Origin: an uncultured Pelagibacteraceae bacterium
GTDB lineage: Bacteria > Pseudomonadota > Alphaproteobacteria > Pelagibacterales > AG-422-B15
DNA length: 64,000 nucleotides
Assembly: GCA_902610585.1 (NCBI GenBank)
Contig: CACLWE010000002.1
Coordinates: 62,001-126,000, forward strand
Reading direction: 5' to 3'
The position numbers were made by a program, and so were the translations under genes. This document shows, piece by piece, positions 1 through 64,000 of this stretch. A model generated the notes under the pieces. The model was not told where the DNA came from. It was given only the letters and a program-made list of their open reading frames with translations, and made no database searches. The number at the start of each line of letters is the position of its first letter. Within the stretch, counting starts at the first letter, position 1.

Positions 1-603
1 CATCCAATAAACATGAGCGATAATCTAATAAAACTTCATTCTACAAATGATAAGCTTATGCCTTTTCTTCATTTACCAGTTCAATCAGGCTCATCAAATA
101 TTTTAAAAAAAATGAATAGAAAATATGATGTGGACTTCTATAGAAAAATTATTGAAAAATTAAAAGCTATAAATCCAAAAATTGAAATATCATCAGATTT
201 TATAATTGGTTATCCAGGTGAAACAGAAGCTGACTTCAAAAAAACACTTGATTTAGTAAATGAGATAAAATTTACTCAATCTTATTCCTTCATCTATAGT
301 GCAAGACCAGGCACAAAGTCATCATTTGAGGAGGATAAAACTCCGCTAAGTATAAAAAAAGAAAGATTGTTAGTTCTTCAAGAAAAATTAAGAAGTATAC
401 AATTTGAATTTAATAGTACTTTTTGTGGAAAAAATGTTGATGTTTTAGTTGAAAATCAAAGTACTAGTAACCCTGAATATTTTTTCGGAAGAACACCTTT
501 TATGCAATCAGTTTACATAAAGTCACAAAACATTAATTTAGGTGAAGTCAAAAATGTAAATATTTCAACTTGCAATCATAAGAACTTATATGCTAATTGT
601 TAA
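1..603 (+). CDS. miaB: tRNA-2-methylthio-N6-dimethylallyladenosine synthase MiaB, C-terminal part (5' truncated)
   Basis: Radical-SAM methylthiotransferase that adds the 2-methylthio group to i6A37 of tRNAs reading codons that begin with U. The frame is open from base 1 and begins mid-protein, so the N-terminal UPF0004 domain and the CxxxCxxC radical-SAM cysteines lie outside the window. What is seen is the second half of the radical-SAM barrel (FLHLPVQSGS, then KMNRKYD and SDFIIGYPGETEADF) followed by a C-terminal TRAM-like domain of about 60 residues. The internal ATG at base 13 is not the true start, because homology continues upstream of it (HPIN). It is followed 20 bases later by phoH, the usual alphaproteobacterial order. 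Confidence 0.95.
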   Translation, partial: HPINMSDNLIKLHSTNDKLMPFLHLPVQSGSSNILKKMNRKYDVDFYRKIIEKLKAINPKIEISSDFIIGYPGETEADFKKTLDLVNEIKFTQSYSFIYSARPGTKSSFEEDKTPLSIKKERLLVLQEKLRSIQFEFNSTFCGKNVDVLVENQSTSNPEYFFGRTPFMQSVYIKSQNINLGEVKNVNISTCNHKNLYANC

Positions 604-623
604 ATTAAGGTTCGTATAAAAAT

Positions 624-1637
624 TTGAAAAATAAATTAATCAATAACACTCACAAAAAAAATTCCGTACAAGGTTTACATTCAGCAGTAATACAAATAGA
701 AAACTCGGATACGTTAGACATATTTGGTGTGAATAACGAAAACATAGATTTTTTTGAAAAAAATTTGCCATTAAAAATATATCAAAAAGGCAATCAACTA
801 ACTATTCAAGGAAATAAAAAAAATATTGACATTCTGAGAAGTTCGATAAGTAAAACAATAAGCGAAAAAAAGATGAAAAAAAAAGTTGATAAAAATACTA
901 ACTTAATGCAAGAGAATTTAAAAATGTATATATCAAATGATGTTAGAAATATAAATATTACAAAAACTGTTAAATTAGATGTTATTGGTAAAAGTAAATT
1001 ACAAAATACCTATTTAGAAATATTGCAAAAGAAACAAATAGTATTTGCGGTCGGACCAGCAGGAACTGGAAAAACTTTCCTTGCTGTTGCTGCGGCAGTT
1101 TCTCAACTATTAGAAAAAAAGTTCGATCGCATTATTTTATCTAGACCAGCAGTTGAGGCTGGTGAAAAGTTAGGGTTTTTACCGGGTGATCTAAAAGAAA
1201 AAGTTGATCCATACTTGAGACCGCTTTATGACTCTTTGTATGATTTAGTGCCTTCTGATATTGCGTTAAGAAAAATTCAATCATCTGAAATTGAAATTGC
1301 TCCGTTAGCATTTATGAGAGGAAGGACACTCAATAATTCTTTCGTCATACTAGATGAAGCTCAGAATGCAACGCATAATCAAATTAAGATGTTTTTAACT
1401 AGATGCGGTAAGAACTCAAGAATGGTAGTAACTGGCGATCCTTCACAAACAGATCTAAATAGACGAAGTGATTCTGGCTTACTTAGATCAATCAAAATCT
1501 TAGCAGACATTAAAGGTGTCTCAGTTATTAATTTCGGGCAGAAGGATATTGTTCGAGATGAAATGGTTACAAAAATTATAAACGCCTACGACTCTTACGA
1601 TAATCAAATTAAGGATCTATTCGATCAAAAAAAATAA
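624..1637 (+). CDS. phoH: PhoH-family P-loop ATPase
   Basis: Cytoplasmic PhoH-like NTPase, 337 residues, of the type encoded next to ybeY and thought to act in RNA metabolism. Residues about 30-85 resemble the N-terminal KH-like segment. The Walker A motif GPAGTGKT is at about residues 144-151, the Walker B/DEAQ motif (ILDEAQNAT) near residue 243, and VVTGDPSQTDL follows as the sensor-like motif. The start is a TTG 20 bases after miaB; no ATG fits better, since the N-terminal extension is poorly conserved. It is followed by ybeY after 4 bases, so the two are surely co-transcribed. The exact substrate in this organism is unknown. Confidence 0.93.
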   Translation: MKNKLINNTHKKNSVQGLHSAVIQIENSDTLDIFGVNNENIDFFEKNLPLKIYQKGNQLTIQGNKKNIDILRSSISKTISEKKMKKKVDKNTNLMQENLKMYISNDVRNINITKTVKLDVIGKSKLQNTYLEILQKKQIVFAVGPAGTGKTFLAVAAAVSQLLEKKFDRIILSRPAVEAGEKLGFLPGDLKEKVDPYLRPLYDSLYDLVPSDIALRKIQSSEIEIAPLAFMRGRTLNNSFVILDEAQNATHNQIKMFLTRCGKNSRMVVTGDPSQTDLNRRSDSGLLRSIKILADIKGVSVINFGQKDIVRDEMVTKIINAYDSYDNQIKDLFDQKK

Positions 1638-1641
1638 TAAA

Positions 1642-2103
1642 ATGATTGAAATTAATTATAATGTTGATGAGTTAAGGTGGAAAAAAAATTTTCCGCATTT
1701 CAAAAATTATATTTCAAAAACAGTAAATGAAACTTTAAAAGCTACTGATAAAGAAATCATTCACAATGTATCAGTAACCTTTTTTCTAACCTCAAATAAA
1801 AAAATTAGAGAATTAAATTTTAAGTACAGAAAAAAAAATAAATCCACAAATGTTTTGTCTTTTCCAATGCAGTCTTCTTATATGGATCGTTATCTTTTAG
1901 GTGACATAGTAATGGCAAACCAAACTTTACTAAAAGAAGCAATCGAACAAAATATTTCAAAGTATGATTACTTATGTAAGATGACAATACATGGTATGCT
2001 TCATCTATTGGGATATGATCACAAGACAGAAAAACAATTTAAACAAATGAATAAATTTGAAAGTTTAATATATAATACTGTTAAGAAAAAAAATGATAAA
2101 TAA
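1642..2103 (+). CDS. ybeY: Endoribonuclease YbeY
   Basis: Single-strand-specific zinc endoribonuclease involved in 16S rRNA 3' maturation and ribosome quality control. The protein has 153 residues, normal for the family. The metal-binding signature HGMLHLLGYDH near the C-terminus supplies three zinc histidines (about H117, H121 and H127). The upstream segment NKKIRELNFKYRKKNKSTNV is the usual family core. Its last 11 bases overlap the start of corC, which implies translational coupling. phoH-ybeY-corC-lnt is a conserved proteobacterial run. Confidence 0.95.
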   Translation: MIEINYNVDELRWKKNFPHFKNYISKTVNETLKATDKEIIHNVSVTFFLTSNKKIRELNFKYRKKNKSTNVLSFPMQSSYMDRYLLGDIVMANQTLLKEAIEQNISKYDYLCKMTIHGMLHLLGYDHKTEKQFKQMNKFESLIYNTVKKKNDK

Positions 2104-2929
2104 ACTATTCAACAAAAATTTTTTTAAAAAAAAATCTTCTAATAGTTCTTTGAAGGAGAGTATTGAAACTGTTTTAGATAGCGACCTAAAAGATGCTGAA
2201 GGAATATCTAAACACGAAAGATTAATGCTTTTAAATATTTTAAAAATTGACGATATCAGATCGTCAGACATTATGATACCAAGAGCAGATATTGGTGCGA
2301 TTGAAGTTAACGATAGTTTTGAAAAAGTATTGCAGGTATTTATTAAGGAGGCTCACTCCAGAGTGCCCGTATATGAGAATAATTTAGATAATATTATTGG
2401 AATGGTTCATATAAAGGACATAGTGAGTTACCAAAATCAAAATAAAATTGAAGCTAGTTTTCTTAGAGACTTAAAAAGGGACATTTTAGAAATTCCACCT
2501 TCAATGCCGGTACTTGATTTACTGCTAAAAATGCAAATGACCAGACTTCACATGGGTATAGTAATTGATGAATATGGCTGTACCGATGGTTTAATTACTA
2601 TTGAGGATGTAATTGAAGAAATTACCGGTGAAATTGAAGATGAGCATGACGAAAAGAACTTACCAATGCTAATTAAGTCATCTACTAATACTTTTGAAGC
2701 AAGTGCTAGAGTTGAAATTGATGAACTTCAAAAGGTGACGAACATAAAGTTCCTCGATTCAAACGAAAACGAAGATGTAGATACTATAGGAGGGCTAATC
2801 TTTTCAATTGCAGGCCGAGTACCCCAAAGAGGAGAAATAATAAAGCATAGTTCAGGTGCAACTTTTGAAATTAAGGATGCAGATCCGATGAAAATTAAGT
2901 CTGTTAAAGTATCAACACCAAAAAAATAA
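2093..2929 (+). CDS. corC: CorC/HlyC-type CBS-domain protein
   Basis: Cytosolic CBS-pair protein of 278 residues. A CBS tandem covers about residues 60-190 (MIPRADIGAIEV, then SRVPVYENNLDNIIGMVHIKD, then EYGCTDGLITIEDVIEEITG), and a CorC_HlyC transporter-associated domain covers about 200-275. No membrane segments are present, so this is the short form (CorC/YbeX) and not the membrane CNNM-like form. Family members have been linked to Mg/Co efflux and to ribosome or envelope physiology; the exact role is inferred from the family. It starts inside ybeY and its stop codon shares one base with the lnt start. Confidence 0.92.
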   Translation: MINKLFNKNFFKKKSSNSSLKESIETVLDSDLKDAEGISKHERLMLLNILKIDDIRSSDIMIPRADIGAIEVNDSFEKVLQVFIKEAHSRVPVYENNLDNIIGMVHIKDIVSYQNQNKIEASFLRDLKRDILEIPPSMPVLDLLLKMQMTRLHMGIVIDEYGCTDGLITIEDVIEEITGEIEDEHDEKNLPMLIKSSTNTFEASARVEIDELQKVTNIKFLDSNENEDVDTIGGLIFSIAGRVPQRGEIIKHSSGATFEIKDADPMKIKSVKVSTPKK

Positions 2930-4356
2930 TGAGTATATTGGACTTTATTTTTTACAAAAAGTCTTATCTATATATCTTCAATTTTCTGCTGGGGGTATCA
3001 TTAGCTTTCGGTTTCGAACCCTTCAATATACCTTTTTTATCCATACTAGTAATTGGTTTATATTTCTTAATAAATGACCTTGTTTTAAAAAAAAAATTAC
3101 AAAATCAATATAATACATTTTTTTGTAATGGACTTTTTTTTGGTTTTGGTTTTTTTTTATTAAGTATGTATTGGGTTTCAAATTCAATATTAGAATATGA
3201 CCCTAATCTTTTTTACGTATCCATAATAATATTAATTATTTTCCCACTTTCTCTATCAATTTTTTTTGGATTGATGCAAATGACAAATGCTTTTTTTTGG
3301 GATGAGTCAAATTCTAAAATATTTTATTTTAGTTCTATCTGGATTATTTTTGAATTTTTAAGAAGTAAATTATTTACAGGACTTCCATGGAATTTAATTG
3401 GTTATAGCTGGTCATGGTCACTAGAATATTCACAAACAGTTTCTATTTTAGGTACATATGGCCTAGGGTTGTTAACCGTTTTTTGTTCTGCATGCTTATT
3501 TTCATTTGTATCAAATAAAAAAAATAAGATTTATTTTCTGATTGGAATTATAATACTCGGTTCTATATACTTATTTGGTTTTCTTAGGATTAATAATCAT
3601 GAAAAAATAAATTCTAAAAATGAACTAAGAATTGTACATACTTATCTTGACCAAAAAGACAAGTGGACTAAAGACTCCATTGATAAAACTGCAGCTATGG
3701 GCTCATCTAATCTAATTACAATATTTCCTGAAACCTCTCTAGGGTTTGACTCAAATAGGCCAAAAAACTGGGTTGTTGGTTATATAAGAAAAGATGAAAA
3801 TAATTTTTTTAATTCAATCACCTATATGGGGTATACTTATGACAAGAAAATTCTTGTTCCATTTGGTGAGTACTTTCCATTCTCAAGGTTAATTAATAAT
3901 TTTTTTCCCGAAAGTTCTTTTTTCAAAAATGAACTAACTAAGGGCAGTAACAATCAATCGTTTCCGATAAATCTATCCCCTTTTATTTGCTATGAGATAA
4001 TTTTCCCTAGCTTTGTTCGTAAAAATGTTTCAAATGATACAAATTTGTTAGTAAATATAAGTAATGATGGTTGGTTTGGAAATTTTAGCGGACCAAAGCA
4101 GCATTTTGTTCATGCGCAGTTTAGATCTATTGAGCTTGGCATTCCAATGGTTAGGTCTTCAAATAAGGGCATTTCTGGATTAATTAGCCCAGTTGGAAAA
4201 ATCATGAATGTTACAGAGTCAAGTAAAACTGACTACTTAGATGTGAAAATCCCAAAAAAATTAGGGATGACTACTTATAGAGAATATGGAAATATTTTTA
4301 CGTATTTTTTAATAGTTTTATTTTTTATAATTGGCTATGCTACTCGATCTAAGTAA
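2929..4356 (+). CDS. lnt: Apolipoprotein N-acyltransferase
   Basis: Inner-membrane enzyme that adds the third acyl chain to the N-terminal cysteine of lipoproteins. It has 475 residues. Roughly six to seven hydrophobic helices occupy the first 220 residues, followed by a periplasmic nitrilase-fold domain and a C-terminal helix. The Glu-Lys-Cys triad is visible as E268 (FPETSLG), K307 ([11 protein letters not shown]) and C354 (FICYEI). The ATG overlaps the corC stop by one base. Its presence means mature triacylated lipoproteins are made, consistent with the lipobox of the alkylsulfatase at 55.1 kb. Confidence 0.95.
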
Positions 4357-4370
4357 AGCAAATTTTAAAT

Positions 4371-5528
4371 ATGAGTAAAAGTTACTTATTTACAAGCGAG
4401 TCTGTCTCGGAGGGTCATCCAGATAAGGTATGTGATATAATTTCAGATTCAGTTGTTGATGATTTTCTATCACAAGAAAATCCTGAGAACTCAAGAGTCG
4501 CAATGGAAACGCTTGTTACAACAAATAAGGTAGTGATGGCAGGTGAGGTTAGAGGTCCAGAGAATTATCAATGTGATTACGAAACATTAGCAAGAAATGC
4601 AGTTAGAGAAATTGGATATGAACAAGATGGTTTTCACTGGAAAAATTTTTCATTTGATTGCTCAGGGGTTCATAGTCAATCTGCTGATATTGCAATGGGA
4701 GTTGACGCATCAGGCAATAAAGATCAAGGAGCCGGTGATCAAGGAATAATGTTTGGGTACGCTTGTAAAGAAACAAAATCTCTAATGCCAGCTCCAATTT
4801 ATTATTCGCACAAAATATTAGAGGAAATGGCAATTAAAAGAAAAAATGGAGAAACAATAGGAATTCAACCTGACTCTAAAAGTCAAGTTACACTCCAATA
4901 CAGCAACGGAATACCTGAGAAATGTACTAAGATAGTTGTTTCAACACAACATGATGAAGATCTTGATCAACAAGGAGTGAGTGAAATAATTGTTCCAATT
5001 ATAAAAAATATCATGCCTGAGCAATGGATTAGTGATGAAACCGAAATTTTAATCAATCCAACTGGTAAATTTGTTATAGGCGGTCCGGATGGCGATACAG
5101 GACTAACTGGAAGAAAAATAATCGTTGATACGTATGGTGGTGCCGCACCGCACGGCGGAGGTGCATTTTCAGGTAAAGATCCCACAAAAGTTGACAGATC
5201 AGCAGCATATATTTCAAGATACATTGCTAAAAATGTTGTTGCGTCTGGAATTGCTGATAAGTGTACGTTGCAACTTGCTTACGCGATCGGAGTATCAGAT
5301 CCCCTTTCGATTTATGTCGATACGCATGGAACATCAAAAATGTCAGATGATGATCTTATAGAAAAAATTTCAGCCAATATCGATCTTACTCCTAGAGGTA
5401 TAAGAGACCACCTTAATTTACATAAGCCAATTTATAAAAAAAGTGCTGCTTACGGACATTTTGGAAGAGAAGCCGAAAGTGATGGATCCTTCTCTTGGGA
5501 AAAAACAGATTTAGCTAAAGAACTTTAG
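4371..5528 (+). CDS. metK: S-adenosylmethionine synthetase
   Basis: Makes S-adenosylmethionine from methionine and ATP. It has 385 residues, the normal length. Signature stretches are [18 protein letters not shown] at the N-terminus, [12 protein letters not shown] near residue 120, and [19 protein letters not shown] near residue 262 with the active-site lysine and aspartate. It lies 14 bases after lnt, which leaves no room for a SAM riboswitch, so it is probably transcribed from upstream. Many alphaproteobacteria have a small HTH-regulator gene between lnt and metK; it is absent here. Confidence 0.98.
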
Positions 5529-5534
5529 GTATAC

Positions 5535-6239
5535 TTGATCTCACTAAAAAGCGAATATTCTAAGTACTATACTTATAAAGGCAGAAAAATTTCCAAAAAA
5601 ATATCTTTATCAAAAAAAAACTTAATAGACAAAATTTATCATATTTACACAATAGATGAATTTATTATAAGATATCATAACAAAAACTATTTAAATCAAA
5701 AAATAGTTTTACCAAAAAAATTTAATAGAGTGAATATTGAAATTGGTTTTGGTGATGGTGAGTTTCTTATTAAAAATGCAATTGCTTATCCAAAAGAATT
5801 ATTTATTGGCATAGAGGTTTACTTAAATGGAATTGCAAAAGTTCTTCAAACTATTTCTGAACTTAAATTAAAAAATATAATTCTTAGTAATCTTAATAGT
5901 ATTTACTTTTTAGAGGCAATGACCTTGAGATCTGTTGATAAAATCTTTATCATTAATCCAGACCCATGGAAAAAGAAGCGGCATCATAAAAGAAGGTTAA
6001 TATCTTTCGAGGTAATGGAGCTCTTGACCAAGTTGATCAAATCCAAAAATTCAATTTATATAACTACTGATTCGGAATCTTACTTTAACGATATGAATAA
6101 TCTAATAATTGAGAATAGAGACTCTCTTGGGAGTCATAATGTAAAAATTCTATCAGAAAATGACGAATTATATGGCATTTCTAGATATCAAAGAAAAGCA
6201 ATTGAAAAAGGAGAGAAAATTTATCAGTTAACATTTTGA
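5535..6239 (+). CDS. trmB: tRNA (guanine-N7-)-methyltransferase TrmB
   Basis: SAM-dependent methyltransferase forming m7G46 in the tRNA variable loop. It has 234 residues. The SAM-binding motif is VNIEIGFGDGEFLI, and the family signature INPDPWKKKRHHKRRLI contains the catalytic aspartate region. The start is a TTG 6 bases after the metK stop; no in-frame ATG precedes the conserved core. It ends the miaB-to-trmB array. rimP would normally follow, but a promoter and terminator-like leader occupy the 119 bases before nusA instead. Confidence 0.93.
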   Translation: MISLKSEYSKYYTYKGRKISKKISLSKKNLIDKIYHIYTIDEFIIRYHNKNYLNQKIVLPKKFNRVNIEIGFGDGEFLIKNAIAYPKELFIGIEVYLNGIAKVLQTISELKLKNIILSNLNSIYFLEAMTLRSVDKIFIINPDPWKKKRHHKRRLISFEVMELLTKLIKSKNSIYITTDSESYFNDMNNLIIENRDSLGSHNVKILSENDELYGISRYQRKAIEKGEKIYQLTF

Positions 6240-6259
6240 GATTTATAAATTATACGTAC

Positions 6260-6288
6260 TTGATTTATTAATACTTCAGGTGTATAGA
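6260..6288 (+). promoter_or_regulatory. Candidate sigma-70 promoter of the nusA operon
   Basis: A TTGATT hexamer at 6260-6265 and TATAGA at 6283-6288 are separated by exactly 17 bases. This is the best promoter-like match between trmB and nusA. Transcription would begin near 6295 and give a leader of about 65 bases that contains the hairpin at 6316-6342. Read by eye; not experimentally supported. Confidence 0.55.
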
Positions 6289-6315
6289 AATATAAAAAAT
6301 ATTGCTAATTCAAAG

Positions 6316-6342
6316 AAAGTGGGTTACGCCCACTTTTTTTTT
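6316..6342 (+). terminator. Rho-independent terminator or attenuator in the nusA leader
   Basis: A perfect 8-bp stem (AAAGTGGG / CCCACTTT) with a five-base loop (TTACG) runs into a nine-T tract, ending 16 bases before the nusA ATG. It lies downstream of the candidate promoter, so it could attenuate the operon; NusA acts at such hairpins, which makes autoregulation plausible. Similar GTGGG...CCCAC-T hairpins sit in front of rimP in many proteobacteria, so this may be the original operon leader. Alternatively it simply terminates trmB transcripts. Confidence 0.75.
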
Positions 6343-6358
6343 ACGCTAAGGGATAATT

Positions 6359-7894
6359 ATGGTTAGTGCGAATAAAATTGAAATCTTAAGAATTGCTGAG
6401 TCTGTCGCTCAAGAAAAAATGATTGATAAAACGATTGTTATTTCCGCGTTAGAGGAAGCCATAGCTAAAGCAGCGAAGAGTAATTATGGTGAAGAGAATG
6501 AAGTTATAGTAGAAATCAACCAAGAAAATGGCGATATCTCAATATCAAGGAAAATGCTTGTTGTTGATGAAGTTAAAAATAAATTTCTTGAAATTAACTT
6601 AAAAGCTGCAAAGAAAATTAATGGTGCCGCACAGATAGGTGACCAGCTTTTAGATCCATTACCGCCGTTAGATTTTGGAAGAATAGCAGCTCAATCAGCA
6701 AAACAGGTAATTAACTCTAAAGTGAGAGAAGCTGAAAGAGAAAGACAATATAATGAGTATAAAGATAGAGTGGGCGAAATCGTAAATGGGATAGTTAAAA
6801 GAACTGAATTTGGGAATATTATTTTAGATTTAGGAAAAGCAGAGGGGGTAATTAGAAAAGATCAAACAATCCCTAGAGAAAATCTTCGGAATGGTGATAG
6901 AGTTAGAGCTTATATCTATGATGTTAGATCAGAACTAAAAGGGCCACAAATATTTCTATCTAGGTCTCATTCACAATTTATGGCAAAGCTGTTTACTCAG
7001 GAAGTGCCTGAGATTTACGATGGTATTATATCTATTAAAAGTGTAGCAAGAGACCCTGGCAGTAGAGCAAAGATTGCTGTTTTCACCGAAGACGGATCAA
7101 TAGATCCAGTTGGTGCATGCGTAGGTATGAGGGGTAGTAGAGTTCAAGCTGTTGTTAATGAATTGCAAGGAGAGAAAATAGATATTATAAATTGGTCTGA
7201 TAATGTAGCAAATTTAGCAATCGCATCTTTGTCTCCCGCAGAGGTTTTAAAAGTCGTTTTGGATGAAGATCAAAATAAAATTGAAGTAGTAGTATCTGAA
7301 GAGCATTTAAGTTTAGCCATAGGAAGAAGAGGACAAAACGTCAAGCTTGCCACAGAGTTAACCGGATATGAAATTGATATTCTAACTGAAGACGAAGAAT
7401 CTTTTAAACGCCAAGAAGACTTTACTAATAAAACAAATATATTTATTTCATCTTTAGATGTAGACGAGACTCTTGCGCAACTTTTAGTGAGCGAGGGTTT
7501 TGGTAGTGTTGAAGAAGTAATCGAAACAGACAAATCTGAGCTATTGTCTATTGAGGGATTTGATGAGGAAATTGCTACAGAATTACTTGAGAGAGCAAAA
7601 AAATATCTGGCAGATAAAGAAGATGAAAATAGTTTAAAAATTGAAAAATTGAAAGTTTCTGAAGATTTAACAAAGTTTGAAATGTTATCGAAAGCTATGA
7701 TAGTTAAGCTCGCTGAAAGTGATATAAAAACATTAGATGATTTTGCTGGTCTGACGACAGATGACCTAATTGGTTATCTTGAGATTAAAGGAGATAAAAA
7801 TTCAAAAGTGACCGGATTGTTGGAGGAATTTAATCTTACAAGAGAGGAAGGTGATCAACTAATAATGGAGGCTAGAAAAATATGGCTTGATTAG
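6359..7894 (+). CDS. nusA: Transcription elongation/termination factor NusA
   Basis: RNA-polymerase-bound factor acting in pausing, termination and antitermination. It has 511 residues. The N-terminal polymerase-binding domain covers about 1-130, an S1 domain about 135-200 (GEIVNGIVKRTEFGNIILDL), and tandem KH domains about 200-345 (GACVGMRGSRVQAVVNEL and LAIGRRGQNVKLA). The C-terminus carries two acidic helix-hairpin-helix repeats, as in other proteobacteria with the long form. It leads the nusA-infB-rbfA-truB-rpsO-pnp run. Neither rimP before it nor ylxR after it is present. Confidence 0.97.
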   Translation: MVSANKIEILRIAESVAQEKMIDKTIVISALEEAIAKAAKSNYGEENEVIVEINQENGDISISRKMLVVDEVKNKFLEINLKAAKKINGAAQIGDQLLDPLPPLDFGRIAAQSAKQVINSKVREAERERQYNEYKDRVGEIVNGIVKRTEFGNIILDLGKAEGVIRKDQTIPRENLRNGDRVRAYIYDVRSELKGPQIFLSRSHSQFMAKLFTQEVPEIYDGIISIKSVARDPGSRAKIAVFTEDGSIDPVGACVGMRGSRVQAVVNELQGEKIDIINWSDNVANLAIASLSPAEVLKVVLDEDQNKIEVVVSEEHLSLAIGRRGQNVKLATELTGYEIDILTEDEESFKRQEDFTNKTNIFISSLDVDETLAQLLVSEGFGSVEEVIETDKSELLSIEGFDEEIATELLERAKKYLADKEDENSLKIEKLKVSEDLTKFEMLSKAMIVKLAESDIKTLDDFAGLTTDDLIGYLEIKGDKNSKVTGLLEEFNLTREEGDQLIMEARKIWLD

Positions 7895-7912
7895 TCATAT
7901 ATAATTTAAAAA

Positions 7913-10321
7913 ATGACTGAAAATAAGGATCTAACAAAAAAGAAAAAAACTCTAAGTTTAAAATTAGGTTCAAAACCTAAGTTTGCACCTAATAAAAATA
8001 TTGAAGCTGGAAAGACTGTAATTGTTGAAAAGAAAAGATACAAGAGAGCATCTAGTCCGGAGTCTCAATCACTAAAAACTGATACTAATAAAAGAAGTAC
8101 GGATGAAAAGCAAAGAAATACTGTTAAAGAAAAAAACATTGATGAAAATAAGGCAGGTGTAGTTCTTAAGCCTTTAACAAAAGACGAGCAAAAAAGAATT
8201 CTTAAAGCTGATAATAAAAAAGATAAAAAAAATGAAATAGAAAAAATTAGATCAGGGAAATCGTCAAATCTTTCAACTCAAGTTAATGCCCCCACTGCAG
8301 CAGATACAAATATTAAGCTTGATACCCTAGAGAATAAAGATAATAGAAAAGAGACTGATAAGAAAAAAAGTTTTGAAACAGATCATGAAATTGATGATCG
8401 AAAGAAAACGCAAAATACTTTTGGTAGAAAAAAGATTAGAGAAAGAAAGGTTACCATTGTAACTGCTTTAAGTGATATAGATGAAAGAACAAGAAGCCTT
8501 GCAGCTTATAAACGCGCTAAGCAAAAAACAAAAAAATCTAATATTGATCAAGAGCCAGCAAAAAAAATTGTTAGAGATGTCTATATACCAGAGTTTATAA
8601 CTGTAAAAGAGCTGGCCAACAGAATGACAGAAAAGTCGGGCGACCTAATAAAATCACTTATGAAAATGGGAATGATGGCTACAATTAACGAAACAATTGA
8701 TGCAGATACAGCAGAGCTTATAGTTACTGAATTTGGACATAATTTCAAAAGAGAAAACATCGAGGACATTGAAAAAGATCTCATTTCAAAAGATAATAAA
8801 GCCGAAAAAAAAGAAATAAGATCTCCAATAGTTACAATTATGGGACATGTTGATCATGGAAAAACATCTTTACTTGATAAGGTAAGAAACTCTAATGTTG
8901 TCTCAGGAGAAAGCGGAGGAATAACACAGCATATTGGAGCATATGAAGTTGTTCATAATAATAAAAAAATCACTTTTATAGATACACCTGGGCATGCTGC
9001 TTTCACAGATATGCGTGCAAGGGGTGCAAATGTAACTGATATTGTAGTTCTAATAGTTGCCGCTGATGATGGCGTTATGCCTCAAACTAAAGAAGCTATT
9101 TCACATGCTAAGTCTGCTGATGTTCCAATAATTATTGCTATAAATAAATGTGACAAACCGGAGGCAGATCCCCAAAAAATAAAAGAACAACTTCTATCAG
9201 AAGATTTAATAGTAGAAGAGCTGTCAGGAGAGATACAATCAGTTGAAGTATCAGCTGAAACTGGCAGAAATATTGACAAGCTTCTTGATGCCATTGTCTT
9301 ACAAGCAGAACTTTCAGAACTAAATACAAACAATGAAACTTTTGCAGAAGCCACTGTTATAGAAGCAAACGTTGATAAAGGAAGAGGCCCCCTTTGTAAC
9401 ATTATTGTAACAAATGGAAAATTGAAAGTTGGCGATATAGCAGTAGCTGGAAGTGAATATGGAAAGGTAAGAGCAATATTAAATGACAAAGGGGAAAATT
9501 TAATGGAAGCAGTTTCTTCTATGCCTGTCCAAGTGTTAGGTCTAAATGAACCACCTGAGGCTGGTGACAGTTTTGTTACTGTGGAGAGTGAGGAAAAAGC
9601 TAGAGAGTTGTGTGAAATCAGAAGCCAGATTAAGAAAAATAACATTTTACCAAAAAAAATTAAGAATATTGACAATGAATTAGCCTTTGGTTCTCTAGAA
9701 AGTAATAAAGAGATATTAGAAGTTGTTATAAAATCTGACACACGCGGCTCATCAGAAGCGATAATTCATCAGTTAGAAAATATAAAGAGTGAAAAAATAG
9801 TAATTAAAGTAATTCACTCAGGAGTTGGTTTTGTTAATGAAAGTGATGTAGCTCTTGCATCTGCATCTAATGCTTTATTATTATCATTTAACTCAACTAC
9901 TACAAAGGAAGCCAAGGTAAAAGCAAAGATAAATAATGTTATAATTCAAAATTTTAATATTATTTATGAACTAATTGAATTCGTTTCAGACTTTGCAAGT
10001 GGTAAATTAAAGCCAACTATCAAAGAAAATTTTATTGGAAAAGCAGAAGTTTTAAAAATTTTCAAAGTTTCAAAGATTGGTGCAATTGCTGGGTGTAGAA
10101 TAATAGAGGGCTCTGTAAGTAAAAATGCTAAAGTCAAGGTAACAAGAAATGAAAAAACAATTTTTGATGGTGATATACTAAGTCTCAAGAGAGAAAAAAA
10201 TGAAGCCAGCGAAGTTAAATCTGGAACTGAATGTGGCATAAGTATAAAGGAATTCAATGATTTTGAGGTAGGAGATTTTATTGAAGCATTTAGCATTGAA
10301 GAAATTGCACAAACATTGTGA
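7913..10321 (+). CDS. infB: Translation initiation factor IF-2
   Basis: GTPase that positions initiator tRNA on the 30S subunit. It has 802 residues. A highly charged, lysine-rich N-terminal region of about 220 residues is followed by the IF2_N module ([19 protein letters not shown]). The G domain follows, with G1 GHVDHGKT at about residues 310-317, G3 DTPGHAAF and G4 NKCD, and then domains II to IV. It begins 18 bases after nusA, which leaves no space for the ylxR gene usually found here. Its stop codon lies within the 4-base overlap with rbfA. Confidence 0.97.
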
Positions 10322-10707
10322 TCATAAAAAGAAAAACTGAAAAGTCTAGCAGATCACACAAGGTTTCTGAAATAATCAGAAAAGCTATCAGTGAAGTTCT
10401 TGTAAGAAATGAAATGCCACTTGATATACCATTCAAGTTTCCAATAAGTGTAATTAGAGTTGAGATGAATGCTGATTTAAAAATTGCATATATCTACGTA
10501 ATTACCCACGAAGAAATTAAAGAAGAAGAAATTATATTTAAATTAAACTCCTGTAAGCATTTTCTTGCTAGAGAAGTTACAAGTCTGATAAATTTAAAGT
10601 TTTCTCCTAAACTTATTTTTAGAATTGATCGAAGTATTGATGAGATTAGTAATATAGAAAACGCTCTTAAAAAAGAAAAAGTTCTAAATGATCTTAATAA
10701 TAATTAG
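10318..10707 (+). CDS. rbfA: 30S ribosome-binding factor A
   Basis: Late 30S-subunit maturation factor with a KH-like fold. It has 129 residues, the usual length. Recognisable features are the N-terminal basic segment SHKVSEIIRKAISEVLVRNE, the central VIRVEMNADLKIAYIYV strand and the C-terminal PKLIFRIDRSIDE. The start is a GTG overlapping the infB stop by 4 bases, indicating translational coupling. It is followed 3 bases later by truB. Confidence 0.92.
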   Translation: MIIKRKTEKSSRSHKVSEIIRKAISEVLVRNEMPLDIPFKFPISVIRVEMNADLKIAYIYVITHEEIKEEEIIFKLNSCKHFLAREVTSLINLKFSPKLIFRIDRSIDEISNIENALKKEKVLNDLNNN

Positions 10708-10710
10708 TAC

Positions 10711-11583
10711 ATGAACGGATGGATATTTATAGATAAACCAAAAAATGTAACCTCATTTAAAGTTATACAAAAACTTAGGAAAATTCTAAACATAAAAAAA
10801 ATTGGACATGCAGGAACCTTAGACCCCTTCGCTACAGGAATACTCGCAATCGCAGTCGGAGAGGCAACAAAGAGTATTCACTATTTTAATCAAAATAAGG
10901 TATATAAGTTTAATATAGTTTTTGGAGAATCAAAAGATACAGATGACATAACGGGAAAAACAATTGATAAATCAAATATTATTCCCAGTAAAGCAGAAAT
11001 AGATCAATGCCTAAGAAGGTTTGTCGGAAAACATTCTCAAGTACCACCTCAATATTCTGCAGTAAAAGTAAATGGTAAAAGAGCATACAAGCTTGCAAGA
11101 AATAATCAAAAATTTGTAATTAAACCCAAAGACGTGCTTATAAATTCTTTAAAATGTTTAGAAGTCAAAAATAACAATGAGTATTCTTTTATTATGGATT
11201 GCTCTACTGGAACTTATGTAAGATCTTTCGCAAGAGATTTAGGAAAAATGCTGGGAACGCATGCCTATGTTTCTGAGTTAAGAAGAGTGAAAATAGGTAA
11301 AATTGAAGAAAAAGATATTATTTTACTAGATAAATTTGAAGAATTAGTACATATTGGCGATCATTTTGAAGTAATGCATTCAATTAGAGAAGTACTGGAC
11401 GACATCCCAGCAGTACTGATCGATCAAGATTTAAGTCTTAAATTTCAAAATGGTCTTAGCTTTGAATACCTTAATGAAAAATCTGAGAATGATTATTTAT
11501 TAATTGAAACAAAGAAAAAATTTGTTGGTATAGGTAAGGTTACAGAAGGAAAAATAAAGCCTGTGAGGGTGTTTAACTTATGA
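10711..11583 (+). CDS. truB: tRNA pseudouridine(55) synthase TruB
   Basis: Forms pseudouridine 55 in the T-loop of elongator tRNAs. It has 290 residues. The catalytic motif GHAGTLDPFATGILAIAVG contains the essential aspartate. PPQYSAVKVNGKRAYKLAR and CSTGTYVRSFARDLG are the further TruB signatures. The protein starts directly with the conserved GWIFIDKPKNVTS. It lies within the infB-rpsO operon, 3 bases after rbfA. Confidence 0.96.
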   Translation: MNGWIFIDKPKNVTSFKVIQKLRKILNIKKIGHAGTLDPFATGILAIAVGEATKSIHYFNQNKVYKFNIVFGESKDTDDITGKTIDKSNIIPSKAEIDQCLRRFVGKHSQVPPQYSAVKVNGKRAYKLARNNQKFVIKPKDVLINSLKCLEVKNNNEYSFIMDCSTGTYVRSFARDLGKMLGTHAYVSELRRVKIGKIEEKDIILLDKFEELVHIGDHFEVMHSIREVLDDIPAVLIDQDLSLKFQNGLSFEYLNEKSENDYLLIETKKKFVGIGKVTEGKIKPVRVFNL

Positions 11584-11592
11584 GGGGTTGTG

Positions 11593-11862
11593 ATGTCGAT
11601 AAATAAAGATAACAAGAATAAAATAATTGACGAATATGCAAGATCTCAAAAAGATACTGGGTCTCCAGAGGTTCAAATAGCCATACTTAGTGAGAGAATA
11701 TCAAACCTAACTCAGCATTTTCAGTCCCATAAGAAAGATAATCATTCAAGAACTGGCTTAATGCGGTTGATAAATCAAAGACGAAGTTTGCTAGCATATC
11801 TAAAAAAAAGTAATAAAGATTCTTATGAGAAATTAATCGATAAACTCGGTATTAGAAAATAA
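11593..11862 (+). CDS. rpsO: 30S ribosomal protein S15
   Basis: Primary 16S rRNA-binding protein of the 30S platform. The ATG at 11593 gives 89 residues, the standard S15 length, starting [14 protein letters not shown] 3 bases upstream would add one residue and is unlikely. A purine-rich GAGGGG lies about 5 bases before this ATG. Signatures are [20 protein letters not shown] and the terminal LIDKLGIRK. pnp follows 38 bases downstream. In E. coli S15 represses its own translation; no leader fold was tested here. Confidence 0.97.
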
Positions 11863-11900
11863 AGCAATGATAATTAAAATTTTTAGAGGAACGAAAAAAT

Positions 11901-13970
11901 ATGACAAAAGTTATTTTAAGAGAGATGAATTGGGGAGACCAATTATTAAAAATAGAGACAGGAAAGGTAGCAAAACAGGCAACAGCTTCAACTATAGTTA
12001 GTTACGGAGATACAGTTGTAATGGCTAATGTTGTAGCAGCTAAAACAGCTAAACCTGACATCGACTTTTTTCCACTCACTGTTAGTTACCAAGAAAAATT
12101 TTACGCAGCAGGTAAAATTCCTGGAGGTTTTTTTAAACGTGAGGGAAGACCAACAGAATTTGAAACTCTAACATCACGTTTAATTGACAGACCTATAAGG
12201 CCATTATTTCCCGAGGGTTTCAAAAATGAAACCCAAGTAATACTTACTGTATTATCACACGATACTGAAACAAATCCTGATATAGTTGCCATGATAGCTG
12301 CCTCAAGTGCTCTAACATTATCTGGTATACCATTCATGGGACCAATTGGAGGATGTAGGGTTGGTTATGATGGTAAAGATTACATATTAAATCCAAAAAT
12401 CAATGAAGAAACCCAATTAGATCTAGTAGTCTCTGGAACTCAAGATGCAGTATTGATGGTAGAGTCTGAAGCTAAAGAACTTTCTGAAGAAATTATGTTG
12501 GGTGCAGTTAAATTTGGACACGAGTCAATGCAAGAGGTCATAAAAATAATTATTAATCTTGCTGAGGAATGTGCCAATGACCCATGGGAATTTGAATATA
12601 ATGTTAATGATGAGTTGATGAATGAACTGAAAAGTGAATACAAGGATCAAATCAAAAACTGTTATTCAATTGTTGATAAGATGAAAAGACAAAATTCTCT
12701 GAGTGAGATCAAATCTAAGTTGGAAGAAAAATATGCTGACACTGAAGATCAAAATCTTAATGAAGTAATGTCATATTTTAAAAAAATTGAAAAAGATGTA
12801 GTCAGGTCTCAAATTTTGAAAGATAAATCTAGAATTGATGGGCGTAGACTTGATGAAGTTAGAAATATCTCATCAGAAGTTTCATGGCTGCCAAGAACAC
12901 ATGGCTCATCATTATTTACAAGGGGTGAAACACAAGCAATTGTTGTGGCAACTCTTGGATTTGGTGAAGACGAGCAAAGAATAGAGGCACTTCAAGGTTC
13001 ATACAAAGAGAACTTCATGCTTCATTATAATTTTCCTCCATATTCAGTTGGAGAAGTTGGAAGAATGGGCTCAGCTGGAAGAAGAGAGATAGGTCATGGT
13101 AAACTAGCTTGGAGAGCCCTCAAAGCTGTATTGCCGAATAAAGATGATTTCGATTATACAATCCGACTAGTATCTGACATTACAGAGTCTAACGGCTCAT
13201 CGTCTATGGCAACGGTTTGCGGATCCTCTCTTGCATTAATGGATGCTGGAGTCCCAATTAAAAATTCTGTTTCAGGTATAGCAATGGGATTAATAAAAGA
13301 AGGTGATGACTTTGCTGTATTATCAGACATTCTTGGAGACGAAGATCATTTAGGTGATATGGATTTCAAAGTAGCGGGCACAAAAGACGGTGTAACATCA
13401 TTACAAATGGATATTAAAATTACAGGAATCACCTATGAGATTATGGAAAAAGCTTTAAATCAAGCAAAGGGCGGAAGAGACTTTATCCTAAATGAGATGA
13501 ATAAGTCTATTGACTCCCCGAGAACTGAGCTTGGACCTTACACGCCAAGAATTGAGATGATGAAGGTCAAAAGAGATAATATAGGTGAGATCATTGGTAA
13601 AGGTGGCGCTACTATAAAAGACATAATTGAGAAATCTGGAGCAAAAATTGATATAAGTGACAGTGGTAATGTAAAAATAGCTGGAACTAGCAATGAGTCA
13701 ATTCAGGTTGCAATTGATTTAATAAACTCAATTGTTGAGGAACCTGAAGTTGGTCAAGTTTACGAGGGTAAAGTTGTTAAAATTATGGAATTTGGTGCAT
13801 TTGTGAATTTCTTTGGAAAAAGAGATGGCCTTGTCCACATTTCACAATTATCTGAAGAGAGAGTTGAGAAAGTTGCTGACGTGCTAAGTGAAGGTGATAT
13901 AGTGAAAGTCAAAGTAATCGGTTTTGATAAGGGTAAGGTTAAATTATCAATAAAGGATGCTGAAATCTAA
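11901..13970 (+). CDS. pnp: Polyribonucleotide nucleotidyltransferase (PNPase)
   Basis: Phosphorolytic 3'-5' exoribonuclease and degradosome component. It has 689 residues. Two RNase PH-like domains are visible: the first with [15 protein letters not shown] and [14 protein letters not shown], the second with DGRRLDEVR and [13 protein letters not shown]. They are followed by a KH domain ([20 protein letters not shown]) and an S1 domain ([19 protein letters not shown]) at the C-terminus. AGAGGA, 11 bases before the ATG, is a good ribosome-binding site. The rpsO-pnp order is conserved across bacteria. Confidence 0.98.
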
Positions 13971-13985
13971 ACAAAGGTTTCATTA

Positions 13986-15437
13986 ATGGAATACATCAAT
14001 ACTTCAGAAGATAAACTTCATGAAGAATGCGGTGTATTCGGCATATTTGGAAGCCCAGACGCTTCCACACTTACAGCCTTGGGTTTACATGCTCTTCAAC
14101 ATCGGGGTCAAGAAGGAGCAGGTATTGTTTCATTTGATGGAGAAAAGTTTCATGGTGTTAGAAGACCAGGGCTAGTTGGAGATAACTTTAATAAACAAGA
14201 AGTAATTAATAGGCTGCAAGGCAGCAATGCAATTGGGCATGTTCGATATTCTACAACTGGTGATTCAATTTTAAAAAATATTCAACCCTTATATGCAGAT
14301 TTAATGTCGGGTGGCTTCGCATGTGCACATAATGGAAATCTTACAAATGCCTCTGCTTTAAGAGAAAAACTTGTTAGTCGTGGATCAATTTTTCAATCTA
14401 CATCTGATACCGAGACAATTTTGCAATTAGTAGCGCAGTCAGAGAGAAAACAAATAGTTGATAAACTAATAGACGCTTTATTTAAAATCCATGGAGCCTA
14501 TTCACTTGTTATTCTTACAAACAAGAAACTTATTGGCGTAAGAGATCCTTTTGGAATTAGACCTTTAGTTCTTGGTGACCTTAATGGAGCTCCAGTTTTG
14601 GCATCAGAAACATGTGCTCTAGATATAATTGGTGCAAAATTTGTAAGAGAAATTGAAAATGGAGAAATAATAATAATTTCTGAAAGAGGAATGGAAAGTA
14701 TTAAACCTTTCCCAAAAGTTGCTGAAAGACCATGTATTTTTGAGAGAATTTATTTTTCTCGCCCCGACAGCATGTTAGGAGGCAACACGGTTTATTCTTA
14801 TAGAAAAAATCTTGGAATAGAATTAGCAAAAGAACACCAAGTTGAAGCAGATACCGTTGTACCTGTTCCTGACTCAGGGGTTCCAGCTGCTCTTGGCTAT
14901 GCGCAGCAGTCAAGCTTGCCTTTTGAACTTGGCATAATTAGAAACCATTATGTCGGAAGAACATTTATCGAGCCATCCCAAAGTATTAGACAATTTGGAG
15001 TAAAACTTAAACATAATGCTAATGTATCTTACATTAAAAATAAGAAAATTATTTTAATTGATGACTCAATTGTAAGAGGGACTACTGCTAAAAAAATTAT
15101 TAAAATGATTTATGATGCAGGCGCAAAAGAAGTACATTTGGGCATAGCATGTCCTCCGATAAAACATCCTGATTTTTACGGTATTGACACCCCTGACTAT
15201 AGTGAACTTATCGCGTCAAAAAATAGTATTGAAGAAATCAACGAGGCAATTGGATCTAAAACCTTATTTTTCTTATCGTTAGAAGGTACTTATCGATCTA
15301 TGGGTTATGAGACTAGAGATCCTGATCAACCTCAATTTACAGATCATTGTTTTACAGGTGAGTATCCTACAAGTTTGATCGATCGTGAAAAAGGCAATAT
15401 ATCAAAACAGTTTTCTCTTTTAACTGAAAAAAACTAA
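13986..15437 (+). CDS. purF: Amidophosphoribosyltransferase
   Basis: First enzyme of de novo purine synthesis, making phosphoribosylamine from PRPP and glutamine. It has 483 residues. The glutaminase nucleophile Cys15 (EECGVFGIFG) follows a 14-residue N-terminal propeptide, so the protein is probably processed. The ALQHRGQEGAGI motif belongs to the Ntn domain, and the PRPP loop IILIDDSIVRGTTAKKI to the transferase domain. It follows pnp by 15 bases on the same strand and converges on fabI, overlapping it by 4 bases at the stop codons. Confidence 0.97.
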   Translation: MEYINTSEDKLHEECGVFGIFGSPDASTLTALGLHALQHRGQEGAGIVSFDGEKFHGVRRPGLVGDNFNKQEVINRLQGSNAIGHVRYSTTGDSILKNIQPLYADLMSGGFACAHNGNLTNASALREKLVSRGSIFQSTSDTETILQLVAQSERKQIVDKLIDALFKIHGAYSLVILTNKKLIGVRDPFGIRPLVLGDLNGAPVLASETCALDIIGAKFVREIENGEIIIISERGMESIKPFPKVAERPCIFERIYFSRPDSMLGGNTVYSYRKNLGIELAKEHQVEADTVVPVPDSGVPAALGYAQQSSLPFELGIIRNHYVGRTFIEPSQSIRQFGVKLKHNANVSYIKNKKIILIDDSIVRGTTAKKIIKMIYDAGAKEVHLGIACPPIKHPDFYGIDTPDYSELIASKNSIEEINEAIGSKTLFFLSLEGTYRSMGYETRDPDQPQFTDHCFTGEYPTSLIDREKGNISKQFSLLTEKN

Positions 15438-16213
15438 ATTTCTTTGGGAACTCCTACGATATTATATCCACAATCGACGTAATGTGTCTCACCTGTCACG
15501 CCTGAAGATAAATTGCTTAGTAGGTAAAGTCCTGATTTTCCAACATCCTCTAAATCAATATTTCTATTCATTAAAGAATTTTTCTCAGACCATTTCATCA
15601 TGTCTTTTCCGCCAGAAATACCGGCCATAGCAAGTGTTTTCATAGGTCCAGCCGATAAAGCATTTACTCTAATATTTGAAGGACCTAAATCTGCCGCTAA
15701 ATATCTTACGCTTGACTCAAGTGCTGCTTTAGCGACTCCCATCACATTGTAGTTTCTAATATATTTTTGAGATCCATCATAGGTAAGTGTTAGAAGTGAG
15801 CCTCCATTTTTCATTAGTCTTTCTGCTTCATGAGCAACTTCAGTAAAGGAAAAACATGATATTAACATAGTATTAGAGAAGTTATTTCTTGATGTATTTA
15901 AATATTTTCCTTTTAATTCATTTTTTTCAGAGAATGCAATCGAGTGTAAAACAAAATCGATTGTACCCCATTGTTTTTCAATTTCAGCAAATGACTCTTT
16001 AATAGATCCTTCTTTCAAAACATCACATTCAATTACGAAACTACTTTTTATAGAATTTGCAAGTGGTTCTACTCTTCTATGTAAGGCTTCACCCTGATAT
16101 GTAAAGCAAAGCTCAGCACCTTCACTTGATAATTTTTTTGAAATTCCCCAAGCAATTGAGTGGTCATTAGCTACACCCATAACAACCCCTTTTTTTCCAT
16201 GCAGCAAACTCAT
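15434..16213 (-). CDS. fabI: Enoyl-[acyl-carrier-protein] reductase (NADH)
   Basis: Final reduction step of type II fatty acid elongation. It has 259 residues with a short-chain dehydrogenase fold. The N-terminal [20 protein letters not shown] is the FabI nucleotide-binding signature. The catalytic pair Tyr-x6-Lys is seen in YNVMGVAK, and [16 protein letters not shown] follows. It is last in the fabA-fabB-fabI operon, overlapping fabB by 4 bases. It belongs to the triclosan/diazaborine-sensitive enzyme family. Confidence 0.96.
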
Positions 16214-17421
16214 TTCTCAAACCTCTTAAATACCAATGATGCATTTGTACCGCCAAATCCAAAGCTATTACTCATTGCAGTATCTATTTTTTCATCATGA
16301 CGTGAAGTTAGTATATTCATTCCAACTGCTTCTTCATCTAACTCTTCGATATTAGCAGACTCTGAAATAAAATTATTATTCATCATTAATAAGGTGTAGA
16401 TTGATTCATGAACACCAGCTGCACCCAGAGAATGTCCACTTAGTGACTTCGTAGAACTAATAAAAGGCAAATCATCTTTAAATACTCTTTTTATAGCTTT
16501 TAATTCGGCAATATCACCAACAGGTGTTGATGTTCCGTGAGCATTAATATAGTCGATTTTTTCAACATCTTTTTTTGCCATCATCATGCATCTTTCAGCG
16601 CCTTCTCCAGAAGGCTGTACCATGTCATAACCATCTGATGTGGCTCCATATCCGACTATTTCTGCATAAATCCTTGCATTTCTTTTTACCGCTGTATCTA
16701 AATCTTCCAAAACGACTACCCCGCCTCCACCAGCAATAACAAAGCCATCACGATGTTTATCAAAAGCTCTGGAAGATTTTGAGGGTTGATCGTTATATTT
16801 GGAGGATAAAGCCGGCATTGCATCAAAGAGTGCTGATAAAGTCCAATCTAATTCTTCACCACCTCCAGCAAATATTCGATCCTGTTTTCCCATTTGTATA
16901 ATTTCATAGGCATTACCAATACAATGTGCACTAGTAGAGCATGCCGAGCTTATTGAATAATTTATGCCTTTAATTTTAAAGTACGTTGATAAAGTTGCGG
17001 AGTTGGTGCTACACATGACTTTTGGAACACTTGTAGGACCAATTTTTTTTGGACCTTTTTCTCGGGTGATGTCAAACGCTCTCAGTAAGCTTTTGGTAGA
17101 TGGTCCGCCTGATCCCATAATTAAACCTGTCATATTATTAGATATTTCATCTTCTTTAAGTTCGGAGTCCTTAATGGCCTCATTCATAGCAATATAATTA
17201 TAGCTTGCTCCATCTCCCATAAATCGAAGAAACTTTCTATCTATAGTTTCTTCTAAATTGAGATCTATCTGGCCACTTACTTGGCTTCTAAAACCCATTT
17301 CTTTTTGTGATTGGTCAAAAGAAATACCAGATGAAGCATTGTATAGTGATAATCTTATCTCATCTTTATTATTTCCAAGAGATGATACGATTCCTAGGCC
17401 TGTAATTACAACTCTTCTCAT
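16210..17421 (-). CDS. fabB: Beta-ketoacyl-ACP synthase I
   Basis: Condensing enzyme that extends the unsaturated acyl chains introduced by FabA. It has 403 residues. The Cys-His-His triad is visible as [14 protein letters not shown] (Cys), [14 protein letters not shown] (His) and [14 protein letters not shown] (His). The C-terminal [16 protein letters not shown] is typical. I choose FabB over FabF because it sits directly after fabA, as in other alphaproteobacteria. Its start abuts the fabA stop with a one-base overlap. Confidence 0.94.
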
Positions 17422-17921
17422 TATTTAATCAGTCCTACTTTTAATCCTTCAGCTGAATATATTTGCTTACCATCCACTTCTACCACTCCATCTCCTACTC
17501 CCACAATAACACCTCTTTTTATTATTTTTTTCATATCAATTTTATACTCAACTAATTTTGAGTCCTTTAAAATTTCACCACCAAATTTCACATTACCTGA
17601 GCCTAGCGCCCTACCGCGTCCAAGCTCGCCTATCCATCCCAAATAAAATCCAACCAGTTGCCACATTGCATCTAAGCCGAGACATCCTGGCATCACAGGA
17701 TCCATTTCAAAATGACAATTAAAAAACCACAGGTCTGGTGTTACGTCCAATTGAGCAACAATTTCACCTTTACCAAATTTACCACTGCTATCAGTAATTT
17801 TAGTTACTCTATCAAACATTAACATTGGAGGAAGTGGAAGGCGTGCATTTCCAATGCCAAACATTGTGCCATGAGCGCAATTTAAAAGATCTTCTTTTGT
17901 AAAGCTTGATTTTTTTTCCAC
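17421..17921 (-). CDS. fabA: 3-hydroxydecanoyl-ACP dehydratase/isomerase
   Basis: Bifunctional dehydratase/isomerase that starts unsaturated fatty acid synthesis by making cis-3-decenoyl-ACP. It has 166 residues with a hot-dog fold. The active-site histidine lies in [20 protein letters not shown], and the [18 protein letters not shown] segment that follows is FabA-specific and distinguishes it from FabZ. It is first in the minus-strand fabA-fabB-fabI operon and divergent from irr, with 91 bases between them that hold a 10+10 inverted repeat. Confidence 0.96.
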
Positions 17922-17962
17922 GAGGTTTATCTATCTTATTGTTTTATATGAGATTTATAAGA

Positions 17963-17992
17963 TTAATGTATTATTATTGTAAAATACATTAA
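17963..17992. promoter_or_regulatory. Inverted repeat between fabA and irr, candidate operator
   Basis: TTAATGTATT (17963-17972) and AATACATTAA (17983-17992) form a perfect 10+10 inverted repeat around a 10-base centre. It sits 42 bases upstream of fabA and 20 bases upstream of irr, where it could overlap both divergent promoters. A half-site spacing of two helical turns suits a dimeric regulator. Irr autoregulation or a fatty-acid regulator are both possible. It does not match the TTAGAA-N3-TTCTAA box seen at 18429. Confidence 0.6.
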
Positions 17993-18012
17993 ATTTTAAT
18001 AAAAATAAATTT

Positions 18013-18405
18013 ATGAAAGATATCAAGCATTTTTTGAGACAAAACTCGCTAAGGCCAACCAAGCAGAGAGTGATTATAGCAAATTACTTATTTGACGGCG
18101 TAAATAAGCATGTAACAGCTGAAACTCTTTCAAATGAACTTTTGAAAATGAAAGCAGGCATATCCCTTGCTACAATTTATAATACCCTACACGACTTTTA
18201 TGAAAAAGGTCTTTTAAAGAAATTAATGATTAATTCTGAACGTATTTATTTTGATACTAATACCGAGCATCATCACCACTTTTATTCTAAAAAGGACCAA
18301 AAATTAATTGATATTAATGTAGACATGAAAGTGAGTGGTCTTCCAAAACCTCCAAAAAATAAAAAAATTAATAAGATAGAAGTTCTAGTTCACTTAGATA
18401 ATTAA
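18013..18405 (+). CDS. irr: Fur-family transcriptional regulator, Irr type
   Basis: Iron/haem-responsive regulator of the alphaproteobacterial Irr subgroup. It has 130 residues. A winged-helix DNA-binding domain covers about 1-80 (LRPTKQRVIIANYLF and SLATIYNTLHDF). A histidine cluster HHHH at residues 86-89, followed by FYSKKDQKLIDI, matches the haem/metal-binding region of Irr. The N-terminal haem regulatory Cys-Pro motif known from Bradyrhizobium is absent, as it is in many Irr proteins. Adjacency to fabA-fabB-fabI is typical for irr. An Irr-type box lies 24 bases downstream, in front of the rubrerythrin gene. Confidence 0.88.
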   Translation: MKDIKHFLRQNSLRPTKQRVIIANYLFDGVNKHVTAETLSNELLKMKAGISLATIYNTLHDFYEKGLLKKLMINSERIYFDTNTEHHHHFYSKKDQKLIDINVDMKVSGLPKPPKNKKINKIEVLVHLDN

Positions 18406-18406
18406 T

Positions 18407-18421
18407 TGATAATAATTCTCA
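18407..18421. promoter_or_regulatory. TGA-N9-TCA element, possible second iron-regulator site
   Basis: TGATAATAATTCTCA fits the TGA-N9-TCA pattern described for RirA iron-rhodo boxes and also loosely resembles half of a Fur box. It lies just after the irr stop codon and 7 bases before the Irr-type box. The pattern has only six fixed bases, so chance is a real alternative. Confidence 0.25.
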
Positions 18422-18428
18422 ATATCAG

Positions 18429-18445
18429 TTTAGAACGATTCTAAT
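18429..18445. promoter_or_regulatory. Irr box (iron control element) upstream of rubrerythrin
   Basis: TTTAGAACGATTCTAAT contains the perfect palindrome TTAGAA-CGA-TTCTAA, which matches the known Irr/ICE architecture TTTAGAA-N3-TTCTAAA with one end mismatch. It sits 3 bases before a candidate -35 hexamer. Placement upstream of -35 suits activation at least as well as repression. The irr gene itself ends 23 bases upstream. Confidence 0.75.
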
Positions 18446-18448
18446 GTA

Positions 18449-18476
18449 TTGACTTTTTTCAAATCAATTATATCTT
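18449..18476 (+). promoter_or_regulatory. Candidate promoter of the rubrerythrin gene
   Basis: TTGACT (18449-18454) and TATCTT (18471-18476) are spaced by 16 bases directly after the Irr box. A strong Shine-Dalgarno sequence, AAGGAGAGA, lies at 18491-18499, 4 bases before the ATG. Confidence 0.5.
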
Positions 18477-18502
18477 TGCATTAACTTATTAAGGAGAGAC
18501 AA

Positions 18503-18922
18503 ATGACTGAATTAAAAGATAGTAAAACTTTGGATAATCTAAAAGCAGCATTTGCTGGTGAAAGCCAAGCAAATAGAAGATATCTATACTTTGCACAAAA
18601 AGCAGATGTAGAAGGCCACAATGATGTAGCGGCTGTGTTTAGATCAACTGCAGAGGGCGAAACAGGACACGCTCATGGACATTTAGAATTTATGGAAGAA
18701 GTTGGCGATCCTGCAACAGGAGAACCCATAGGTTCAACTGAGGAAAATTTAAAAGCTGCTATAGCTGGTGAAACTCATGAATATACTGATATGTATCCAG
18801 GCATGGCAAAGACTGCAAGAGAAGAGGGTTTTGACGAAATAGCTGATTGGTTTGAAACATTGGCTAAAGCTGAAAAGTCTCACGCAGGCAAATTCCAAAA
18901 AACATTAGACTCAATCGATTAA
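18503..18922 (+). CDS. Rubrerythrin-like diiron protein lacking the rubredoxin domain
   Basis: Ferritin-like four-helix diiron protein of 139 residues, probably a peroxide reductase. Iron ligands visible by pattern are E20, E53-x2-H56, E90/E93 and E124-x2-H127. Classical rubrerythrin carries a C-terminal rubredoxin domain with two CxxC motifs; this protein ends right after the diiron bundle, so electrons must come from another protein. The neighbouring Fe-S protein is a candidate donor. It has its own promoter with an Irr box, a strong ribosome-binding site and a terminator immediately after the gene, suggesting high, iron-controlled expression. Confidence 0.9.
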
Positions 18923-18925
18923 TTA

Positions 18926-18953
18926 AAAAGGGGCTTAAAAAGCCCCTTTTTTT
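18926..18953 (+). terminator. Strong Rho-independent terminator after rubrerythrin
   Basis: A 10-bp stem with a GGGGCT/AGCCCC core (AAAAGGGGCT / AGCCCCTTTT), a five-base loop and a seven-T run. It ends 5 bases before the ATG of the Fe-S protein, so that gene is expressed only by read-through, unless it has a cryptic start. This arrangement would give far more rubrerythrin than downstream protein. Confidence 0.85.
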
Positions 18954-18958
18954 CTATC

Positions 18959-20299
18959 ATGGACACAAAAAAAGAAGGCAGCTTATCTGCACCTACACGG
19001 GATATTGTAAATTGGAACTCAGATGAATATCTAGATGAAAAAGATTTAGATGCTGAGATGCGTCGACAGTTCGAAGTTTGTCATAGTTGCCGAAGGTGCT
19101 TTAATCTCTGTGATAGTTTTCCAACATTATTTGATTTTATTGACGACTCTCCAAATGAGTCAGTTGATGATTTAACAAAAAAACATTTTGAGGATGTTAC
19201 AGATAAATGCACATTATGTGATATGTGTTTTATGACTAAATGTCCTTACGTACCGCCACATGAATTTAATATCGATTTTCCTCATCTGATGCTCAGATAC
19301 AGAACTTATCAAGAGAGTCAAAAAAAATTATCTAAAATTCCAAAAGAACTTGCCAAGATAGACCGAAATGCGAGCCTCGCAAGACTATCGCCCAGTATAG
19401 CTAATTGGTCATCTGATAAAAAAAATAAATTAACTAGAAGTCCGTTAGAACTTATGACAGGCATAGACAAAGATGCTGAATTACCTAAGTTCGAAAAAAA
19501 GTCATTTCATGGCAACTTCAAAAATATTTCTAATAATCTAAATACAAATGCTCCAGCTTATGGAAGAAAGGTCGCAATCTATTCAACATGTTATGTTAAC
19601 CATAATAATTCAAAAGTAGGAGTAGCAGCTAATAATGTTTTAAATTTTAATGGTGTGGAAACAATATCAACTTACCCAGGTTGTTGCGGAATGCCACATC
19701 TAGAGCAAGCACAGCATAAAAAAGTAAAAATTCAATCGGAAATCATCTCGGTAGAATTATGTAAACTTATCGATCAAGGTTATGACATAGTAACTCTCAC
19801 AGCCAGTTGTGGTTTAATGTTAAAATTTGAGTGGCCGTTAATTAACCCAGAAAATAAAAATGTTAAACGGCTATCAAAGCATGTTTTTGACATTGATGAA
19901 TATATTGTTGATATAGCTAAAAAAGAAGGACTTGTTGATGGCTTACAATCTTTTGACGATGGAATTACTGTTCACAACGCCTGCCATGCTAGGGCGCAAA
20001 ATATGGGTAATAAAGCACTAGAAATGTTGAAAAAAATTCCCGAAACCAAAGTAGATGTTGTTGAAAAGTGCGCTGGACATGGAGGAACTTTTGGGGTTAT
20101 GAAAAAAACAAGAAAGTCGGCAATTAAATACGGCAGGGCGACTGCTCGTCAAATCCGAAACAAAAAAAATAAGTATATGGTCTCGGACTGCCCTCTTGCT
20201 TGTAAGCATTTAAATGAATTTTTAAATGAAGATAAAGATACAAAATATATTTCATTGCACCCAATAGAAGTTATAGCAAAATCCTATAATTTAACTTGA
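18959..20299 (+). CDS. Two-cluster Fe-S protein with CCG domains (GlpC/HdrD-like)
   Basis: Soluble iron-sulfur protein of 446 residues. Two [4Fe-4S]-type motifs lie near the N-terminus: C41/C44/C47/C51 (CHSCRRCFNLC) and C84/C87/C90/C95 (CTLCDMCFMTKCPY). Two cysteine-rich CCG-like domains follow; the first is complete (YPGCCGMPHLEQ) and the second has CAGHGGTFG, with only one of the usual paired cysteines. This resembles GlpC and heterodisulfide-reductase subunit D. It starts 5 bases after a terminator, without a Shine-Dalgarno sequence. Placement between rubrerythrin and a DUF3501 gene is a recurrent arrangement and suggests electron delivery to the diiron protein; that role is inferred. Confidence 0.85.
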   Translation: MDTKKEGSLSAPTRDIVNWNSDEYLDEKDLDAEMRRQFEVCHSCRRCFNLCDSFPTLFDFIDDSPNESVDDLTKKHFEDVTDKCTLCDMCFMTKCPYVPPHEFNIDFPHLMLRYRTYQESQKKLSKIPKELAKIDRNASLARLSPSIANWSSDKKNKLTRSPLELMTGIDKDAELPKFEKKSFHGNFKNISNNLNTNAPAYGRKVAIYSTCYVNHNNSKVGVAANNVLNFNGVETISTYPGCCGMPHLEQAQHKKVKIQSEIISVELCKLIDQGYDIVTLTASCGLMLKFEWPLINPENKNVKRLSKHVFDIDEYIVDIAKKEGLVDGLQSFDDGITVHNACHARAQNMGNKALEMLKKIPETKVDVVEKCAGHGGTFGVMKKTRKSAIKYGRATARQIRNKKNKYMVSDCPLACKHLNEFLNEDKDTKYISLHPIEVIAKSYNLT

Positions 20300-20329
20300 T
20301 ATTTAACGATTAATTATTAGGTAAGTTAT

Positions 20330-20923
20330 ATGCCAATCGAACAAAAAAAAATCGACTCATCAGATTTACTAGACTTAAATACATACATAAAAGAGCGTAA
20401 GGCAATTCGAAAAGAAGTTGTTGCAATGAAAAAAAATAGACGAGTAGAGTTAGGACCACATTCTACTTTCTACTTTGAAAACTTTTTTACAATGAAGGCT
20501 CAAATACAGGAAATGCTTTATATTGAAAAAGGGGGCGATGAACAATTAAGAGATGAGCTAGAGGCGTATAATCCCCTAATACCAAATGGTTCAGAATTAG
20601 TTGCAACATTCATGTTTGAAATAGATAATCCAATAACTAGAAAAAAAGTTTTGTCTTCTTTAGGTAATGTAGAAAATAAGACATACATAAAGGTTAATGG
20701 AAATAAAATTTTTGCTGTGCCTGAAAATGACGTAGATCGTACTGACAATTCAGGAAAAACATCATCGGTTCATTTTCTGCACTTTAAGTTTGAAGATCAT
20801 CATGTTAGAGATTTTAAAGATATGGATTGCACTGTTGAGATTGGAACCGACCACGAACACTATCCACATATTTCTGTACTTACTAATGAGGTAAAGGCTG
20901 CACTAATAAAAGATTTTGATTAA
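20330..20923 (+). CDS. DUF3501 family protein
   Basis: Cytoplasmic protein of 197 residues, function unknown. It matches my recollection of DUF3501: an N-terminal LNTYIKERKAIRKEVVAMKK helix, a central GPHSTFYFENFFTMKAQIQE segment, and a C-terminal VHFLHFKFEDHHVRDFKDMD histidine-rich stretch that could bind metal. It follows the Fe-S protein by 30 bases on the same strand. The rubrerythrin / Fe-S / DUF3501 trio is seen in several proteobacteria, so it probably serves the same redox or peroxide process. Its stop codon overlaps the convergent dut gene by 4 bases. Confidence 0.8.
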   Translation: MPIEQKKIDSSDLLDLNTYIKERKAIRKEVVAMKKNRRVELGPHSTFYFENFFTMKAQIQEMLYIEKGGDEQLRDELEAYNPLIPNGSELVATFMFEIDNPITRKKVLSSLGNVENKTYIKVNGNKIFAVPENDVDRTDNSGKTSSVHFLHFKFEDHHVRDFKDMDCTVEIGTDHEHYPHISVLTNEVKAALIKDFD

Positions 20924-21381
20924 TCTTTTCCAGTAGATCCAAAACCTCCATCTCCTCTTTTTGTTTGATCAAGATTTTGAACCTCTTTAAACTTTACTTG
21001 TATAGCATTAGTGAAGACCATTTGAGCAATTCTATCTTTTGGATGAATGGTAAATTCATCTTTGCTTAAATTTATTAATACAACTTTGATTTCACCTCTA
21101 TAATCACTATCTATTGTTCCAGGGGTGTTTAATATTGTTATACCATGTTTAAACGCTAAACCAGATCTTGGCCGAATCTGAGCCTCCAAACCTTTCGGTA
21201 TTGCAATTGAAATTCCACAAGGAATAATTTTTCTTTCCCATGGACGAATTTTAATTGAATTTTCAATGGATGCACTTAAGTCAACTCCAGCAGCCTCATC
21301 AGTCTGATAGGAAGGAATATCAAAATCCTTAAGTTTTGAAATTTTTTTTATATGTACTTCTGAGAAAGGTAGATTAGCCAA
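20920..21381 (-). CDS. dut: Deoxyuridine 5'-triphosphate nucleotidohydrolase
   Basis: Trimeric dUTPase that hydrolyses dUTP to dUMP. It has 153 residues. The five family motifs are present: AAGVDLSAS, RPRSGLAFKHG, LNTPGTIDSDYRGEI, DRIAQMVF and the C-terminal RGDGGFGSTGK phosphate loop. The start is a TTG 10 bases after the coaBC stop; no in-frame ATG precedes motif 1. coaBC-dut adjacency is common in proteobacteria. Confidence 0.96.
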   Translation of the reverse strand: MANLPFSEVHIKKISKLKDFDIPSYQTDEAAGVDLSASIENSIKIRPWERKIIPCGISIAIPKGLEAQIRPRSGLAFKHGITILNTPGTIDSDYRGEIKVVLINLSKDEFTIHPKDRIAQMVFTNAIQVKFKEVQNLDQTKRGDGGFGSTGKD

Positions 21382-21391
21382 ATCAATAATA

Positions 21392-22588
21392 TCAATTATT
21401 TAAGTGAAGAGAAATTTTTTGACATAGTTTCCTGGCTACTTCTTTTTTTGTCATCAATTCCCAGTTTTCAGAATATAGTTTTGATGTAAAGTATATTTTA
21501 TTTGTATCCTGATTAAATATGCTATTTTCTGAAACATTATTCCCTAGAACCCAATCACAGCCTTTTTTATTTAGTTTTTCATCAGAGTTTCTTTCAAGGT
21601 TAATAGTCTCAGCTGCGAAACCTACTACCAGTTTTGGCCTTAGATGGTTTCTTTTACTTAGTCTTTCCAAAATATCTGGGTTTTCCTCTAAAATAATATT
21701 TTGACGTGATCCATCTTTCTTTATCTTTGTAAGCTCTTTATTAGCAATCTTATAATCTGCTACGGCAGCGGCACATACTGCTATATCTGCTGGCAGTGAA
21801 CTTTCGCATGCTTCTAACATTTGATCAGCTGTGTCCACGTTTATGACTCGTTCTACATTAGGCTTGGCTAAGTTTGTTGGGCCAGAAATTAAAGTTGTTT
21901 TTGCACCTAAGTTTTGCAATGTTTCTGCTATTGCATAGCCCTGTTTTCCAGAAGACTCATTAGAGATAAATCTTACAGGGTCTATCATTTCTCTAGTTGG
22001 ACCAGCAGTAACTAAAGCAGTTCGATTCGCAAGAGGTTTATAATCTAGCGTATCAAAATATTTTTTAATAAATTTTACTACTTCATTCGGTTCAGCCATG
22101 CGGCCTTCACCGTATTCACCGCAAGCCATTTCACCTTTATCCGGGCCGATAAATTCGATGCCATCGTTTTTCAATGTCTCAACATTTCTTTGTGTAGAAT
22201 TATTCAACCACATTCTTACATTCATTGCTGGTGCAATCAGTATTGGCTTGTTTGTAGCCATGAGAACGGTAGATGCAAGATCATCAGCTACCCCGTAAGC
22301 TATTTTTGAGATCATATTTGCAGTCGCTGGAGCAACTAAAATAATATCTGACAATCTAGAAAGTTGAATGTGACCCATTTCATGCTCATCTGTTAAATTA
22401 AACAAGTCAGTATAAACTTTGTTTCCTGAGAGACTCTCAATAGATAAAGGTGTTACAAATTCAGATCCAGATTTTGTTAAAATACATGTTACGTCTACGT
22501 TATTTTTCTTTAATTCACGTATTGTTTCTAGAGACTTATATGCAGCAATACCTCCAGTAATAATCAATAGAATTTTTTTATTTTGCAT
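21392..22588 (-). CDS. coaBC: Bifunctional phosphopantothenoylcysteine decarboxylase/synthetase
   Basis: Coenzyme A synthesis: CoaB ligates cysteine to 4'-phosphopantothenate and CoaC decarboxylates the product. It has about 398 residues. The flavoprotein CoaC part covers about 1-175, with ILLIITGGIAAYKSLE, the LVAPATANMISKIAYGVADD loop and PAMNVRMW. CoaB follows, with ALVTAGPTREMIDPVRFISN and the AAVADY motif. I place the start at the ATG giving MQNKK; a GTG 9 bases upstream is also open. It lies between ubiB and dut on the minus strand. Confidence 0.95.
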   Translation of the reverse strand: MQNKKILLIITGGIAAYKSLETIRELKKNNVDVTCILTKSGSEFVTPLSIESLSGNKVYTDLFNLTDEHEMGHIQLSRLSDIILVAPATANMISKIAYGVADDLASTVLMATNKPILIAPAMNVRMWLNNSTQRNVETLKNDGIEFIGPDKGEMACGEYGEGRMAEPNEVVKFIKKYFDTLDYKPLANRTALVTAGPTREMIDPVRFISNESSGKQGYAIAETLQNLGAKTTLISGPTNLAKPNVERVINVDTADQMLEACESSLPADIAVCAAAVADYKIANKELTKIKKDGSRQNIILEENPDILERLSKRNHLRPKLVVGFAAETINLERNSDEKLNKKGCDWVLGNNVSENSIFNQDTNKIYFTSKLYSENWELMTKKEVARKLCQKISLHLNN

Positions 22589-22643
22589 TTTGTACACGTA
22601 TACTTTTTTGTTCTATATGACTAGTAATAAAAGAAAAATTTTT

Positions 22644-24179
22644 CTAAATGAATACAAAAGCAAGCATTATTCCAACTATAAGGGCTACACCGCCTATTAC
22701 ATATGAATTGCTAGCGCTATTTTTTGGAATTTTATCCTCTTCATTCTTTACAATCAAATCAAAGGCTTGATCAGCTCTTGAGATAAAGTCGGGAATGTCA
22801 GGAACTTTTCTTGCTATACTTTGTAATGCTTGTTGCGTTTGTTGAAGTCTATTTTTTATTCCTAATTCATCTTTTAGCCATGTTTCAATTTCAGGTTTCG
22901 ATACTTCCCAAAAATTAATATCTGGATCTAATTTTCTTGCAACGCCCTCAACTGTTATCATTGTTTTCTGTAAAAGCAAAAGCTGTGGCTGTAAAAACAT
23001 ATTAAATTGCTTTGTTATATCAAATAACTGGAGAAGCACATTTCCCATTGAAATATTCTTAGCTTTTTGATTTATGATTGGCTCTCCGATCGATCTTAAA
23101 GCCTGAGAAAAATCCTCTATAGATTGATTTTTGTCAATCAAGCCTGCTTCTTGATGAATTTTTGCAATATGTAAATAATCTTGTTTTATAAATCCATAAA
23201 TAATTTCTGCTAAATAAGATCTATTTTTTTTATCCAATCTACCCATAATACCAAAATCAACCGCTAAAAGTTTACCCTTTGGATTAAGGAATAAATTGCC
23301 TTGATGAAGGTCAGCATGAAAATATCCATCTCTTATTGACTGTCTTAAAAAATTTATAATCAGATTTTCAGCTGCTTGTTTTATATTTACTTTTTTTTCG
23401 TTCAACTCATCAATTTTATCTGCAGGAACACCAATTATTTTTTCCATCGTGAGTATTTTTTGAGTAACTTTATCCCAATAAACTGTTGGTACATAAAAAC
23501 TCTCATCCATATTCGTATTCTCAGATAACTCTGAAGCAGCTGCAGCCTCATATCTTAAATCCAGCTCAAACTTTATGACTTCCTTTGCTTTTTTTATTAT
23601 AGAATTAGGTCTTAACCTTTGAAATTCAGTGAAATTTTCCATGAAAGTGGTAAGCCACTCAAGCCTTTCCATTTCCTGATTGATTATTTTTTCTATTTCT
23701 GGTCTCAGAACTTTCACCGCCACATCAATTTCTGTATTAGATGATTTTATTTTAGCAAAATGCACTTGCGCAATTGAAGCTGCGGCAACAGGTTCGCTAA
23801 ATTGTGAAAAAACATTATCAATATTTGTTCCAAACTCATCTTCAATAATTTCAATAGCTGTTTTTCTTGAAAAGGGTGGCAAATTATCTCTTAATAGTGA
23901 AAGGTCCTCCGCAATTGTATTGCCTACAATATCAGGCCTTGTAGATATTAACTGTCCTAGTTTTACAAATGATGGGCCAAGCTCGTTTAATGCTTGGGCG
24001 ATTCTTAATCCGTCAGACTTATTTTTATAGTTTCTATCATAAGACACGCCTAGAGAAATTAAATTAGTAAAAAAAATAAATAAAAATTTAAATCGTATAT
24101 TTTTATTTATTAAAATTAATACATTGTATTTTTTTAGTACTCTAATCAGTTTAATTAAAAAAAGAAAATTACTAAGCAT
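22644..24179 (-). CDS. ubiB: Ubiquinone biosynthesis kinase-like protein UbiB
   Basis: Atypical ABC1/ADCK-family ATPase needed for ubiquinone synthesis. It has 511 residues. The KxGQ motif lies in ELGPSFVKLGQLISTRPD and the alanine-rich loop in PVAAASIAQVHFAKI. Kinase-like HADLHQGNLF and VDFGIMGRL are present, and the C-terminal hydrophobic segment YVIGGVALIVGIMLAFVF anchors it to the inner membrane. It overlaps the 3' end of ubiE by 8 bases, so the two are translationally coupled. Confidence 0.94.
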   Translation of the reverse strand: MLSNFLFLIKLIRVLKKYNVLILINKNIRFKFLFIFFTNLISLGVSYDRNYKNKSDGLRIAQALNELGPSFVKLGQLISTRPDIVGNTIAEDLSLLRDNLPPFSRKTAIEIIEDEFGTNIDNVFSQFSEPVAAASIAQVHFAKIKSSNTEIDVAVKVLRPEIEKIINQEMERLEWLTTFMENFTEFQRLRPNSIIKKAKEVIKFELDLRYEAAAASELSENTNMDESFYVPTVYWDKVTQKILTMEKIIGVPADKIDELNEKKVNIKQAAENLIINFLRQSIRDGYFHADLHQGNLFLNPKGKLLAVDFGIMGRLDKKNRSYLAEIIYGFIKQDYLHIAKIHQEAGLIDKNQSIEDFSQALRSIGEPIINQKAKNISMGNVLLQLFDITKQFNMFLQPQLLLLQKTMITVEGVARKLDPDINFWEVSKPEIETWLKDELGIKNRLQQTQQALQSIARKVPDIPDFISRADQAFDLIVKNEEDKIPKNSASNSYVIGGVALIVGIMLAFVFI

Positions 24180-24858
24180 TTATAATTTTTGTGGCATTGT
24201 GTATGGCTACTATTCCATTAAAAATATTACGATAGTTTACATCCTTAAATTTTGATCCCTCAATTATTTTTTTAAAATTTTCTTGTGATGGAAAATTAAT
24301 AATTGTTTTTGTTAAGTACTCATAAGGTTGTTCATCTCCAACAATAATTTTACCCATTACTGGTATAATTGAAGAATAAAAATTATACACTCTTGAAATT
24401 GTTTCATTCTCAGCTTTAGAAAATTCTAAGCAATAAAATCTTCCCCCAGGTTTTAGTACTCTATATGCTTCACCCAATGATTTTTCAATATTAGAAAAAT
24501 TTCTAACACCAAAGGATACGAGGTATGCATCAAATGTATTTTCTTCAAAAGGCAGATCTTCTGCTGGAGCAACAACCCATTCAATTTTATCTTCAAAGAT
24601 GCGATTTTTTTTTCCTTCTATAACCATAAATTCATTTGGATCACACACAGTAGCCTTTCCTTTGCCTTTAACTCTTTTTAAAAATCGTCTTGCAACATCA
24701 CCAGTTCCTCCAGCCACATCAATTATATGCATCTCCTTTTCTGGAGAAAGCCAGTCGATTAATAATTCTTTCCAATACCTGTGTGCACCAAGTGACATAA
24801 TATCATTCATGATATCGTATTTACTTGCAACTTTATCAAAAACTTCTTTTGTTTCCAT
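24172..24858 (-). CDS. ubiE: Demethylmenaquinone/2-methoxy-6-polyprenyl-1,4-benzoquinol methyltransferase UbiE
   Basis: SAM-dependent C-methyltransferase of quinone synthesis. It has 228 residues. The N-terminal FDKVASKYDIMNDIMSLGAHR and the SAM-binding IIDVAGGTGDVARRF are UbiE signatures, as is LVSFGVRNFSNIEKSL. Because no menaquinone genes are visible and ubiB follows, ubiquinone is the likely product. It is divergent from mutM with a 52-base gap, the usual alphaproteobacterial arrangement. Confidence 0.95.
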   Translation of the reverse strand: METKEVFDKVASKYDIMNDIMSLGAHRYWKELLIDWLSPEKEMHIIDVAGGTGDVARRFLKRVKGKGKATVCDPNEFMVIEGKKNRIFEDKIEWVVAPAEDLPFEENTFDAYLVSFGVRNFSNIEKSLGEAYRVLKPGGRFYCLEFSKAENETISRVYNFYSSIIPVMGKIIVGDEQPYEYLTKTIINFPSQENFKKIIEGSKFKDVNYRNIFNGIVAIHNATKIINA

Positions 24859-24910
24859 AATACGCTTATTTATTTAATATCCTATAAACAAAAAAATATA
24901 AATGTAATAT

Positions 24911-25738
24911 ATGCCAGAGCTACCAGAAGTCCAAACAGTTGTAAACGGCATAAAAAGTAATATTAATGAGCATAAAATATTACGATTTAAGAAATATATA
25001 AGTAAATTAAGATATCCTATCCAAAAAAATTTACCTTCAAAAGTTGAGGGCTCTAAAGTTACAACTGTTTTTCGAAGAGCAAAATATATAATTATAAATT
25101 TATCAAATAACAGATCCTTAGTAATACACTTAGGCATGTCAGGAAGGATTGTTATTGTAAAAAATAATGAAAAAAAATTTAAACACACACATTTCTCTAT
25201 CTTTTTTAACAATAACTTAGTTTTTCAATTTATTGACCCAAGAAGATTTGGATATATTTTCGTTACAGAAACGGCTTCATTAGAAAGACATAGGTTCTTC
25301 GTGAATCTTGGAGTTGAGCCTCTTATAAGACAATTTAATGATCGATACCTTTTGAACGTAACGAAAAATAAAAAATCACCAATTAAAAATATAATTATGA
25401 ATCAAAAATATATTGTTGGTGTTGGAAATATTTATGCTTCTGAAGCATTATTTATGTCAGGTATTCACCCATCCAGGTTAGGTAAAGATATTACAAAACG
25501 AGATTGTGAAAAATTAGTACGTGCTATTAAAAGTGTGTTAAAAAAATCTATAAAATTAGGTGGTTCAAGCATAAACGATCATACGATGGTCTCTGGAAAG
25601 ATGGGATATTTTCAAAATAAATTGTATGTTTATGGTAGAGAGGGATCAAAATGTGCAAAAAGATCTTGTCAGTCGCCTATAATACGAATAGTAATAGCGC
25701 AACGTTCATCATTTTATTGTTCTGAATGTCAAAAATGA
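24911..25738 (+). CDS. mutM: Formamidopyrimidine-DNA glycosylase
   Basis: Base-excision glycosylase/AP lyase that removes 8-oxoguanine and formamidopyrimidines. It has 275 residues. After removal of Met1, catalytic Pro and Glu are in MPELPEVQTVV. The lysine loop and LVIHLGMSGRIVI are present, as is the H2TH segment VGVGNIYASEALF. The C-terminal zinc finger is C-x4-C ... C-x2-C (CAKRSC and CSEC), the normal alphaproteobacterial form. rpsT follows 16 bases later. Confidence 0.96.
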   Translation: MPELPEVQTVVNGIKSNINEHKILRFKKYISKLRYPIQKNLPSKVEGSKVTTVFRRAKYIIINLSNNRSLVIHLGMSGRIVIVKNNEKKFKHTHFSIFFNNNLVFQFIDPRRFGYIFVTETASLERHRFFVNLGVEPLIRQFNDRYLLNVTKNKKSPIKNIIMNQKYIVGVGNIYASEALFMSGIHPSRLGKDITKRDCEKLVRAIKSVLKKSIKLGGSSINDHTMVSGKMGYFQNKLYVYGREGSKCAKRSCQSPIIRIVIAQRSSFYCSECQK

Positions 25739-25754
25739 AAAAATATAGTTAATT

Positions 25755-26018
25755 ATGGCCAATACAAAATCTGCAAAAGGTAAAGTAAGAGAGATTTCTA
25801 AAAAAACAGATATCAATAAATCTGTAAGGAATAGATATCGTACTTACATTAAAAAAGTAGAACTAAATATTGTCAAAGGCAATAAAAACGAAGCTAAAGA
25901 GGCTCTCAAGCATGCAGAGTCAGAGATAATGTCAGCTGTCTCGAAAAAGATTGTTCATAAAAATACCGCTTCAAGAAAAATCTCACGTCTATCAAGTCAA
26001 ATAAAGTCTCTTAAATAG
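25755..26018 (+). CDS. rpsT: 30S ribosomal protein S20
   Basis: Small basic 16S rRNA-binding protein of 87 residues, the standard length. The N-terminal MANTKSAKGKVREISKK and C-terminal HKNTASRKISRLSSQI are S20 signatures. It is the last gene before the long AT-rich stretch preceding dnaA; rpsT-dnaA adjacency is typical for alphaproteobacteria. No GC-rich terminator follows, only A+T hairpins. Confidence 0.95.
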   Translation: MANTKSAKGKVREISKKTDINKSVRNRYRTYIKKVELNIVKGNKNEAKEALKHAESEIMSAVSKKIVHKNTASRKISRLSSQIKSLK

Positions 26019-26342
26019 ATTCGTTAAACTTTTCCGTAGCTTATGATATGCAGTGAAGGTTACATGCAAACATAACGCGGTAATTTAACTCTAAATTTTA
26101 TAAGTATCTTAATTCTTTTTCCTATTGCGATTCATTTTTAGAGAAGCTAATTTATTTCAAATTAAAAAATATCTTTTTTAATTATTCAAAAAAAATAATT
26201 TTTTTAGACTAAAATTATTAAAAATTTAGTCAGGGCTCTTTTGATCAAATTTTGATTTCATCAAAAAAAGTTTAAAAAGACATATGTTTTTTTTGTAAAT
26301 TAGATAAGATTTTATTAGGGCTATTGGAGGGGCTTTCAAAAA
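26019..26342. other. Gene-free AT-rich stretch with clustered inverted repeats (dnaA control region, possible origin)
   Basis: No open frame of useful size is present in these 324 bases. Four inverted repeats lie close together: 26160-26183 (arms of ten A/T bases around TATC), 26189-26205 (seven A, TAA, seven T), 26207-26231 (GACTAAA / TTTAGTC) and 26240-26266 (TTTGATCAAA, then TTTTGAT-TTC-ATCAAAA). The tract is nearly all A+T and could be an unwinding element. I found no clear TTATCCACA-type DnaA box. A strong GGAGGGG Shine-Dalgarno sequence at 26326-26332 serves dnaA. It is at least the dnaA promoter/leader; origin function is a guess. Confidence 0.55.
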
Positions 26343-27752
26343 ATGTATCAAGATCTTAATCAGAATCAAGCTTCATCAGTAAACCTAAAAGATCAATGGA
26401 ATTCAGTCTTAAAAAAGCTCAATACAGAATACGGAAATGAGATATTTAATAGTTGGATCAAGAATATTTCAATAAGAAACCTAGATGAAGATGTTTTACA
26501 CTTTACTGTGCCTACAAGATTTATAAGAGATTGGATTACTTCACATTACTTAGATAAAATTATATTTTTTCTAAACCAAGAAAACTCGCAAATCAAAAGA
26601 GTAAAAATAAATATTGATAATTCACTCACCGCTAATATGCTTAATATTGATAAAGATCCGAGTGACCAAAGAAAAATAAATAATTACTCAAACAGTTCTA
26701 ATTACATTGAAGACTGGCCGTTAGATGACAGATTTAAGTTTGATAAATTCGTTGTTGGTCCATCTAATGAGCTTGCCTTTGCTTCTGCAAAAAGATTTTG
26801 TTCAATTGACGTAAATGATTTTAATCCTCTTTACATTTATGGTGGTGTTGGTTTGGGTAAAACTCATTTACTCCATGCAATTGGATGGAAATTAAAAGAA
26901 GATAACATAGCTAACAGTGTTTTATATCTTTCTGCTGAAAGATTCATGTTTCAATTTATTAAATCTCTAAGACAAAAAGATACAATGTCATTCAAGCAAA
27001 AATTTAGATCCGTAGATGTATTAATACTCGACGATATTCAGTTCATGATTGGTAAAGTTTCAACACAAGAGGAGTTTTTTCATACGTTTAATTCATTATT
27101 GGATATGAACAAAAAAGTCATAATTTCAGGTGATAGATCCCCAAGTGAGTTAGGTAGCTTTAATGAGAGAATGAAGTCAAGATTATCAGGTGGATTGGTA
27201 GTAGATATTATGCCTGCAGATTTTAATTTGAGATTTTTAATCATTAAAAATAAATATGAAGAGCTTGTTAAGAGAAATAAAAATTCATTAAGTCTAGATG
27301 AAGAGGTATTATCGTTTTTAGCAAGAACAGTAACCTCTAATGTAAGAGAACTTGAGGGCGCTCTAAATAAGGTTTATACATTTTCAAATATTTTGGGTAA
27401 GAAAATTGATGTTGAACTAACCAAGTCGGTTTTAAAAGATTTACTTAAGTCTAATGATAGAAGAATTACTATAGATGAAATTCAAAAGAAAGTATCAAGT
27501 TATTATAACATTAAGGTTGACGATCTTATATCTAGCAGAAGAATTAGAACTTTTGCAAGACCGAGGCAAGTAGCAATGTATTTATCAAAAAAACTTACAA
27601 CTAGGTCACTACCTGAGATTGGAAGAAAATTTGGAGGAAGAGACCATACGACTGTTATTCATGCAGTAAAAAGAATTGATGAATTAAAAGAACATGACTC
27701 TAAATTTGATGAGGATGTAAACTTGATTACTCAAATGATAACTTCTATTTAA
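26343..27752 (+). CDS. dnaA: Chromosomal replication initiator DnaA
   Basis: AAA+ initiator that opens oriC. It has 469 residues. Domain I (WNSVLKKLNTEYGNEIFNSW) is followed by a short variable linker with SNYIEDWPLDDRFKFDKFVVG. The AAA+ core has Walker A GGVGLGKTHLLHA and Walker B VLILDDIQFM. Domain IV carries the DNA-binding signature GGRDHTTVIHAVKRI. A GGAGGGG ribosome-binding site precedes the ATG by 10 bases. It heads the dnaA-dnaN-recF-gyrB run. Confidence 0.98.
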   Translation: MYQDLNQNQASSVNLKDQWNSVLKKLNTEYGNEIFNSWIKNISIRNLDEDVLHFTVPTRFIRDWITSHYLDKIIFFLNQENSQIKRVKINIDNSLTANMLNIDKDPSDQRKINNYSNSSNYIEDWPLDDRFKFDKFVVGPSNELAFASAKRFCSIDVNDFNPLYIYGGVGLGKTHLLHAIGWKLKEDNIANSVLYLSAERFMFQFIKSLRQKDTMSFKQKFRSVDVLILDDIQFMIGKVSTQEEFFHTFNSLLDMNKKVIISGDRSPSELGSFNERMKSRLSGGLVVDIMPADFNLRFLIIKNKYEELVKRNKNSLSLDEEVLSFLARTVTSNVRELEGALNKVYTFSNILGKKIDVELTKSVLKDLLKSNDRRITIDEIQKKVSSYYNIKVDDLISSRRIRTFARPRQVAMYLSKKLTTRSLPEIGRKFGGRDHTTVIHAVKRIDELKEHDSKFDEDVNLITQMITSI

Positions 27753-27776
27753 TCAATTACTGATGCTTAATACCTT

Positions 27777-28904
27777 ATGGAATTTAAAATAAATAGTTCA
27801 GATCTTCTGAAAGCACTGTCTCATATTCATGGAATTGTCGAAGTTAGGCACACTTTGCCAATACTCTCAAACATTATATTAAAAGCAAGAGATAATGAAT
27901 TAACTCTTTCATCAACAAATTTAGATATATATTGTGCAGACAAAATCAAAGCAGAAGTCTATATAGCAGGTGAAATTTCAGTTTCAGCAGTAACATTTTT
28001 TGAAATTGTTAAACGACTTCCATCAGGCTCTGATGTTGTGATGACAATGGAAGAGGGTGAAAATGAAATTACACTAAAATGTGGAAGATCTAAATTCAAC
28101 TTATCAACCCTTAAAACTGATGATTTTCCAATTATTTCTGATAATGATTTATCAACAAAATTTGTCCTAAGCGCTGACGAATTGATTAGAATTCTAGACA
28201 AAACTAAATTCGCAGTGTCAAACGAGGAAACGAGATATTATTTAAATGGTATTTTTCTGCATAAAGCTGATAGGAATTCTATACCCTTTTTAAGGGCTGT
28301 TGCCACAGATGGTCATCGCTTGGCGCAATATGATATTCCACTTCCACAGGGTGCTGAGGAGATAACTGGTATCATTATTCCAAAAAAGACTATTTTTGAA
28401 TTAAGAAAAGTACTTGACGATGCGGATGGCGACGTGAGTATTTCGTTAAATGAAAATAAAATAAAATTTACTTTTAATGATCTTAAAATTATCTCAAAAG
28501 TTATTGACGGTACATTTCCTGACTATACAAAAGTTATACCTCAGAATAATAATAAAAATTTTAAGACAAATAATAATGAATTAAAAAATGCTATTGATCG
28601 TGTTTCAGCCGTTGCAGCTAATGAAGAATCTAAATCTAAAGCAATCAAACTATCTTTAGAGGATAATAAGCTTAATCTGAGCGTCGAAAGTCAATCAAAA
28701 GGTTCAGCAAATGAGATATTAGATATTAGCTATGATGGTGATAAAGTTGATATCGGTTTTAATTCTAAATATATAATAGATATTTGTAATGAAGTCGATG
28801 GAGAAGAAGTTGATATAAGTTTATTAGACTCGGTTTCCCCAGCAATTATTCTTGATAAGACAGATGAAAATCTATTTTTTGTTCTAATGCCTATGCGAAT
28901 TTAA
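27777..28904 (+). CDS. dnaN: DNA polymerase III beta subunit (sliding clamp)
   Basis: Ring-shaped processivity clamp, 375 residues with three clamp repeats. Signatures include EVRHTLPILSNIILKA in the first repeat and RAVATDGHRLAQYDIPLP in the middle. The C-terminal FVLMPMRI is the canonical end that lines the partner-binding pocket. It lies 24 bases after dnaA and 2 bases before recF. Confidence 0.98.
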   Translation: MEFKINSSDLLKALSHIHGIVEVRHTLPILSNIILKARDNELTLSSTNLDIYCADKIKAEVYIAGEISVSAVTFFEIVKRLPSGSDVVMTMEEGENEITLKCGRSKFNLSTLKTDDFPIISDNDLSTKFVLSADELIRILDKTKFAVSNEETRYYLNGIFLHKADRNSIPFLRAVATDGHRLAQYDIPLPQGAEEITGIIIPKKTIFELRKVLDDADGDVSISLNENKIKFTFNDLKIISKVIDGTFPDYTKVIPQNNNKNFKTNNNELKNAIDRVSAVAANEESKSKAIKLSLEDNKLNLSVESQSKGSANEILDISYDGDKVDIGFNSKYIIDICNEVDGEEVDISLLDSVSPAIILDKTDENLFFVLMPMRI

Positions 28905-28906
28905 TT

Positions 28907-30022
28907 ATGTATCCTAATACTAGGATTGACAAAATTTCACTAATTAATTTTAAAAATCATTTAAATACAAATCTAAAAGATCTCAGTTCATTTGTTGTCC
29001 TTAATGGAAATAATGGATCAGGTAAAACAAATATATTAGAGGCGATATCACTTTTTTCACCTGGTCGAGGTATAAAAAATTCACGATTTGCGGAAATGCC
29101 AAATAAGGATAGGGATCAAAAAAATTTTAAAATTAAAATAAATGTAAAGTACGATACTGGCGAAGTTGAACTTTTTCGAAGTTTTTCTTCTATGGAAAAA
29201 AATAAAAACTATATTTCAGTAGATAATGAAAGAATTACTAATTTTCAATTATTAGAATTCATAAATATATTATGGATTACACCAATTATGGAAAAAGTAT
29301 TAATTCAAAGTAACTCAGAGAAAAGAAACTTTTTTGATCGTCTTATTTTCAATATAAATAAAAGCCACTTAAAAAATTATGCAAAACTGCAAAAATTACT
29401 AAGTGAGAGATTAGCTTTATTGAAAGAAAAAAATTACGATAAAGATTGGTTAAGTATTGTCGAAAAAAACATCGCAAACCTCTCGGTTAGATTACTAATT
29501 GATAGGATAACTTTTATCGACCAGCTAAATAATAACCTTAGATCCGTTAAAGTTCCTTTCAATGCGTGCCAAGTTGATATTTATCATGAATTATCCAAAT
29601 TAGGTAATATAAGTAATTCTGAAGATTTTTCAGAAAAGTATAAAGATGTACTAAATAAAAACAGAGAAATAGATTCTGCATTAAACAAAACTACCTTAAC
29701 AGTTAATAAGGTAGAAATTAAAATATTCAATAACATTGAAAGGATTATTGAAGCTAGAAATTGCTCAACCGGGGAACAAAAATCTATATTACTTTCAATA
29801 TTTTTATCTGTTGCAAATATGGTAAAAGACCAAAACAACAGCCGTTCTCCTATTATTTTAATTGATGAGGCAATGGCACATCTGGATACTGAGCATAAAG
29901 AATTTCTATTTAGTGAACTAGAGGGTTTAAAGTCACAAGTATGGTTCTCTGGTGTTTCAAAAGATCTATTTGAGAATATTAATAACCAAACTGTTTTCTT
30001 TGACATGAAAAATGTTGTATAA
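28907..30022 (+). CDS. recF: DNA replication and repair protein RecF
   Basis: SMC-like ATPase that helps load RecA at gapped DNA through RecO/RecR. It has 371 residues. Walker A is LNGNNGSGKTNILEAIS, the ABC-type signature region is CSTGEQKSILLSIFLS, and Walker B is IILIDEAMAHLD. It starts 2 bases after dnaN, so it is co-translated with it. It is followed 22 bases later by gyrB. Confidence 0.96.
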   Translation: MYPNTRIDKISLINFKNHLNTNLKDLSSFVVLNGNNGSGKTNILEAISLFSPGRGIKNSRFAEMPNKDRDQKNFKIKINVKYDTGEVELFRSFSSMEKNKNYISVDNERITNFQLLEFINILWITPIMEKVLIQSNSEKRNFFDRLIFNINKSHLKNYAKLQKLLSERLALLKEKNYDKDWLSIVEKNIANLSVRLLIDRITFIDQLNNNLRSVKVPFNACQVDIYHELSKLGNISNSEDFSEKYKDVLNKNREIDSALNKTTLTVNKVEIKIFNNIERIIEARNCSTGEQKSILLSIFLSVANMVKDQNNSRSPIILIDEAMAHLDTEHKEFLFSELEGLKSQVWFSGVSKDLFENINNQTVFFDMKNVV

Positions 30023-30044
30023 TGCAATAAAATAAAACATTTAA

Positions 30045-33160
<3,116 letters not shown>

Positions 33161-33202
33161 ATTTTTAATGATTGAAAGTATATAGAATATTATTAGATTA
33201 AC

Positions 33203-34525
33203 ATGTCTATTGATAGGAAACAAATTTTGACTGACTTGCTTAAACAATCATTTGATGAAGAAATTAACTTAAAATTAAGAACTTTAAACCTAATACATTG
33301 GACAGCAATATTTGGTCAGTTCTTTTCTGTTATAATTGCATATTTTTATTTCGAAATAAACTTTAGTATATATTTCTGTATATTTTTAATACTTCTTAGC
33401 GTTGTATTAAATATTCTTGTTAGTATTTTTTATCCTTTAACAAAAATACTTAATTATAACGAAACTTTTTTAATTCTTGTATTCGATTTACTCCAATTAG
33501 TGGGTCTCCTTGTTCTAACTGGAGGTCTGACCAATCCATTTTCTGTATTAATACTTGCGCCTCTTGTGATCGCGGCAACGTATCTTGATTTAAAACGAAT
33601 AATTATTATTACCTTAATAGCTATTATTTCATTAAATTTTCTTGCGTTTTTTTATTACCCGTTAGAGAGCGATGCATTGGGTATTAGTCAAAATGAATTT
33701 TCTAGATTTGAAATATTTTTAATATGGTCGGCATTAATAATTGCAGCAATATTTCTCACTTTTTATTGTTTTAGGGTAGCAGATGATTCCAGAAAAACTC
33801 GCAAGGCACTAAAAGAAACGCAACTTTCTCTTTCAAATGAGGAAAAAATTTCTGCATTGATGGGATTAACTGCTGCAGCAGTACACGAACTAGGTACTCC
33901 ATTATCAACTATTTCAGTTATTACAAAAGAACTTGTAAACAATAATGATGATGAACAAGTAAAAGAGGATTTAAATTTGATACAATCTCAGCTTAAAAGA
34001 TGTAGTAATATATTAGAGAGATTAAGATCAAATAGTTTAGATGATAAAAATAATGAGTTTATAAATCAGTTAGATTTTATTCGTTTGATTAATGAAATAA
34101 CATCTTCTTATGATAATAATAATATTAACATTATAATTTCTAATGATCCTTATTTTGAGAATATAAATGTTACAATTCCTAGGTCAGCTGAAATCGTTCA
34201 CTCAATAACTAACGTGGTCGATAATGCATTTAAATTTGCGAGCTCACAAATAAACATCAATTTAATTAGTGAAGAAGATAATATTATTATTGAAGTGGCA
34301 GATGATGGTCCTGGATTTGCGCCAGAAATCTTCCCTTTTCTTGGAGAGCCATATATCAAAAATAATAATAAAGCAAAAAAACAAGGTCTTGGCCTAGGCT
34401 TATTTATTTCAAAAAACCTACTTGCAAAGTCTCAAGGTGAGATTAAATTTTCACATAGGGAAAGTGGTGGAGGATTGGTAAAAATATTTTTATCAAAAAA
34501 TTACCTCAATTTATCTAATGAGTAG
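33203..34525 (+). CDS. regB: Redox-sensing histidine kinase RegB/PrrB
   Basis: Membrane sensor kinase of the alphaproteobacterial Reg/Prr system, which senses quinone redox state and controls respiration and carbon/nitrogen genes. It has 440 residues. Six hydrophobic helices occupy about residues 30-200; the quinone-sensing loop GGLTNPF is at about 107-113. The H-box LTAAAVHELGTPLSTISV carries His228. A cysteine at about 267 (LKRCSNILERL) matches the known redox-active RegB cysteine. The ATPase domain ends the protein (VVDNAFKFA and GLGLGLFISK). It overlaps regA by 8 bases. No senC gene is adjacent. Confidence 0.93.
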   Translation: MSIDRKQILTDLLKQSFDEEINLKLRTLNLIHWTAIFGQFFSVIIAYFYFEINFSIYFCIFLILLSVVLNILVSIFYPLTKILNYNETFLILVFDLLQLVGLLVLTGGLTNPFSVLILAPLVIAATYLDLKRIIIITLIAIISLNFLAFFYYPLESDALGISQNEFSRFEIFLIWSALIIAAIFLTFYCFRVADDSRKTRKALKETQLSLSNEEKISALMGLTAAAVHELGTPLSTISVITKELVNNNDDEQVKEDLNLIQSQLKRCSNILERLRSNSLDDKNNEFINQLDFIRLINEITSSYDNNNINIIISNDPYFENINVTIPRSAEIVHSITNVVDNAFKFASSQININLISEEDNIIIEVADDGPGFAPEIFPFLGEPYIKNNNKAKKQGLGLGLFISKNLLAKSQGEIKFSHRESGGGLVKIFLSKNYLNLSNE

Positions 34526-35072
34526 TGTTAAAGAAGTTTATAAGAATAATGAAAAGTCATTAATGATTATTGATGATGACGATGTATTCAGAAATAGGTT
34601 AATTACTGCAATGAAACGTAAGGGCTACGATGCGTTTGGGGCTTCATCTGTTTCAGAAGCTATATCATTGGTTAACACAAATGCTCCGAAATATGCTGTA
34701 ATTGATTTACGTCTAAATGATGGTAATGGCTTGGAGGTTGTTTCAATTTTATCCAATAAAAGACCAGATAGTAAAATAGTAATGCTCACAGGATATGGCA
34801 ATATACCCACTGCAGTGGCTGCTGTAAAAGAAGGAGCTTGTGATTATCTCGCTAAACCGGCGGATGCTGATGACATTGAGGCCGCACTAAAGGCCCCTTA
34901 TTCATCTACACCTGAACCTCCACAAAATCCAATGTCTGCGGACAGGGTTAAGTGGGAGCATATACTTAGAGTATATGAGCTTTGTAATCGAAATGTTTCT
35001 GAGACTGCTAGAAGGTTAAAGATGCACAGACGGACTTTACAAAGAATATTGCAGAAAAAATCTCCGAAATAA
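34518..35072 (+). CDS. regA: Response regulator RegA/PrrA
   Basis: Partner of RegB, 184 residues. A receiver domain with Asp63 as phosphoacceptor (YAVIDLRLNDGNG) and an acidic pocket at LMIIDDDD is joined by a proline-rich linker (STPEPPQNP) to a Fis-type helix-turn-helix (NVSETARRLKMHRRTLQRIL). This is the exact RegA layout. The 8-base overlap with regB couples their translation. It converges on the diiron protein gene, with a 4-base gap. Confidence 0.95.
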   Translation: MSSVKEVYKNNEKSLMIIDDDDVFRNRLITAMKRKGYDAFGASSVSEAISLVNTNAPKYAVIDLRLNDGNGLEVVSILSNKRPDSKIVMLTGYGNIPTAVAAVKEGACDYLAKPADADDIEAALKAPYSSTPEPPQNPMSADRVKWEHILRVYELCNRNVSETARRLKMHRRTLQRILQKKSPK

Positions 35073-35076
35073 ATAG

Positions 35077-36276
35077 TTAAGCAGTTTTCTTTAATTGATT
35101 GATTTCACTTAAGGCGCTTACACCTTGATCAGCAATTTCCTGACCAGCAACAGTATCACTTTCGCTATTTAATTCATCCATGTTGACAAATTCTGCATAA
35201 GTTGCTCTAGTTCTATCAGTAATTATGTGTGCCTTTAAAAGAGTTTTTACTAGAACTCTAAAGATATTGTTTTGATTTTTCATTTCGTCCTTAATTACTT
35301 CGCCCTGATCAATATACTTATGGAATTCTCGATCAACCCATTTGTGATCTAGGCCAACACAGGAATATACATGTTTCTTCTCAAATGGATTAACTAGGTT
35401 AAATAGAAGTTCAACAAATATCTTTTCAGCCCAATCTTCGACTTTTATATGCTCTTTATTAGTCAATTTTGGAACTGTTCTATCTGCCCATATTTTGCCA
35501 AATTTATGATGGAATGCTTCATCGCTCATCGTATACTTTAATAAAGTTTTTAATACTGGGTCATTAGTATTTTCATATGCCATTGCAAATGCTCCCATAG
35601 CAAGTCCCTCGATCATCATTTGCATTCCAATGATCTTTTTATAAACTAAATCAGACGAAACAATCTCATTGGCCACTCTACCTAAAGTTGGTCCAACTTT
35701 GTAAGGTGACCCCCATCTTGCTTGTATATATTTAGTGAAACCAGCAACATGTCTAGCTTCTTCTCGTGTTTGATTAGCTGCATACTCTTGAGCGCCTGGA
35801 TCTCTTAAAACGTGACATAAACTTGCGCTCAATGAAAGAGCGGCTTGTTCACCATGAAGAATTTGGGATAATACAAATCTAAAACTTTCATTATTTAGTT
35901 TGATTAGTTGATGCTTTGACAACTTCTCTCTAATACTTGGGATTTGTAATTCAATTCCAAAAGGTCCATCAGGGTCAACAATATTTTCATTTTCGATGTC
36001 AAATGGAATCTCAAAATCAATATATTTTTTATCATTGGGATCCCAGAAATGTTTATGCGTAGCGCTAATTATTTTATCAAAAGCATCTGACCGATCACTG
36101 TAGCGGTCTTCATCCATCATTGGAATAAAGTGTTTAGGATTAGCCGCATTATACGCAGGGTCTTTTGTAAGAGAGTTTTTACCTGATTTGGAAGTTTGCC
36201 ATTTTTCTTGTACCTTATAAACTTGGTCTTTAGCTACAATTTTTGCAATTTGTATTTTTTGTGAAAATTCAACCAT
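35077..36276 (-). CDS. Diiron ferritin-like protein (RNR-R2/AurF-like oxygenase fold), substrate unknown
   Basis: Helical protein of 399 residues with a two-metal ligand pattern: E143 (HGEQAALSL), E173-x2-H176 (REEARHVAGF), E223 (MIEGLAMGAF) and E253-x2-H256 (SDEAFHHKFG). This is the arrangement of diiron-carboxylate oxygenases and R2-like proteins. I do not recognise a named family with certainty; an N-oxygenase, desaturase or hydroxylase are all possible. It is divergent from a large RND exporter, and a perfect 20-bp palindrome lies 42 bases upstream of its start. The likely reading is a drug- or lipid-responsive enzyme/exporter pair; that is inference. Confidence 0.7.
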   Translation of the reverse strand: MVEFSQKIQIAKIVAKDQVYKVQEKWQTSKSGKNSLTKDPAYNAANPKHFIPMMDEDRYSDRSDAFDKIISATHKHFWDPNDKKYIDFEIPFDIENENIVDPDGPFGIELQIPSIREKLSKHQLIKLNNESFRFVLSQILHGEQAALSLSASLCHVLRDPGAQEYAANQTREEARHVAGFTKYIQARWGSPYKVGPTLGRVANEIVSSDLVYKKIIGMQMMIEGLAMGAFAMAYENTNDPVLKTLLKYTMSDEAFHHKFGKIWADRTVPKLTNKEHIKVEDWAEKIFVELLFNLVNPFEKKHVYSCVGLDHKWVDREFHKYIDQGEVIKDEMKNQNNIFRVLVKTLLKAHIITDRTRATYAEFVNMDELNSESDTVAGQEIADQGVSALSEINQLKKTA

Positions 36277-36317
36277 ATGTGGCGATTATATACACTTTAA
36301 TTAATTATTAAATATAT

Positions 36318-36337
36318 AAATGAACAGCTGTTCATTT
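36318..36337. promoter_or_regulatory. Perfect 20-bp palindrome, TetR-like operator
   Basis: AAATGAACAGCTGTTCATTT is perfectly self-complementary over 20 bases. It lies 42-61 bases upstream of the diiron gene start and about 180 bases upstream of the RND exporter start. Its length, full symmetry and TGAAC/GTTCA arms are typical of TetR-family operators. No TetR gene lies within the window near it, so the regulator must be elsewhere. Confidence 0.65.
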
Positions 36338-36436
36338 TATTTATTAAAAAATAAAATAAAAACAATAATTTAAGTAATTAAATATTTTATGTCATTATTC
36401 TGACTTCACATAATGCTTGAAATTGTGTCAAACGTT

Positions 36437-36442
36437 TATAAT
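36437..36442 (+). promoter_or_regulatory. Candidate -10 box of the RND exporter gene
   Basis: A consensus TATAAT lies 73 bases before the exporter ATG. Possible -35 hexamers upstream (CTTGA near 36416, TTGAAA at 36417) have short spacing of 14-16 bases, so the promoter is tentative. An ACAAAAT / ATTTTGT inverted repeat at 36453-36480 follows in the leader. Confidence 0.4.
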
Positions 36443-36514
36443 TTATTAATGTACAAAATCATTAATTTCTCATATTTTGTGCGACTATCATTAAAAGAAA
36501 TCATTAATTAAAGA

Positions 36515-39196
36515 ATGTTGCAAAAAATAGAAAATTGGTTCTTTAAATATCGCCTACTGGTTCTTTTAAGTTTTGTTCTTCTCACTTTGGTAATGGGATA
36601 TTTTGCAGTTCAAATAAGAATGGATGCAGGTTTCTATAAACAACTTCCAAGTAATCACTCATTTGTGAAAACTTACTATGAGTATCAAGATGATCTTAGT
36701 GGAACCAATAGCATTACTGTTTCATTAAGAACAACAGATGGTGACATATTCAATCAGGAATATTTCGAAAAATTATTTGAGCTAAATCAGACAATAAGGT
36801 ATTTGCCGGGTGTAAATCAAGGCTCAATGCAATCATTATGGACACCTAATGTGAAAGTAATGCGTGTAACTGAAGAAGGCTTTGAAAGTACTGAGGTAAT
36901 TCCAGGAAATTTAACTCCTGAAAAATTGAATGAAACAGAAATAAATAAGATCAAAGAAAGAATTCTAACTGGTGGTCATGTAGGTAGCATCGTTTCAAAT
37001 GATTTTACATCTTCTTTAATAAAAGTTGAGTTAACAGAGTTTAATCGTAAAACAGGTGAGAGATTAGATTATCTTCAATTGGGACAAGACATTGAGATTA
37101 TAAGAGACGAATTTGAAAAAGGTAATTATAGGGTTGAAATAATTGGCTTTGCAAAAATGATTTCAGATATAGCTAGTGAAGCTTACAATGTTGTAATATT
37201 CTTCGGACTTGCATTCTTACTCACAGTTCTAGCTGTTTACTGGTATTCTAGATCATGGACACTTACATTCCTCCCACTCATTTGCTCATTAACATCGTTG
37301 ATATGGCAGTTTGGAATGTTAAAGATCCTAGGGTTTGGGCTAGACCCTCTTGCAATTCTCGTGCCTTTCTTAGTATTTGCAATAGGAGTATCTCATGGAA
37401 TACAACAAGTTAATCAAATTACAAAAGAAGTAATAGAGGGCCAAACAGCAGAATATGCAGCTAGGGCGTCGTTTTCAAGATTATTAGTGCCTGGAACAAT
37501 GGCTTTGGTTACAGATTTAGTTGGTTTTGGAACTTTAATTTTACTTCCTATAGGAATGATACAAGAATTAGGAATAACTGCTTCGATAGGCGTTGCATTC
37601 AAAATAATTACAAACCTTGTCATGCTTCCATTGGCTGCTTCTTATGCAAGATATAATAAAAGTTTCGCAATTAGAGCCCAAACAGCAATAACTTATAGAC
37701 AAAATTTAATGGGCTTTTTTGGGTTGCTTGCTAGACCTAAGCCTGCTGTTATTACCTTGACTGTCAGCACATTGCTGTTTGCAGGAGCAACCTATCTAGC
37801 TAGTGAAAGACATGTCGGTGACTTACACGCTGGTGCACCGGAATTGAGACCTGAAGCCAGATATAATAAAGATATTAACGAAATAACTAAAAGGTACGCC
37901 GTGACCACTGACGTTCTCGTCGTTATTGCTGAAACTGGTGCAACAGGAGGAATAAATCCCTGTCGATCAGATTATATAATGGAAGCGCAGAACAACTTAC
38001 ATTGGTATTTAGAAAATATTCCAGGTGTTACAAAAGTAATTTCTTTATCAAGTGTAGCTAAAAGAGCTTTGAGTGGATACGCGGAAGGTAATTTAAAATG
38101 GACTTATCTTCCAAGGAATGAAAGAGCACTTGCATTCGCTACAAGTGTGGTCGACCCTTCAACGGGCCTCATAAATGAATCCTGTTCTATAATGCCTATA
38201 TACGTCTTTACAGAAGACCATAAGGCCACAACAATTAGTCAATTAGTAGAAATACTTGAAGAATATAACAAAAAATTTAGAGATTCAGATGAGACTTTAA
38301 CGTTCAGAGTTTTAATTGAAAAGCCAGCAGAAGGCACTTCTATAATTCCTGATGCGAGTTTTGTTGGAAGCAATGAACTACCTATTGAAGATTTGGGTGT
38401 TGAAAATCCTATAATTTTCACAGATGAAGAATTTACTGATTTTAGTTACGAAAAGGGTTTCAATTCAAGAAATTTATGGACCACAAATTTGGTTGCATAC
38501 TATCGTGACATTGATTCATATGATGCAAAAACTGATTTTAGGGTCAATGATATAAAACAATCTGAAACAGTATTTAAAGAATTTTTTCAAGAAAACCCAG
38601 AATACTCTCACATTCTCTTTGACACAGATGAAATCAAATACCGTTTGGCAAGTGGAACAGTAGGAATTCAACATGCAACAAATCAAGTTATTGAAGAAGG
38701 GGAGTTACCTATGATGATTGCCGTATACATTGTAATTATAATTCTTGTATTTGCTACTTACTTAGACTGGAGGGCAACTATTTGCTGCACCGTTCCTTTA
38801 ACCTTTGCAACAATGCTAGGGTATGCCTTCATGGACTTAGCTCAAATTGGCCTTAAGGTCTCAACTTTACCAGTTATGGTTTTGGCTGTTGGTGTTGGTG
38901 TAGACTATGCTTTTTATATATACAATAGATTAAATATGAGAATGAAAGAAGGTCTTGATATTACAGAGGCATTTGAACATACTTTTGCAAATACAGGTGC
39001 TGCAGTAGTATTTACAGCTATTACTCTAGCAATTGGTGTTTCAACATGGTCATTCTCTGCGCTAAAATTCCAGGCTGATATGGGATCATTACTTACTTTT
39101 ATGTTTATAATAAACATGGTTTGTGCAATGACGACATTACCCGCTCTAGCTGTTGTACTTGATAAATTGTTCCCAAGAAAAAAAATTAATTCTTAG
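36515..39196 (+). CDS. RND-superfamily (MMPL/HAE3-type) exporter
   Basis: Inner-membrane protein of 893 residues with the duplicated RND layout: one N-terminal helix, a large periplasmic loop, a block of about five helices near residues 230-400, a second periplasmic loop at about 430-725, and a final block of helices near 735-880. No membrane-fusion protein or outer-membrane channel gene is adjacent, which favours the HAE3/MMPL type that moves hydrophobic molecules such as lipids or hopanoids. Probable substrate specificity cannot be read. It is divergent from the diiron protein across the palindrome at 36318. Its 3' end overlaps the convergent ABC ATPase gene by 11 bases. Confidence 0.85.
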   Translation: MLQKIENWFFKYRLLVLLSFVLLTLVMGYFAVQIRMDAGFYKQLPSNHSFVKTYYEYQDDLSGTNSITVSLRTTDGDIFNQEYFEKLFELNQTIRYLPGVNQGSMQSLWTPNVKVMRVTEEGFESTEVIPGNLTPEKLNETEINKIKERILTGGHVGSIVSNDFTSSLIKVELTEFNRKTGERLDYLQLGQDIEIIRDEFEKGNYRVEIIGFAKMISDIASEAYNVVIFFGLAFLLTVLAVYWYSRSWTLTFLPLICSLTSLIWQFGMLKILGFGLDPLAILVPFLVFAIGVSHGIQQVNQITKEVIEGQTAEYAARASFSRLLVPGTMALVTDLVGFGTLILLPIGMIQELGITASIGVAFKIITNLVMLPLAASYARYNKSFAIRAQTAITYRQNLMGFFGLLARPKPAVITLTVSTLLFAGATYLASERHVGDLHAGAPELRPEARYNKDINEITKRYAVTTDVLVVIAETGATGGINPCRSDYIMEAQNNLHWYLENIPGVTKVISLSSVAKRALSGYAEGNLKWTYLPRNERALAFATSVVDPSTGLINESCSIMPIYVFTEDHKATTISQLVEILEEYNKKFRDSDETLTFRVLIEKPAEGTSIIPDASFVGSNELPIEDLGVENPIIFTDEEFTDFSYEKGFNSRNLWTTNLVAYYRDIDSYDAKTDFRVNDIKQSETVFKEFFQENPEYSHILFDTDEIKYRLASGTVGIQHATNQVIEEGELPMMIAVYIVIIILVFATYLDWRATICCTVPLTFATMLGYAFMDLAQIGLKVSTLPVMVLAVGVGVDYAFYIYNRLNMRMKEGLDITEAFEHTFANTGAAVVFTAITLAIGVSTWSFSALKFQADMGSLLTFMFIINMVCAMTTLPALAVVLDKLFPRKKINS

Positions 39197-40115
39197 TTAA
39201 TTTGAGAAATACATCTTCAAGCTTTGTCTCATTTATAGTTAAATCTTTAATTTGAATATTAGATAATCGTAATGCATCTAAAATTTTGTTGATTCTAATT
39301 TCGCTAGGCTTGTAATTAATTATAAGAGTGCCATTGTTTAGTTCACATTCTAAATTTAATCCCATTATTGGCTCTAGATTAGGATTTTCATCATCTAATG
39401 AAATAATTATTTGTTTTCTGTCAATAATTGATTTTATATTTGATGTCGTATTCTTCGTTATTAAATTACCATCATCTATTATTGCAATTTCATTACATAA
39501 CTCTTCTGCTTCATGTAAATAATGGGTTGTAATGATAATTGTTTTACCTTCACCTTTTAATTTATTTATATTAGCCCATAAATTTGCTCTAAGCTCAACG
39601 TCTACACCTGCAGTTGGTTCATCAAGAATTAATATTTCAGGATTATGAACCATTGCTTTAGCTATCAGTAATCTTCTTCTCATTCCTCCTGATAATGTTC
39701 TAGCGTATGCGTGTGATTTATCTTCTAGTGCAAGAAGCTTTAATATGTCATCAGTCCTTCTTTTATTTTTTGGAACCCCAAATAAACCAGCCTGAATTTC
39801 TAATAACTCATATGGAGTAAAGAAAGGATCGATATTTAACTCTTGAGGAACGATACCCATTAATTTTTTCACATCTTTTAACTTTTCATCATGGCTCAAG
39901 CCAAATATGTCTATGTGTCCAGATGTTTTTCTTACAAGATCAGCTAAAATATTAATAAAAGTTGATTTACCTGCACCATTAGGTCCTAGCAATCCAAATA
40001 TCGAGCCTTTCTTTACTTGAAGGGAGATATTATTCAGAGCTACTTTTTCATTTTTAGATCCTACGCCGTAAATTTTATTTAAATCTCTCACTGATATTGC
40101 GACATCGCTTGACAT
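39186..40115 (-). CDS. ABC transporter ATP-binding protein (ABC-2/NodI-like), no adjacent permease
   Basis: Cytoplasmic ATPase of 309 residues. Walker A is GLLGPNGAGKSTFINIL, the ABC signature is LSGGMRRRLLIAKAM, Walker B is ILILDEPTAGVD, and the H-loop is in ITTHYLHEAEELC. The C-terminal 80 residues form the DUF4162-like extension of CcmA/NodI-type exporters. Such ATPases normally pair with an ABC-2 membrane protein, but none flanks it: upstream is a zinc-finger gene on the other strand, and downstream the RND exporter. The permease must be elsewhere. The substrate is unknown. Confidence 0.88.
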   Translation of the reverse strand: MSSDVAISVRDLNKIYGVGSKNEKVALNNISLQVKKGSIFGLLGPNGAGKSTFINILADLVRKTSGHIDIFGLSHDEKLKDVKKLMGIVPQELNIDPFFTPYELLEIQAGLFGVPKNKRRTDDILKLLALEDKSHAYARTLSGGMRRRLLIAKAMVHNPEILILDEPTAGVDVELRANLWANINKLKGEGKTIIITTHYLHEAEELCNEIAIIDDGNLITKNTTSNIKSIIDRKQIIISLDDENPNLEPIMGLNLECELNNGTLIINYKPSEIRINKILDALRLSNIQIKDLTINETKLEDVFLKLTKN

Positions 40116-40177
40116 AAAAAAATAATAAATATTAGAATTAATAGTTTTTCAAAGTAATTTCTTGTATCATTTTGATT

Positions 40178-40354
40178 ATGAATTCTCCAGAAATAAAAAG
40201 CGCACAAAATAAAGATATTGAATATGTTAATTCAAAAAAATTAAGCTGCGCTGGAGTTGAAGGTCCATTAGGTCACCCAAAAGTATACCTTGATATGGGA
40301 GATGATAACCTGATCGTTTGTCCGTATTGTAGTAAACTATTTATACTTAAATAA
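40178..40354 (+). CDS. Zinc-finger CHCC-type protein (NDUFS6-like)
   Basis: Small protein of 58 residues with Cys-x8-His-x14-Cys-x2-Cys spacing (CAGVEGPLGHP ... CPYCSKLF), which matches the zf-CHCC domain of mitochondrial complex I subunit NDUFS6 and its alphaproteobacterial homologues. I start it at the ATG giving MNSPEIKS; a TTG 6 bases upstream is also in frame. The stop codon touches the polA start, so the two are read together. A role in complex I assembly is known for the mitochondrial protein and inferred here. Confidence 0.82.
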   Translation: MNSPEIKSAQNKDIEYVNSKKLSCAGVEGPLGHPKVYLDMGDDNLIVCPYCSKLFILK

Positions 40355-43171
40355 ATGGCCGATAGAAATCACCTATTTTTGGTTGATGGGTCAGGATATA
40401 TTTTTAGAGCATATTATGCATTGCCACCACTATATCGAAAAAGCGATGGGCTGCCAACCGGAGCAGTGAATGGTTTTTGTAATATGCTTTATAAATTAAT
40501 TGAAGATACTAACAAAAAAATTAGTCCGACACATTTAGCAGTAATTTTTGACAGTGCCAGAAAAACTTTTAGAAATGATATTTACAAAGAATATAAAGCT
40601 AATAGAGGTGATCCACCAGAGGACTTAATACCACAATTTAAATTAATTAAGGATGCTGTGAGAGCTTTTGGCATACCATCAATTGAATTAAGTGGTTATG
40701 AGGCAGATGATATTATTGCAACATATGCTTCACTCGCAGAAAATAAAAAATGGAGTGTATCTATAGTTTCCTCCGATAAAGATCTTATGCAAATTGTTTC
40801 AAATCAGGTGAAATTAATCGATACAATGAAAAATAAAACAATTGGCCCGAATGAAGTCCTAGAAAAGTTTGGTGTTGGTCCAAAAAATGTTATTGATGTT
40901 CAAGCACTGGCTGGTGATAGTTCTGACAATGTACCAGGTGCACCAGGTATTGGAATTAAAACTGCAGCGCAGCTTATTAATGAATTTCAGAGTATTGAGA
41001 ATCTTTTAGAAAACTATGAGGAAATCAAACAGCAAAAGCGCAGAGAAACAATCAGGGATAGTAAGAAAAATATCCTTATAAGCAAAGAATTAGTTACGTT
41101 GAAAAGGGATGTAAACAATATTCCAGCTCTCGATGATTTAGTTAAAAAAGAAATTTCTGTTGAAACTTTAGTTCCTTTTTTAGATGAGTTGGAGTTAAAG
41201 AAGTTATCTGAAAGGATAAGAAAAAAAAAACCAAATATAAAAATTACATCCAAAAATCTAACAAGCACCAAAAAAATAAAAAATTTAAATGAGCAAATTG
41301 AAAAACCAGATGATAATTCTATAAAATCGGTCAAAATTTCTAATTCCAAATATTCTTACAATTTAATAAATGATGAAATAAAACTTAAAAAGCTGGTTAG
41401 CGAAATCTATGATGCGGGTGAATTTGTATATGATGTTGAAACAGACTCGCTCAATATAATCGAGGCTAATCTAGTTGGCGTTTCTTTTTGTTTTAACCAG
41501 AAAATTGCCTACTATATTCCGGTGCAACATGTTGACCATGATGAAAAGAAAATTCAAAGCCAAATATCTCTCAAAAGTTTTCTATCAATAATTGCCCCTT
41601 TAATGAAAGATGAGTCCATAATTAAAATAGGCCACAATATTAAATATGATAATTCAATTTTAAATAAATATGGAGTTGAAGTAAGGAGTTTTCACGACAC
41701 CATGTTAATGTCTTATGTTCTCGATGCAGGTGTCAATCGGCATAATATGGATGAATTAGCCAAAATTCATTTAAACAGAGAAACAATTAAATTTAAAGAT
41801 ATAGTTGGCAGTGGTAAATCACAGATTACTTTTGACAAAGTAAAAATTGATGAGGCACTAAATTATGCAGCTGAAGATGCAGAAATAACTTATAAATTAT
41901 ATTTGTTTTTAAAAAAAAGAGTTCAACAAGAGAAAGGCAATTATATTTATACTAACATTGAAAAGGAACTAATTAATCCTATCCAATCAATGGAAACCAA
42001 TGGAATTAAAGTTGATAAGAAATATCTAAATGATTTATCATTTCAATTCTCCCAAAGAATAGAGAAACTTGAAAAAAAAATATACAAGGAAACAGGTTCA
42101 AAATTTAATATAGGTTCTCCAAAACAATTATCTGAAATCTTATTTGATAAATTAAAACTTAAGCCACCTAAAAAAACCAAAACTGGTGAAAAATCTACAG
42201 GTATTGAAGTTTTAGAAGATCTTGCATATGAAGGAAATAAAGTTGCTGATACAATTATTCAGTGGCGACAAATCTCGAAATTAAAGAATACATATACTGA
42301 TGCTCTTCAAAACCATATTGTAGAAAAAACAGGCAGAATACACACATCATTTGCTATGGCTTCAACTAATACAGGAAGACTGGCATCATCAGATCCAAAT
42401 CTACAAAATATTCCGATAAGAACAGAGGAAGGGAAATCAATTAGAAAGGCCTTTATACCCGATCAAGGCTATGTGATGTTTGCTGCCGATTATAGTCAAA
42501 TTGAATTAAGAGTTCTCGCACATATGGCTGACGTGGCACAACTAAAGGAAGCGTTTATAAACAATGAAGATATTCATCAAATTACCGCCTCAGAAATTTT
42601 CAATGTAAAACTAAAAGAAGTAGATAACGAATTAAGAAGAAAAGCCAAAGCAGTTAACTTTGGAATCATATATGGGATCTCAGCCTATGGACTTGCAAAA
42701 CAGCTTTCAATATCAAATTATGAAGCAGGGGATTTTATAAAAAAATATTTTCAGAAATTTTCAGGAATTAAGGAATTTATGGATCATACGAAGGAGTTTT
42801 GTAGAAATAATGGTTATGTTGAGACGATTTGTGGAAGAAAATGCTTTTTTCCAAGAATTAAGGACAAAAATTTTGCTCTTAGATCTTTTCAAGAAAGAGC
42901 AGCAATAAATGCACCAATACAGGGTACTGCAGCTGATATTATTAAATTAGCCATGATTAAAATAAATGGTAAAATTAAAAATTCAAATGATTGTAAAATG
43001 CTTTTACAGGTTCATGATGAATTAATTTTTGAAATAAAAAAAAGTAAATTAGACCACTTTAAAAAAATTATTATTGAAGAAATGGAAAACGCATTAATGC
43101 CCAAATTTAATTTTTCTGTGCCTTTAGTAGTTGACCATAACCATGCTCTAAATTGGAGTGATGCTCATTAA
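40355..43171 (+). CDS. polA: DNA polymerase I
   Basis: Repair and Okazaki-fragment polymerase, 938 residues. The 5'-3' exonuclease domain covers about 1-290 (FRAYYALPPLYRK, then DNVPGAPGIGIKTA). The 3'-5' exonuclease domain keeps its metal ligands D360 and E362 (YDVETDSLN), so proofreading is probably intact. The polymerase domain has the A motif FAADYSQIELRVLAHM, the B motif RRKAKAVNFGIIYG and the C motif LLQVHDELIFE. It directly follows the zinc-finger gene and shares one base with the next gene. Confidence 0.98.
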   Translation: MADRNHLFLVDGSGYIFRAYYALPPLYRKSDGLPTGAVNGFCNMLYKLIEDTNKKISPTHLAVIFDSARKTFRNDIYKEYKANRGDPPEDLIPQFKLIKDAVRAFGIPSIELSGYEADDIIATYASLAENKKWSVSIVSSDKDLMQIVSNQVKLIDTMKNKTIGPNEVLEKFGVGPKNVIDVQALAGDSSDNVPGAPGIGIKTAAQLINEFQSIENLLENYEEIKQQKRRETIRDSKKNILISKELVTLKRDVNNIPALDDLVKKEISVETLVPFLDELELKKLSERIRKKKPNIKITSKNLTSTKKIKNLNEQIEKPDDNSIKSVKISNSKYSYNLINDEIKLKKLVSEIYDAGEFVYDVETDSLNIIEANLVGVSFCFNQKIAYYIPVQHVDHDEKKIQSQISLKSFLSIIAPLMKDESIIKIGHNIKYDNSILNKYGVEVRSFHDTMLMSYVLDAGVNRHNMDELAKIHLNRETIKFKDIVGSGKSQITFDKVKIDEALNYAAEDAEITYKLYLFLKKRVQQEKGNYIYTNIEKELINPIQSMETNGIKVDKKYLNDLSFQFSQRIEKLEKKIYKETGSKFNIGSPKQLSEILFDKLKLKPPKKTKTGEKSTGIEVLEDLAYEGNKVADTIIQWRQISKLKNTYTDALQNHIVEKTGRIHTSFAMASTNTGRLASSDPNLQNIPIRTEEGKSIRKAFIPDQGYVMFAADYSQIELRVLAHMADVAQLKEAFINNEDIHQITASEIFNVKLKEVDNELRRKAKAVNFGIIYGISAYGLAKQLSISNYEAGDFIKKYFQKFSGIKEFMDHTKEFCRNNGYVETICGRKCFFPRIKDKNFALRSFQERAAINAPIQGTAADIIKLAMIKINGKIKNSNDCKMLLQVHDELIFEIKKSKLDHFKKIIIEEMENALMPKFNFSVPLVVDHNHALNWSDAH

Positions 43172-43956
43172 TGTCAGAGGTAATTGTTCTTGTTACTGGA
43201 GGCTTTGATCCAATTCACAGTGGGCACATTGCATATCTAAAGGATGCAAAAAAATTAGGGGATAAACTTATTGTAGGAGTCAATTCTGATCAATGGTTGG
43301 TACAAAAAAAAGGAAGTCCTTTTCTTCCTATCGAGGAAAGAATTGAAATAGTATCAAATTTATCTGTAGTGGATAAAGCGATTGAATTTACTGATGATGA
43401 ATTAAATTCAGCTTCAGGCGCAATTCAAAAAGTAATAGATCAATATCCAGATAATAAAATAATTTTTGCAAATGGAGGGGATAGAACCTCAGATAATATT
43501 CCTGAGATGGAAAAATTTAAAAATAATAAAAATGTAAAATTTGAATTTGGTGTTGGAGGAGATTTTAAAAAGAATTCATCTAGTTGGATATTAAAAAATT
43601 GGCAAGGACCACTTGAATATAGACCATGGGGCTGGTTTAGAGTAATTGATGATAGTGATGATCATAAAATAAAGGAAATACAGGTAAATCCAAATTCAAG
43701 ACTTAGTTATCAGTCACATGCCAAAAGATCTGAAGTATGGACAGTAATTAAGGGTGATGCAACTGTATTGATTGATGACAGTGAGCATCATTTAAAAGTA
43801 AATAATTCAATTTTTATTCCGGTAGGTAGCAAACATCGATTAGAAAACAATACTGACTCACCACTAAATATAATTGAAGTTCAGACAGGCACGTATTTTG
43901 GTGAGGACGATATTGTCAGATATGAAGACGATTATGATAGAAAATTAAACAAATGA
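43171..43956 (+). CDS. Nucleotidyltransferase-cupin fusion (HldE-C-like plus mannose-6-phosphate isomerase type II-like)
   Basis: A two-domain protein of 261 residues. Residues 1-135 are a cytidylyltransferase fold with the HxGH motif HSGH at 16-19 (GGFDPIHSGHIAYLK) and VGVNSDQWL, like the ADP-heptose/glycerol-phosphate nucleotidyltransferases. Residues 145-255 are a cupin of the type II phosphomannose isomerase kind, with EYRPWGWFRVI, SYQSHAKRSEVWTVIKGDA and FIPVGSKHRLEN. Fusion of these two suggests sugar isomerisation plus nucleotide activation in one chain. The sugar is unknown. The start shares one base with the polA stop, and the end overlaps the MFS gene by 4 bases. Confidence 0.82.
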   Translation: MSEVIVLVTGGFDPIHSGHIAYLKDAKKLGDKLIVGVNSDQWLVQKKGSPFLPIEERIEIVSNLSVVDKAIEFTDDELNSASGAIQKVIDQYPDNKIIFANGGDRTSDNIPEMEKFKNNKNVKFEFGVGGDFKKNSSSWILKNWQGPLEYRPWGWFRVIDDSDDHKIKEIQVNPNSRLSYQSHAKRSEVWTVIKGDATVLIDDSEHHLKVNNSIFIPVGSKHRLENNTDSPLNIIEVQTGTYFGEDDIVRYEDDYDRKLNK

Positions 43957-45221
43957 GTAAGCTTCCTGCAAACAAGTATTTAGCTTTCTTTCTACTTCTT
44001 AATATCTTTAATTTTGTAGATAGAAATTTATTAATGGCTTTTGCTAATGAAATAAAAAGTGATTTTAATCTTTCAAATGTTGAATGGGGTCTTTTAACAG
44101 GTGTTTATTTTCTTTTTTTTTACTCGATATTTGGAATTTTTATGGGAGTTCTTGGGGACAAATTTAATAGAATGAAAATTATTGCAGTAGGTGTATTTTT
44201 GTGGAGTTTAATGACTGCATTCACGGGTATTGCAAAAAGCTTTGTTCACTTGATAATTGCAAGGGCCTTAATTGGCATTGGTGAGTCAGCACTAACTCCA
44301 AATGCAGTCTCAATGCTTTCTGATTTATTCCCACAAAATAAAAGAGCGACAGCATCAGCTATTTATTACCTAGGTATTCCACTTGGTGTTGGAGTTGGTT
44401 TAATTATAGCCTCGGTCTTTGGACCTATATTTGGATGGAGAACAGTTTTCATAACATTAGGTTTAATAGGCATAGTTCTGGCAATCATAACCTATTTTCT
44501 TGCTGTGCCTAAAAGAGGAGAACAAGAAAACATACAAAATGAAAATGAAAAAAGTTTTTCTACTAAAGAAATAATCTCAAAAACTCTTGGGACATTTTCA
44601 AATTCAAAATCAATTATATTTCTAATTATTGGTGGTATTTTTATGCATATACCACTTGGTACTGGAAATTTTGAACTTCTTTGGGCAGTCAATGAGAGAG
44701 GTTTTACAAGTTCATCTTATAACCTACTATTTGGAATCTTTTTTATTGTAGGTGGAACGTTTGGTGCTGTAGTTGGTGGTGTTATAACAGATAAGTTTAG
44801 CCCCAAATTTGAGGGCGGTGCAATGACTGTTCTTACGATTTCATATTTAATATTAACTCCGCTAACTGTAAGTTACAGATTTATTGAGCCAAGTGGTTTA
44901 TTTTTTTATTTCACGTTATTTTTTATATCTGTGAATGTTACATTTTGGGTAGGACCAATATTTGCAGCTATGCAAACACTTACTCCATATAAAGTAAGAT
45001 CTACCATGTTGGCAGTATTTATCTTAGGTGTAAATATCATTGGTATGGGATTGGGAAGCTTCGTCACAGGATATCTTGCTGATTATGTGTTTAATAATAC
45101 AGCCTCACCATATACTTGGTCTTTAGTTGCTGTAGGAGCAACAGGAATTGTATCAATACTTTGTTTTTATATTGCTAGTTTTAATTATAAAAAAGACACA
45201 GAATTTGCAATGCAGTCTTAA
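43953..45221 (+). CDS. Major facilitator superfamily transporter (spinster-like)
   Basis: Inner-membrane carrier of 422 residues with about 12 hydrophobic helices. The loop 2-3 signature is [16 protein letters not shown], and [15 protein letters not shown] matches helix 4 of spinster-type MFS proteins. There is a charged central loop at about 190-210. It overlaps the nucleotidyltransferase-cupin gene by 4 bases, so the two are co-translated and might handle a related sugar compound. The substrate cannot be read from the sequence. It converges on pckA, overlapping by 4 bases. Confidence 0.88.
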
Positions 45222-46798
45222 ATTTGAGAAGGTCCTGAATTTATTATTTTTTCTTCAACATCAGACTCAAACTTTACAAAATTGTCTATAAACATGTTTA
45301 CTAATTTTTTTGCCTGTAAATCATATTCAGATGAATCTGCCCATGTGCTTCTTGGGTCTAAGACACTTCCATTAATTCCATGAACTTCTAATGGCACGAA
45401 AAACCCGAAATTGTCATCCTTTCTCATTTCTACGTTAGAAAGCTCACCAGATAATGCAGCATCCAATAACCTTCGAGTATTTTTTATAGATATTCTTTTA
45501 CCCACACCGTAAACACCACCAGACCAACCTGTATTTACTAGCCAACAGTCTACATTATGTTTAGAAATCTTCTCTTTGAGTAGGTTGCCATATTCTATTG
45601 GATTTCTCGGCATAAAGGGAGCCCCAAAACACGTCGAAAATGTTGCTTGTGGTTCATTTGATAGTCCAATTTCTGTTCCAGCAACTTTAGCTGTATAACC
45701 TGATAGAAAATGATACATAGCTTGATCAGGTGACAGCTTTGCAATTGGAGGCAAAACACCAAAAGCATCAGCTGTTAACATAATTATATTTTTTGGATGA
45801 TTTGCTTTACCTGATTTTATTACACCAGGAATATAATCTAAAGGATATGCGCCTCTTGTATTTTCTGTAAGAGAATTATCATTAAGATCTAAAAGGCCAT
45901 TTTCTTTCATTATCACATTTTCTATGACTGTTCCCTTCATTTGAGTAGTTTGATATATTTCAGGTTCAGCTTCTTCTGATAAACGAATAAGTTTTGCATA
46001 GCATCCTCCCTCAAAATTAAAAAGACCATCGTCAGACCAGCCATGCTCATCATCACCTAATAGAGATCTCTTTGGATCAGCACTTAACGTTGTTTTACCA
46101 GTTCCAGATAGACCAAAAAAGATTGCTGAGTCACCATCATTCCCAGAATTAACCGAACAATGCATTGGCATAACTTTTTTTTCTGGTAATAAAAAGTTAA
46201 GGAGAGTGAAGACTGATTTTTTTGTCTCTCCGGCATATTCGGTTCCTGAAATTAGAATTACCCTCTCTTTTAAATTTACGATAATTGCTGTTTCACTATT
46301 GGTTCCATGAATTTTAGGATCCATTTTTAAATTTGGAAAATTTATTATTGTAAAGTCAGCAATAAAACTATCAACTTCCTCTGATGTTGGTCTAACTAAA
46401 AGGTGCCTTGCAAACAGGCCATGCCATGCGTATTCAGTAATTATTGTAACTTTTAGAGAATGATTTCTATCTGCTCCACCCATTAAATCATGAGCGTATA
46501 TCGATTTACCTCTAGCAAATTCTATAAATGATCTAGCTATTTTTTGATAATTTTCCTCAGAGATGGGTACATTAGTATCACCCCAGTGGATTTTATCTTT
46601 ATTATCATCTTCCTTCACAAAAAATTTGTCATTCGCCGAACGCCCTGTATGTTTTCCTGTTTCGACAACTAATGCGCCGTGTTTAGACAACTGTCCTTCA
46701 CCATTCCTATGAGATATTTCATATAGTTCCTCAGAACTTAAGTTACGGTTTACTTTAGAAGCATTTTCAATAATTTGATTATTTAGATGATTATTCAT
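45218..46798 (-). CDS. pckA: Phosphoenolpyruvate carboxykinase (ATP)
   Basis: Gluconeogenic enzyme converting oxaloacetate and ATP to phosphoenolpyruvate. It has about 526 residues. Motifs are [12 protein letters not shown], the P-loop [14 protein letters not shown], the metal site [13 protein letters not shown], and [15 protein letters not shown]. An ATG 24 bases upstream (MFLSRTDI) is also in frame; I prefer the internal ATG because the family N-terminus is short. It is divergent from chvI, as in Rhizobiales, where ChvI influences central metabolism. Confidence 0.95.
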
Positions 46799-46935
46799 GA
46801 TATCAGTGCGTGATAAAAACATATAATTACATTTATGTTAAGGGCAAATATTTACAAAGTTAATATACCTGTTAGTTATATTTTTATGATTTTCTGCCAT
46901 TTTAATGCCATAACTCATTATTAATAAATAGAAGT

Positions 46936-47634
46936 ATGAAGACTTTAATTGCGCTCGTAGATGATGACCGAAATATTTTGATTTCTTTGGAAGAGCTACT
47001 GAAAAAAGAAGAATTTGAAATTCATACTTATGCTGATGGTCAGTCTGCTTTAAATGGGATGTTTAGATATCCCCCCGCTTTAGCTGTAATTGACATAAAG
47101 ATGCCTCGTATGGATGGTTACGAGCTTTTTAGAAAGATAAGAGAAAAACTTAAAATACCAGTAATATTTCTTACATCAAAAGATCAAGAAGCAGATAAGT
47201 TGAAAGGTTTAATGCAGGGTGTAGATGGCTATGTTACAAAAGGAGGTAATTTTTCTAAAGAAATTTTAATTGAAACAATTAAGAATACGCTAAATAGAGT
47301 TAAAATTGACTCTGATAGTAAGAATGTAAATGAAGTAATTCTACATGGTGATTTAAGACTGGACTGCTTAAGACATTCTTGTGAATGGAAAGAAGTTCAA
47401 CTTGATGAAGATTTAACTACAACAGAATTCAAAATAATTAGAGAGTTAGTTGAGAGACCAGGAATTGTAAAATCCAGAGATCGTCTAATGGAGATAGCAT
47501 ATAATGATGAGCTTGATGTAGACGACAGGACGATCGATAGTCATATAAAAAGGATTAGAAAAAAATTTCGTAAAATAGATCCTAAGTTCAATGCTATTCA
47601 CACATTGTATGGTTCAGGATATCAATGGAAATAA
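46936..47634 (+). CDS. chvI: Response regulator ChvI
   Basis: OmpR-type regulator of 232 residues. The receiver domain has LVDDDRNI and phosphoacceptor Asp53 in AVIDIKMPRMDG; the C-terminal winged helix has TTTEFKIIRELVERPG and DDRTIDSHIKRIRKKF. Strong similarity to ChvI, adjacency to chvG and divergence from pckA support the name. Oddity: the conserved Lys is followed by Gly-Gly (YVTKGGNFSKE) instead of the usual Lys-Pro. ChvI/ChvG controls envelope and acid responses in known alphaproteobacteria. Confidence 0.9.
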   Translation: MKTLIALVDDDRNILISLEELLKKEEFEIHTYADGQSALNGMFRYPPALAVIDIKMPRMDGYELFRKIREKLKIPVIFLTSKDQEADKLKGLMQGVDGYVTKGGNFSKEILIETIKNTLNRVKIDSDSKNVNEVILHGDLRLDCLRHSCEWKEVQLDEDLTTTEFKIIRELVERPGIVKSRDRLMEIAYNDELDVDDRTIDSHIKRIRKKFRKIDPKFNAIHTLYGSGYQWK

Positions 47635-47661
47635 AATATATTTCTGTTTAAAATAAAAGAG

Positions 47662-49182
47662 TTGAACAGTTTATTAAAAAAATATTTATTTTACAATTTG
47701 CTAGGACTAGTTCTGCTAGCTATAGCAACTACAGTATTAATAGTTGTTTTAAATAACTATCAATTGAATAAAAGACTCAAGGAGATCGATAATCAAAATT
47801 TAATAATTTATAATTTTTTAAATTCATCAAATTTTTTCAGAAATAATGAGTCTGAAAGTATATACGAAGCTATTTTATCTAAGCTAGAGATTAAAAATTT
47901 ATCTATATTAATTTTAGATAATGAAGGAAATGTGGTGATTGATACAAAAGGGTATGATGTTGCTTCAGGTAGCATTAATCCAAGCCCGCTTATTGAGATT
48001 GAGGAGCTTGGTAAAAATTTTAATGATAATAAAATTATGAATTTGGACAAAAAAAGCGCAGGCTTTAGGGACTTTCTTAATAACGAAATCTTTATTGAAA
48101 AATATAATAATTCACAAAAAGGAATAAAGAGTAGTTTTTCTGTTCAACAAGAAAATAAAAAGTTAGAACTATTTTCAATTTTACCTGTGAGTCTAAATGA
48201 AGATGCCTTTCATATAATTGCTTACGAAGATAATACTGAAATTCAAAGAATTAATAATCAAATAAGGTTTAATGTACTTTTGGCTGGTCTAGCTATTGCA
48301 TTTAGCCTCATTCTATTTTCTTTTTTCTTAAATTTCATAATTCTTAAGCCAATAAAAAAATTAGCAAAAGCTGCTGAAAATGTAGATGCAGATGTTAAAT
48401 CGAAACCATTAATTACTGTTCTTGATAGGAGAGAAGATGAAATTGGTCAACTTTCAAAAATTATTAATACTATGCTTAAAAACCTATATCAAAAAATAGA
48501 TAATGCTGAAAATAATTCAGCTGATCTAATGCATGAGATAAGAAATCCACTTGCATCCATAAGAATGGCCACTGATGTAATCAATGATAAATTAGATGAT
48601 GAGCAGAAAAAATTTCTTGATTTAATCTTAAATGATATTTCAAGAATTGAGAATATCATCACTGATTATTCATCAATGATTAAAGATGAAGTTAATTTAT
48701 ACAAAAGTCAGTCTAATGTTTTTAATATTAGGGAACTTTTAGATGAGTTAATCCATAATTATAAAGAGAATGTTTCCAATAAATTAAATATAAAATTTTT
48801 TACCAATGAAAATCAAAATCTTTTGGTCAATGGCCAAAAATCTTTTCTTTATCAAGCCTTCGACAATATCATTATGAATGCTGCCTCATTCTCCCCATCA
48901 GGTGGTATTATAGAGATTGTATTATCGTCAACGGAAAACTATCTAAGCGTTTCTATTTCTGACGAAGGACCGGGAATTAAGGATCCAAACATAAAAAGAA
49001 TTTTTGATAGATTTTACTCTTTAAGAGACAATAAAAGTGATCAAGGTCATTCAGGTTTAGGTCTGAGTATTGCTAAGCAAATTATAGATGCTCATGATGG
49101 CTATATATCTGCGGACAACGTCATAAGAGGTGGAAATATAATAGGTGCTAAGTTCATTGTTAATTTACCATTGGCAGATTAG
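47662..49182 (+). CDS. chvG: Sensor histidine kinase ChvG
   Basis: Membrane kinase partnering ChvI, 506 residues. There are two hydrophobic helices (about 10-32 and 208-232) enclosing a periplasmic sensor domain of some 175 residues, then HAMP (LNFIILKPIKKLAKAAENVD), the H-box LMHEIRNPLASIRMATDV with His291, and an ATPase domain (QAFDNIIMNAASFSPSGG and HSGLGLSIAKQI). The start is a TTG 27 bases after chvI. In rhizobia the periplasmic inhibitor ExoR acts on ChvG; no exoR is visible here. Confidence 0.9.
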   Translation: MNSLLKKYLFYNLLGLVLLAIATTVLIVVLNNYQLNKRLKEIDNQNLIIYNFLNSSNFFRNNESESIYEAILSKLEIKNLSILILDNEGNVVIDTKGYDVASGSINPSPLIEIEELGKNFNDNKIMNLDKKSAGFRDFLNNEIFIEKYNNSQKGIKSSFSVQQENKKLELFSILPVSLNEDAFHIIAYEDNTEIQRINNQIRFNVLLAGLAIAFSLILFSFFLNFIILKPIKKLAKAAENVDADVKSKPLITVLDRREDEIGQLSKIINTMLKNLYQKIDNAENNSADLMHEIRNPLASIRMATDVINDKLDDEQKKFLDLILNDISRIENIITDYSSMIKDEVNLYKSQSNVFNIRELLDELIHNYKENVSNKLNIKFFTNENQNLLVNGQKSFLYQAFDNIIMNAASFSPSGGIIEIVLSSTENYLSVSISDEGPGIKDPNIKRIFDRFYSLRDNKSDQGHSGLGLSIAKQIIDAHDGYISADNVIRGGNIIGAKFIVNLPLAD

Positions 49183-49203
49183 ATGAAATATTAAGATTGA
49201 TTA

Positions 49204-49219
49204 ATGTTGTATATAACAT
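49204..49219. promoter_or_regulatory. Near-palindrome upstream of ahcY
   Basis: ATGTTGTATATAACAT is symmetrical except for one central G/T pair. It lies 15 bases before the ahcY start, within the region expected to hold its promoter (TATAAC/TATATT-like -10 sequences overlap it). It could bind a regulator of the methyl cycle or be chance in AT-rich DNA. Confidence 0.3.
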
Positions 49220-49233
49220 ATATTTTATGATCT

Positions 49234-50526
49234 ATGGAAAATAAGGATTACAAAGTAGCAGATATAAATCTCGCAGATTTCGGTAGAAAAGAAATTTCAC
49301 TTGCTGAAACTGAAATGCCTGGATTAATGGCATTAAGAAGTGAATATAAAGGAAAAAAACCACTTGAGGGGGCAAGAATTCTCGGCTGTCTCCATATGAC
49401 TATACAAACTGCCGTGCTAATTGAAACATTAGTAGAATTAGGTGCTGATGTTAGATGGTCATCGTGTAATATATTTTCAACACAAGATCATGCTGCAGCT
49501 GCAATAGCAAAAGCAGGTATACCAGTTTATGCATGGAAAGGTGAAACAGAAGAAGAATATTGGTGGTGTGTAAGACAAACGATTGAAGGTAAAGAGGGTT
49601 GGAAGCCAAATATGATTCTCGACGATGGTGGTGACCTTACAAGTTTAATGCATAAAGAATATAATGACTTATTAAAAGAAGTAAAAGGGCTCTCAGAGGA
49701 AACAACAACAGGTGTACTCGCATTAAAAAAAATGGAGAGTGAAGGTACGTTAATGGTTCCAGCTATTAATGTAAATGACTCAGTCACCAAATCTAAATTC
49801 GATAATCTTTATGGCTGTAGAGAAAGTTTAGTTGATGGAATTAAAAGAGCAACTGATGTCATGATGTCAGGTAAAGTTGCTATAGTTGCTGGCTTTGGTG
49901 ATGTTGGCAAAGGCAGTGCTGCTTCATTACGTCAAAGTGGTGCAAGAGTAATGGTTACTGAAACAGATCCAATTTGCGCATTACAAGCGGCAATGGAAGG
50001 CTATGAAGTTGTATTGATGGATGAAATGATTAAGGAAGCAGATATAGTTGTTACTGCTACTGGAAATAAAGATATTGTTACCGCAGACCACATGAGAGAT
50101 ATGAAAGATAGAGCAATTTTGTGCAACATTGGTCACTTCGATAACGAAATTCAAGTTGATGCACTTAGAAATTATAAATGGGATGAGATCAAGCCTCAAG
50201 TACATGAAATTACTTTTCCTGATGAAAAAAGAATCATTTTATTAGCTGAAGGAAGGCTTGTAAACTTAGGCTGTGCAACTGGGCACCCAAGCTTTGTAAT
50301 GAGTGCTTCTTTTACAAACCAGGTAACAGCACAAATTGAATTGTGGAATAATTCGGAAAATTATGAAAAAAAAGTTTATGTACTTCCAAAGCATTTGGAT
50401 GAAAAGGTTGCGCGTCTCCATTTAGAAAAGGTAGGAGCTAAACTTACACAATTATCCAAAGATCAAGCTGACTATATTAGTGTAACTCCAGAGGGTCCTT
50501 ATAAACCTGAAGCTTATCGATACTAA
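49234..50526 (+). CDS. ahcY: Adenosylhomocysteinase
   Basis: NAD-dependent hydrolase that splits S-adenosylhomocysteine to homocysteine and adenosine, completing the methyl cycle started by metK. It has 430 residues. Signatures are [36 protein letters not shown], the NAD loop [20 protein letters not shown], and the C-terminal [12 protein letters not shown]. In rhizobia, hprK and PTS genes lie between chvG and ahcY; here the gap is only 51 bases. Confidence 0.98.
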
Positions 50527-50553
50527 ATTTTATTTTAGTGTTAGAGTTTATTT

Positions 50554-51003
50554 ATGCTTCTGAAAAATGAGAGGGATACTCAACTTTTTGCTAGAAAATT
50601 AGTCAAGTTTTCTAAAGGTAGCAATATAGTAATTTGTCTTAATGGTAATTTAGGATCTGGAAAAACCACATTCAGTAGGTATTTTATTCAAGAATATTTA
50701 AAAGATGCAAAAATAAAAGAAATACCAAGTCCAACCTTCACCTTATTGCAGGTGTATGAGCACAGAAATATTAAAATTAATCATTTTGATTTTTATAGAC
50801 TAAATTCAGCTGAAGAGTTAGTTGAGTTAAATTTTATGGAGTCAACATTTGACGATGCATGTTTAATAGAATGGTCTGATAAATTTAAAGAAATTCTTCC
50901 ATCGGATCGAATAGAAATTATATTTAAAATTTTAAAAAATAATAATCGTAATGTTGACATAAAAAAATTTGGTAGGTTTAAAAATTTAAAAATCAATGGA
51001 TAA
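50554..51003 (+). CDS. tsaE: tRNA threonylcarbamoyladenosine biosynthesis ATPase TsaE
   Basis: P-loop ATPase of the TsaBDE complex that makes t6A37 in tRNAs reading ANN codons. It has 149 residues. Walker A is LNGNLGSGKTTFSRYFI; PSPTFTLLQVYEHRNIKINHFDFYRL is split by the conserved threonine; and the C-terminal LIEWSDK is diagnostic. It overlaps the kinase gene that follows by 8 bases. tsaE-amgK-murU is a familiar alphaproteobacterial order. Confidence 0.94.
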   Translation: MLLKNERDTQLFARKLVKFSKGSNIVICLNGNLGSGKTTFSRYFIQEYLKDAKIKEIPSPTFTLLQVYEHRNIKINHFDFYRLNSAEELVELNFMESTFDDACLIEWSDKFKEILPSDRIEIIFKILKNNNRNVDIKKFGRFKNLKING

Positions 51004-51976
51004 TCGTTTCAATAAGCTATTATTATATTTAGAGAAACAGAAAATCTCTAATAAAAATTTAGTTGCAATTAAAAGTGATGCATCTTTCAGAAAATATTAT
51101 AGATTAGAAAATAATATCCTAGCCATGGATGCAGCGCCTGAAAAGGGTGAATCAGTTTCAAAATTTTCAGAAATCGCAAGTATACTTCATTCATTTAGTT
51201 TAAGTGCTCCTAAGATAATAGATGTAAATAACAAAGAAGGTTTCATTCTTCTAGAGGATTTTGGGGATAAAGTTTTTTCTAAACATATGAATAAAGAAAA
51301 TAAAGAAAATTTATACAAAAAAGCAATTGATGTTCTAATAGATATAAAAATTAAATCTCATCAAAATAAATCTTATTTAAGTAAATTAAAAACTTATAAC
51401 TTTGAAGAGCTATATAGAGAGTCAATTTTATTTATTGAATGGTTCATTGAGAAAAAACTTGGAATGCAAATAAGCAACAAAAAAAGAGACGAATTTTATC
51501 AAATTTTACAACAAGCTTTCTTAAATATAAAATCTCAAAACGATACTCTTGTTCTTAGAGATTACCACGTTGATAATTTAATTCTAAAGAATCATAAGGA
51601 GCCTTTAAAACAAGTTGGTTTGATAGATTTTCAAGATGCATTATTAGGTTCATCATTTTATGATCTTGCTTCGCTATTGGAGGACGTACGCATGCCCTTA
51701 AATGAAAATGAAAAAGAAGAATTAATTAAATACTATATTAAAATGACGAATGAAAATTATGATATGGTTCTTAGAAAAATTAACTTTTTCTCTCTCCAGA
51801 GAAACCTAAAAATTCTTGGAATATTTAGTAGACTTTCGATTAGAGATGGAAAAGAAAGATATTTAAAGTATTTTCCTGCAACTTTTAATTTTATTAAATC
51901 AAATTTAAAATCATCATTGTTTTTTGATATGAAGAAATGGATTGAAGAGTTGCAGATAAAAGAGCTTCAATTATGA
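50996..51976 (+). CDS. amgK: Sugar kinase of the aminoglycoside-phosphotransferase fold, AmgK-like
   Basis: Cytoplasmic kinase of 326 residues. The APH-type catalytic loop is LRDYHVDNLIL, and the metal motif VGLIDFQDALLGSSFYDLASL contains the DFG-equivalent aspartate. The N-terminal SDASFRKYYRL is the nucleotide-binding region of AmgK-type enzymes. AmgK phosphorylates MurNAc/GlcNAc at C1 in peptidoglycan recycling. The name rests on its coupling to a MurU-like gene, which it overlaps by 4 bases; it is not an antibiotic-resistance call. Confidence 0.85.
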   Translation: MDNRFNKLLLYLEKQKISNKNLVAIKSDASFRKYYRLENNILAMDAAPEKGESVSKFSEIASILHSFSLSAPKIIDVNNKEGFILLEDFGDKVFSKHMNKENKENLYKKAIDVLIDIKIKSHQNKSYLSKLKTYNFEELYRESILFIEWFIEKKLGMQISNKKRDEFYQILQQAFLNIKSQNDTLVLRDYHVDNLILKNHKEPLKQVGLIDFQDALLGSSFYDLASLLEDVRMPLNENEKEELIKYYIKMTNENYDMVLRKINFFSLQRNLKILGIFSRLSIRDGKERYLKYFPATFNFIKSNLKSSLFFDMKKWIEELQIKELQL

Positions 51977-52665
51977 AGTCTTCAATTATTCTAGCTGCAG
52001 GATTAGGTAAAAGGGTTAGAGAATATTCTTTGGATTTACCAAAGCCACTGATTGAAGTAAACGGAAAACCCTTTATAGAATATTCAATAAATATTATGGA
52101 GGAGTTAGGCTTTGAGGAAATCTTCATAAATGTTCATTACAAATCTGATCAAATTATCACGTATTTAAAAAATCTAAATAATCCAAAAATCAAAATTTCT
52201 GATGAGACAGATTGCCTATTAGATACTGGTGGTGGAATAAAAAAAATTATGGATGAAAATAAAATAGAACATGTATTTATTTTAAATTGTGATAATTTAT
52301 GGGAAGATGAAGACACTGTCTTCTTTAGAGAAATGATAGAAAATTTTCCAAAAGATACAATGTCGTTACTTGCCTTAACACCGGCAGATCTTATAAGTGG
52401 CTATGATGGTAAAGGAGATTTTTTGTTTACGAAAGATGACTATATCCAAAGATATAATGATACAACTAGTAAAGGCTACGTATTTAATGGTGCTCAGATT
52501 ATTAGAAAAGAAGCATTCAAAGACTTAAAAAGTAATGTTTTTTCAATTAATCAAGTATGGGATGATTTAATTTCAAAAAATTTGATCAAAGGCTACAAAT
52601 TCAATAAAAATGTTTTACATCTTGGTACTACAGCAGCTTTAAAAAAATACTACGAGAAATTATGA
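51973..52665 (+). CDS. murU: N-acetylmuramate-1-phosphate uridylyltransferase, MurU-like
   Basis: Sugar-1-phosphate nucleotidyltransferase of 230 residues. The N-terminal pyrophosphorylase loop is ILAAGLGKRVREYSLDLPKP with the catalytic lysine, followed by the metal aspartate in FILNCDNLWED. Coupling to the AmgK-like kinase points to the AmgK-MurU shortcut, which converts recycled MurNAc to UDP-MurNAc and bypasses MurA. It is shorter than glucose-1-phosphate uridylyltransferases. It overlaps the next gene by 4 bases. Confidence 0.87.
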   Translation: MKSSIILAAGLGKRVREYSLDLPKPLIEVNGKPFIEYSINIMEELGFEEIFINVHYKSDQIITYLKNLNNPKIKISDETDCLLDTGGGIKKIMDENKIEHVFILNCDNLWEDEDTVFFREMIENFPKDTMSLLALTPADLISGYDGKGDFLFTKDDYIQRYNDTTSKGYVFNGAQIIRKEAFKDLKSNVFSINQVWDDLISKNLIKGYKFNKNVLHLGTTAALKKYYEKL

Positions 52666-53261
52666 TTACAAGAATAAATATATTTATAATCACTGCACTT
52701 CTAATGACTATCTCAACTTTAGCATTTGCACAAGATGACCAGAATCTTGCAAGTTTCATCCTTCGTAATCACGAAGCAAGCGCCCTCCCAACAGTTGGAA
52801 ACAGTGATGCAGAAATTACAGTTGTAGAATTTTTTGATTATAGATGTGGCTATTGTTCAAAACAGGCAAAAGATTTTGAAAAAATATTGAATGAGTCAGA
52901 AAATGTTAAAATTGTTTATCTTGAATGGCCAATTTTTGGTGACATATCAGATACAGCGGCAAAAATTGCACTAATTATTTGGGATAATTATCCTGATATG
53001 TATTTTGACATTCATAATGGACTAATGAAACTTGGACCAAGAATGAAAAAAGATTCAATAATTACTCTATTAAATGAAAACAATTTTGATGGTGAGAAAA
53101 TTTTTAATCAGGCGTTGGATCAAACTGAAAATGCAGTGATTAATGAAAATTTTAAATTAGCACAAAGTTTAGGATTAAGAGGAACCCCAGCATCTGTAAT
53201 CAATGATTCGATTTATCCTGGGTATATTAAATACGAAGTGTTAACTAACTTAGTTAAATAG
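52662..53261 (+). CDS. Periplasmic DsbA-family thiol oxidoreductase (Com1-like)
   Basis: Exported thioredoxin-fold protein of 199 residues. A signal peptide covers about 1-23 (hydrophobic FIITALLMTISTLAFA with AFA-Q cleavage). The active site CGYC is in EFFDYRCGYCSKQ, and the cis-proline region is in GLRGTPASVIND. The family oxidises or isomerises cysteines in the periplasm. No dsbB is adjacent. It overlaps the murU-like gene by 4 bases, which may simply reflect operon packing. Confidence 0.88.
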   Translation: MITRINIFIITALLMTISTLAFAQDDQNLASFILRNHEASALPTVGNSDAEITVVEFFDYRCGYCSKQAKDFEKILNESENVKIVYLEWPIFGDISDTAAKIALIIWDNYPDMYFDIHNGLMKLGPRMKKDSIITLLNENNFDGEKIFNQALDQTENAVINENFKLAQSLGLRGTPASVINDSIYPGYIKYEVLTNLVK

Positions 53262-53323
53262 TTATTTCGTAAATAAAATTTCGATACTTGAATTTCATCA
53301 CGAATACAGTAACCTCTTTATTG

Positions 53324-53650
53324 ATGATTAATAAAGCAAAATTTCAAATAGGTTCTATTGTAAAGCATAAGTACTTTGACTTTAGAGGAGTAATTTTTGA
53401 TGTTGATCCAGAATTTAATAATACTGAAGAATGGTATCAATCTATTCCGTTACAAGTAAGACCTAGAAAGGATCAACCTTTTTATCATTTGTTAGCCGAA
53501 GCACCTAGCCAACCTTCTTATGTTGCTTATGTCTCTCAACAAAATTTATTACCAGATGAAACAGATGATCCTGTTTCACATCCACTTGTTAAAGAGATGT
53601 TTACTGGAATAAAAAACGGAAAATATATCTCTAAGACAAAACATAACTAA
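53324..53650 (+). CDS. hspQ: Heat shock protein HspQ (YccV)
   Basis: Small hemimethylated-DNA-binding/HspQ domain protein of 108 residues. FQIGSIVKHKYFDFRGVIFD opens the domain, and PFYHLLAEAPSQPSYVAYVS is its core. In E. coli HspQ is a specificity factor for Lon and affects DnaA stability. I place the start at the ATG giving MINKAKF, in line with family length; an upstream TTG at 53288 would add 12 residues. yciB follows 10 bases later. Confidence 0.88.
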   Translation: MINKAKFQIGSIVKHKYFDFRGVIFDVDPEFNNTEEWYQSIPLQVRPRKDQPFYHLLAEAPSQPSYVAYVSQQNLLPDETDDPVSHPLVKEMFTGIKNGKYISKTKHN

Positions 53651-53660
53651 ATTTAATTTA

Positions 53661-54203
53661 ATGAGAAGTTCACTAAAACAAGTATTTGAGCTCGGTCCTC
53701 TTGTTGTATTCTTTTATTTTTTTATCAAGACTGGTAAAATTGAAGAAGCAATTCTACCTCTAATGATTGCTGCAGGAGTTGCAATTGTAGGGTCATACAT
53801 TATAGACCGCAAAGTTTCTCCAATGCTGTTGTTTAGTACTATTTTAATATTTATTTTTGGGGCTTTAACAATTTATTTTAATGATCCCTTTTTTATTAAA
53901 TTTAAGGTTACTCTAGTTAATCTCATTTTTTCTTTTGTATTATTTGGAGGTTTATATTTTAAAAAGCCACTATTAAAGTCTCTAATGGGCACTGCAATTA
54001 AACTTACTGATCATGGGTGGATACAATTAAGTAAAAGATGGGCTTATTTTTTCCTATTCTTGGCAGCTGCCAATGAAATAGTTTATCGAAATTTTTCTGA
54101 TGCAATTTGGGTAAACTTCAAATTATTTGGAATTATGGGCCTGACTTTCATATTCATCTTCTCACAGGCATTTTTTATACAAAAAAACTTGGCCGATAAT
54201 TAA
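53661..54203 (+). CDS. yciB: Inner membrane septation protein YciB (IspA/IspZ)
   Basis: Polytopic membrane protein of 180 residues with about five to six helices. The family signature is ELGPLVVFFYFFI at the N-terminus, and the C-terminal block contains LSKRWAYFFLFLAAANEIVYRN. In enterobacteria YciB takes part in septation and envelope stability. It ends 4 bases into the convergent DMT transporter gene. Confidence 0.92.
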   Translation: MRSSLKQVFELGPLVVFFYFFIKTGKIEEAILPLMIAAGVAIVGSYIIDRKVSPMLLFSTILIFIFGALTIYFNDPFFIKFKVTLVNLIFSFVLFGGLYFKKPLLKSLMGTAIKLTDHGWIQLSKRWAYFFLFLAAANEIVYRNFSDAIWVNFKLFGIMGLTFIFIFSQAFFIQKNLADN

Positions 54204-55075
54204 TTGTTTTTTTCTTTCTCAATAAACTGATCCACAAGTCTCCACGTTACAAATGCAAAAACTATAAGGCCACCAAGTAATTCTATCATCGGAGGTTTTT
54301 CACCTACACCAGCCCATGCCCAAATTGGAGCTAAGACAGGTTCTAATAAAACGTATAAAGCTGCTCGATGCGGAGGAATATAGCGTGATCCAATTGTAAT
54401 AAACATAAAACCAAGACCTACTTGAAATGCACCCATGAATAAAACAAGCAACAAGTCTCTAGTACTTATCGTATGGTCTTGAATAATTAATAAGCCAACA
54501 ATGATAACCAATATACCTGAAAGAAAAGTTGATGGCATAAAGTCAACATCTGACCGCCTATTAATTAATGTGAGTTGTAATGCAAAACAAATTGGAACAC
54601 CAAGTATGATTAAATTGCCAAGACTATTAGTTGTTTCTAATCCCTGGGAAAACATAATTGCAATTCCAATCATTGATCCTGCTATCGCAACAATAGTTTT
54701 AGTGCCAACGATTTTTTTTAGAAAAACATAACTAGCTAAGGCAGCCCACAATGGTCCAGTGCTCATTAAAAAAACAGCATTTGCAACAGACGTGTTGCTC
54801 ATCCCAAAAACAAAAAAAATATTACTTAGTCCTAAAATTACAGCAAGTAGTAATCCGTCTTTACCAATATTAATAAAGGCCTTTGGTGTTTCAGATTTAA
54901 ATTTTATTAAAATATAAATTAAAGCTACTAAGCAAAATGTAATCGATCTATAGGAAGTTACTTGCATTGTAGTTGCGTCATCTACAAGCCTGATAAGTAA
55001 TCCACCAAAACTTAAAAAAAATCCAGCCGCTAGAAGACAAATTGCACCAAAAATTTCATTGTTGTGTTTTTTCAT
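54200..55075 (-). CDS. DMT-superfamily (EamA) transporter
   Basis: Inner-membrane carrier of 291 residues with about ten helices in two EamA repeats (N-terminal LLAAGFFLSFGGLLIRLVDD; second repeat closing with LYVLLEPVLAPIWAWAGVGE). The second-repeat signature LEPVLAP is clear. Such carriers export or import metabolites such as amino acids or nucleotides; the substrate cannot be deduced. It is divergent from the alkylsulfatase gene, with a 46-base gap, so they may share control. Confidence 0.9.
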   Translation of the reverse strand: MKKHNNEIFGAICLLAAGFFLSFGGLLIRLVDDATTMQVTSYRSITFCLVALIYILIKFKSETPKAFINIGKDGLLLAVILGLSNIFFVFGMSNTSVANAVFLMSTGPLWAALASYVFLKKIVGTKTIVAIAGSMIGIAIMFSQGLETTNSLGNLIILGVPICFALQLTLINRRSDVDFMPSTFLSGILVIIVGLLIIQDHTISTRDLLLVLFMGAFQVGLGFMFITIGSRYIPPHRAALYVLLEPVLAPIWAWAGVGEKPPMIELLGGLIVFAFVTWRLVDQFIEKEKNN

Positions 55076-55121
55076 TTTTTCGTAGAAAATATTTCAATAC
55101 TTATTTCTTAATAATCAATTC

Positions 55122-56837
55122 ATGAAAATATTAATAAGCTTTTTCTTTTTTACTTTTTTGGTTTCATGTGGTGATCAAAACCAGTCTAATGAGACATTTA
55201 GCTCAGATCAAGGATTGTCTCAGGAGCATAAAAAAGAATTTAAAAAGGATTTAATTGAAGTAACCGAGGATATTTATGTTGGCGTAGGATATGGCCTTGC
55301 GAACTCAATTATGATTGAAACGGAAAACAGTTTAGTAATTGTTGATACATTGGGTTCTGTTGAAAGAGCGGAAGAATTATATCAAGATTTTAGAGAAATT
55401 TCAGAAAAACCAATTGTAGCTATCGTTTACACTCATAATCATTTAGATCATCTTGGTGGTGCAACTGTTTTCTATAACGAAAATGAAACAGAAATATATG
55501 CGCAAGAAAATATAATTTATAATTTAGATAATATAGCAACAACTATAAGACCTATAATCTTTCAAAGATCGGCAAGGCAGTTTGGAATACCTCTACCCGA
55601 GGAAGAAATAGTTCATCAAGGCATTGGAGGATTTTTAGAAATTAATGATCAAGAAACACTTGGCCTTGTCAGACCAACTATACTTTTTGATGATGAGTTA
55701 ACTATTGAAATTGATAATCTTACATTTGTCTTAGCACATGTGCCTGGTGAGACAGATGATCATCTATATGTGTGGATACCAAAGAAAAAAGCTGTGATGG
55801 TTGGTGATAATTTTTATAGATCATTCGCAAATTTATACGCAATAAGAGGAACAAAATTTAGAAATCCTATGGAATGGGTCGATAGTCTCGATAAAATCAG
55901 ATTACTTAATGCGGAGCATCTGGTTCCAAGTCACTCGCGTCCTATAAGTGGAAAAGAAAATGTAGAAAAAGCTCTCACTGATTATAGAGATGGCATTCAG
56001 TTTGTTCATGACCAAACTATAAGATATGCAAATAAAGGATTAACGCCTGATGAGATTGTGCAAAAAGTAAAATTACCAAAGCACCTAGCTGAGTCTCCAT
56101 ACTTACAACCTTTTTATGGCTCTATATCATCTTATGTTAGATCAACATTTAGTGGGTATATTGGCTGGTTTAGTGGAAACATATCTGACCTTCATCCTCT
56201 GACTGTTGAAGAGAGAGCTAAAAAACTAGAGGTTATGGCTCAAAGGCAAACCAAAATATCTGATGAGGCACAAAATGCTCTCGATAATGGAGAATATCAG
56301 TGGGCTTTGGAACTAGCAGATATGTTAATCGCACTTGATGCAAACAATACACAAGCCAAAAATATAAAAGCTGCAGCAGCCGATCAATTAGCCAAGTTTC
56401 AACTTGCATCTAACGATTACTATTTTTATAAAACAGTTGCAGGTGAATTAAGGAATGAAATTGATGTAAATCCATCAACTCCGAATAGAGTTACGTCTGA
56501 ACAATTACAGGCCACACCAATGAAGGCAATAATGAAGTCACTTCCAGTAAATCTTAACGCGGATAAATCTGTTGAAATAACAAAAAAATATGAATTTAGA
56601 TTTATCGATAGCGAAGAAGTATACACTATACATATAAGAAAAGGAGTAGCCCAGTTAAGTAAAATACCAGATTCTAGTGCTGAAGTTAAAGTCATCACTG
56701 ATCAACAAACTCTTAAGGAAGTATTTGCCGGTCTAAAAAATGTAGCTGCTATCTCTCTTCTCCTAGCAAATAACACGATCGAAGTAGAAGGTGGAAAACT
56801 TGAATTTCTAAAATTCTTGGGATTATTTACTGACTAG
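55122..56837 (+). CDS. Metallo-beta-lactamase-fold alkylsulfatase-like lipoprotein
   Basis: Predicted exported zinc hydrolase of 571 residues. The N-terminus is a lipoprotein signal with lipobox LVSC (Cys16). The metal motif HNHLDHLGG spans H105-H110, a further GETDDHLYVWIP carries a metal acidic/histidine pair, and HLVPSHSRP gives a later histidine. A helical dimerisation region follows, and residues about 445-571 resemble the SCP2-like C-terminal domain of SdsA1-type alkylsulfatases. It is shorter than SdsA1 and membrane-tethered. It likely removes sulfate from alkyl or related sulfate esters; the substrate is not known. Confidence 0.85.
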   Translation: MKILISFFFFTFLVSCGDQNQSNETFSSDQGLSQEHKKEFKKDLIEVTEDIYVGVGYGLANSIMIETENSLVIVDTLGSVERAEELYQDFREISEKPIVAIVYTHNHLDHLGGATVFYNENETEIYAQENIIYNLDNIATTIRPIIFQRSARQFGIPLPEEEIVHQGIGGFLEINDQETLGLVRPTILFDDELTIEIDNLTFVLAHVPGETDDHLYVWIPKKKAVMVGDNFYRSFANLYAIRGTKFRNPMEWVDSLDKIRLLNAEHLVPSHSRPISGKENVEKALTDYRDGIQFVHDQTIRYANKGLTPDEIVQKVKLPKHLAESPYLQPFYGSISSYVRSTFSGYIGWFSGNISDLHPLTVEERAKKLEVMAQRQTKISDEAQNALDNGEYQWALELADMLIALDANNTQAKNIKAAAADQLAKFQLASNDYYFYKTVAGELRNEIDVNPSTPNRVTSEQLQATPMKAIMKSLPVNLNADKSVEITKKYEFRFIDSEEVYTIHIRKGVAQLSKIPDSSAEVKVITDQQTLKEVFAGLKNVAAISLLLANNTIEVEGGKLEFLKFLGLFTD

Positions 56838-56839
56838 TT

Positions 56840-57289
56840 ATGGGCCAAAAACAATCATTTATTTTAGGTGGACTTGGATTAATTCCATTTATCTTAATTT
56901 TAATTGCATGCGCAATATCACCTCCAACTGAAGAATTGTATGGATTACTTTTATTTATTTATGTTGCATATGCAGCAATCATCTCATCATTTCTGGGCGG
57001 CATTCAGTGGGGCCTAATCACAGCTTTTGCTGACAAAATTTACTACGTCTTTATTCCACTTTTTATTTCTGTTATACCTCCATTGATTGCTTGGGCTGCA
57101 CTTTTGAGTATTGAGAATTTAAGTCTCTCATTAGGTTTAATTCTTGTAAGCTTTCTAATATCTGCCGTTCATGATTATTACTTGTATCAACAGCAAAAAA
57201 TCTCACAATTATGGTTTATAACAATGAGAATATCTCTTTCATCAATAGTGATAGTTATTACGAGCTTGATGTTTTTATTTGTTTTTTAA
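56840..57289 (+). CDS. DUF3429 family membrane protein
   Basis: Small polytopic protein of 149 residues with five hydrophobic helices. The segment IISSFLGGIQWGLIT is the DUF3429 hallmark. Function unknown. It begins 2 bases after the alkylsulfatase stop codon, so it is in the same transcript and might be an accessory membrane component, although DUF3429 genes occur in many contexts. Its stop codon overlaps the convergent HupE/UreJ gene by 4 bases. Confidence 0.8.
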   Translation: MGQKQSFILGGLGLIPFILILIACAISPPTEELYGLLLFIYVAYAAIISSFLGGIQWGLITAFADKIYYVFIPLFISVIPPLIAWAALLSIENLSLSLGLILVSFLISAVHDYYLYQQQKISQLWFITMRISLSSIVIVITSLMFLFVF

Positions 57290-58509
57290 GCTATGAGTCT
57301 TTGAATAAAAAAGAAGAAACCAAAGAAAACAACCGCAAAGAATGAAAGATTTTTCATGACATCTATTATTTTTGTAATTTTTAATGTCATTAATAATTTG
57401 TATATTAATAAAATTAATAAGACAAAAATTATCTGACCTACTTCTACACCTAAATTGAAACCTAATAATCCAGAGAAAATATTTTCACTACTTATTTTTG
57501 AGCCAAGTAAAAATCCTCCAAAACCAAATCCATGAATAAGTCCAAAAATAATTGTTATAATAGATAACAAATTATTTTCTGAATTTAAATTTTTAAGTAA
57601 GTAAAAATAACCTAGAGAAAATAGAAGTATTCCTAATATTAAGAAATATGGAAAATTTGGATTGATTAAATTGCCAAATATTAAAAGTAATAAACTTAGC
57701 GTCGTTATAAAGATCATACTTACTCTATGATCATTATTTTCTTTATACAAATATTCCAAGCCGACGAACATTATTGTATAACCAATTAATGCTTCAACTA
57801 AAGAGGATTTTACTTGGATAATGTTTATTACTGAAAGTGATAGAGTTAAACTGTGTCCAATAGTGAATCCCGTGATTACCAGAAGCAATCGTTTTAAATT
57901 TGTTACTAAAAGCAACAGTCCAAGAATAAATAGCAAGTGATCATAGCCACTTAGAATATGATCAAGACCCAATGAGAAAAATTTATAAAAACTATTCGAG
58001 AAGCTATTATTTTCCTTTTCTTCATTTAAATCAATTGACTGATCATTAAAAAATAAGGCTTTTTCAGTATATAAATTATTATCAATGTAGATACGTGCTA
58101 TATGAATATGACTTTGAACAAGATTAAACAGCGCATTATTTATAATTTTTATTTCTTTGTTTGATGGACATTCAAAATTTAGTGAGAGATTTAAACTTCC
58201 TTCTTGAGAATTTAATTCTTTAATTTCATCAACAAGAGAACAACTTTTGCCTTCTGAGGTGACTTTGAGATGCTGGCTGAGGTAGATTTTGAATACATCG
58301 GTCTCACTCAAATTCTCTTCAAACATAATCTTCTGGTAGTTTTCAACTTGAAAAATACGAGTGGACTCAAGTGTTAAAAGAGAAAAATTTGCCTCAACTT
58401 TGTTATCTACAACGTTCCATTTAGAGAATGACTCACTAAAGTAGTGGGCATTCAATGGCGATAAAAGAAAAAAGAGGATTATGACTGTGTTTGCAATGAT
58501 ATAATTCAT
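57286..58509 (-). CDS. HupE/UreJ-family membrane protein
   Basis: Protein of 407 residues. A signal sequence is followed by an exported domain of about 160 residues with a Cys pair, then the HupE/UreJ membrane domain from about residue 175. The core motif is GLDHILSGYDHLLFILGLLL; IGHSLTLSLSVI and LIHGFGFGG carry the other conserved histidines. HupE and UreJ are proposed Ni/Co permeases, but no hydrogenase or urease genes are in the window. It lies 3 bases downstream of a PpiC-like gene, with DUF3604 divergent from both; this grouping suggests a joint envelope function. Confidence 0.85.
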   Translation of the reverse strand: MNYIIANTVIILFFLLSPLNAHYFSESFSKWNVVDNKVEANFSLLTLESTRIFQVENYQKIMFEENLSETDVFKIYLSQHLKVTSEGKSCSLVDEIKELNSQEGSLNLSLNFECPSNKEIKIINNALFNLVQSHIHIARIYIDNNLYTEKALFFNDQSIDLNEEKENNSFSNSFYKFFSLGLDHILSGYDHLLFILGLLLLVTNLKRLLLVITGFTIGHSLTLSLSVINIIQVKSSLVEALIGYTIMFVGLEYLYKENNDHRVSMIFITTLSLLLLIFGNLINPNFPYFLILGILLFSLGYFYLLKNLNSENNLLSIITIIFGLIHGFGFGGFLLGSKISSENIFSGLLGFNLGVEVGQIIFVLLILLIYKLLMTLKITKIIDVMKNLSFFAVVFFGFFFFIQRLIA

Positions 58510-58512
58510 TAT

Positions 58513-59415
58513 TTATTGAAAATCATACCTAGTGATGGATGAATTTTCTTTTAAATATATAAGGTAGTCTTTTAACTTTTGATCATCTAGTTGATTGTTA
58601 TAATCAAATATAATTCTATCTTTTATTTCCTCGAAGTAATCGTCATTCACTTCTAATTTTTGAATATCGTATAGTTTAAAAATATAAAACCCATTGGTTC
58701 CGAAAATTGGTTCAGAAATAGAATTTATCTCCATCATGGTTATCTGATTACAAATGCCTTTGCCTAATAATTGTTCACAATCTTTCAGATTTATTAATTT
58801 TTGAGGGATATCAAACAAATTGTTTTCATTATACTTCTGCTTTACCTCCGAAAATGTTTTAGTATCTAACTCAAGGTTAATATTACTTATTTTTGTTTCA
58901 AGTGTTTTAAGATCAGACTCAGTTCCTAGCAAAACAGAATTTGGATTATTTGATTTTAAAAAAATAAAATCAAATTTAATTTTTTCCGTTGGCGCATACT
59001 TATTTATATTTTTTTTAAAATAGTCTCTCACATCAGCTTCAGTTATCTGATTATCTTCAACCTGAATAATAAAATCGATGACCTGAGTAATCATTTCCTT
59101 TCTTACACCAATATCTTTTTTGTGAAGATTAAGTTCTATACCTCTTTGCACCAAAAGTTCCTCCTCAATCATACGTTCAAGAAGAAGATCGAGTATTTCA
59201 AAATCGTTACTAAGGTCTAAATCAGCTCCAAGATTTGTTGCATATCTGAGGAACTGGTCTTCTGTGATGACTGTCTCATTCACTAAAGCAACAGCTTTTT
59301 TATTGCTGAGAGATAAGTTGTCATTAAAACTAATTGTATCGTAAAAAATCAAAAACAGTCCTGCTAGGATCGCAGTAAAAAATAATACATTTAATTTATT
59401 AAAAATTTTCATCAT
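58513..59415 (-). CDS. PpiC/SurA-like peptidyl-prolyl isomerase, membrane-anchored
   Basis: Protein of 300 residues with an N-terminal membrane anchor (LNVLFFTAILAGLFLIFYDT), a SurA-N-like helical region (ALVNETVITEDQFLRYATNLG) and a divergent parvulin-like domain ending in GTNGFYIFKLYDIQKLE. The parvulin part is weakly conserved, so chaperone function is more likely than strong isomerase activity. It heads a two-gene operon with HupE/UreJ and could help fold that protein or the product of the divergent DUF3604 gene. Confidence 0.8.
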   Translation of the reverse strand: MMKIFNKLNVLFFTAILAGLFLIFYDTISFNDNLSLSNKKAVALVNETVITEDQFLRYATNLGADLDLSNDFEILDLLLERMIEEELLVQRGIELNLHKKDIGVRKEMITQVIDFIIQVEDNQITEADVRDYFKKNINKYAPTEKIKFDFIFLKSNNPNSVLLGTESDLKTLETKISNINLELDTKTFSEVKQKYNENNLFDIPQKLINLKDCEQLLGKGICNQITMMEINSISEPIFGTNGFYIFKLYDIQKLEVNDDYFEEIKDRIIFDYNNQLDDQKLKDYLIYLKENSSITRYDFQ

Positions 59416-59499
59416 TTCAGAGAGATTACCATAGGTTTTTTTATGATTATAACGAAAATACTTTTGACATAAGCAGTGCCAGAACTATACTTTTTTTAT

Positions 59500-61905
59500 A
59501 TGAATATTTTAAAAGTTATAAGATATTTTTTTATTCTATCTATTCTCTTTATCATTAGTTGTCTTGTTGTTTTACAATTTGGTTTATTCAGTGAAGACCT
59601 TGGGCCCGGTGAAATCACTGGAAAAATAAATACAGTTGAATTTGTTGAAGATAAGAAAAAACGACAACTTCAGGCCATGGAGTCATTAAATGAAATACCG
59701 ACAAAGCAAATCCTATTTGGTGATTTGCATGTTCACTCAACTTTTTCTGCTGACGCGCATGCAATGAGCTTACCTATTACTGGAGGGAATGGCGTACATC
59801 CTGTTGCAGATGCCTGTGATTTTGCAAGACACTGTTCAGCATTAGATTTTTGGTCAATTAATGATCATGCAGAAGCAACAACTCCAAAGAGATGGATGGA
59901 AACAAAAGAAACTATTCGAAAATGTAATGCCTTGAATGTTGATCCAGCAAATCCTGACTGTGTGGCATTCTTAGGTTGGGAGTGGACACAAGTTGGTGTT
60001 GTCAGAGGCAATCATTGGGGACATCACAATGTGATTTTAAAGGAAGAAGATGATCAATTGGTGCCACCTCGAGCAATCGCATCATTATCTGTAGCACGAC
60101 AAGCAATGACTGCAAGACCATTGCTGCCAGGGACACTGTACTCTTTTGTCGATCTTGAAAATTTCAAACGTTACAATGACTTTCAACGTTATCAGGTGGA
60201 AACAGTTAAAGTACCTGATTGTAATTTAAGAACACCGTCAAAAGATTTGCCGCTTGATTGTTACGAACAAGCGGTCACGCCACTTGATTTAGTTACAAGA
60301 TTAGAGATGTACGATAGTGACTATATGGTTATACCTCATGGCCAATCATGGGGACTTTATACACCCGCTGGCTATACTCTTGATAAAAGTTTAGAGCACT
60401 CAAAAAAATTTCCAAAAATGTTTGAGCTTCTCGAAACCTATTCTGGGCACGGTAACGCTGAAGAGTATCGCTCTTGGCGTGGTGTTGATGTTGTCAGAAA
60501 TGGCCAACAAGAGTCAAGGCCTTTTACTTTTACAATGGGTGATATTGATTTAAATCAAGGAACTTTTACCATTGAAAACCCTGATGGTTCGGAAGAAGTA
60601 ATCGATATTGGAACTCAAACATGTCCTGATCCATCTGACAATTACATTCCTCAATGTTGGCAGGCCGGCAAGATAATATATGAGAGATGCATCGATGAAG
60701 GCGCAGATGAGTCTGAGTGCGCATCAAGAAGAGAAGAAACAAAACAGTCAGTGGTAGATAGGGGTCGAGCTGGTTATCAAGTTGTCCCAAAAAATACTTT
60801 CTTGGATCGTAATATTTCTGGCCAATGTACTGATTGTTACAGTCCTCCAATGAATCACGTACCTGGAGCAAGTGCTCAATACGGTTTGGCTCTCACTAAA
60901 TTCAAAGATGATGGCACAAAACATAGGTTTCGATACGGCTTTATAGGCTCAAGTGACAATCACTCTTCTGCGCCGGGAAGTGGATATAAAGAATTATTTG
61001 GAAATAACATTGATGGAAGCGGTCCACCTACTAAATTTTTTGATAGACTACTTCATATGGATCCTTGGTATTTTCCAAAAAGTCTAAGCCCCACCGGCAA
61101 GAATTCAAACCCTATTAAAGACTCATACATATCTGACTCTCAACCTCAACAATATGAAATCCCAGAGTTGATTGTTGGATTTAATACAATTGAATGGGAA
61201 AAACAAAGAGGCTTCTTCACTACAGGTGGATTAGCTGCTGTACATTCAGATGGACGTTCAAAAGAAGAAATATGGGATGCTCTTAAAAGAAAAGAAACCT
61301 ATGCAACAAGTGGAACTAGAATTCTTCTATGGTTCAATATGATTAGTGGTGATAAAAAAATTCCTATGGGCTCATCTGTTGAAATGTATGCTGTACCAGA
61401 ATTTGAAGTCAAGGCTATGGGATCATTTGAACAAAAGCCAGGATGTCCAGAAGATGCGTATAATGCTCTTGGAGAAGACAGAGTAGATGAATTGTGTTAC
61501 AACGAATGTTATAATCCAAGTGATAAAAGAAATTTTATACAACGCATTGAAGTCATAAAAGTTTTACCTCAAGAATATTCTGATCAACCTATAGATGACC
61601 GTATAATTGATACGTGGAAAGTACATTATTGTAATCCAGATGATGTTGGGTGTACGTTTAGATTTAAGGATGAGGATTTCCTTAAAGATCAAAAAGACGC
61701 AAGTTATTATGTCCGCGCCATTGAATTACCATCACCTCAGATAAATGTGAAGGGTGGAGTTTGCACGTTTGATGATGATGGTAATTGTATAGAATTTAAA
61801 TTATGTACGCAAGACTGGAGACACCCTAGAGATATTGAAACTTGCTCTGAAATTGATGAACATCGCGCTTGGTCCTCACCAATCTATATAGATTTTCTAT
61901 CCTAA
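59500..61905 (+). CDS. DUF3604 family protein with PHP-like metal-binding motif, membrane-anchored
   Basis: Large exported protein of 801 residues from the ATG at 59500; a GTG 24 bases upstream would add eight residues. A hydrophobic segment at about 8-30 serves as signal or anchor. FGDLHVHSTFSADAHA (H77, H79) resembles the first PHP phosphoesterase motif; WSINDHAEATTP and GFIGSSDNHSSAPG give further metal ligands. Ten or so cysteines are spread along the chain, consistent with periplasmic disulfides. Function unknown; a metal-dependent hydrolase is probable. Neighbours are a divergent PpiC-HupE pair and a downstream 54-residue membrane peptide. Confidence 0.85.
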   Translation: MNILKVIRYFFILSILFIISCLVVLQFGLFSEDLGPGEITGKINTVEFVEDKKKRQLQAMESLNEIPTKQILFGDLHVHSTFSADAHAMSLPITGGNGVHPVADACDFARHCSALDFWSINDHAEATTPKRWMETKETIRKCNALNVDPANPDCVAFLGWEWTQVGVVRGNHWGHHNVILKEEDDQLVPPRAIASLSVARQAMTARPLLPGTLYSFVDLENFKRYNDFQRYQVETVKVPDCNLRTPSKDLPLDCYEQAVTPLDLVTRLEMYDSDYMVIPHGQSWGLYTPAGYTLDKSLEHSKKFPKMFELLETYSGHGNAEEYRSWRGVDVVRNGQQESRPFTFTMGDIDLNQGTFTIENPDGSEEVIDIGTQTCPDPSDNYIPQCWQAGKIIYERCIDEGADESECASRREETKQSVVDRGRAGYQVVPKNTFLDRNISGQCTDCYSPPMNHVPGASAQYGLALTKFKDDGTKHRFRYGFIGSSDNHSSAPGSGYKELFGNNIDGSGPPTKFFDRLLHMDPWYFPKSLSPTGKNSNPIKDSYISDSQPQQYEIPELIVGFNTIEWEKQRGFFTTGGLAAVHSDGRSKEEIWDALKRKETYATSGTRILLWFNMISGDKKIPMGSSVEMYAVPEFEVKAMGSFEQKPGCPEDAYNALGEDRVDELCYNECYNPSDKRNFIQRIEVIKVLPQEYSDQPIDDRIIDTWKVHYCNPDDVGCTFRFKDEDFLKDQKDASYYVRAIELPSPQINVKGGVCTFDDDGNCIEFKLCTQDWRHPRDIETCSEIDEHRAWSSPIYIDFLS

Positions 61906-61923
61906 TTATTTGTTATTAATATT

Positions 61924-62088
61924 ATGAAATTTTTAATACCAAGTATTATATCAGTTGTAGTAGGGTCCCTATTTAGTTGGGCATATTTAACTGCATATGG
62001 ACTCACTATTTTATACTTCATCTACGTATCCATGATGATTGGAGTAGTTTTCCTCGCTGCTGATGCCTGGAGAAATCGAGATAAGTGA
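61924..62088 (+). CDS. Small membrane protein, 54 residues, unknown function
   Basis: An ATG 18 bases after the DUF3604 stop opens a 54-residue frame starting MKFLIPSIISVVVG and ending DAWRNRDK. It contains two hydrophobic stretches (about 3-22 and 27-46) and a charged C-terminal tail, a common design for small inner-membrane proteins with the tail in the cytoplasm. No clear Shine-Dalgarno sequence is seen. I do not recognise a family. Its position suggests co-transcription with DUF3604. Confidence 0.55.
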   Translation: MKFLIPSIISVVVGSLFSWAYLTAYGLTILYFIYVSMMIGVVFLAADAWRNRDK

Positions 62089-62242
62089 ATATTTAGCATT
62101 AGATTCACACTGCTAAATTATTGATTTTGTTTAATATTAATTTTTTTCCACACGTTGTCACATTGGCATTCAACCATAATTGTGAATCCATTTAATTAAT
62201 AAATGATGCAGTCATAAAATTAATTATAGGGAGAAAAAATAC

Positions 62243-63511
62243 ATGTTAAAAAAAGTTCTACTTTATACAGTATTATTTTCATCACTATTATCTGCTAATG
62301 CTTTTGCTGGTGTCGATGACGAAACTGCTTATGCATTAAATACACTTTTGTTTTTGATTAGTGGGTTCTTAGTGATGTGGATGGCTGCAGGCTTTTGTAT
62401 GTTGGAGTCGGGTCTAGTTACATCGAAAAGTGTTTCTACGATTGCAGCAAAAAACATAGGTCTTTATTCAATCGCCGGAATCATGTTCTGGCTGGTTGGT
62501 TACAACTTAGCTTACGGAATACCAGAAGGTGGTTATATCGGATCATTTACTTCATGGAGTGATGGTTCTGCAATTGCCACTGGTTACTCTGATGGATCAG
62601 ACTGGTTCTTCCAGATGGTGTTCTGTGCAACAACAGCATCAATTGTTTCAGGTACATTAGCTGAAAGAATAAAAATTTGGCCATTCTTTTTATTCGTAGC
62701 AATTTTAACTGGAGTAATTTATCCAATCGAAATGGGTTGGCAATGGGGTGGTGGATGGTTATCTGCTGCTGGTTTCTCAGACTTTGCTGGTTCAACTCTT
62801 GTACACGCAGCAGGTGGTGCAGCAGCATTAGCTGGTGCAATTGTTCTTGGTCCAAGACTTGGAAGATTTGATAATGGTAAATTAGTGCCGTTTGCAAACT
62901 CATCTATACCTCTTGCAACTCTAGGTGTATTTATTTTATGGCTAGGTTGGTTTGGATTTAATGGTGGTTCACAGTTAGCATTAGGATCTTTTGATGATGC
63001 TACAGCTGTTGCTACAATTTACATTAATACAAACCTTGCAGCTTGTGCTGGTGTACTAGTATGTGCGACCATTACAAGATTAGTCAGAGGTAAAACTGAT
63101 GTAGTGATGATGTTGAATGGTGCGCTTGGTGGTTTGGTTGCAATTACTGCAGAGCCATTAATGCCAACACCTTTAATGGCAATCATTATCGGCGGTATTG
63201 GTGGTGCACTAGTATTTGCTGGTACTGAATTACTCGCAGCCATGAAAATTGACGACGTTGTAGGAGCGATTCCTGTTCACCTTATTGCGGGTGTGTGGGG
63301 TACTCTTGCTGTACCAATTACTAATCCAGATACTAGCTTTGGAACACAATTCCTTGGCACAGCATCAATTTGTGTGTTCGTATTCGTAGTGTCCATAATT
63401 ATTTGGGGCATTATGAAAGCCACAATCGGTATAAGGATTAGCGAAGAAGCTGAAAAAGAAGGAACTGACGTAGCTGAGACAGGTGTTATTGCCTACTCAA
63501 TAAGAGACTAA
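62243..63511 (+). CDS. amtB: Ammonium transporter Amt
   Basis: Ammonium channel of 422 residues. A cleavable signal peptide (LYTVLFSSLLSANAFA) precedes eleven helices. Family marks are MWMAAGFCMLESGLVTSKS, the TLVHAAGGAAALAGAIVLGPR histidine region, and the second pore histidine in IPVHLIAGVWGTLA. AGGGAG lies 9 bases before the ATG. No glnK/glnB lies beside it, although they usually pair. The 154 bases upstream hold no clear sigma-54 promoter. A strong terminator follows. Confidence 0.96.
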   Translation: MLKKVLLYTVLFSSLLSANAFAGVDDETAYALNTLLFLISGFLVMWMAAGFCMLESGLVTSKSVSTIAAKNIGLYSIAGIMFWLVGYNLAYGIPEGGYIGSFTSWSDGSAIATGYSDGSDWFFQMVFCATTASIVSGTLAERIKIWPFFLFVAILTGVIYPIEMGWQWGGGWLSAAGFSDFAGSTLVHAAGGAAALAGAIVLGPRLGRFDNGKLVPFANSSIPLATLGVFILWLGWFGFNGGSQLALGSFDDATAVATIYINTNLAACAGVLVCATITRLVRGKTDVVMMLNGALGGLVAITAEPLMPTPLMAIIIGGIGGALVFAGTELLAAMKIDDVVGAIPVHLIAGVWGTLAVPITNPDTSFGTQFLGTASICVFVFVVSIIIWGIMKATIGIRISEEAEKEGTDVAETGVIAYSIRD

Positions 63512-63531
63512 GTTCATTCTTTTAAACTAAT

Positions 63532-63580
63532 AAAAAGGGTCCACTTTTTCCCCAATGATTATTCAAGTGGACCCTTTTTT
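63532..63580 (+). terminator. Rho-independent terminator after amtB
   Basis: A long stem, AAAAGGGTCCACTT pairing with AAGTGGACCCTTTT, encloses an 18-base loop and ends in a T tract. The stem is also flanked by A on the left and T on the right, so it could work in both directions. Confidence 0.88.
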
Positions 63581-63622
63581 ACGTTTGTATTAGTATTTTA
63601 TTTCCTTTAATCTTTCCTCGTC

Positions 63623-64000
63623 ATGTCGAATGAAATAAATCCATTTGAAAAGAAAAAAAAAGGTGTCTTCTTTTTTAAGTCATCTAATCCATATGAGTTT
63701 TATGATCTTTTGAATGGCAAAAACATGGATGATAAACAAGATGTTTGGGGTACACTTATTTTTCCTGAAAATATGAAGAAGCCATGCCCTCTGATTATTC
63801 CTATTCATGGTAGCGCAGGGTTGAGAGAAGGTCATCACACTCACATGGTTAATTTATTAGACGCTGGATTTGCTATTTTTAGAATTCATCACTTCGAATC
63901 TAGAGGAGTTATTTCAATTGTTGAAAATCAAACCGAGGTTACTCTTGCCTCGATGATTACTGATGCATTTCGTGCATTAACATTAGTTTCTAAACATCCT
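63623..64000 (+). CDS. Alpha/beta hydrolase, dienelactone-hydrolase-like (3' truncated)
   Basis: The frame starts with MSNEINPFEKKKKG and stays open to the last base (126 codons). PLIIPIHGSAGLREG matches the oxyanion-hole HG region of dienelactone-hydrolase-like and related alpha/beta hydrolases, followed by LLDAGFAIFRIHHFESRG. The catalytic Ser, Asp and His lie beyond the window. There is no signal peptide. The start is an ATG 43 bases after the amtB terminator; the promoter would have to lie within that gap. The substrate is unknown. Confidence 0.75.
   Translation, partial: MSNEINPFEKKKKGVFFFKSSNPYEFYDLLNGKNMDDKQDVWGTLIFPENMKKPCPLIIPIHGSAGLREGHHTHMVNLLDAGFAIFRIHHFESRGVISIVENQTEVTLASMITDAFRALTLVSKHP

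Follow-up and report, generated by a model that had tools for sequence, protein, structure and literature searches.

A predicted Irr box at a fixed distance from the rubrerythrin promoter beside irr in Pelagibacterales and other alphaproteobacteria

The irr-rbr locus

The stretch of DNA analyzed here (the window; 64,000 nucleotides) belongs to a SAR11-type assembly of 1.21 Mb that is 77% complete. In this window, irr (18013..18405, plus strand) points away from fabA, and the start of rbr (18503..18922, plus strand) lies 97 nt further on. Both genes are followed on the same strand by a terminator-like hairpin with a T run (18925..18951; -16.1 kcal/mol, z -3.4), a gene for a GlpC-like CCG-domain Fe-S oxidoreductase (18959..20299; assigned from domain and family profile matches), and, in the same cluster, a gene for a DUF3501 protein (20330..20923; Pfam 1.2e-59). 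The order irr-rbr-CCG-DUF3501 is also present in a Pelagibacter-like genome (the P. ubique-like G058) and in several other alphaproteobacteria, and the oxidoreductase is a possible electron donor to the rubrerythrin. The ATG of the CCG gene lies approximately 7 nt past the hairpin (region 18922-18962), which is strong but was not listed by a consensus terminator scan; its location directly before this ATG suggests that the downstream genes are reached by read-through and expressed at a lower level.

The product of irr (130 aa) is a Fur-family regulator (Pfam FUR 1.7e-18). Irr-type NCBIfam models rank first among the models of this family (IrrA 3.6e-43, Irr 8.2e-42; the next is PerRA, 2.4e-16), in agreement with a preliminary description of this locus, which had called the gene irr. 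IrrA scored 146.8 bits (cut-off 150) and Irr 142.3 bits (cut-off 170); the family name that we use therefore rests on the model rank, the locus, and the box described below. The protein contains an HHHH motif that includes the HxH haem motif (as TEHHHHF), and HHHxF is found in 43 of 73 Irr proteins from Pelagibacterales. It has no cysteine and hence no Cys-based haem regulatory motif.

The product of rbr (139 aa) consists of a rubrerythrin domain across its whole length (Pfam Rubrerythrin 3.5e-30), and the solved rubrerythrins 9onm and 4di0 match it over the full length with E of approximately 1e-70, which bears out the earlier naming of a rubrerythrin as the target gene. The NCBIfam equivalog model for two-domain rubrerythrins matched it only at model positions 1-145 of 194, and the score of 135.6 bits falls short of the cut-off (200). 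As judged from its sequence, the protein is a short, single-domain rubrerythrin with the diiron domain only and without a rubredoxin domain.

The Irr box

The perfect 6-3-6 palindrome TTAGAA-CGA-TTCTAA that had been reported at 18430-18444 can be read directly in the sequence. Its 17-nt extension, TTTAGAACGATTCTAAT (18429..18445, centre 18437), agrees with 13 of the 14 positions of TTTAGAA-N3-TTCTAAA, and boxes in the window's family score 13 to 14 of 14. The stop codon of irr has its last base at 18405, which leaves 23 nt up to the 17-mer, as previously stated. The rbr -35 hexamer TTGACT (18449..18454, plus strand; 5 of its 6 positions are invariant in the family) is followed after a spacer of 16 by the -10-like hexamer TATCTT (18471..18476, plus strand; 9/12 matches in the promoter scan). 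The gap of 3 bases to the -35 hexamer given in the preliminary description holds when counted from the 17-mer; from the 15-mer the gap is 4 nt. The site does lie upstream of the -35 hexamer, as described, and the distance from the box centre to the start of TTGACT is 12 nt. From the consensus match and the conservation detailed below, 18429-18445 is very probably an Irr binding site.

The palindrome itself is not diagnostic. The bare 15-mer occurs at two sites genome-wide, and so does a control pattern (not significant); the second exact TTAGAA-N3-TTCTAA (G000:C8:9327-9341, L002) lies within a 480-aa ORF. We therefore dropped the bare palindrome as proof of an operator. The 17-mer is more selective: when one mismatch and the right arm TTMTAAA were allowed in a genome-wide pattern search, the rbr site was the sole promoter-placed match in the 1.21-Mb assembly, and the one further match outside ORF interiors sits on an ORF start. 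The idea that this genome has a large Irr regulon was likewise dropped, because only the rbr promoter stands out at one mismatch. At two mismatches, an Irr-like box is present in the promoter of fbpA.

Conservation of the box and its position

Non-conservation in relatives had been set beforehand as the refuting test for this site; we looked for it and found the box kept in both the order and the class, which upholds its earlier classification as an Irr/ICE-type element. Among 32 distinct irr-rbr intergenic sequences from the family, 14 of 17 columns are invariant in the box, 3 of 26 in the leader, and 0 of 16 in the promoter spacer. Every one of the 50 irr-rbr loci examined in Pelagibacterales has its box centred at -12 relative to the first base of the -35 hexamer (the promoter scan chose another -35 in one locus, where the exact TTGAC anchor gave -12). 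This phase is kept even as the identity of Irr to that of the window drops to approximately 41%.

The same arrangement extends beyond the order. In other alphaproteobacterial genomes we collected 89 rbr loci, chosen as those that match the window's rbr best and hence no random draw of the class; irr is the direct upstream neighbour in 81 of them, and 68 of these 81 have a box with at least 11 of 14 positions. An exact TTGAC, the only form counted here, is located at +12 in 38 of 74 good-box loci versus 0.095 per offset elsewhere. The two genes also tend to occur together: of 385 genomes of the class, 175 have irr and rbr, 15 have only rbr, 66 have only irr, and 129 have neither (p 5e-35, with kinship not corrected for). 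A scan of 84,980 species for a perfect box, the phase, and TTGAC returned 55 stretches, every one from a record titled as alphaproteobacteria or unclassified Proteobacteria; 39 of them are irr-box-rbr, and the remaining ones include mbfA/VIT genes with a second box, katG, an NfuA-type gene, a peroxiredoxin gene, and small ORFs. Because most of the alphaproteobacteria examined keep this arrangement, we take it as a genuine and ancient regulatory link, not as a coincidental match.

The box follows irr. In genomes that bear irr, it is found before katG even where katG is not adjacent to irr (L147-L149), and katG of six irr-less SAR11 genomes (G053, G056, G057, G068, G078, and G096) has no box, the best match being 10/14. 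Among rbr loci in seven genomes without a detected irr, a set from which G209 was left out because it holds a partial irr, the box is missing in six. Genome G286 (L329) has a perfect Irr box before rbr and no detected irr, which may reflect a missing contig, a divergent irr, or a relic.

A Fur box beside the Irr box

Fur boxes typically have a consensus of the TGATAAT-N-ATTATCA type. The preliminary description had noted a second element, TGA-N9-TCA, between irr and the box; the element is present as TGATAATAATTCTCA at 18407-18421 (extended form TTGATAATAATTCTCAA, 18406..18422), and its identity as a Fur box had been missed. It agrees with 13 of the 14 specified positions of this 7-1-7 repeat, and we identify it as a Fur box. 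Its centre is 35 nt before the -35 hexamer and 23 nt before the centre of the Irr box. The near-identical TTGATAATCATTCTCAA is found before the gene for the periplasmic ferric-iron-binding protein (fbpA) in the window's genome and in its relatives. Of 59 relatives, 42 contain the Fur-box pattern, and the reversed control gave hardly any matches. At rbr this box is confined to the window's family, where it is strongly conserved in the irr-rbr loci; in the order comparison, it was absent from Pelagibacter-type rbr promoters.

The fbpA/sfuC-type promoter of this family likewise combines a Fur box and an Irr-like site, in an arrangement opposite to that at rbr: the Fur box is followed 36 bp downstream by the Irr-like site, which scores 11 to 12 of 14 (L107:1501-1567, corresponding to G000:C5:45873 onward, and L337, L341, L344, L347, L350, L355, and L360).

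Exchange of katG and rbr behind irr

The preliminary description had placed a rubrerythrin gene beside irr, which is correct for the window; it had missed the alternation with katG, which is the gene after irr in other Pelagibacterales. Among 97 Pelagibacterales genomes, 34 have katG, 53 have rbr, and none has both. The box is positioned differently in the two cases: at -12 before rbr, and between the -35 and the -10 or on the -10 (mostly +17 to +20) before katG, where the natural reading of its location is that of a repressor site. Some promoters of katG and some of rbr have both positions occupied. The Irr tree of Pelagibacterales requires at least four exchanges in this slot, and box position and occupant agree in all informative pairs, although the 5 independent pairs do not reach significance (median p 0.125). 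Tentatively, and with more doubt than confidence, the slot behind irr might represent a haem-coded choice of peroxide scavenger, either a haem-free rubrerythrin activated by Irr from -12 or a haem-bearing KatG repressed by Irr from the -10 hexamer, with the operator shifting along with the occupant. A universal rule by which KatG is repressed and Rbr activated was considered and is weakened by katG genes outside Pelagibacterales (L294 and L310) that have the box at -12 and no second box that we could see.

In one Pelagibacteraceae genome (L298), the gene behind irr is peroxiredoxin-like and has boxes at -12 and on the -10. In two genomes of the family genus g2 (L041 and L042, which equal L282 and L297), an rbr-type promoter with an Irr box at -12 lies behind irr, and the gene that follows is a 61-aa ORF of no assigned function instead of rbr; katG is elsewhere in the genome, and the Fur box of this promoter is intact in L041 and decayed in L042. 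Finally, in G019 (L079), which is filed in the window's genus, Irr groups with that of the Pelagibacter-type family and katG is in the slot after irr, possibly as a result of misplacement or transfer.

Direction of control

Haem-free Irr binds its boxes, haem either releases it or marks it for degradation, and the protein acts as a repressor or an activator depending on the position of the box (PMC7762939). Because the Irr protein of the window contains HxH and no cysteine, haem-driven release appears likelier than degradation. Under iron or haem shortage, Irr without haem would bind the palindrome as a dimer, approximately 47 nt before the estimated rbr start site. The constant phase next to the -35, with the centre near -47, suggests contact with the polymerase, so that the bound Irr would most likely recruit RNA polymerase and activate rbr at low haem or iron. 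As a result, a haem-independent peroxide scavenger would be made while haem for catalase-type enzymes is short. In the window's family, the Fur box 23 nt further upstream would add a ferrous-iron input; it is too far from the -35 for a direct block, and Fur therefore probably modulates Irr occupancy or activates. Overall, we consider it reasonably probable that Irr at approximately -47 activates rbr when haem or iron is low, with the Fur input added in this family.

Alternatively, Irr may repress or dampen rbr: a dimer abutting the -35 would hinder the polymerase at low haem, and rbr would be freed when haem and iron are ample, as is the case for bfr and mbfA, the known ferritin-like Irr targets, which are repressed. 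We regard this as rather unlikely, but it has a precedent. The gel-shift-confirmed Irr sites of Rhodobacter ccpA and suf P3 are located approximately 40-50 nt upstream of the start sites, and the effect there is a mild damping, with higher expression or induction at low iron when Irr is missing (PMC3413700, PMC6956336); by analogy, this is a hint contrary to activation. On the other hand, repression would not call for a single 12-nt phase kept throughout a whole class, and in SAR11 katG, where repression is the natural reading, the box sits on the -10. Expression data point the same way: under iron limitation, rbr mRNA (SAR11_0399) of P. ubique was up 1.57-fold (p 0.025; PMC2864753), which, together with the invariant phase, fits activation. 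This rise counts less toward activation than it might, because the effect is small and the rbr promoter of the P. ubique-like G058 carries, besides its -12 box (12/14), another and weaker one on the -10.

It is very improbable that Fur is the main user of this promoter through the adjacent TTGATAATAATTCTCAA and that the palindrome serves as another Fur-family site instead of a genuine Irr operator. The Fur box is indeed strongly conserved in the family and common to the fbpA promoter; however, rbr promoters outside the family keep the palindrome without a Fur box, and the palindrome goes with irr and not with fur: SAR11 genomes without irr mostly still give Fur-type matches but lack the Irr box. 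A chance match in AT-rich intergenic DNA, which the count of the bare 15-mer might suggest, is already excluded by the comparative data, as the box is conserved in family, order, and class, including perfect boxes in regions above 55% GC (L201, L221, and L241), and shuffled sequence reached 12/14 in only 4 of 4450 trials. Activation by Irr from its position upstream of the -35 stays our preferred reading.

Comparison with known systems

Both Irr boxes and the regulation of ferritin-like genes by Irr have been described before; one such target is MbfA, a membrane iron exporter that Irr represses. Rodionov et al. reportedly predicted alphaproteobacterial Irr regulons genome-wide in 2006, Rhodobacter among others, and may list some rbr sites. 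In the literature that we searched, the 2006 predictions aside, we did not find the class-wide irr-box-rbr unit with its fixed phase, the paired Fur box, or the katG/rbr exchange; some of these sites may have been predicted earlier. Irr is the main haem and iron regulator in many alphaproteobacteria, and what decides whether it activates or represses is ill defined. A promoter found across the class, in which a single Irr box stands at one fixed phase beside irr itself, offers a natural test bed for this question. It would also connect peroxide defence with haem status in SAR11, which are the commonest heterotrophs where the ocean is poor in iron. The exchange of katG and rbr suggests joint evolution of peroxidase type and operator position.

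As in the Irr control of mbfA, whose product is a membrane rubrerythrin-VIT protein, and of bfr, an Irr box precedes a gene for a rubrerythrin-domain or ferritin-like protein. Unlike MbfA, the rubrerythrin of the window is soluble and its box lies upstream of the -35, whereas the mbfA/VIT genes in our scan carry a second, downstream box. The position of the box resembles that in R. sphaeroides ccpA and suf P3, where Irr binding was observed and here is predicted; the target genes are different, and the damping there is mild (PMC3413700, PMC6956336). More generally, the locus shares with the Irr/ICE systems of Bradyrhizobium, Rhizobium, and Rhodobacter a Fur-family haem sensor, promoter boxes of the TTTAGAA-N3-TTCTAAA type, and target genes for iron handling and for defence against peroxide (PMC3413700, PMC7762939). 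It differs from them in that few promoter boxes were found in this small genome and in that one box, paired with a Fur box, keeps a constant 12-nt phase relative to the -35 of the gene adjoining irr.
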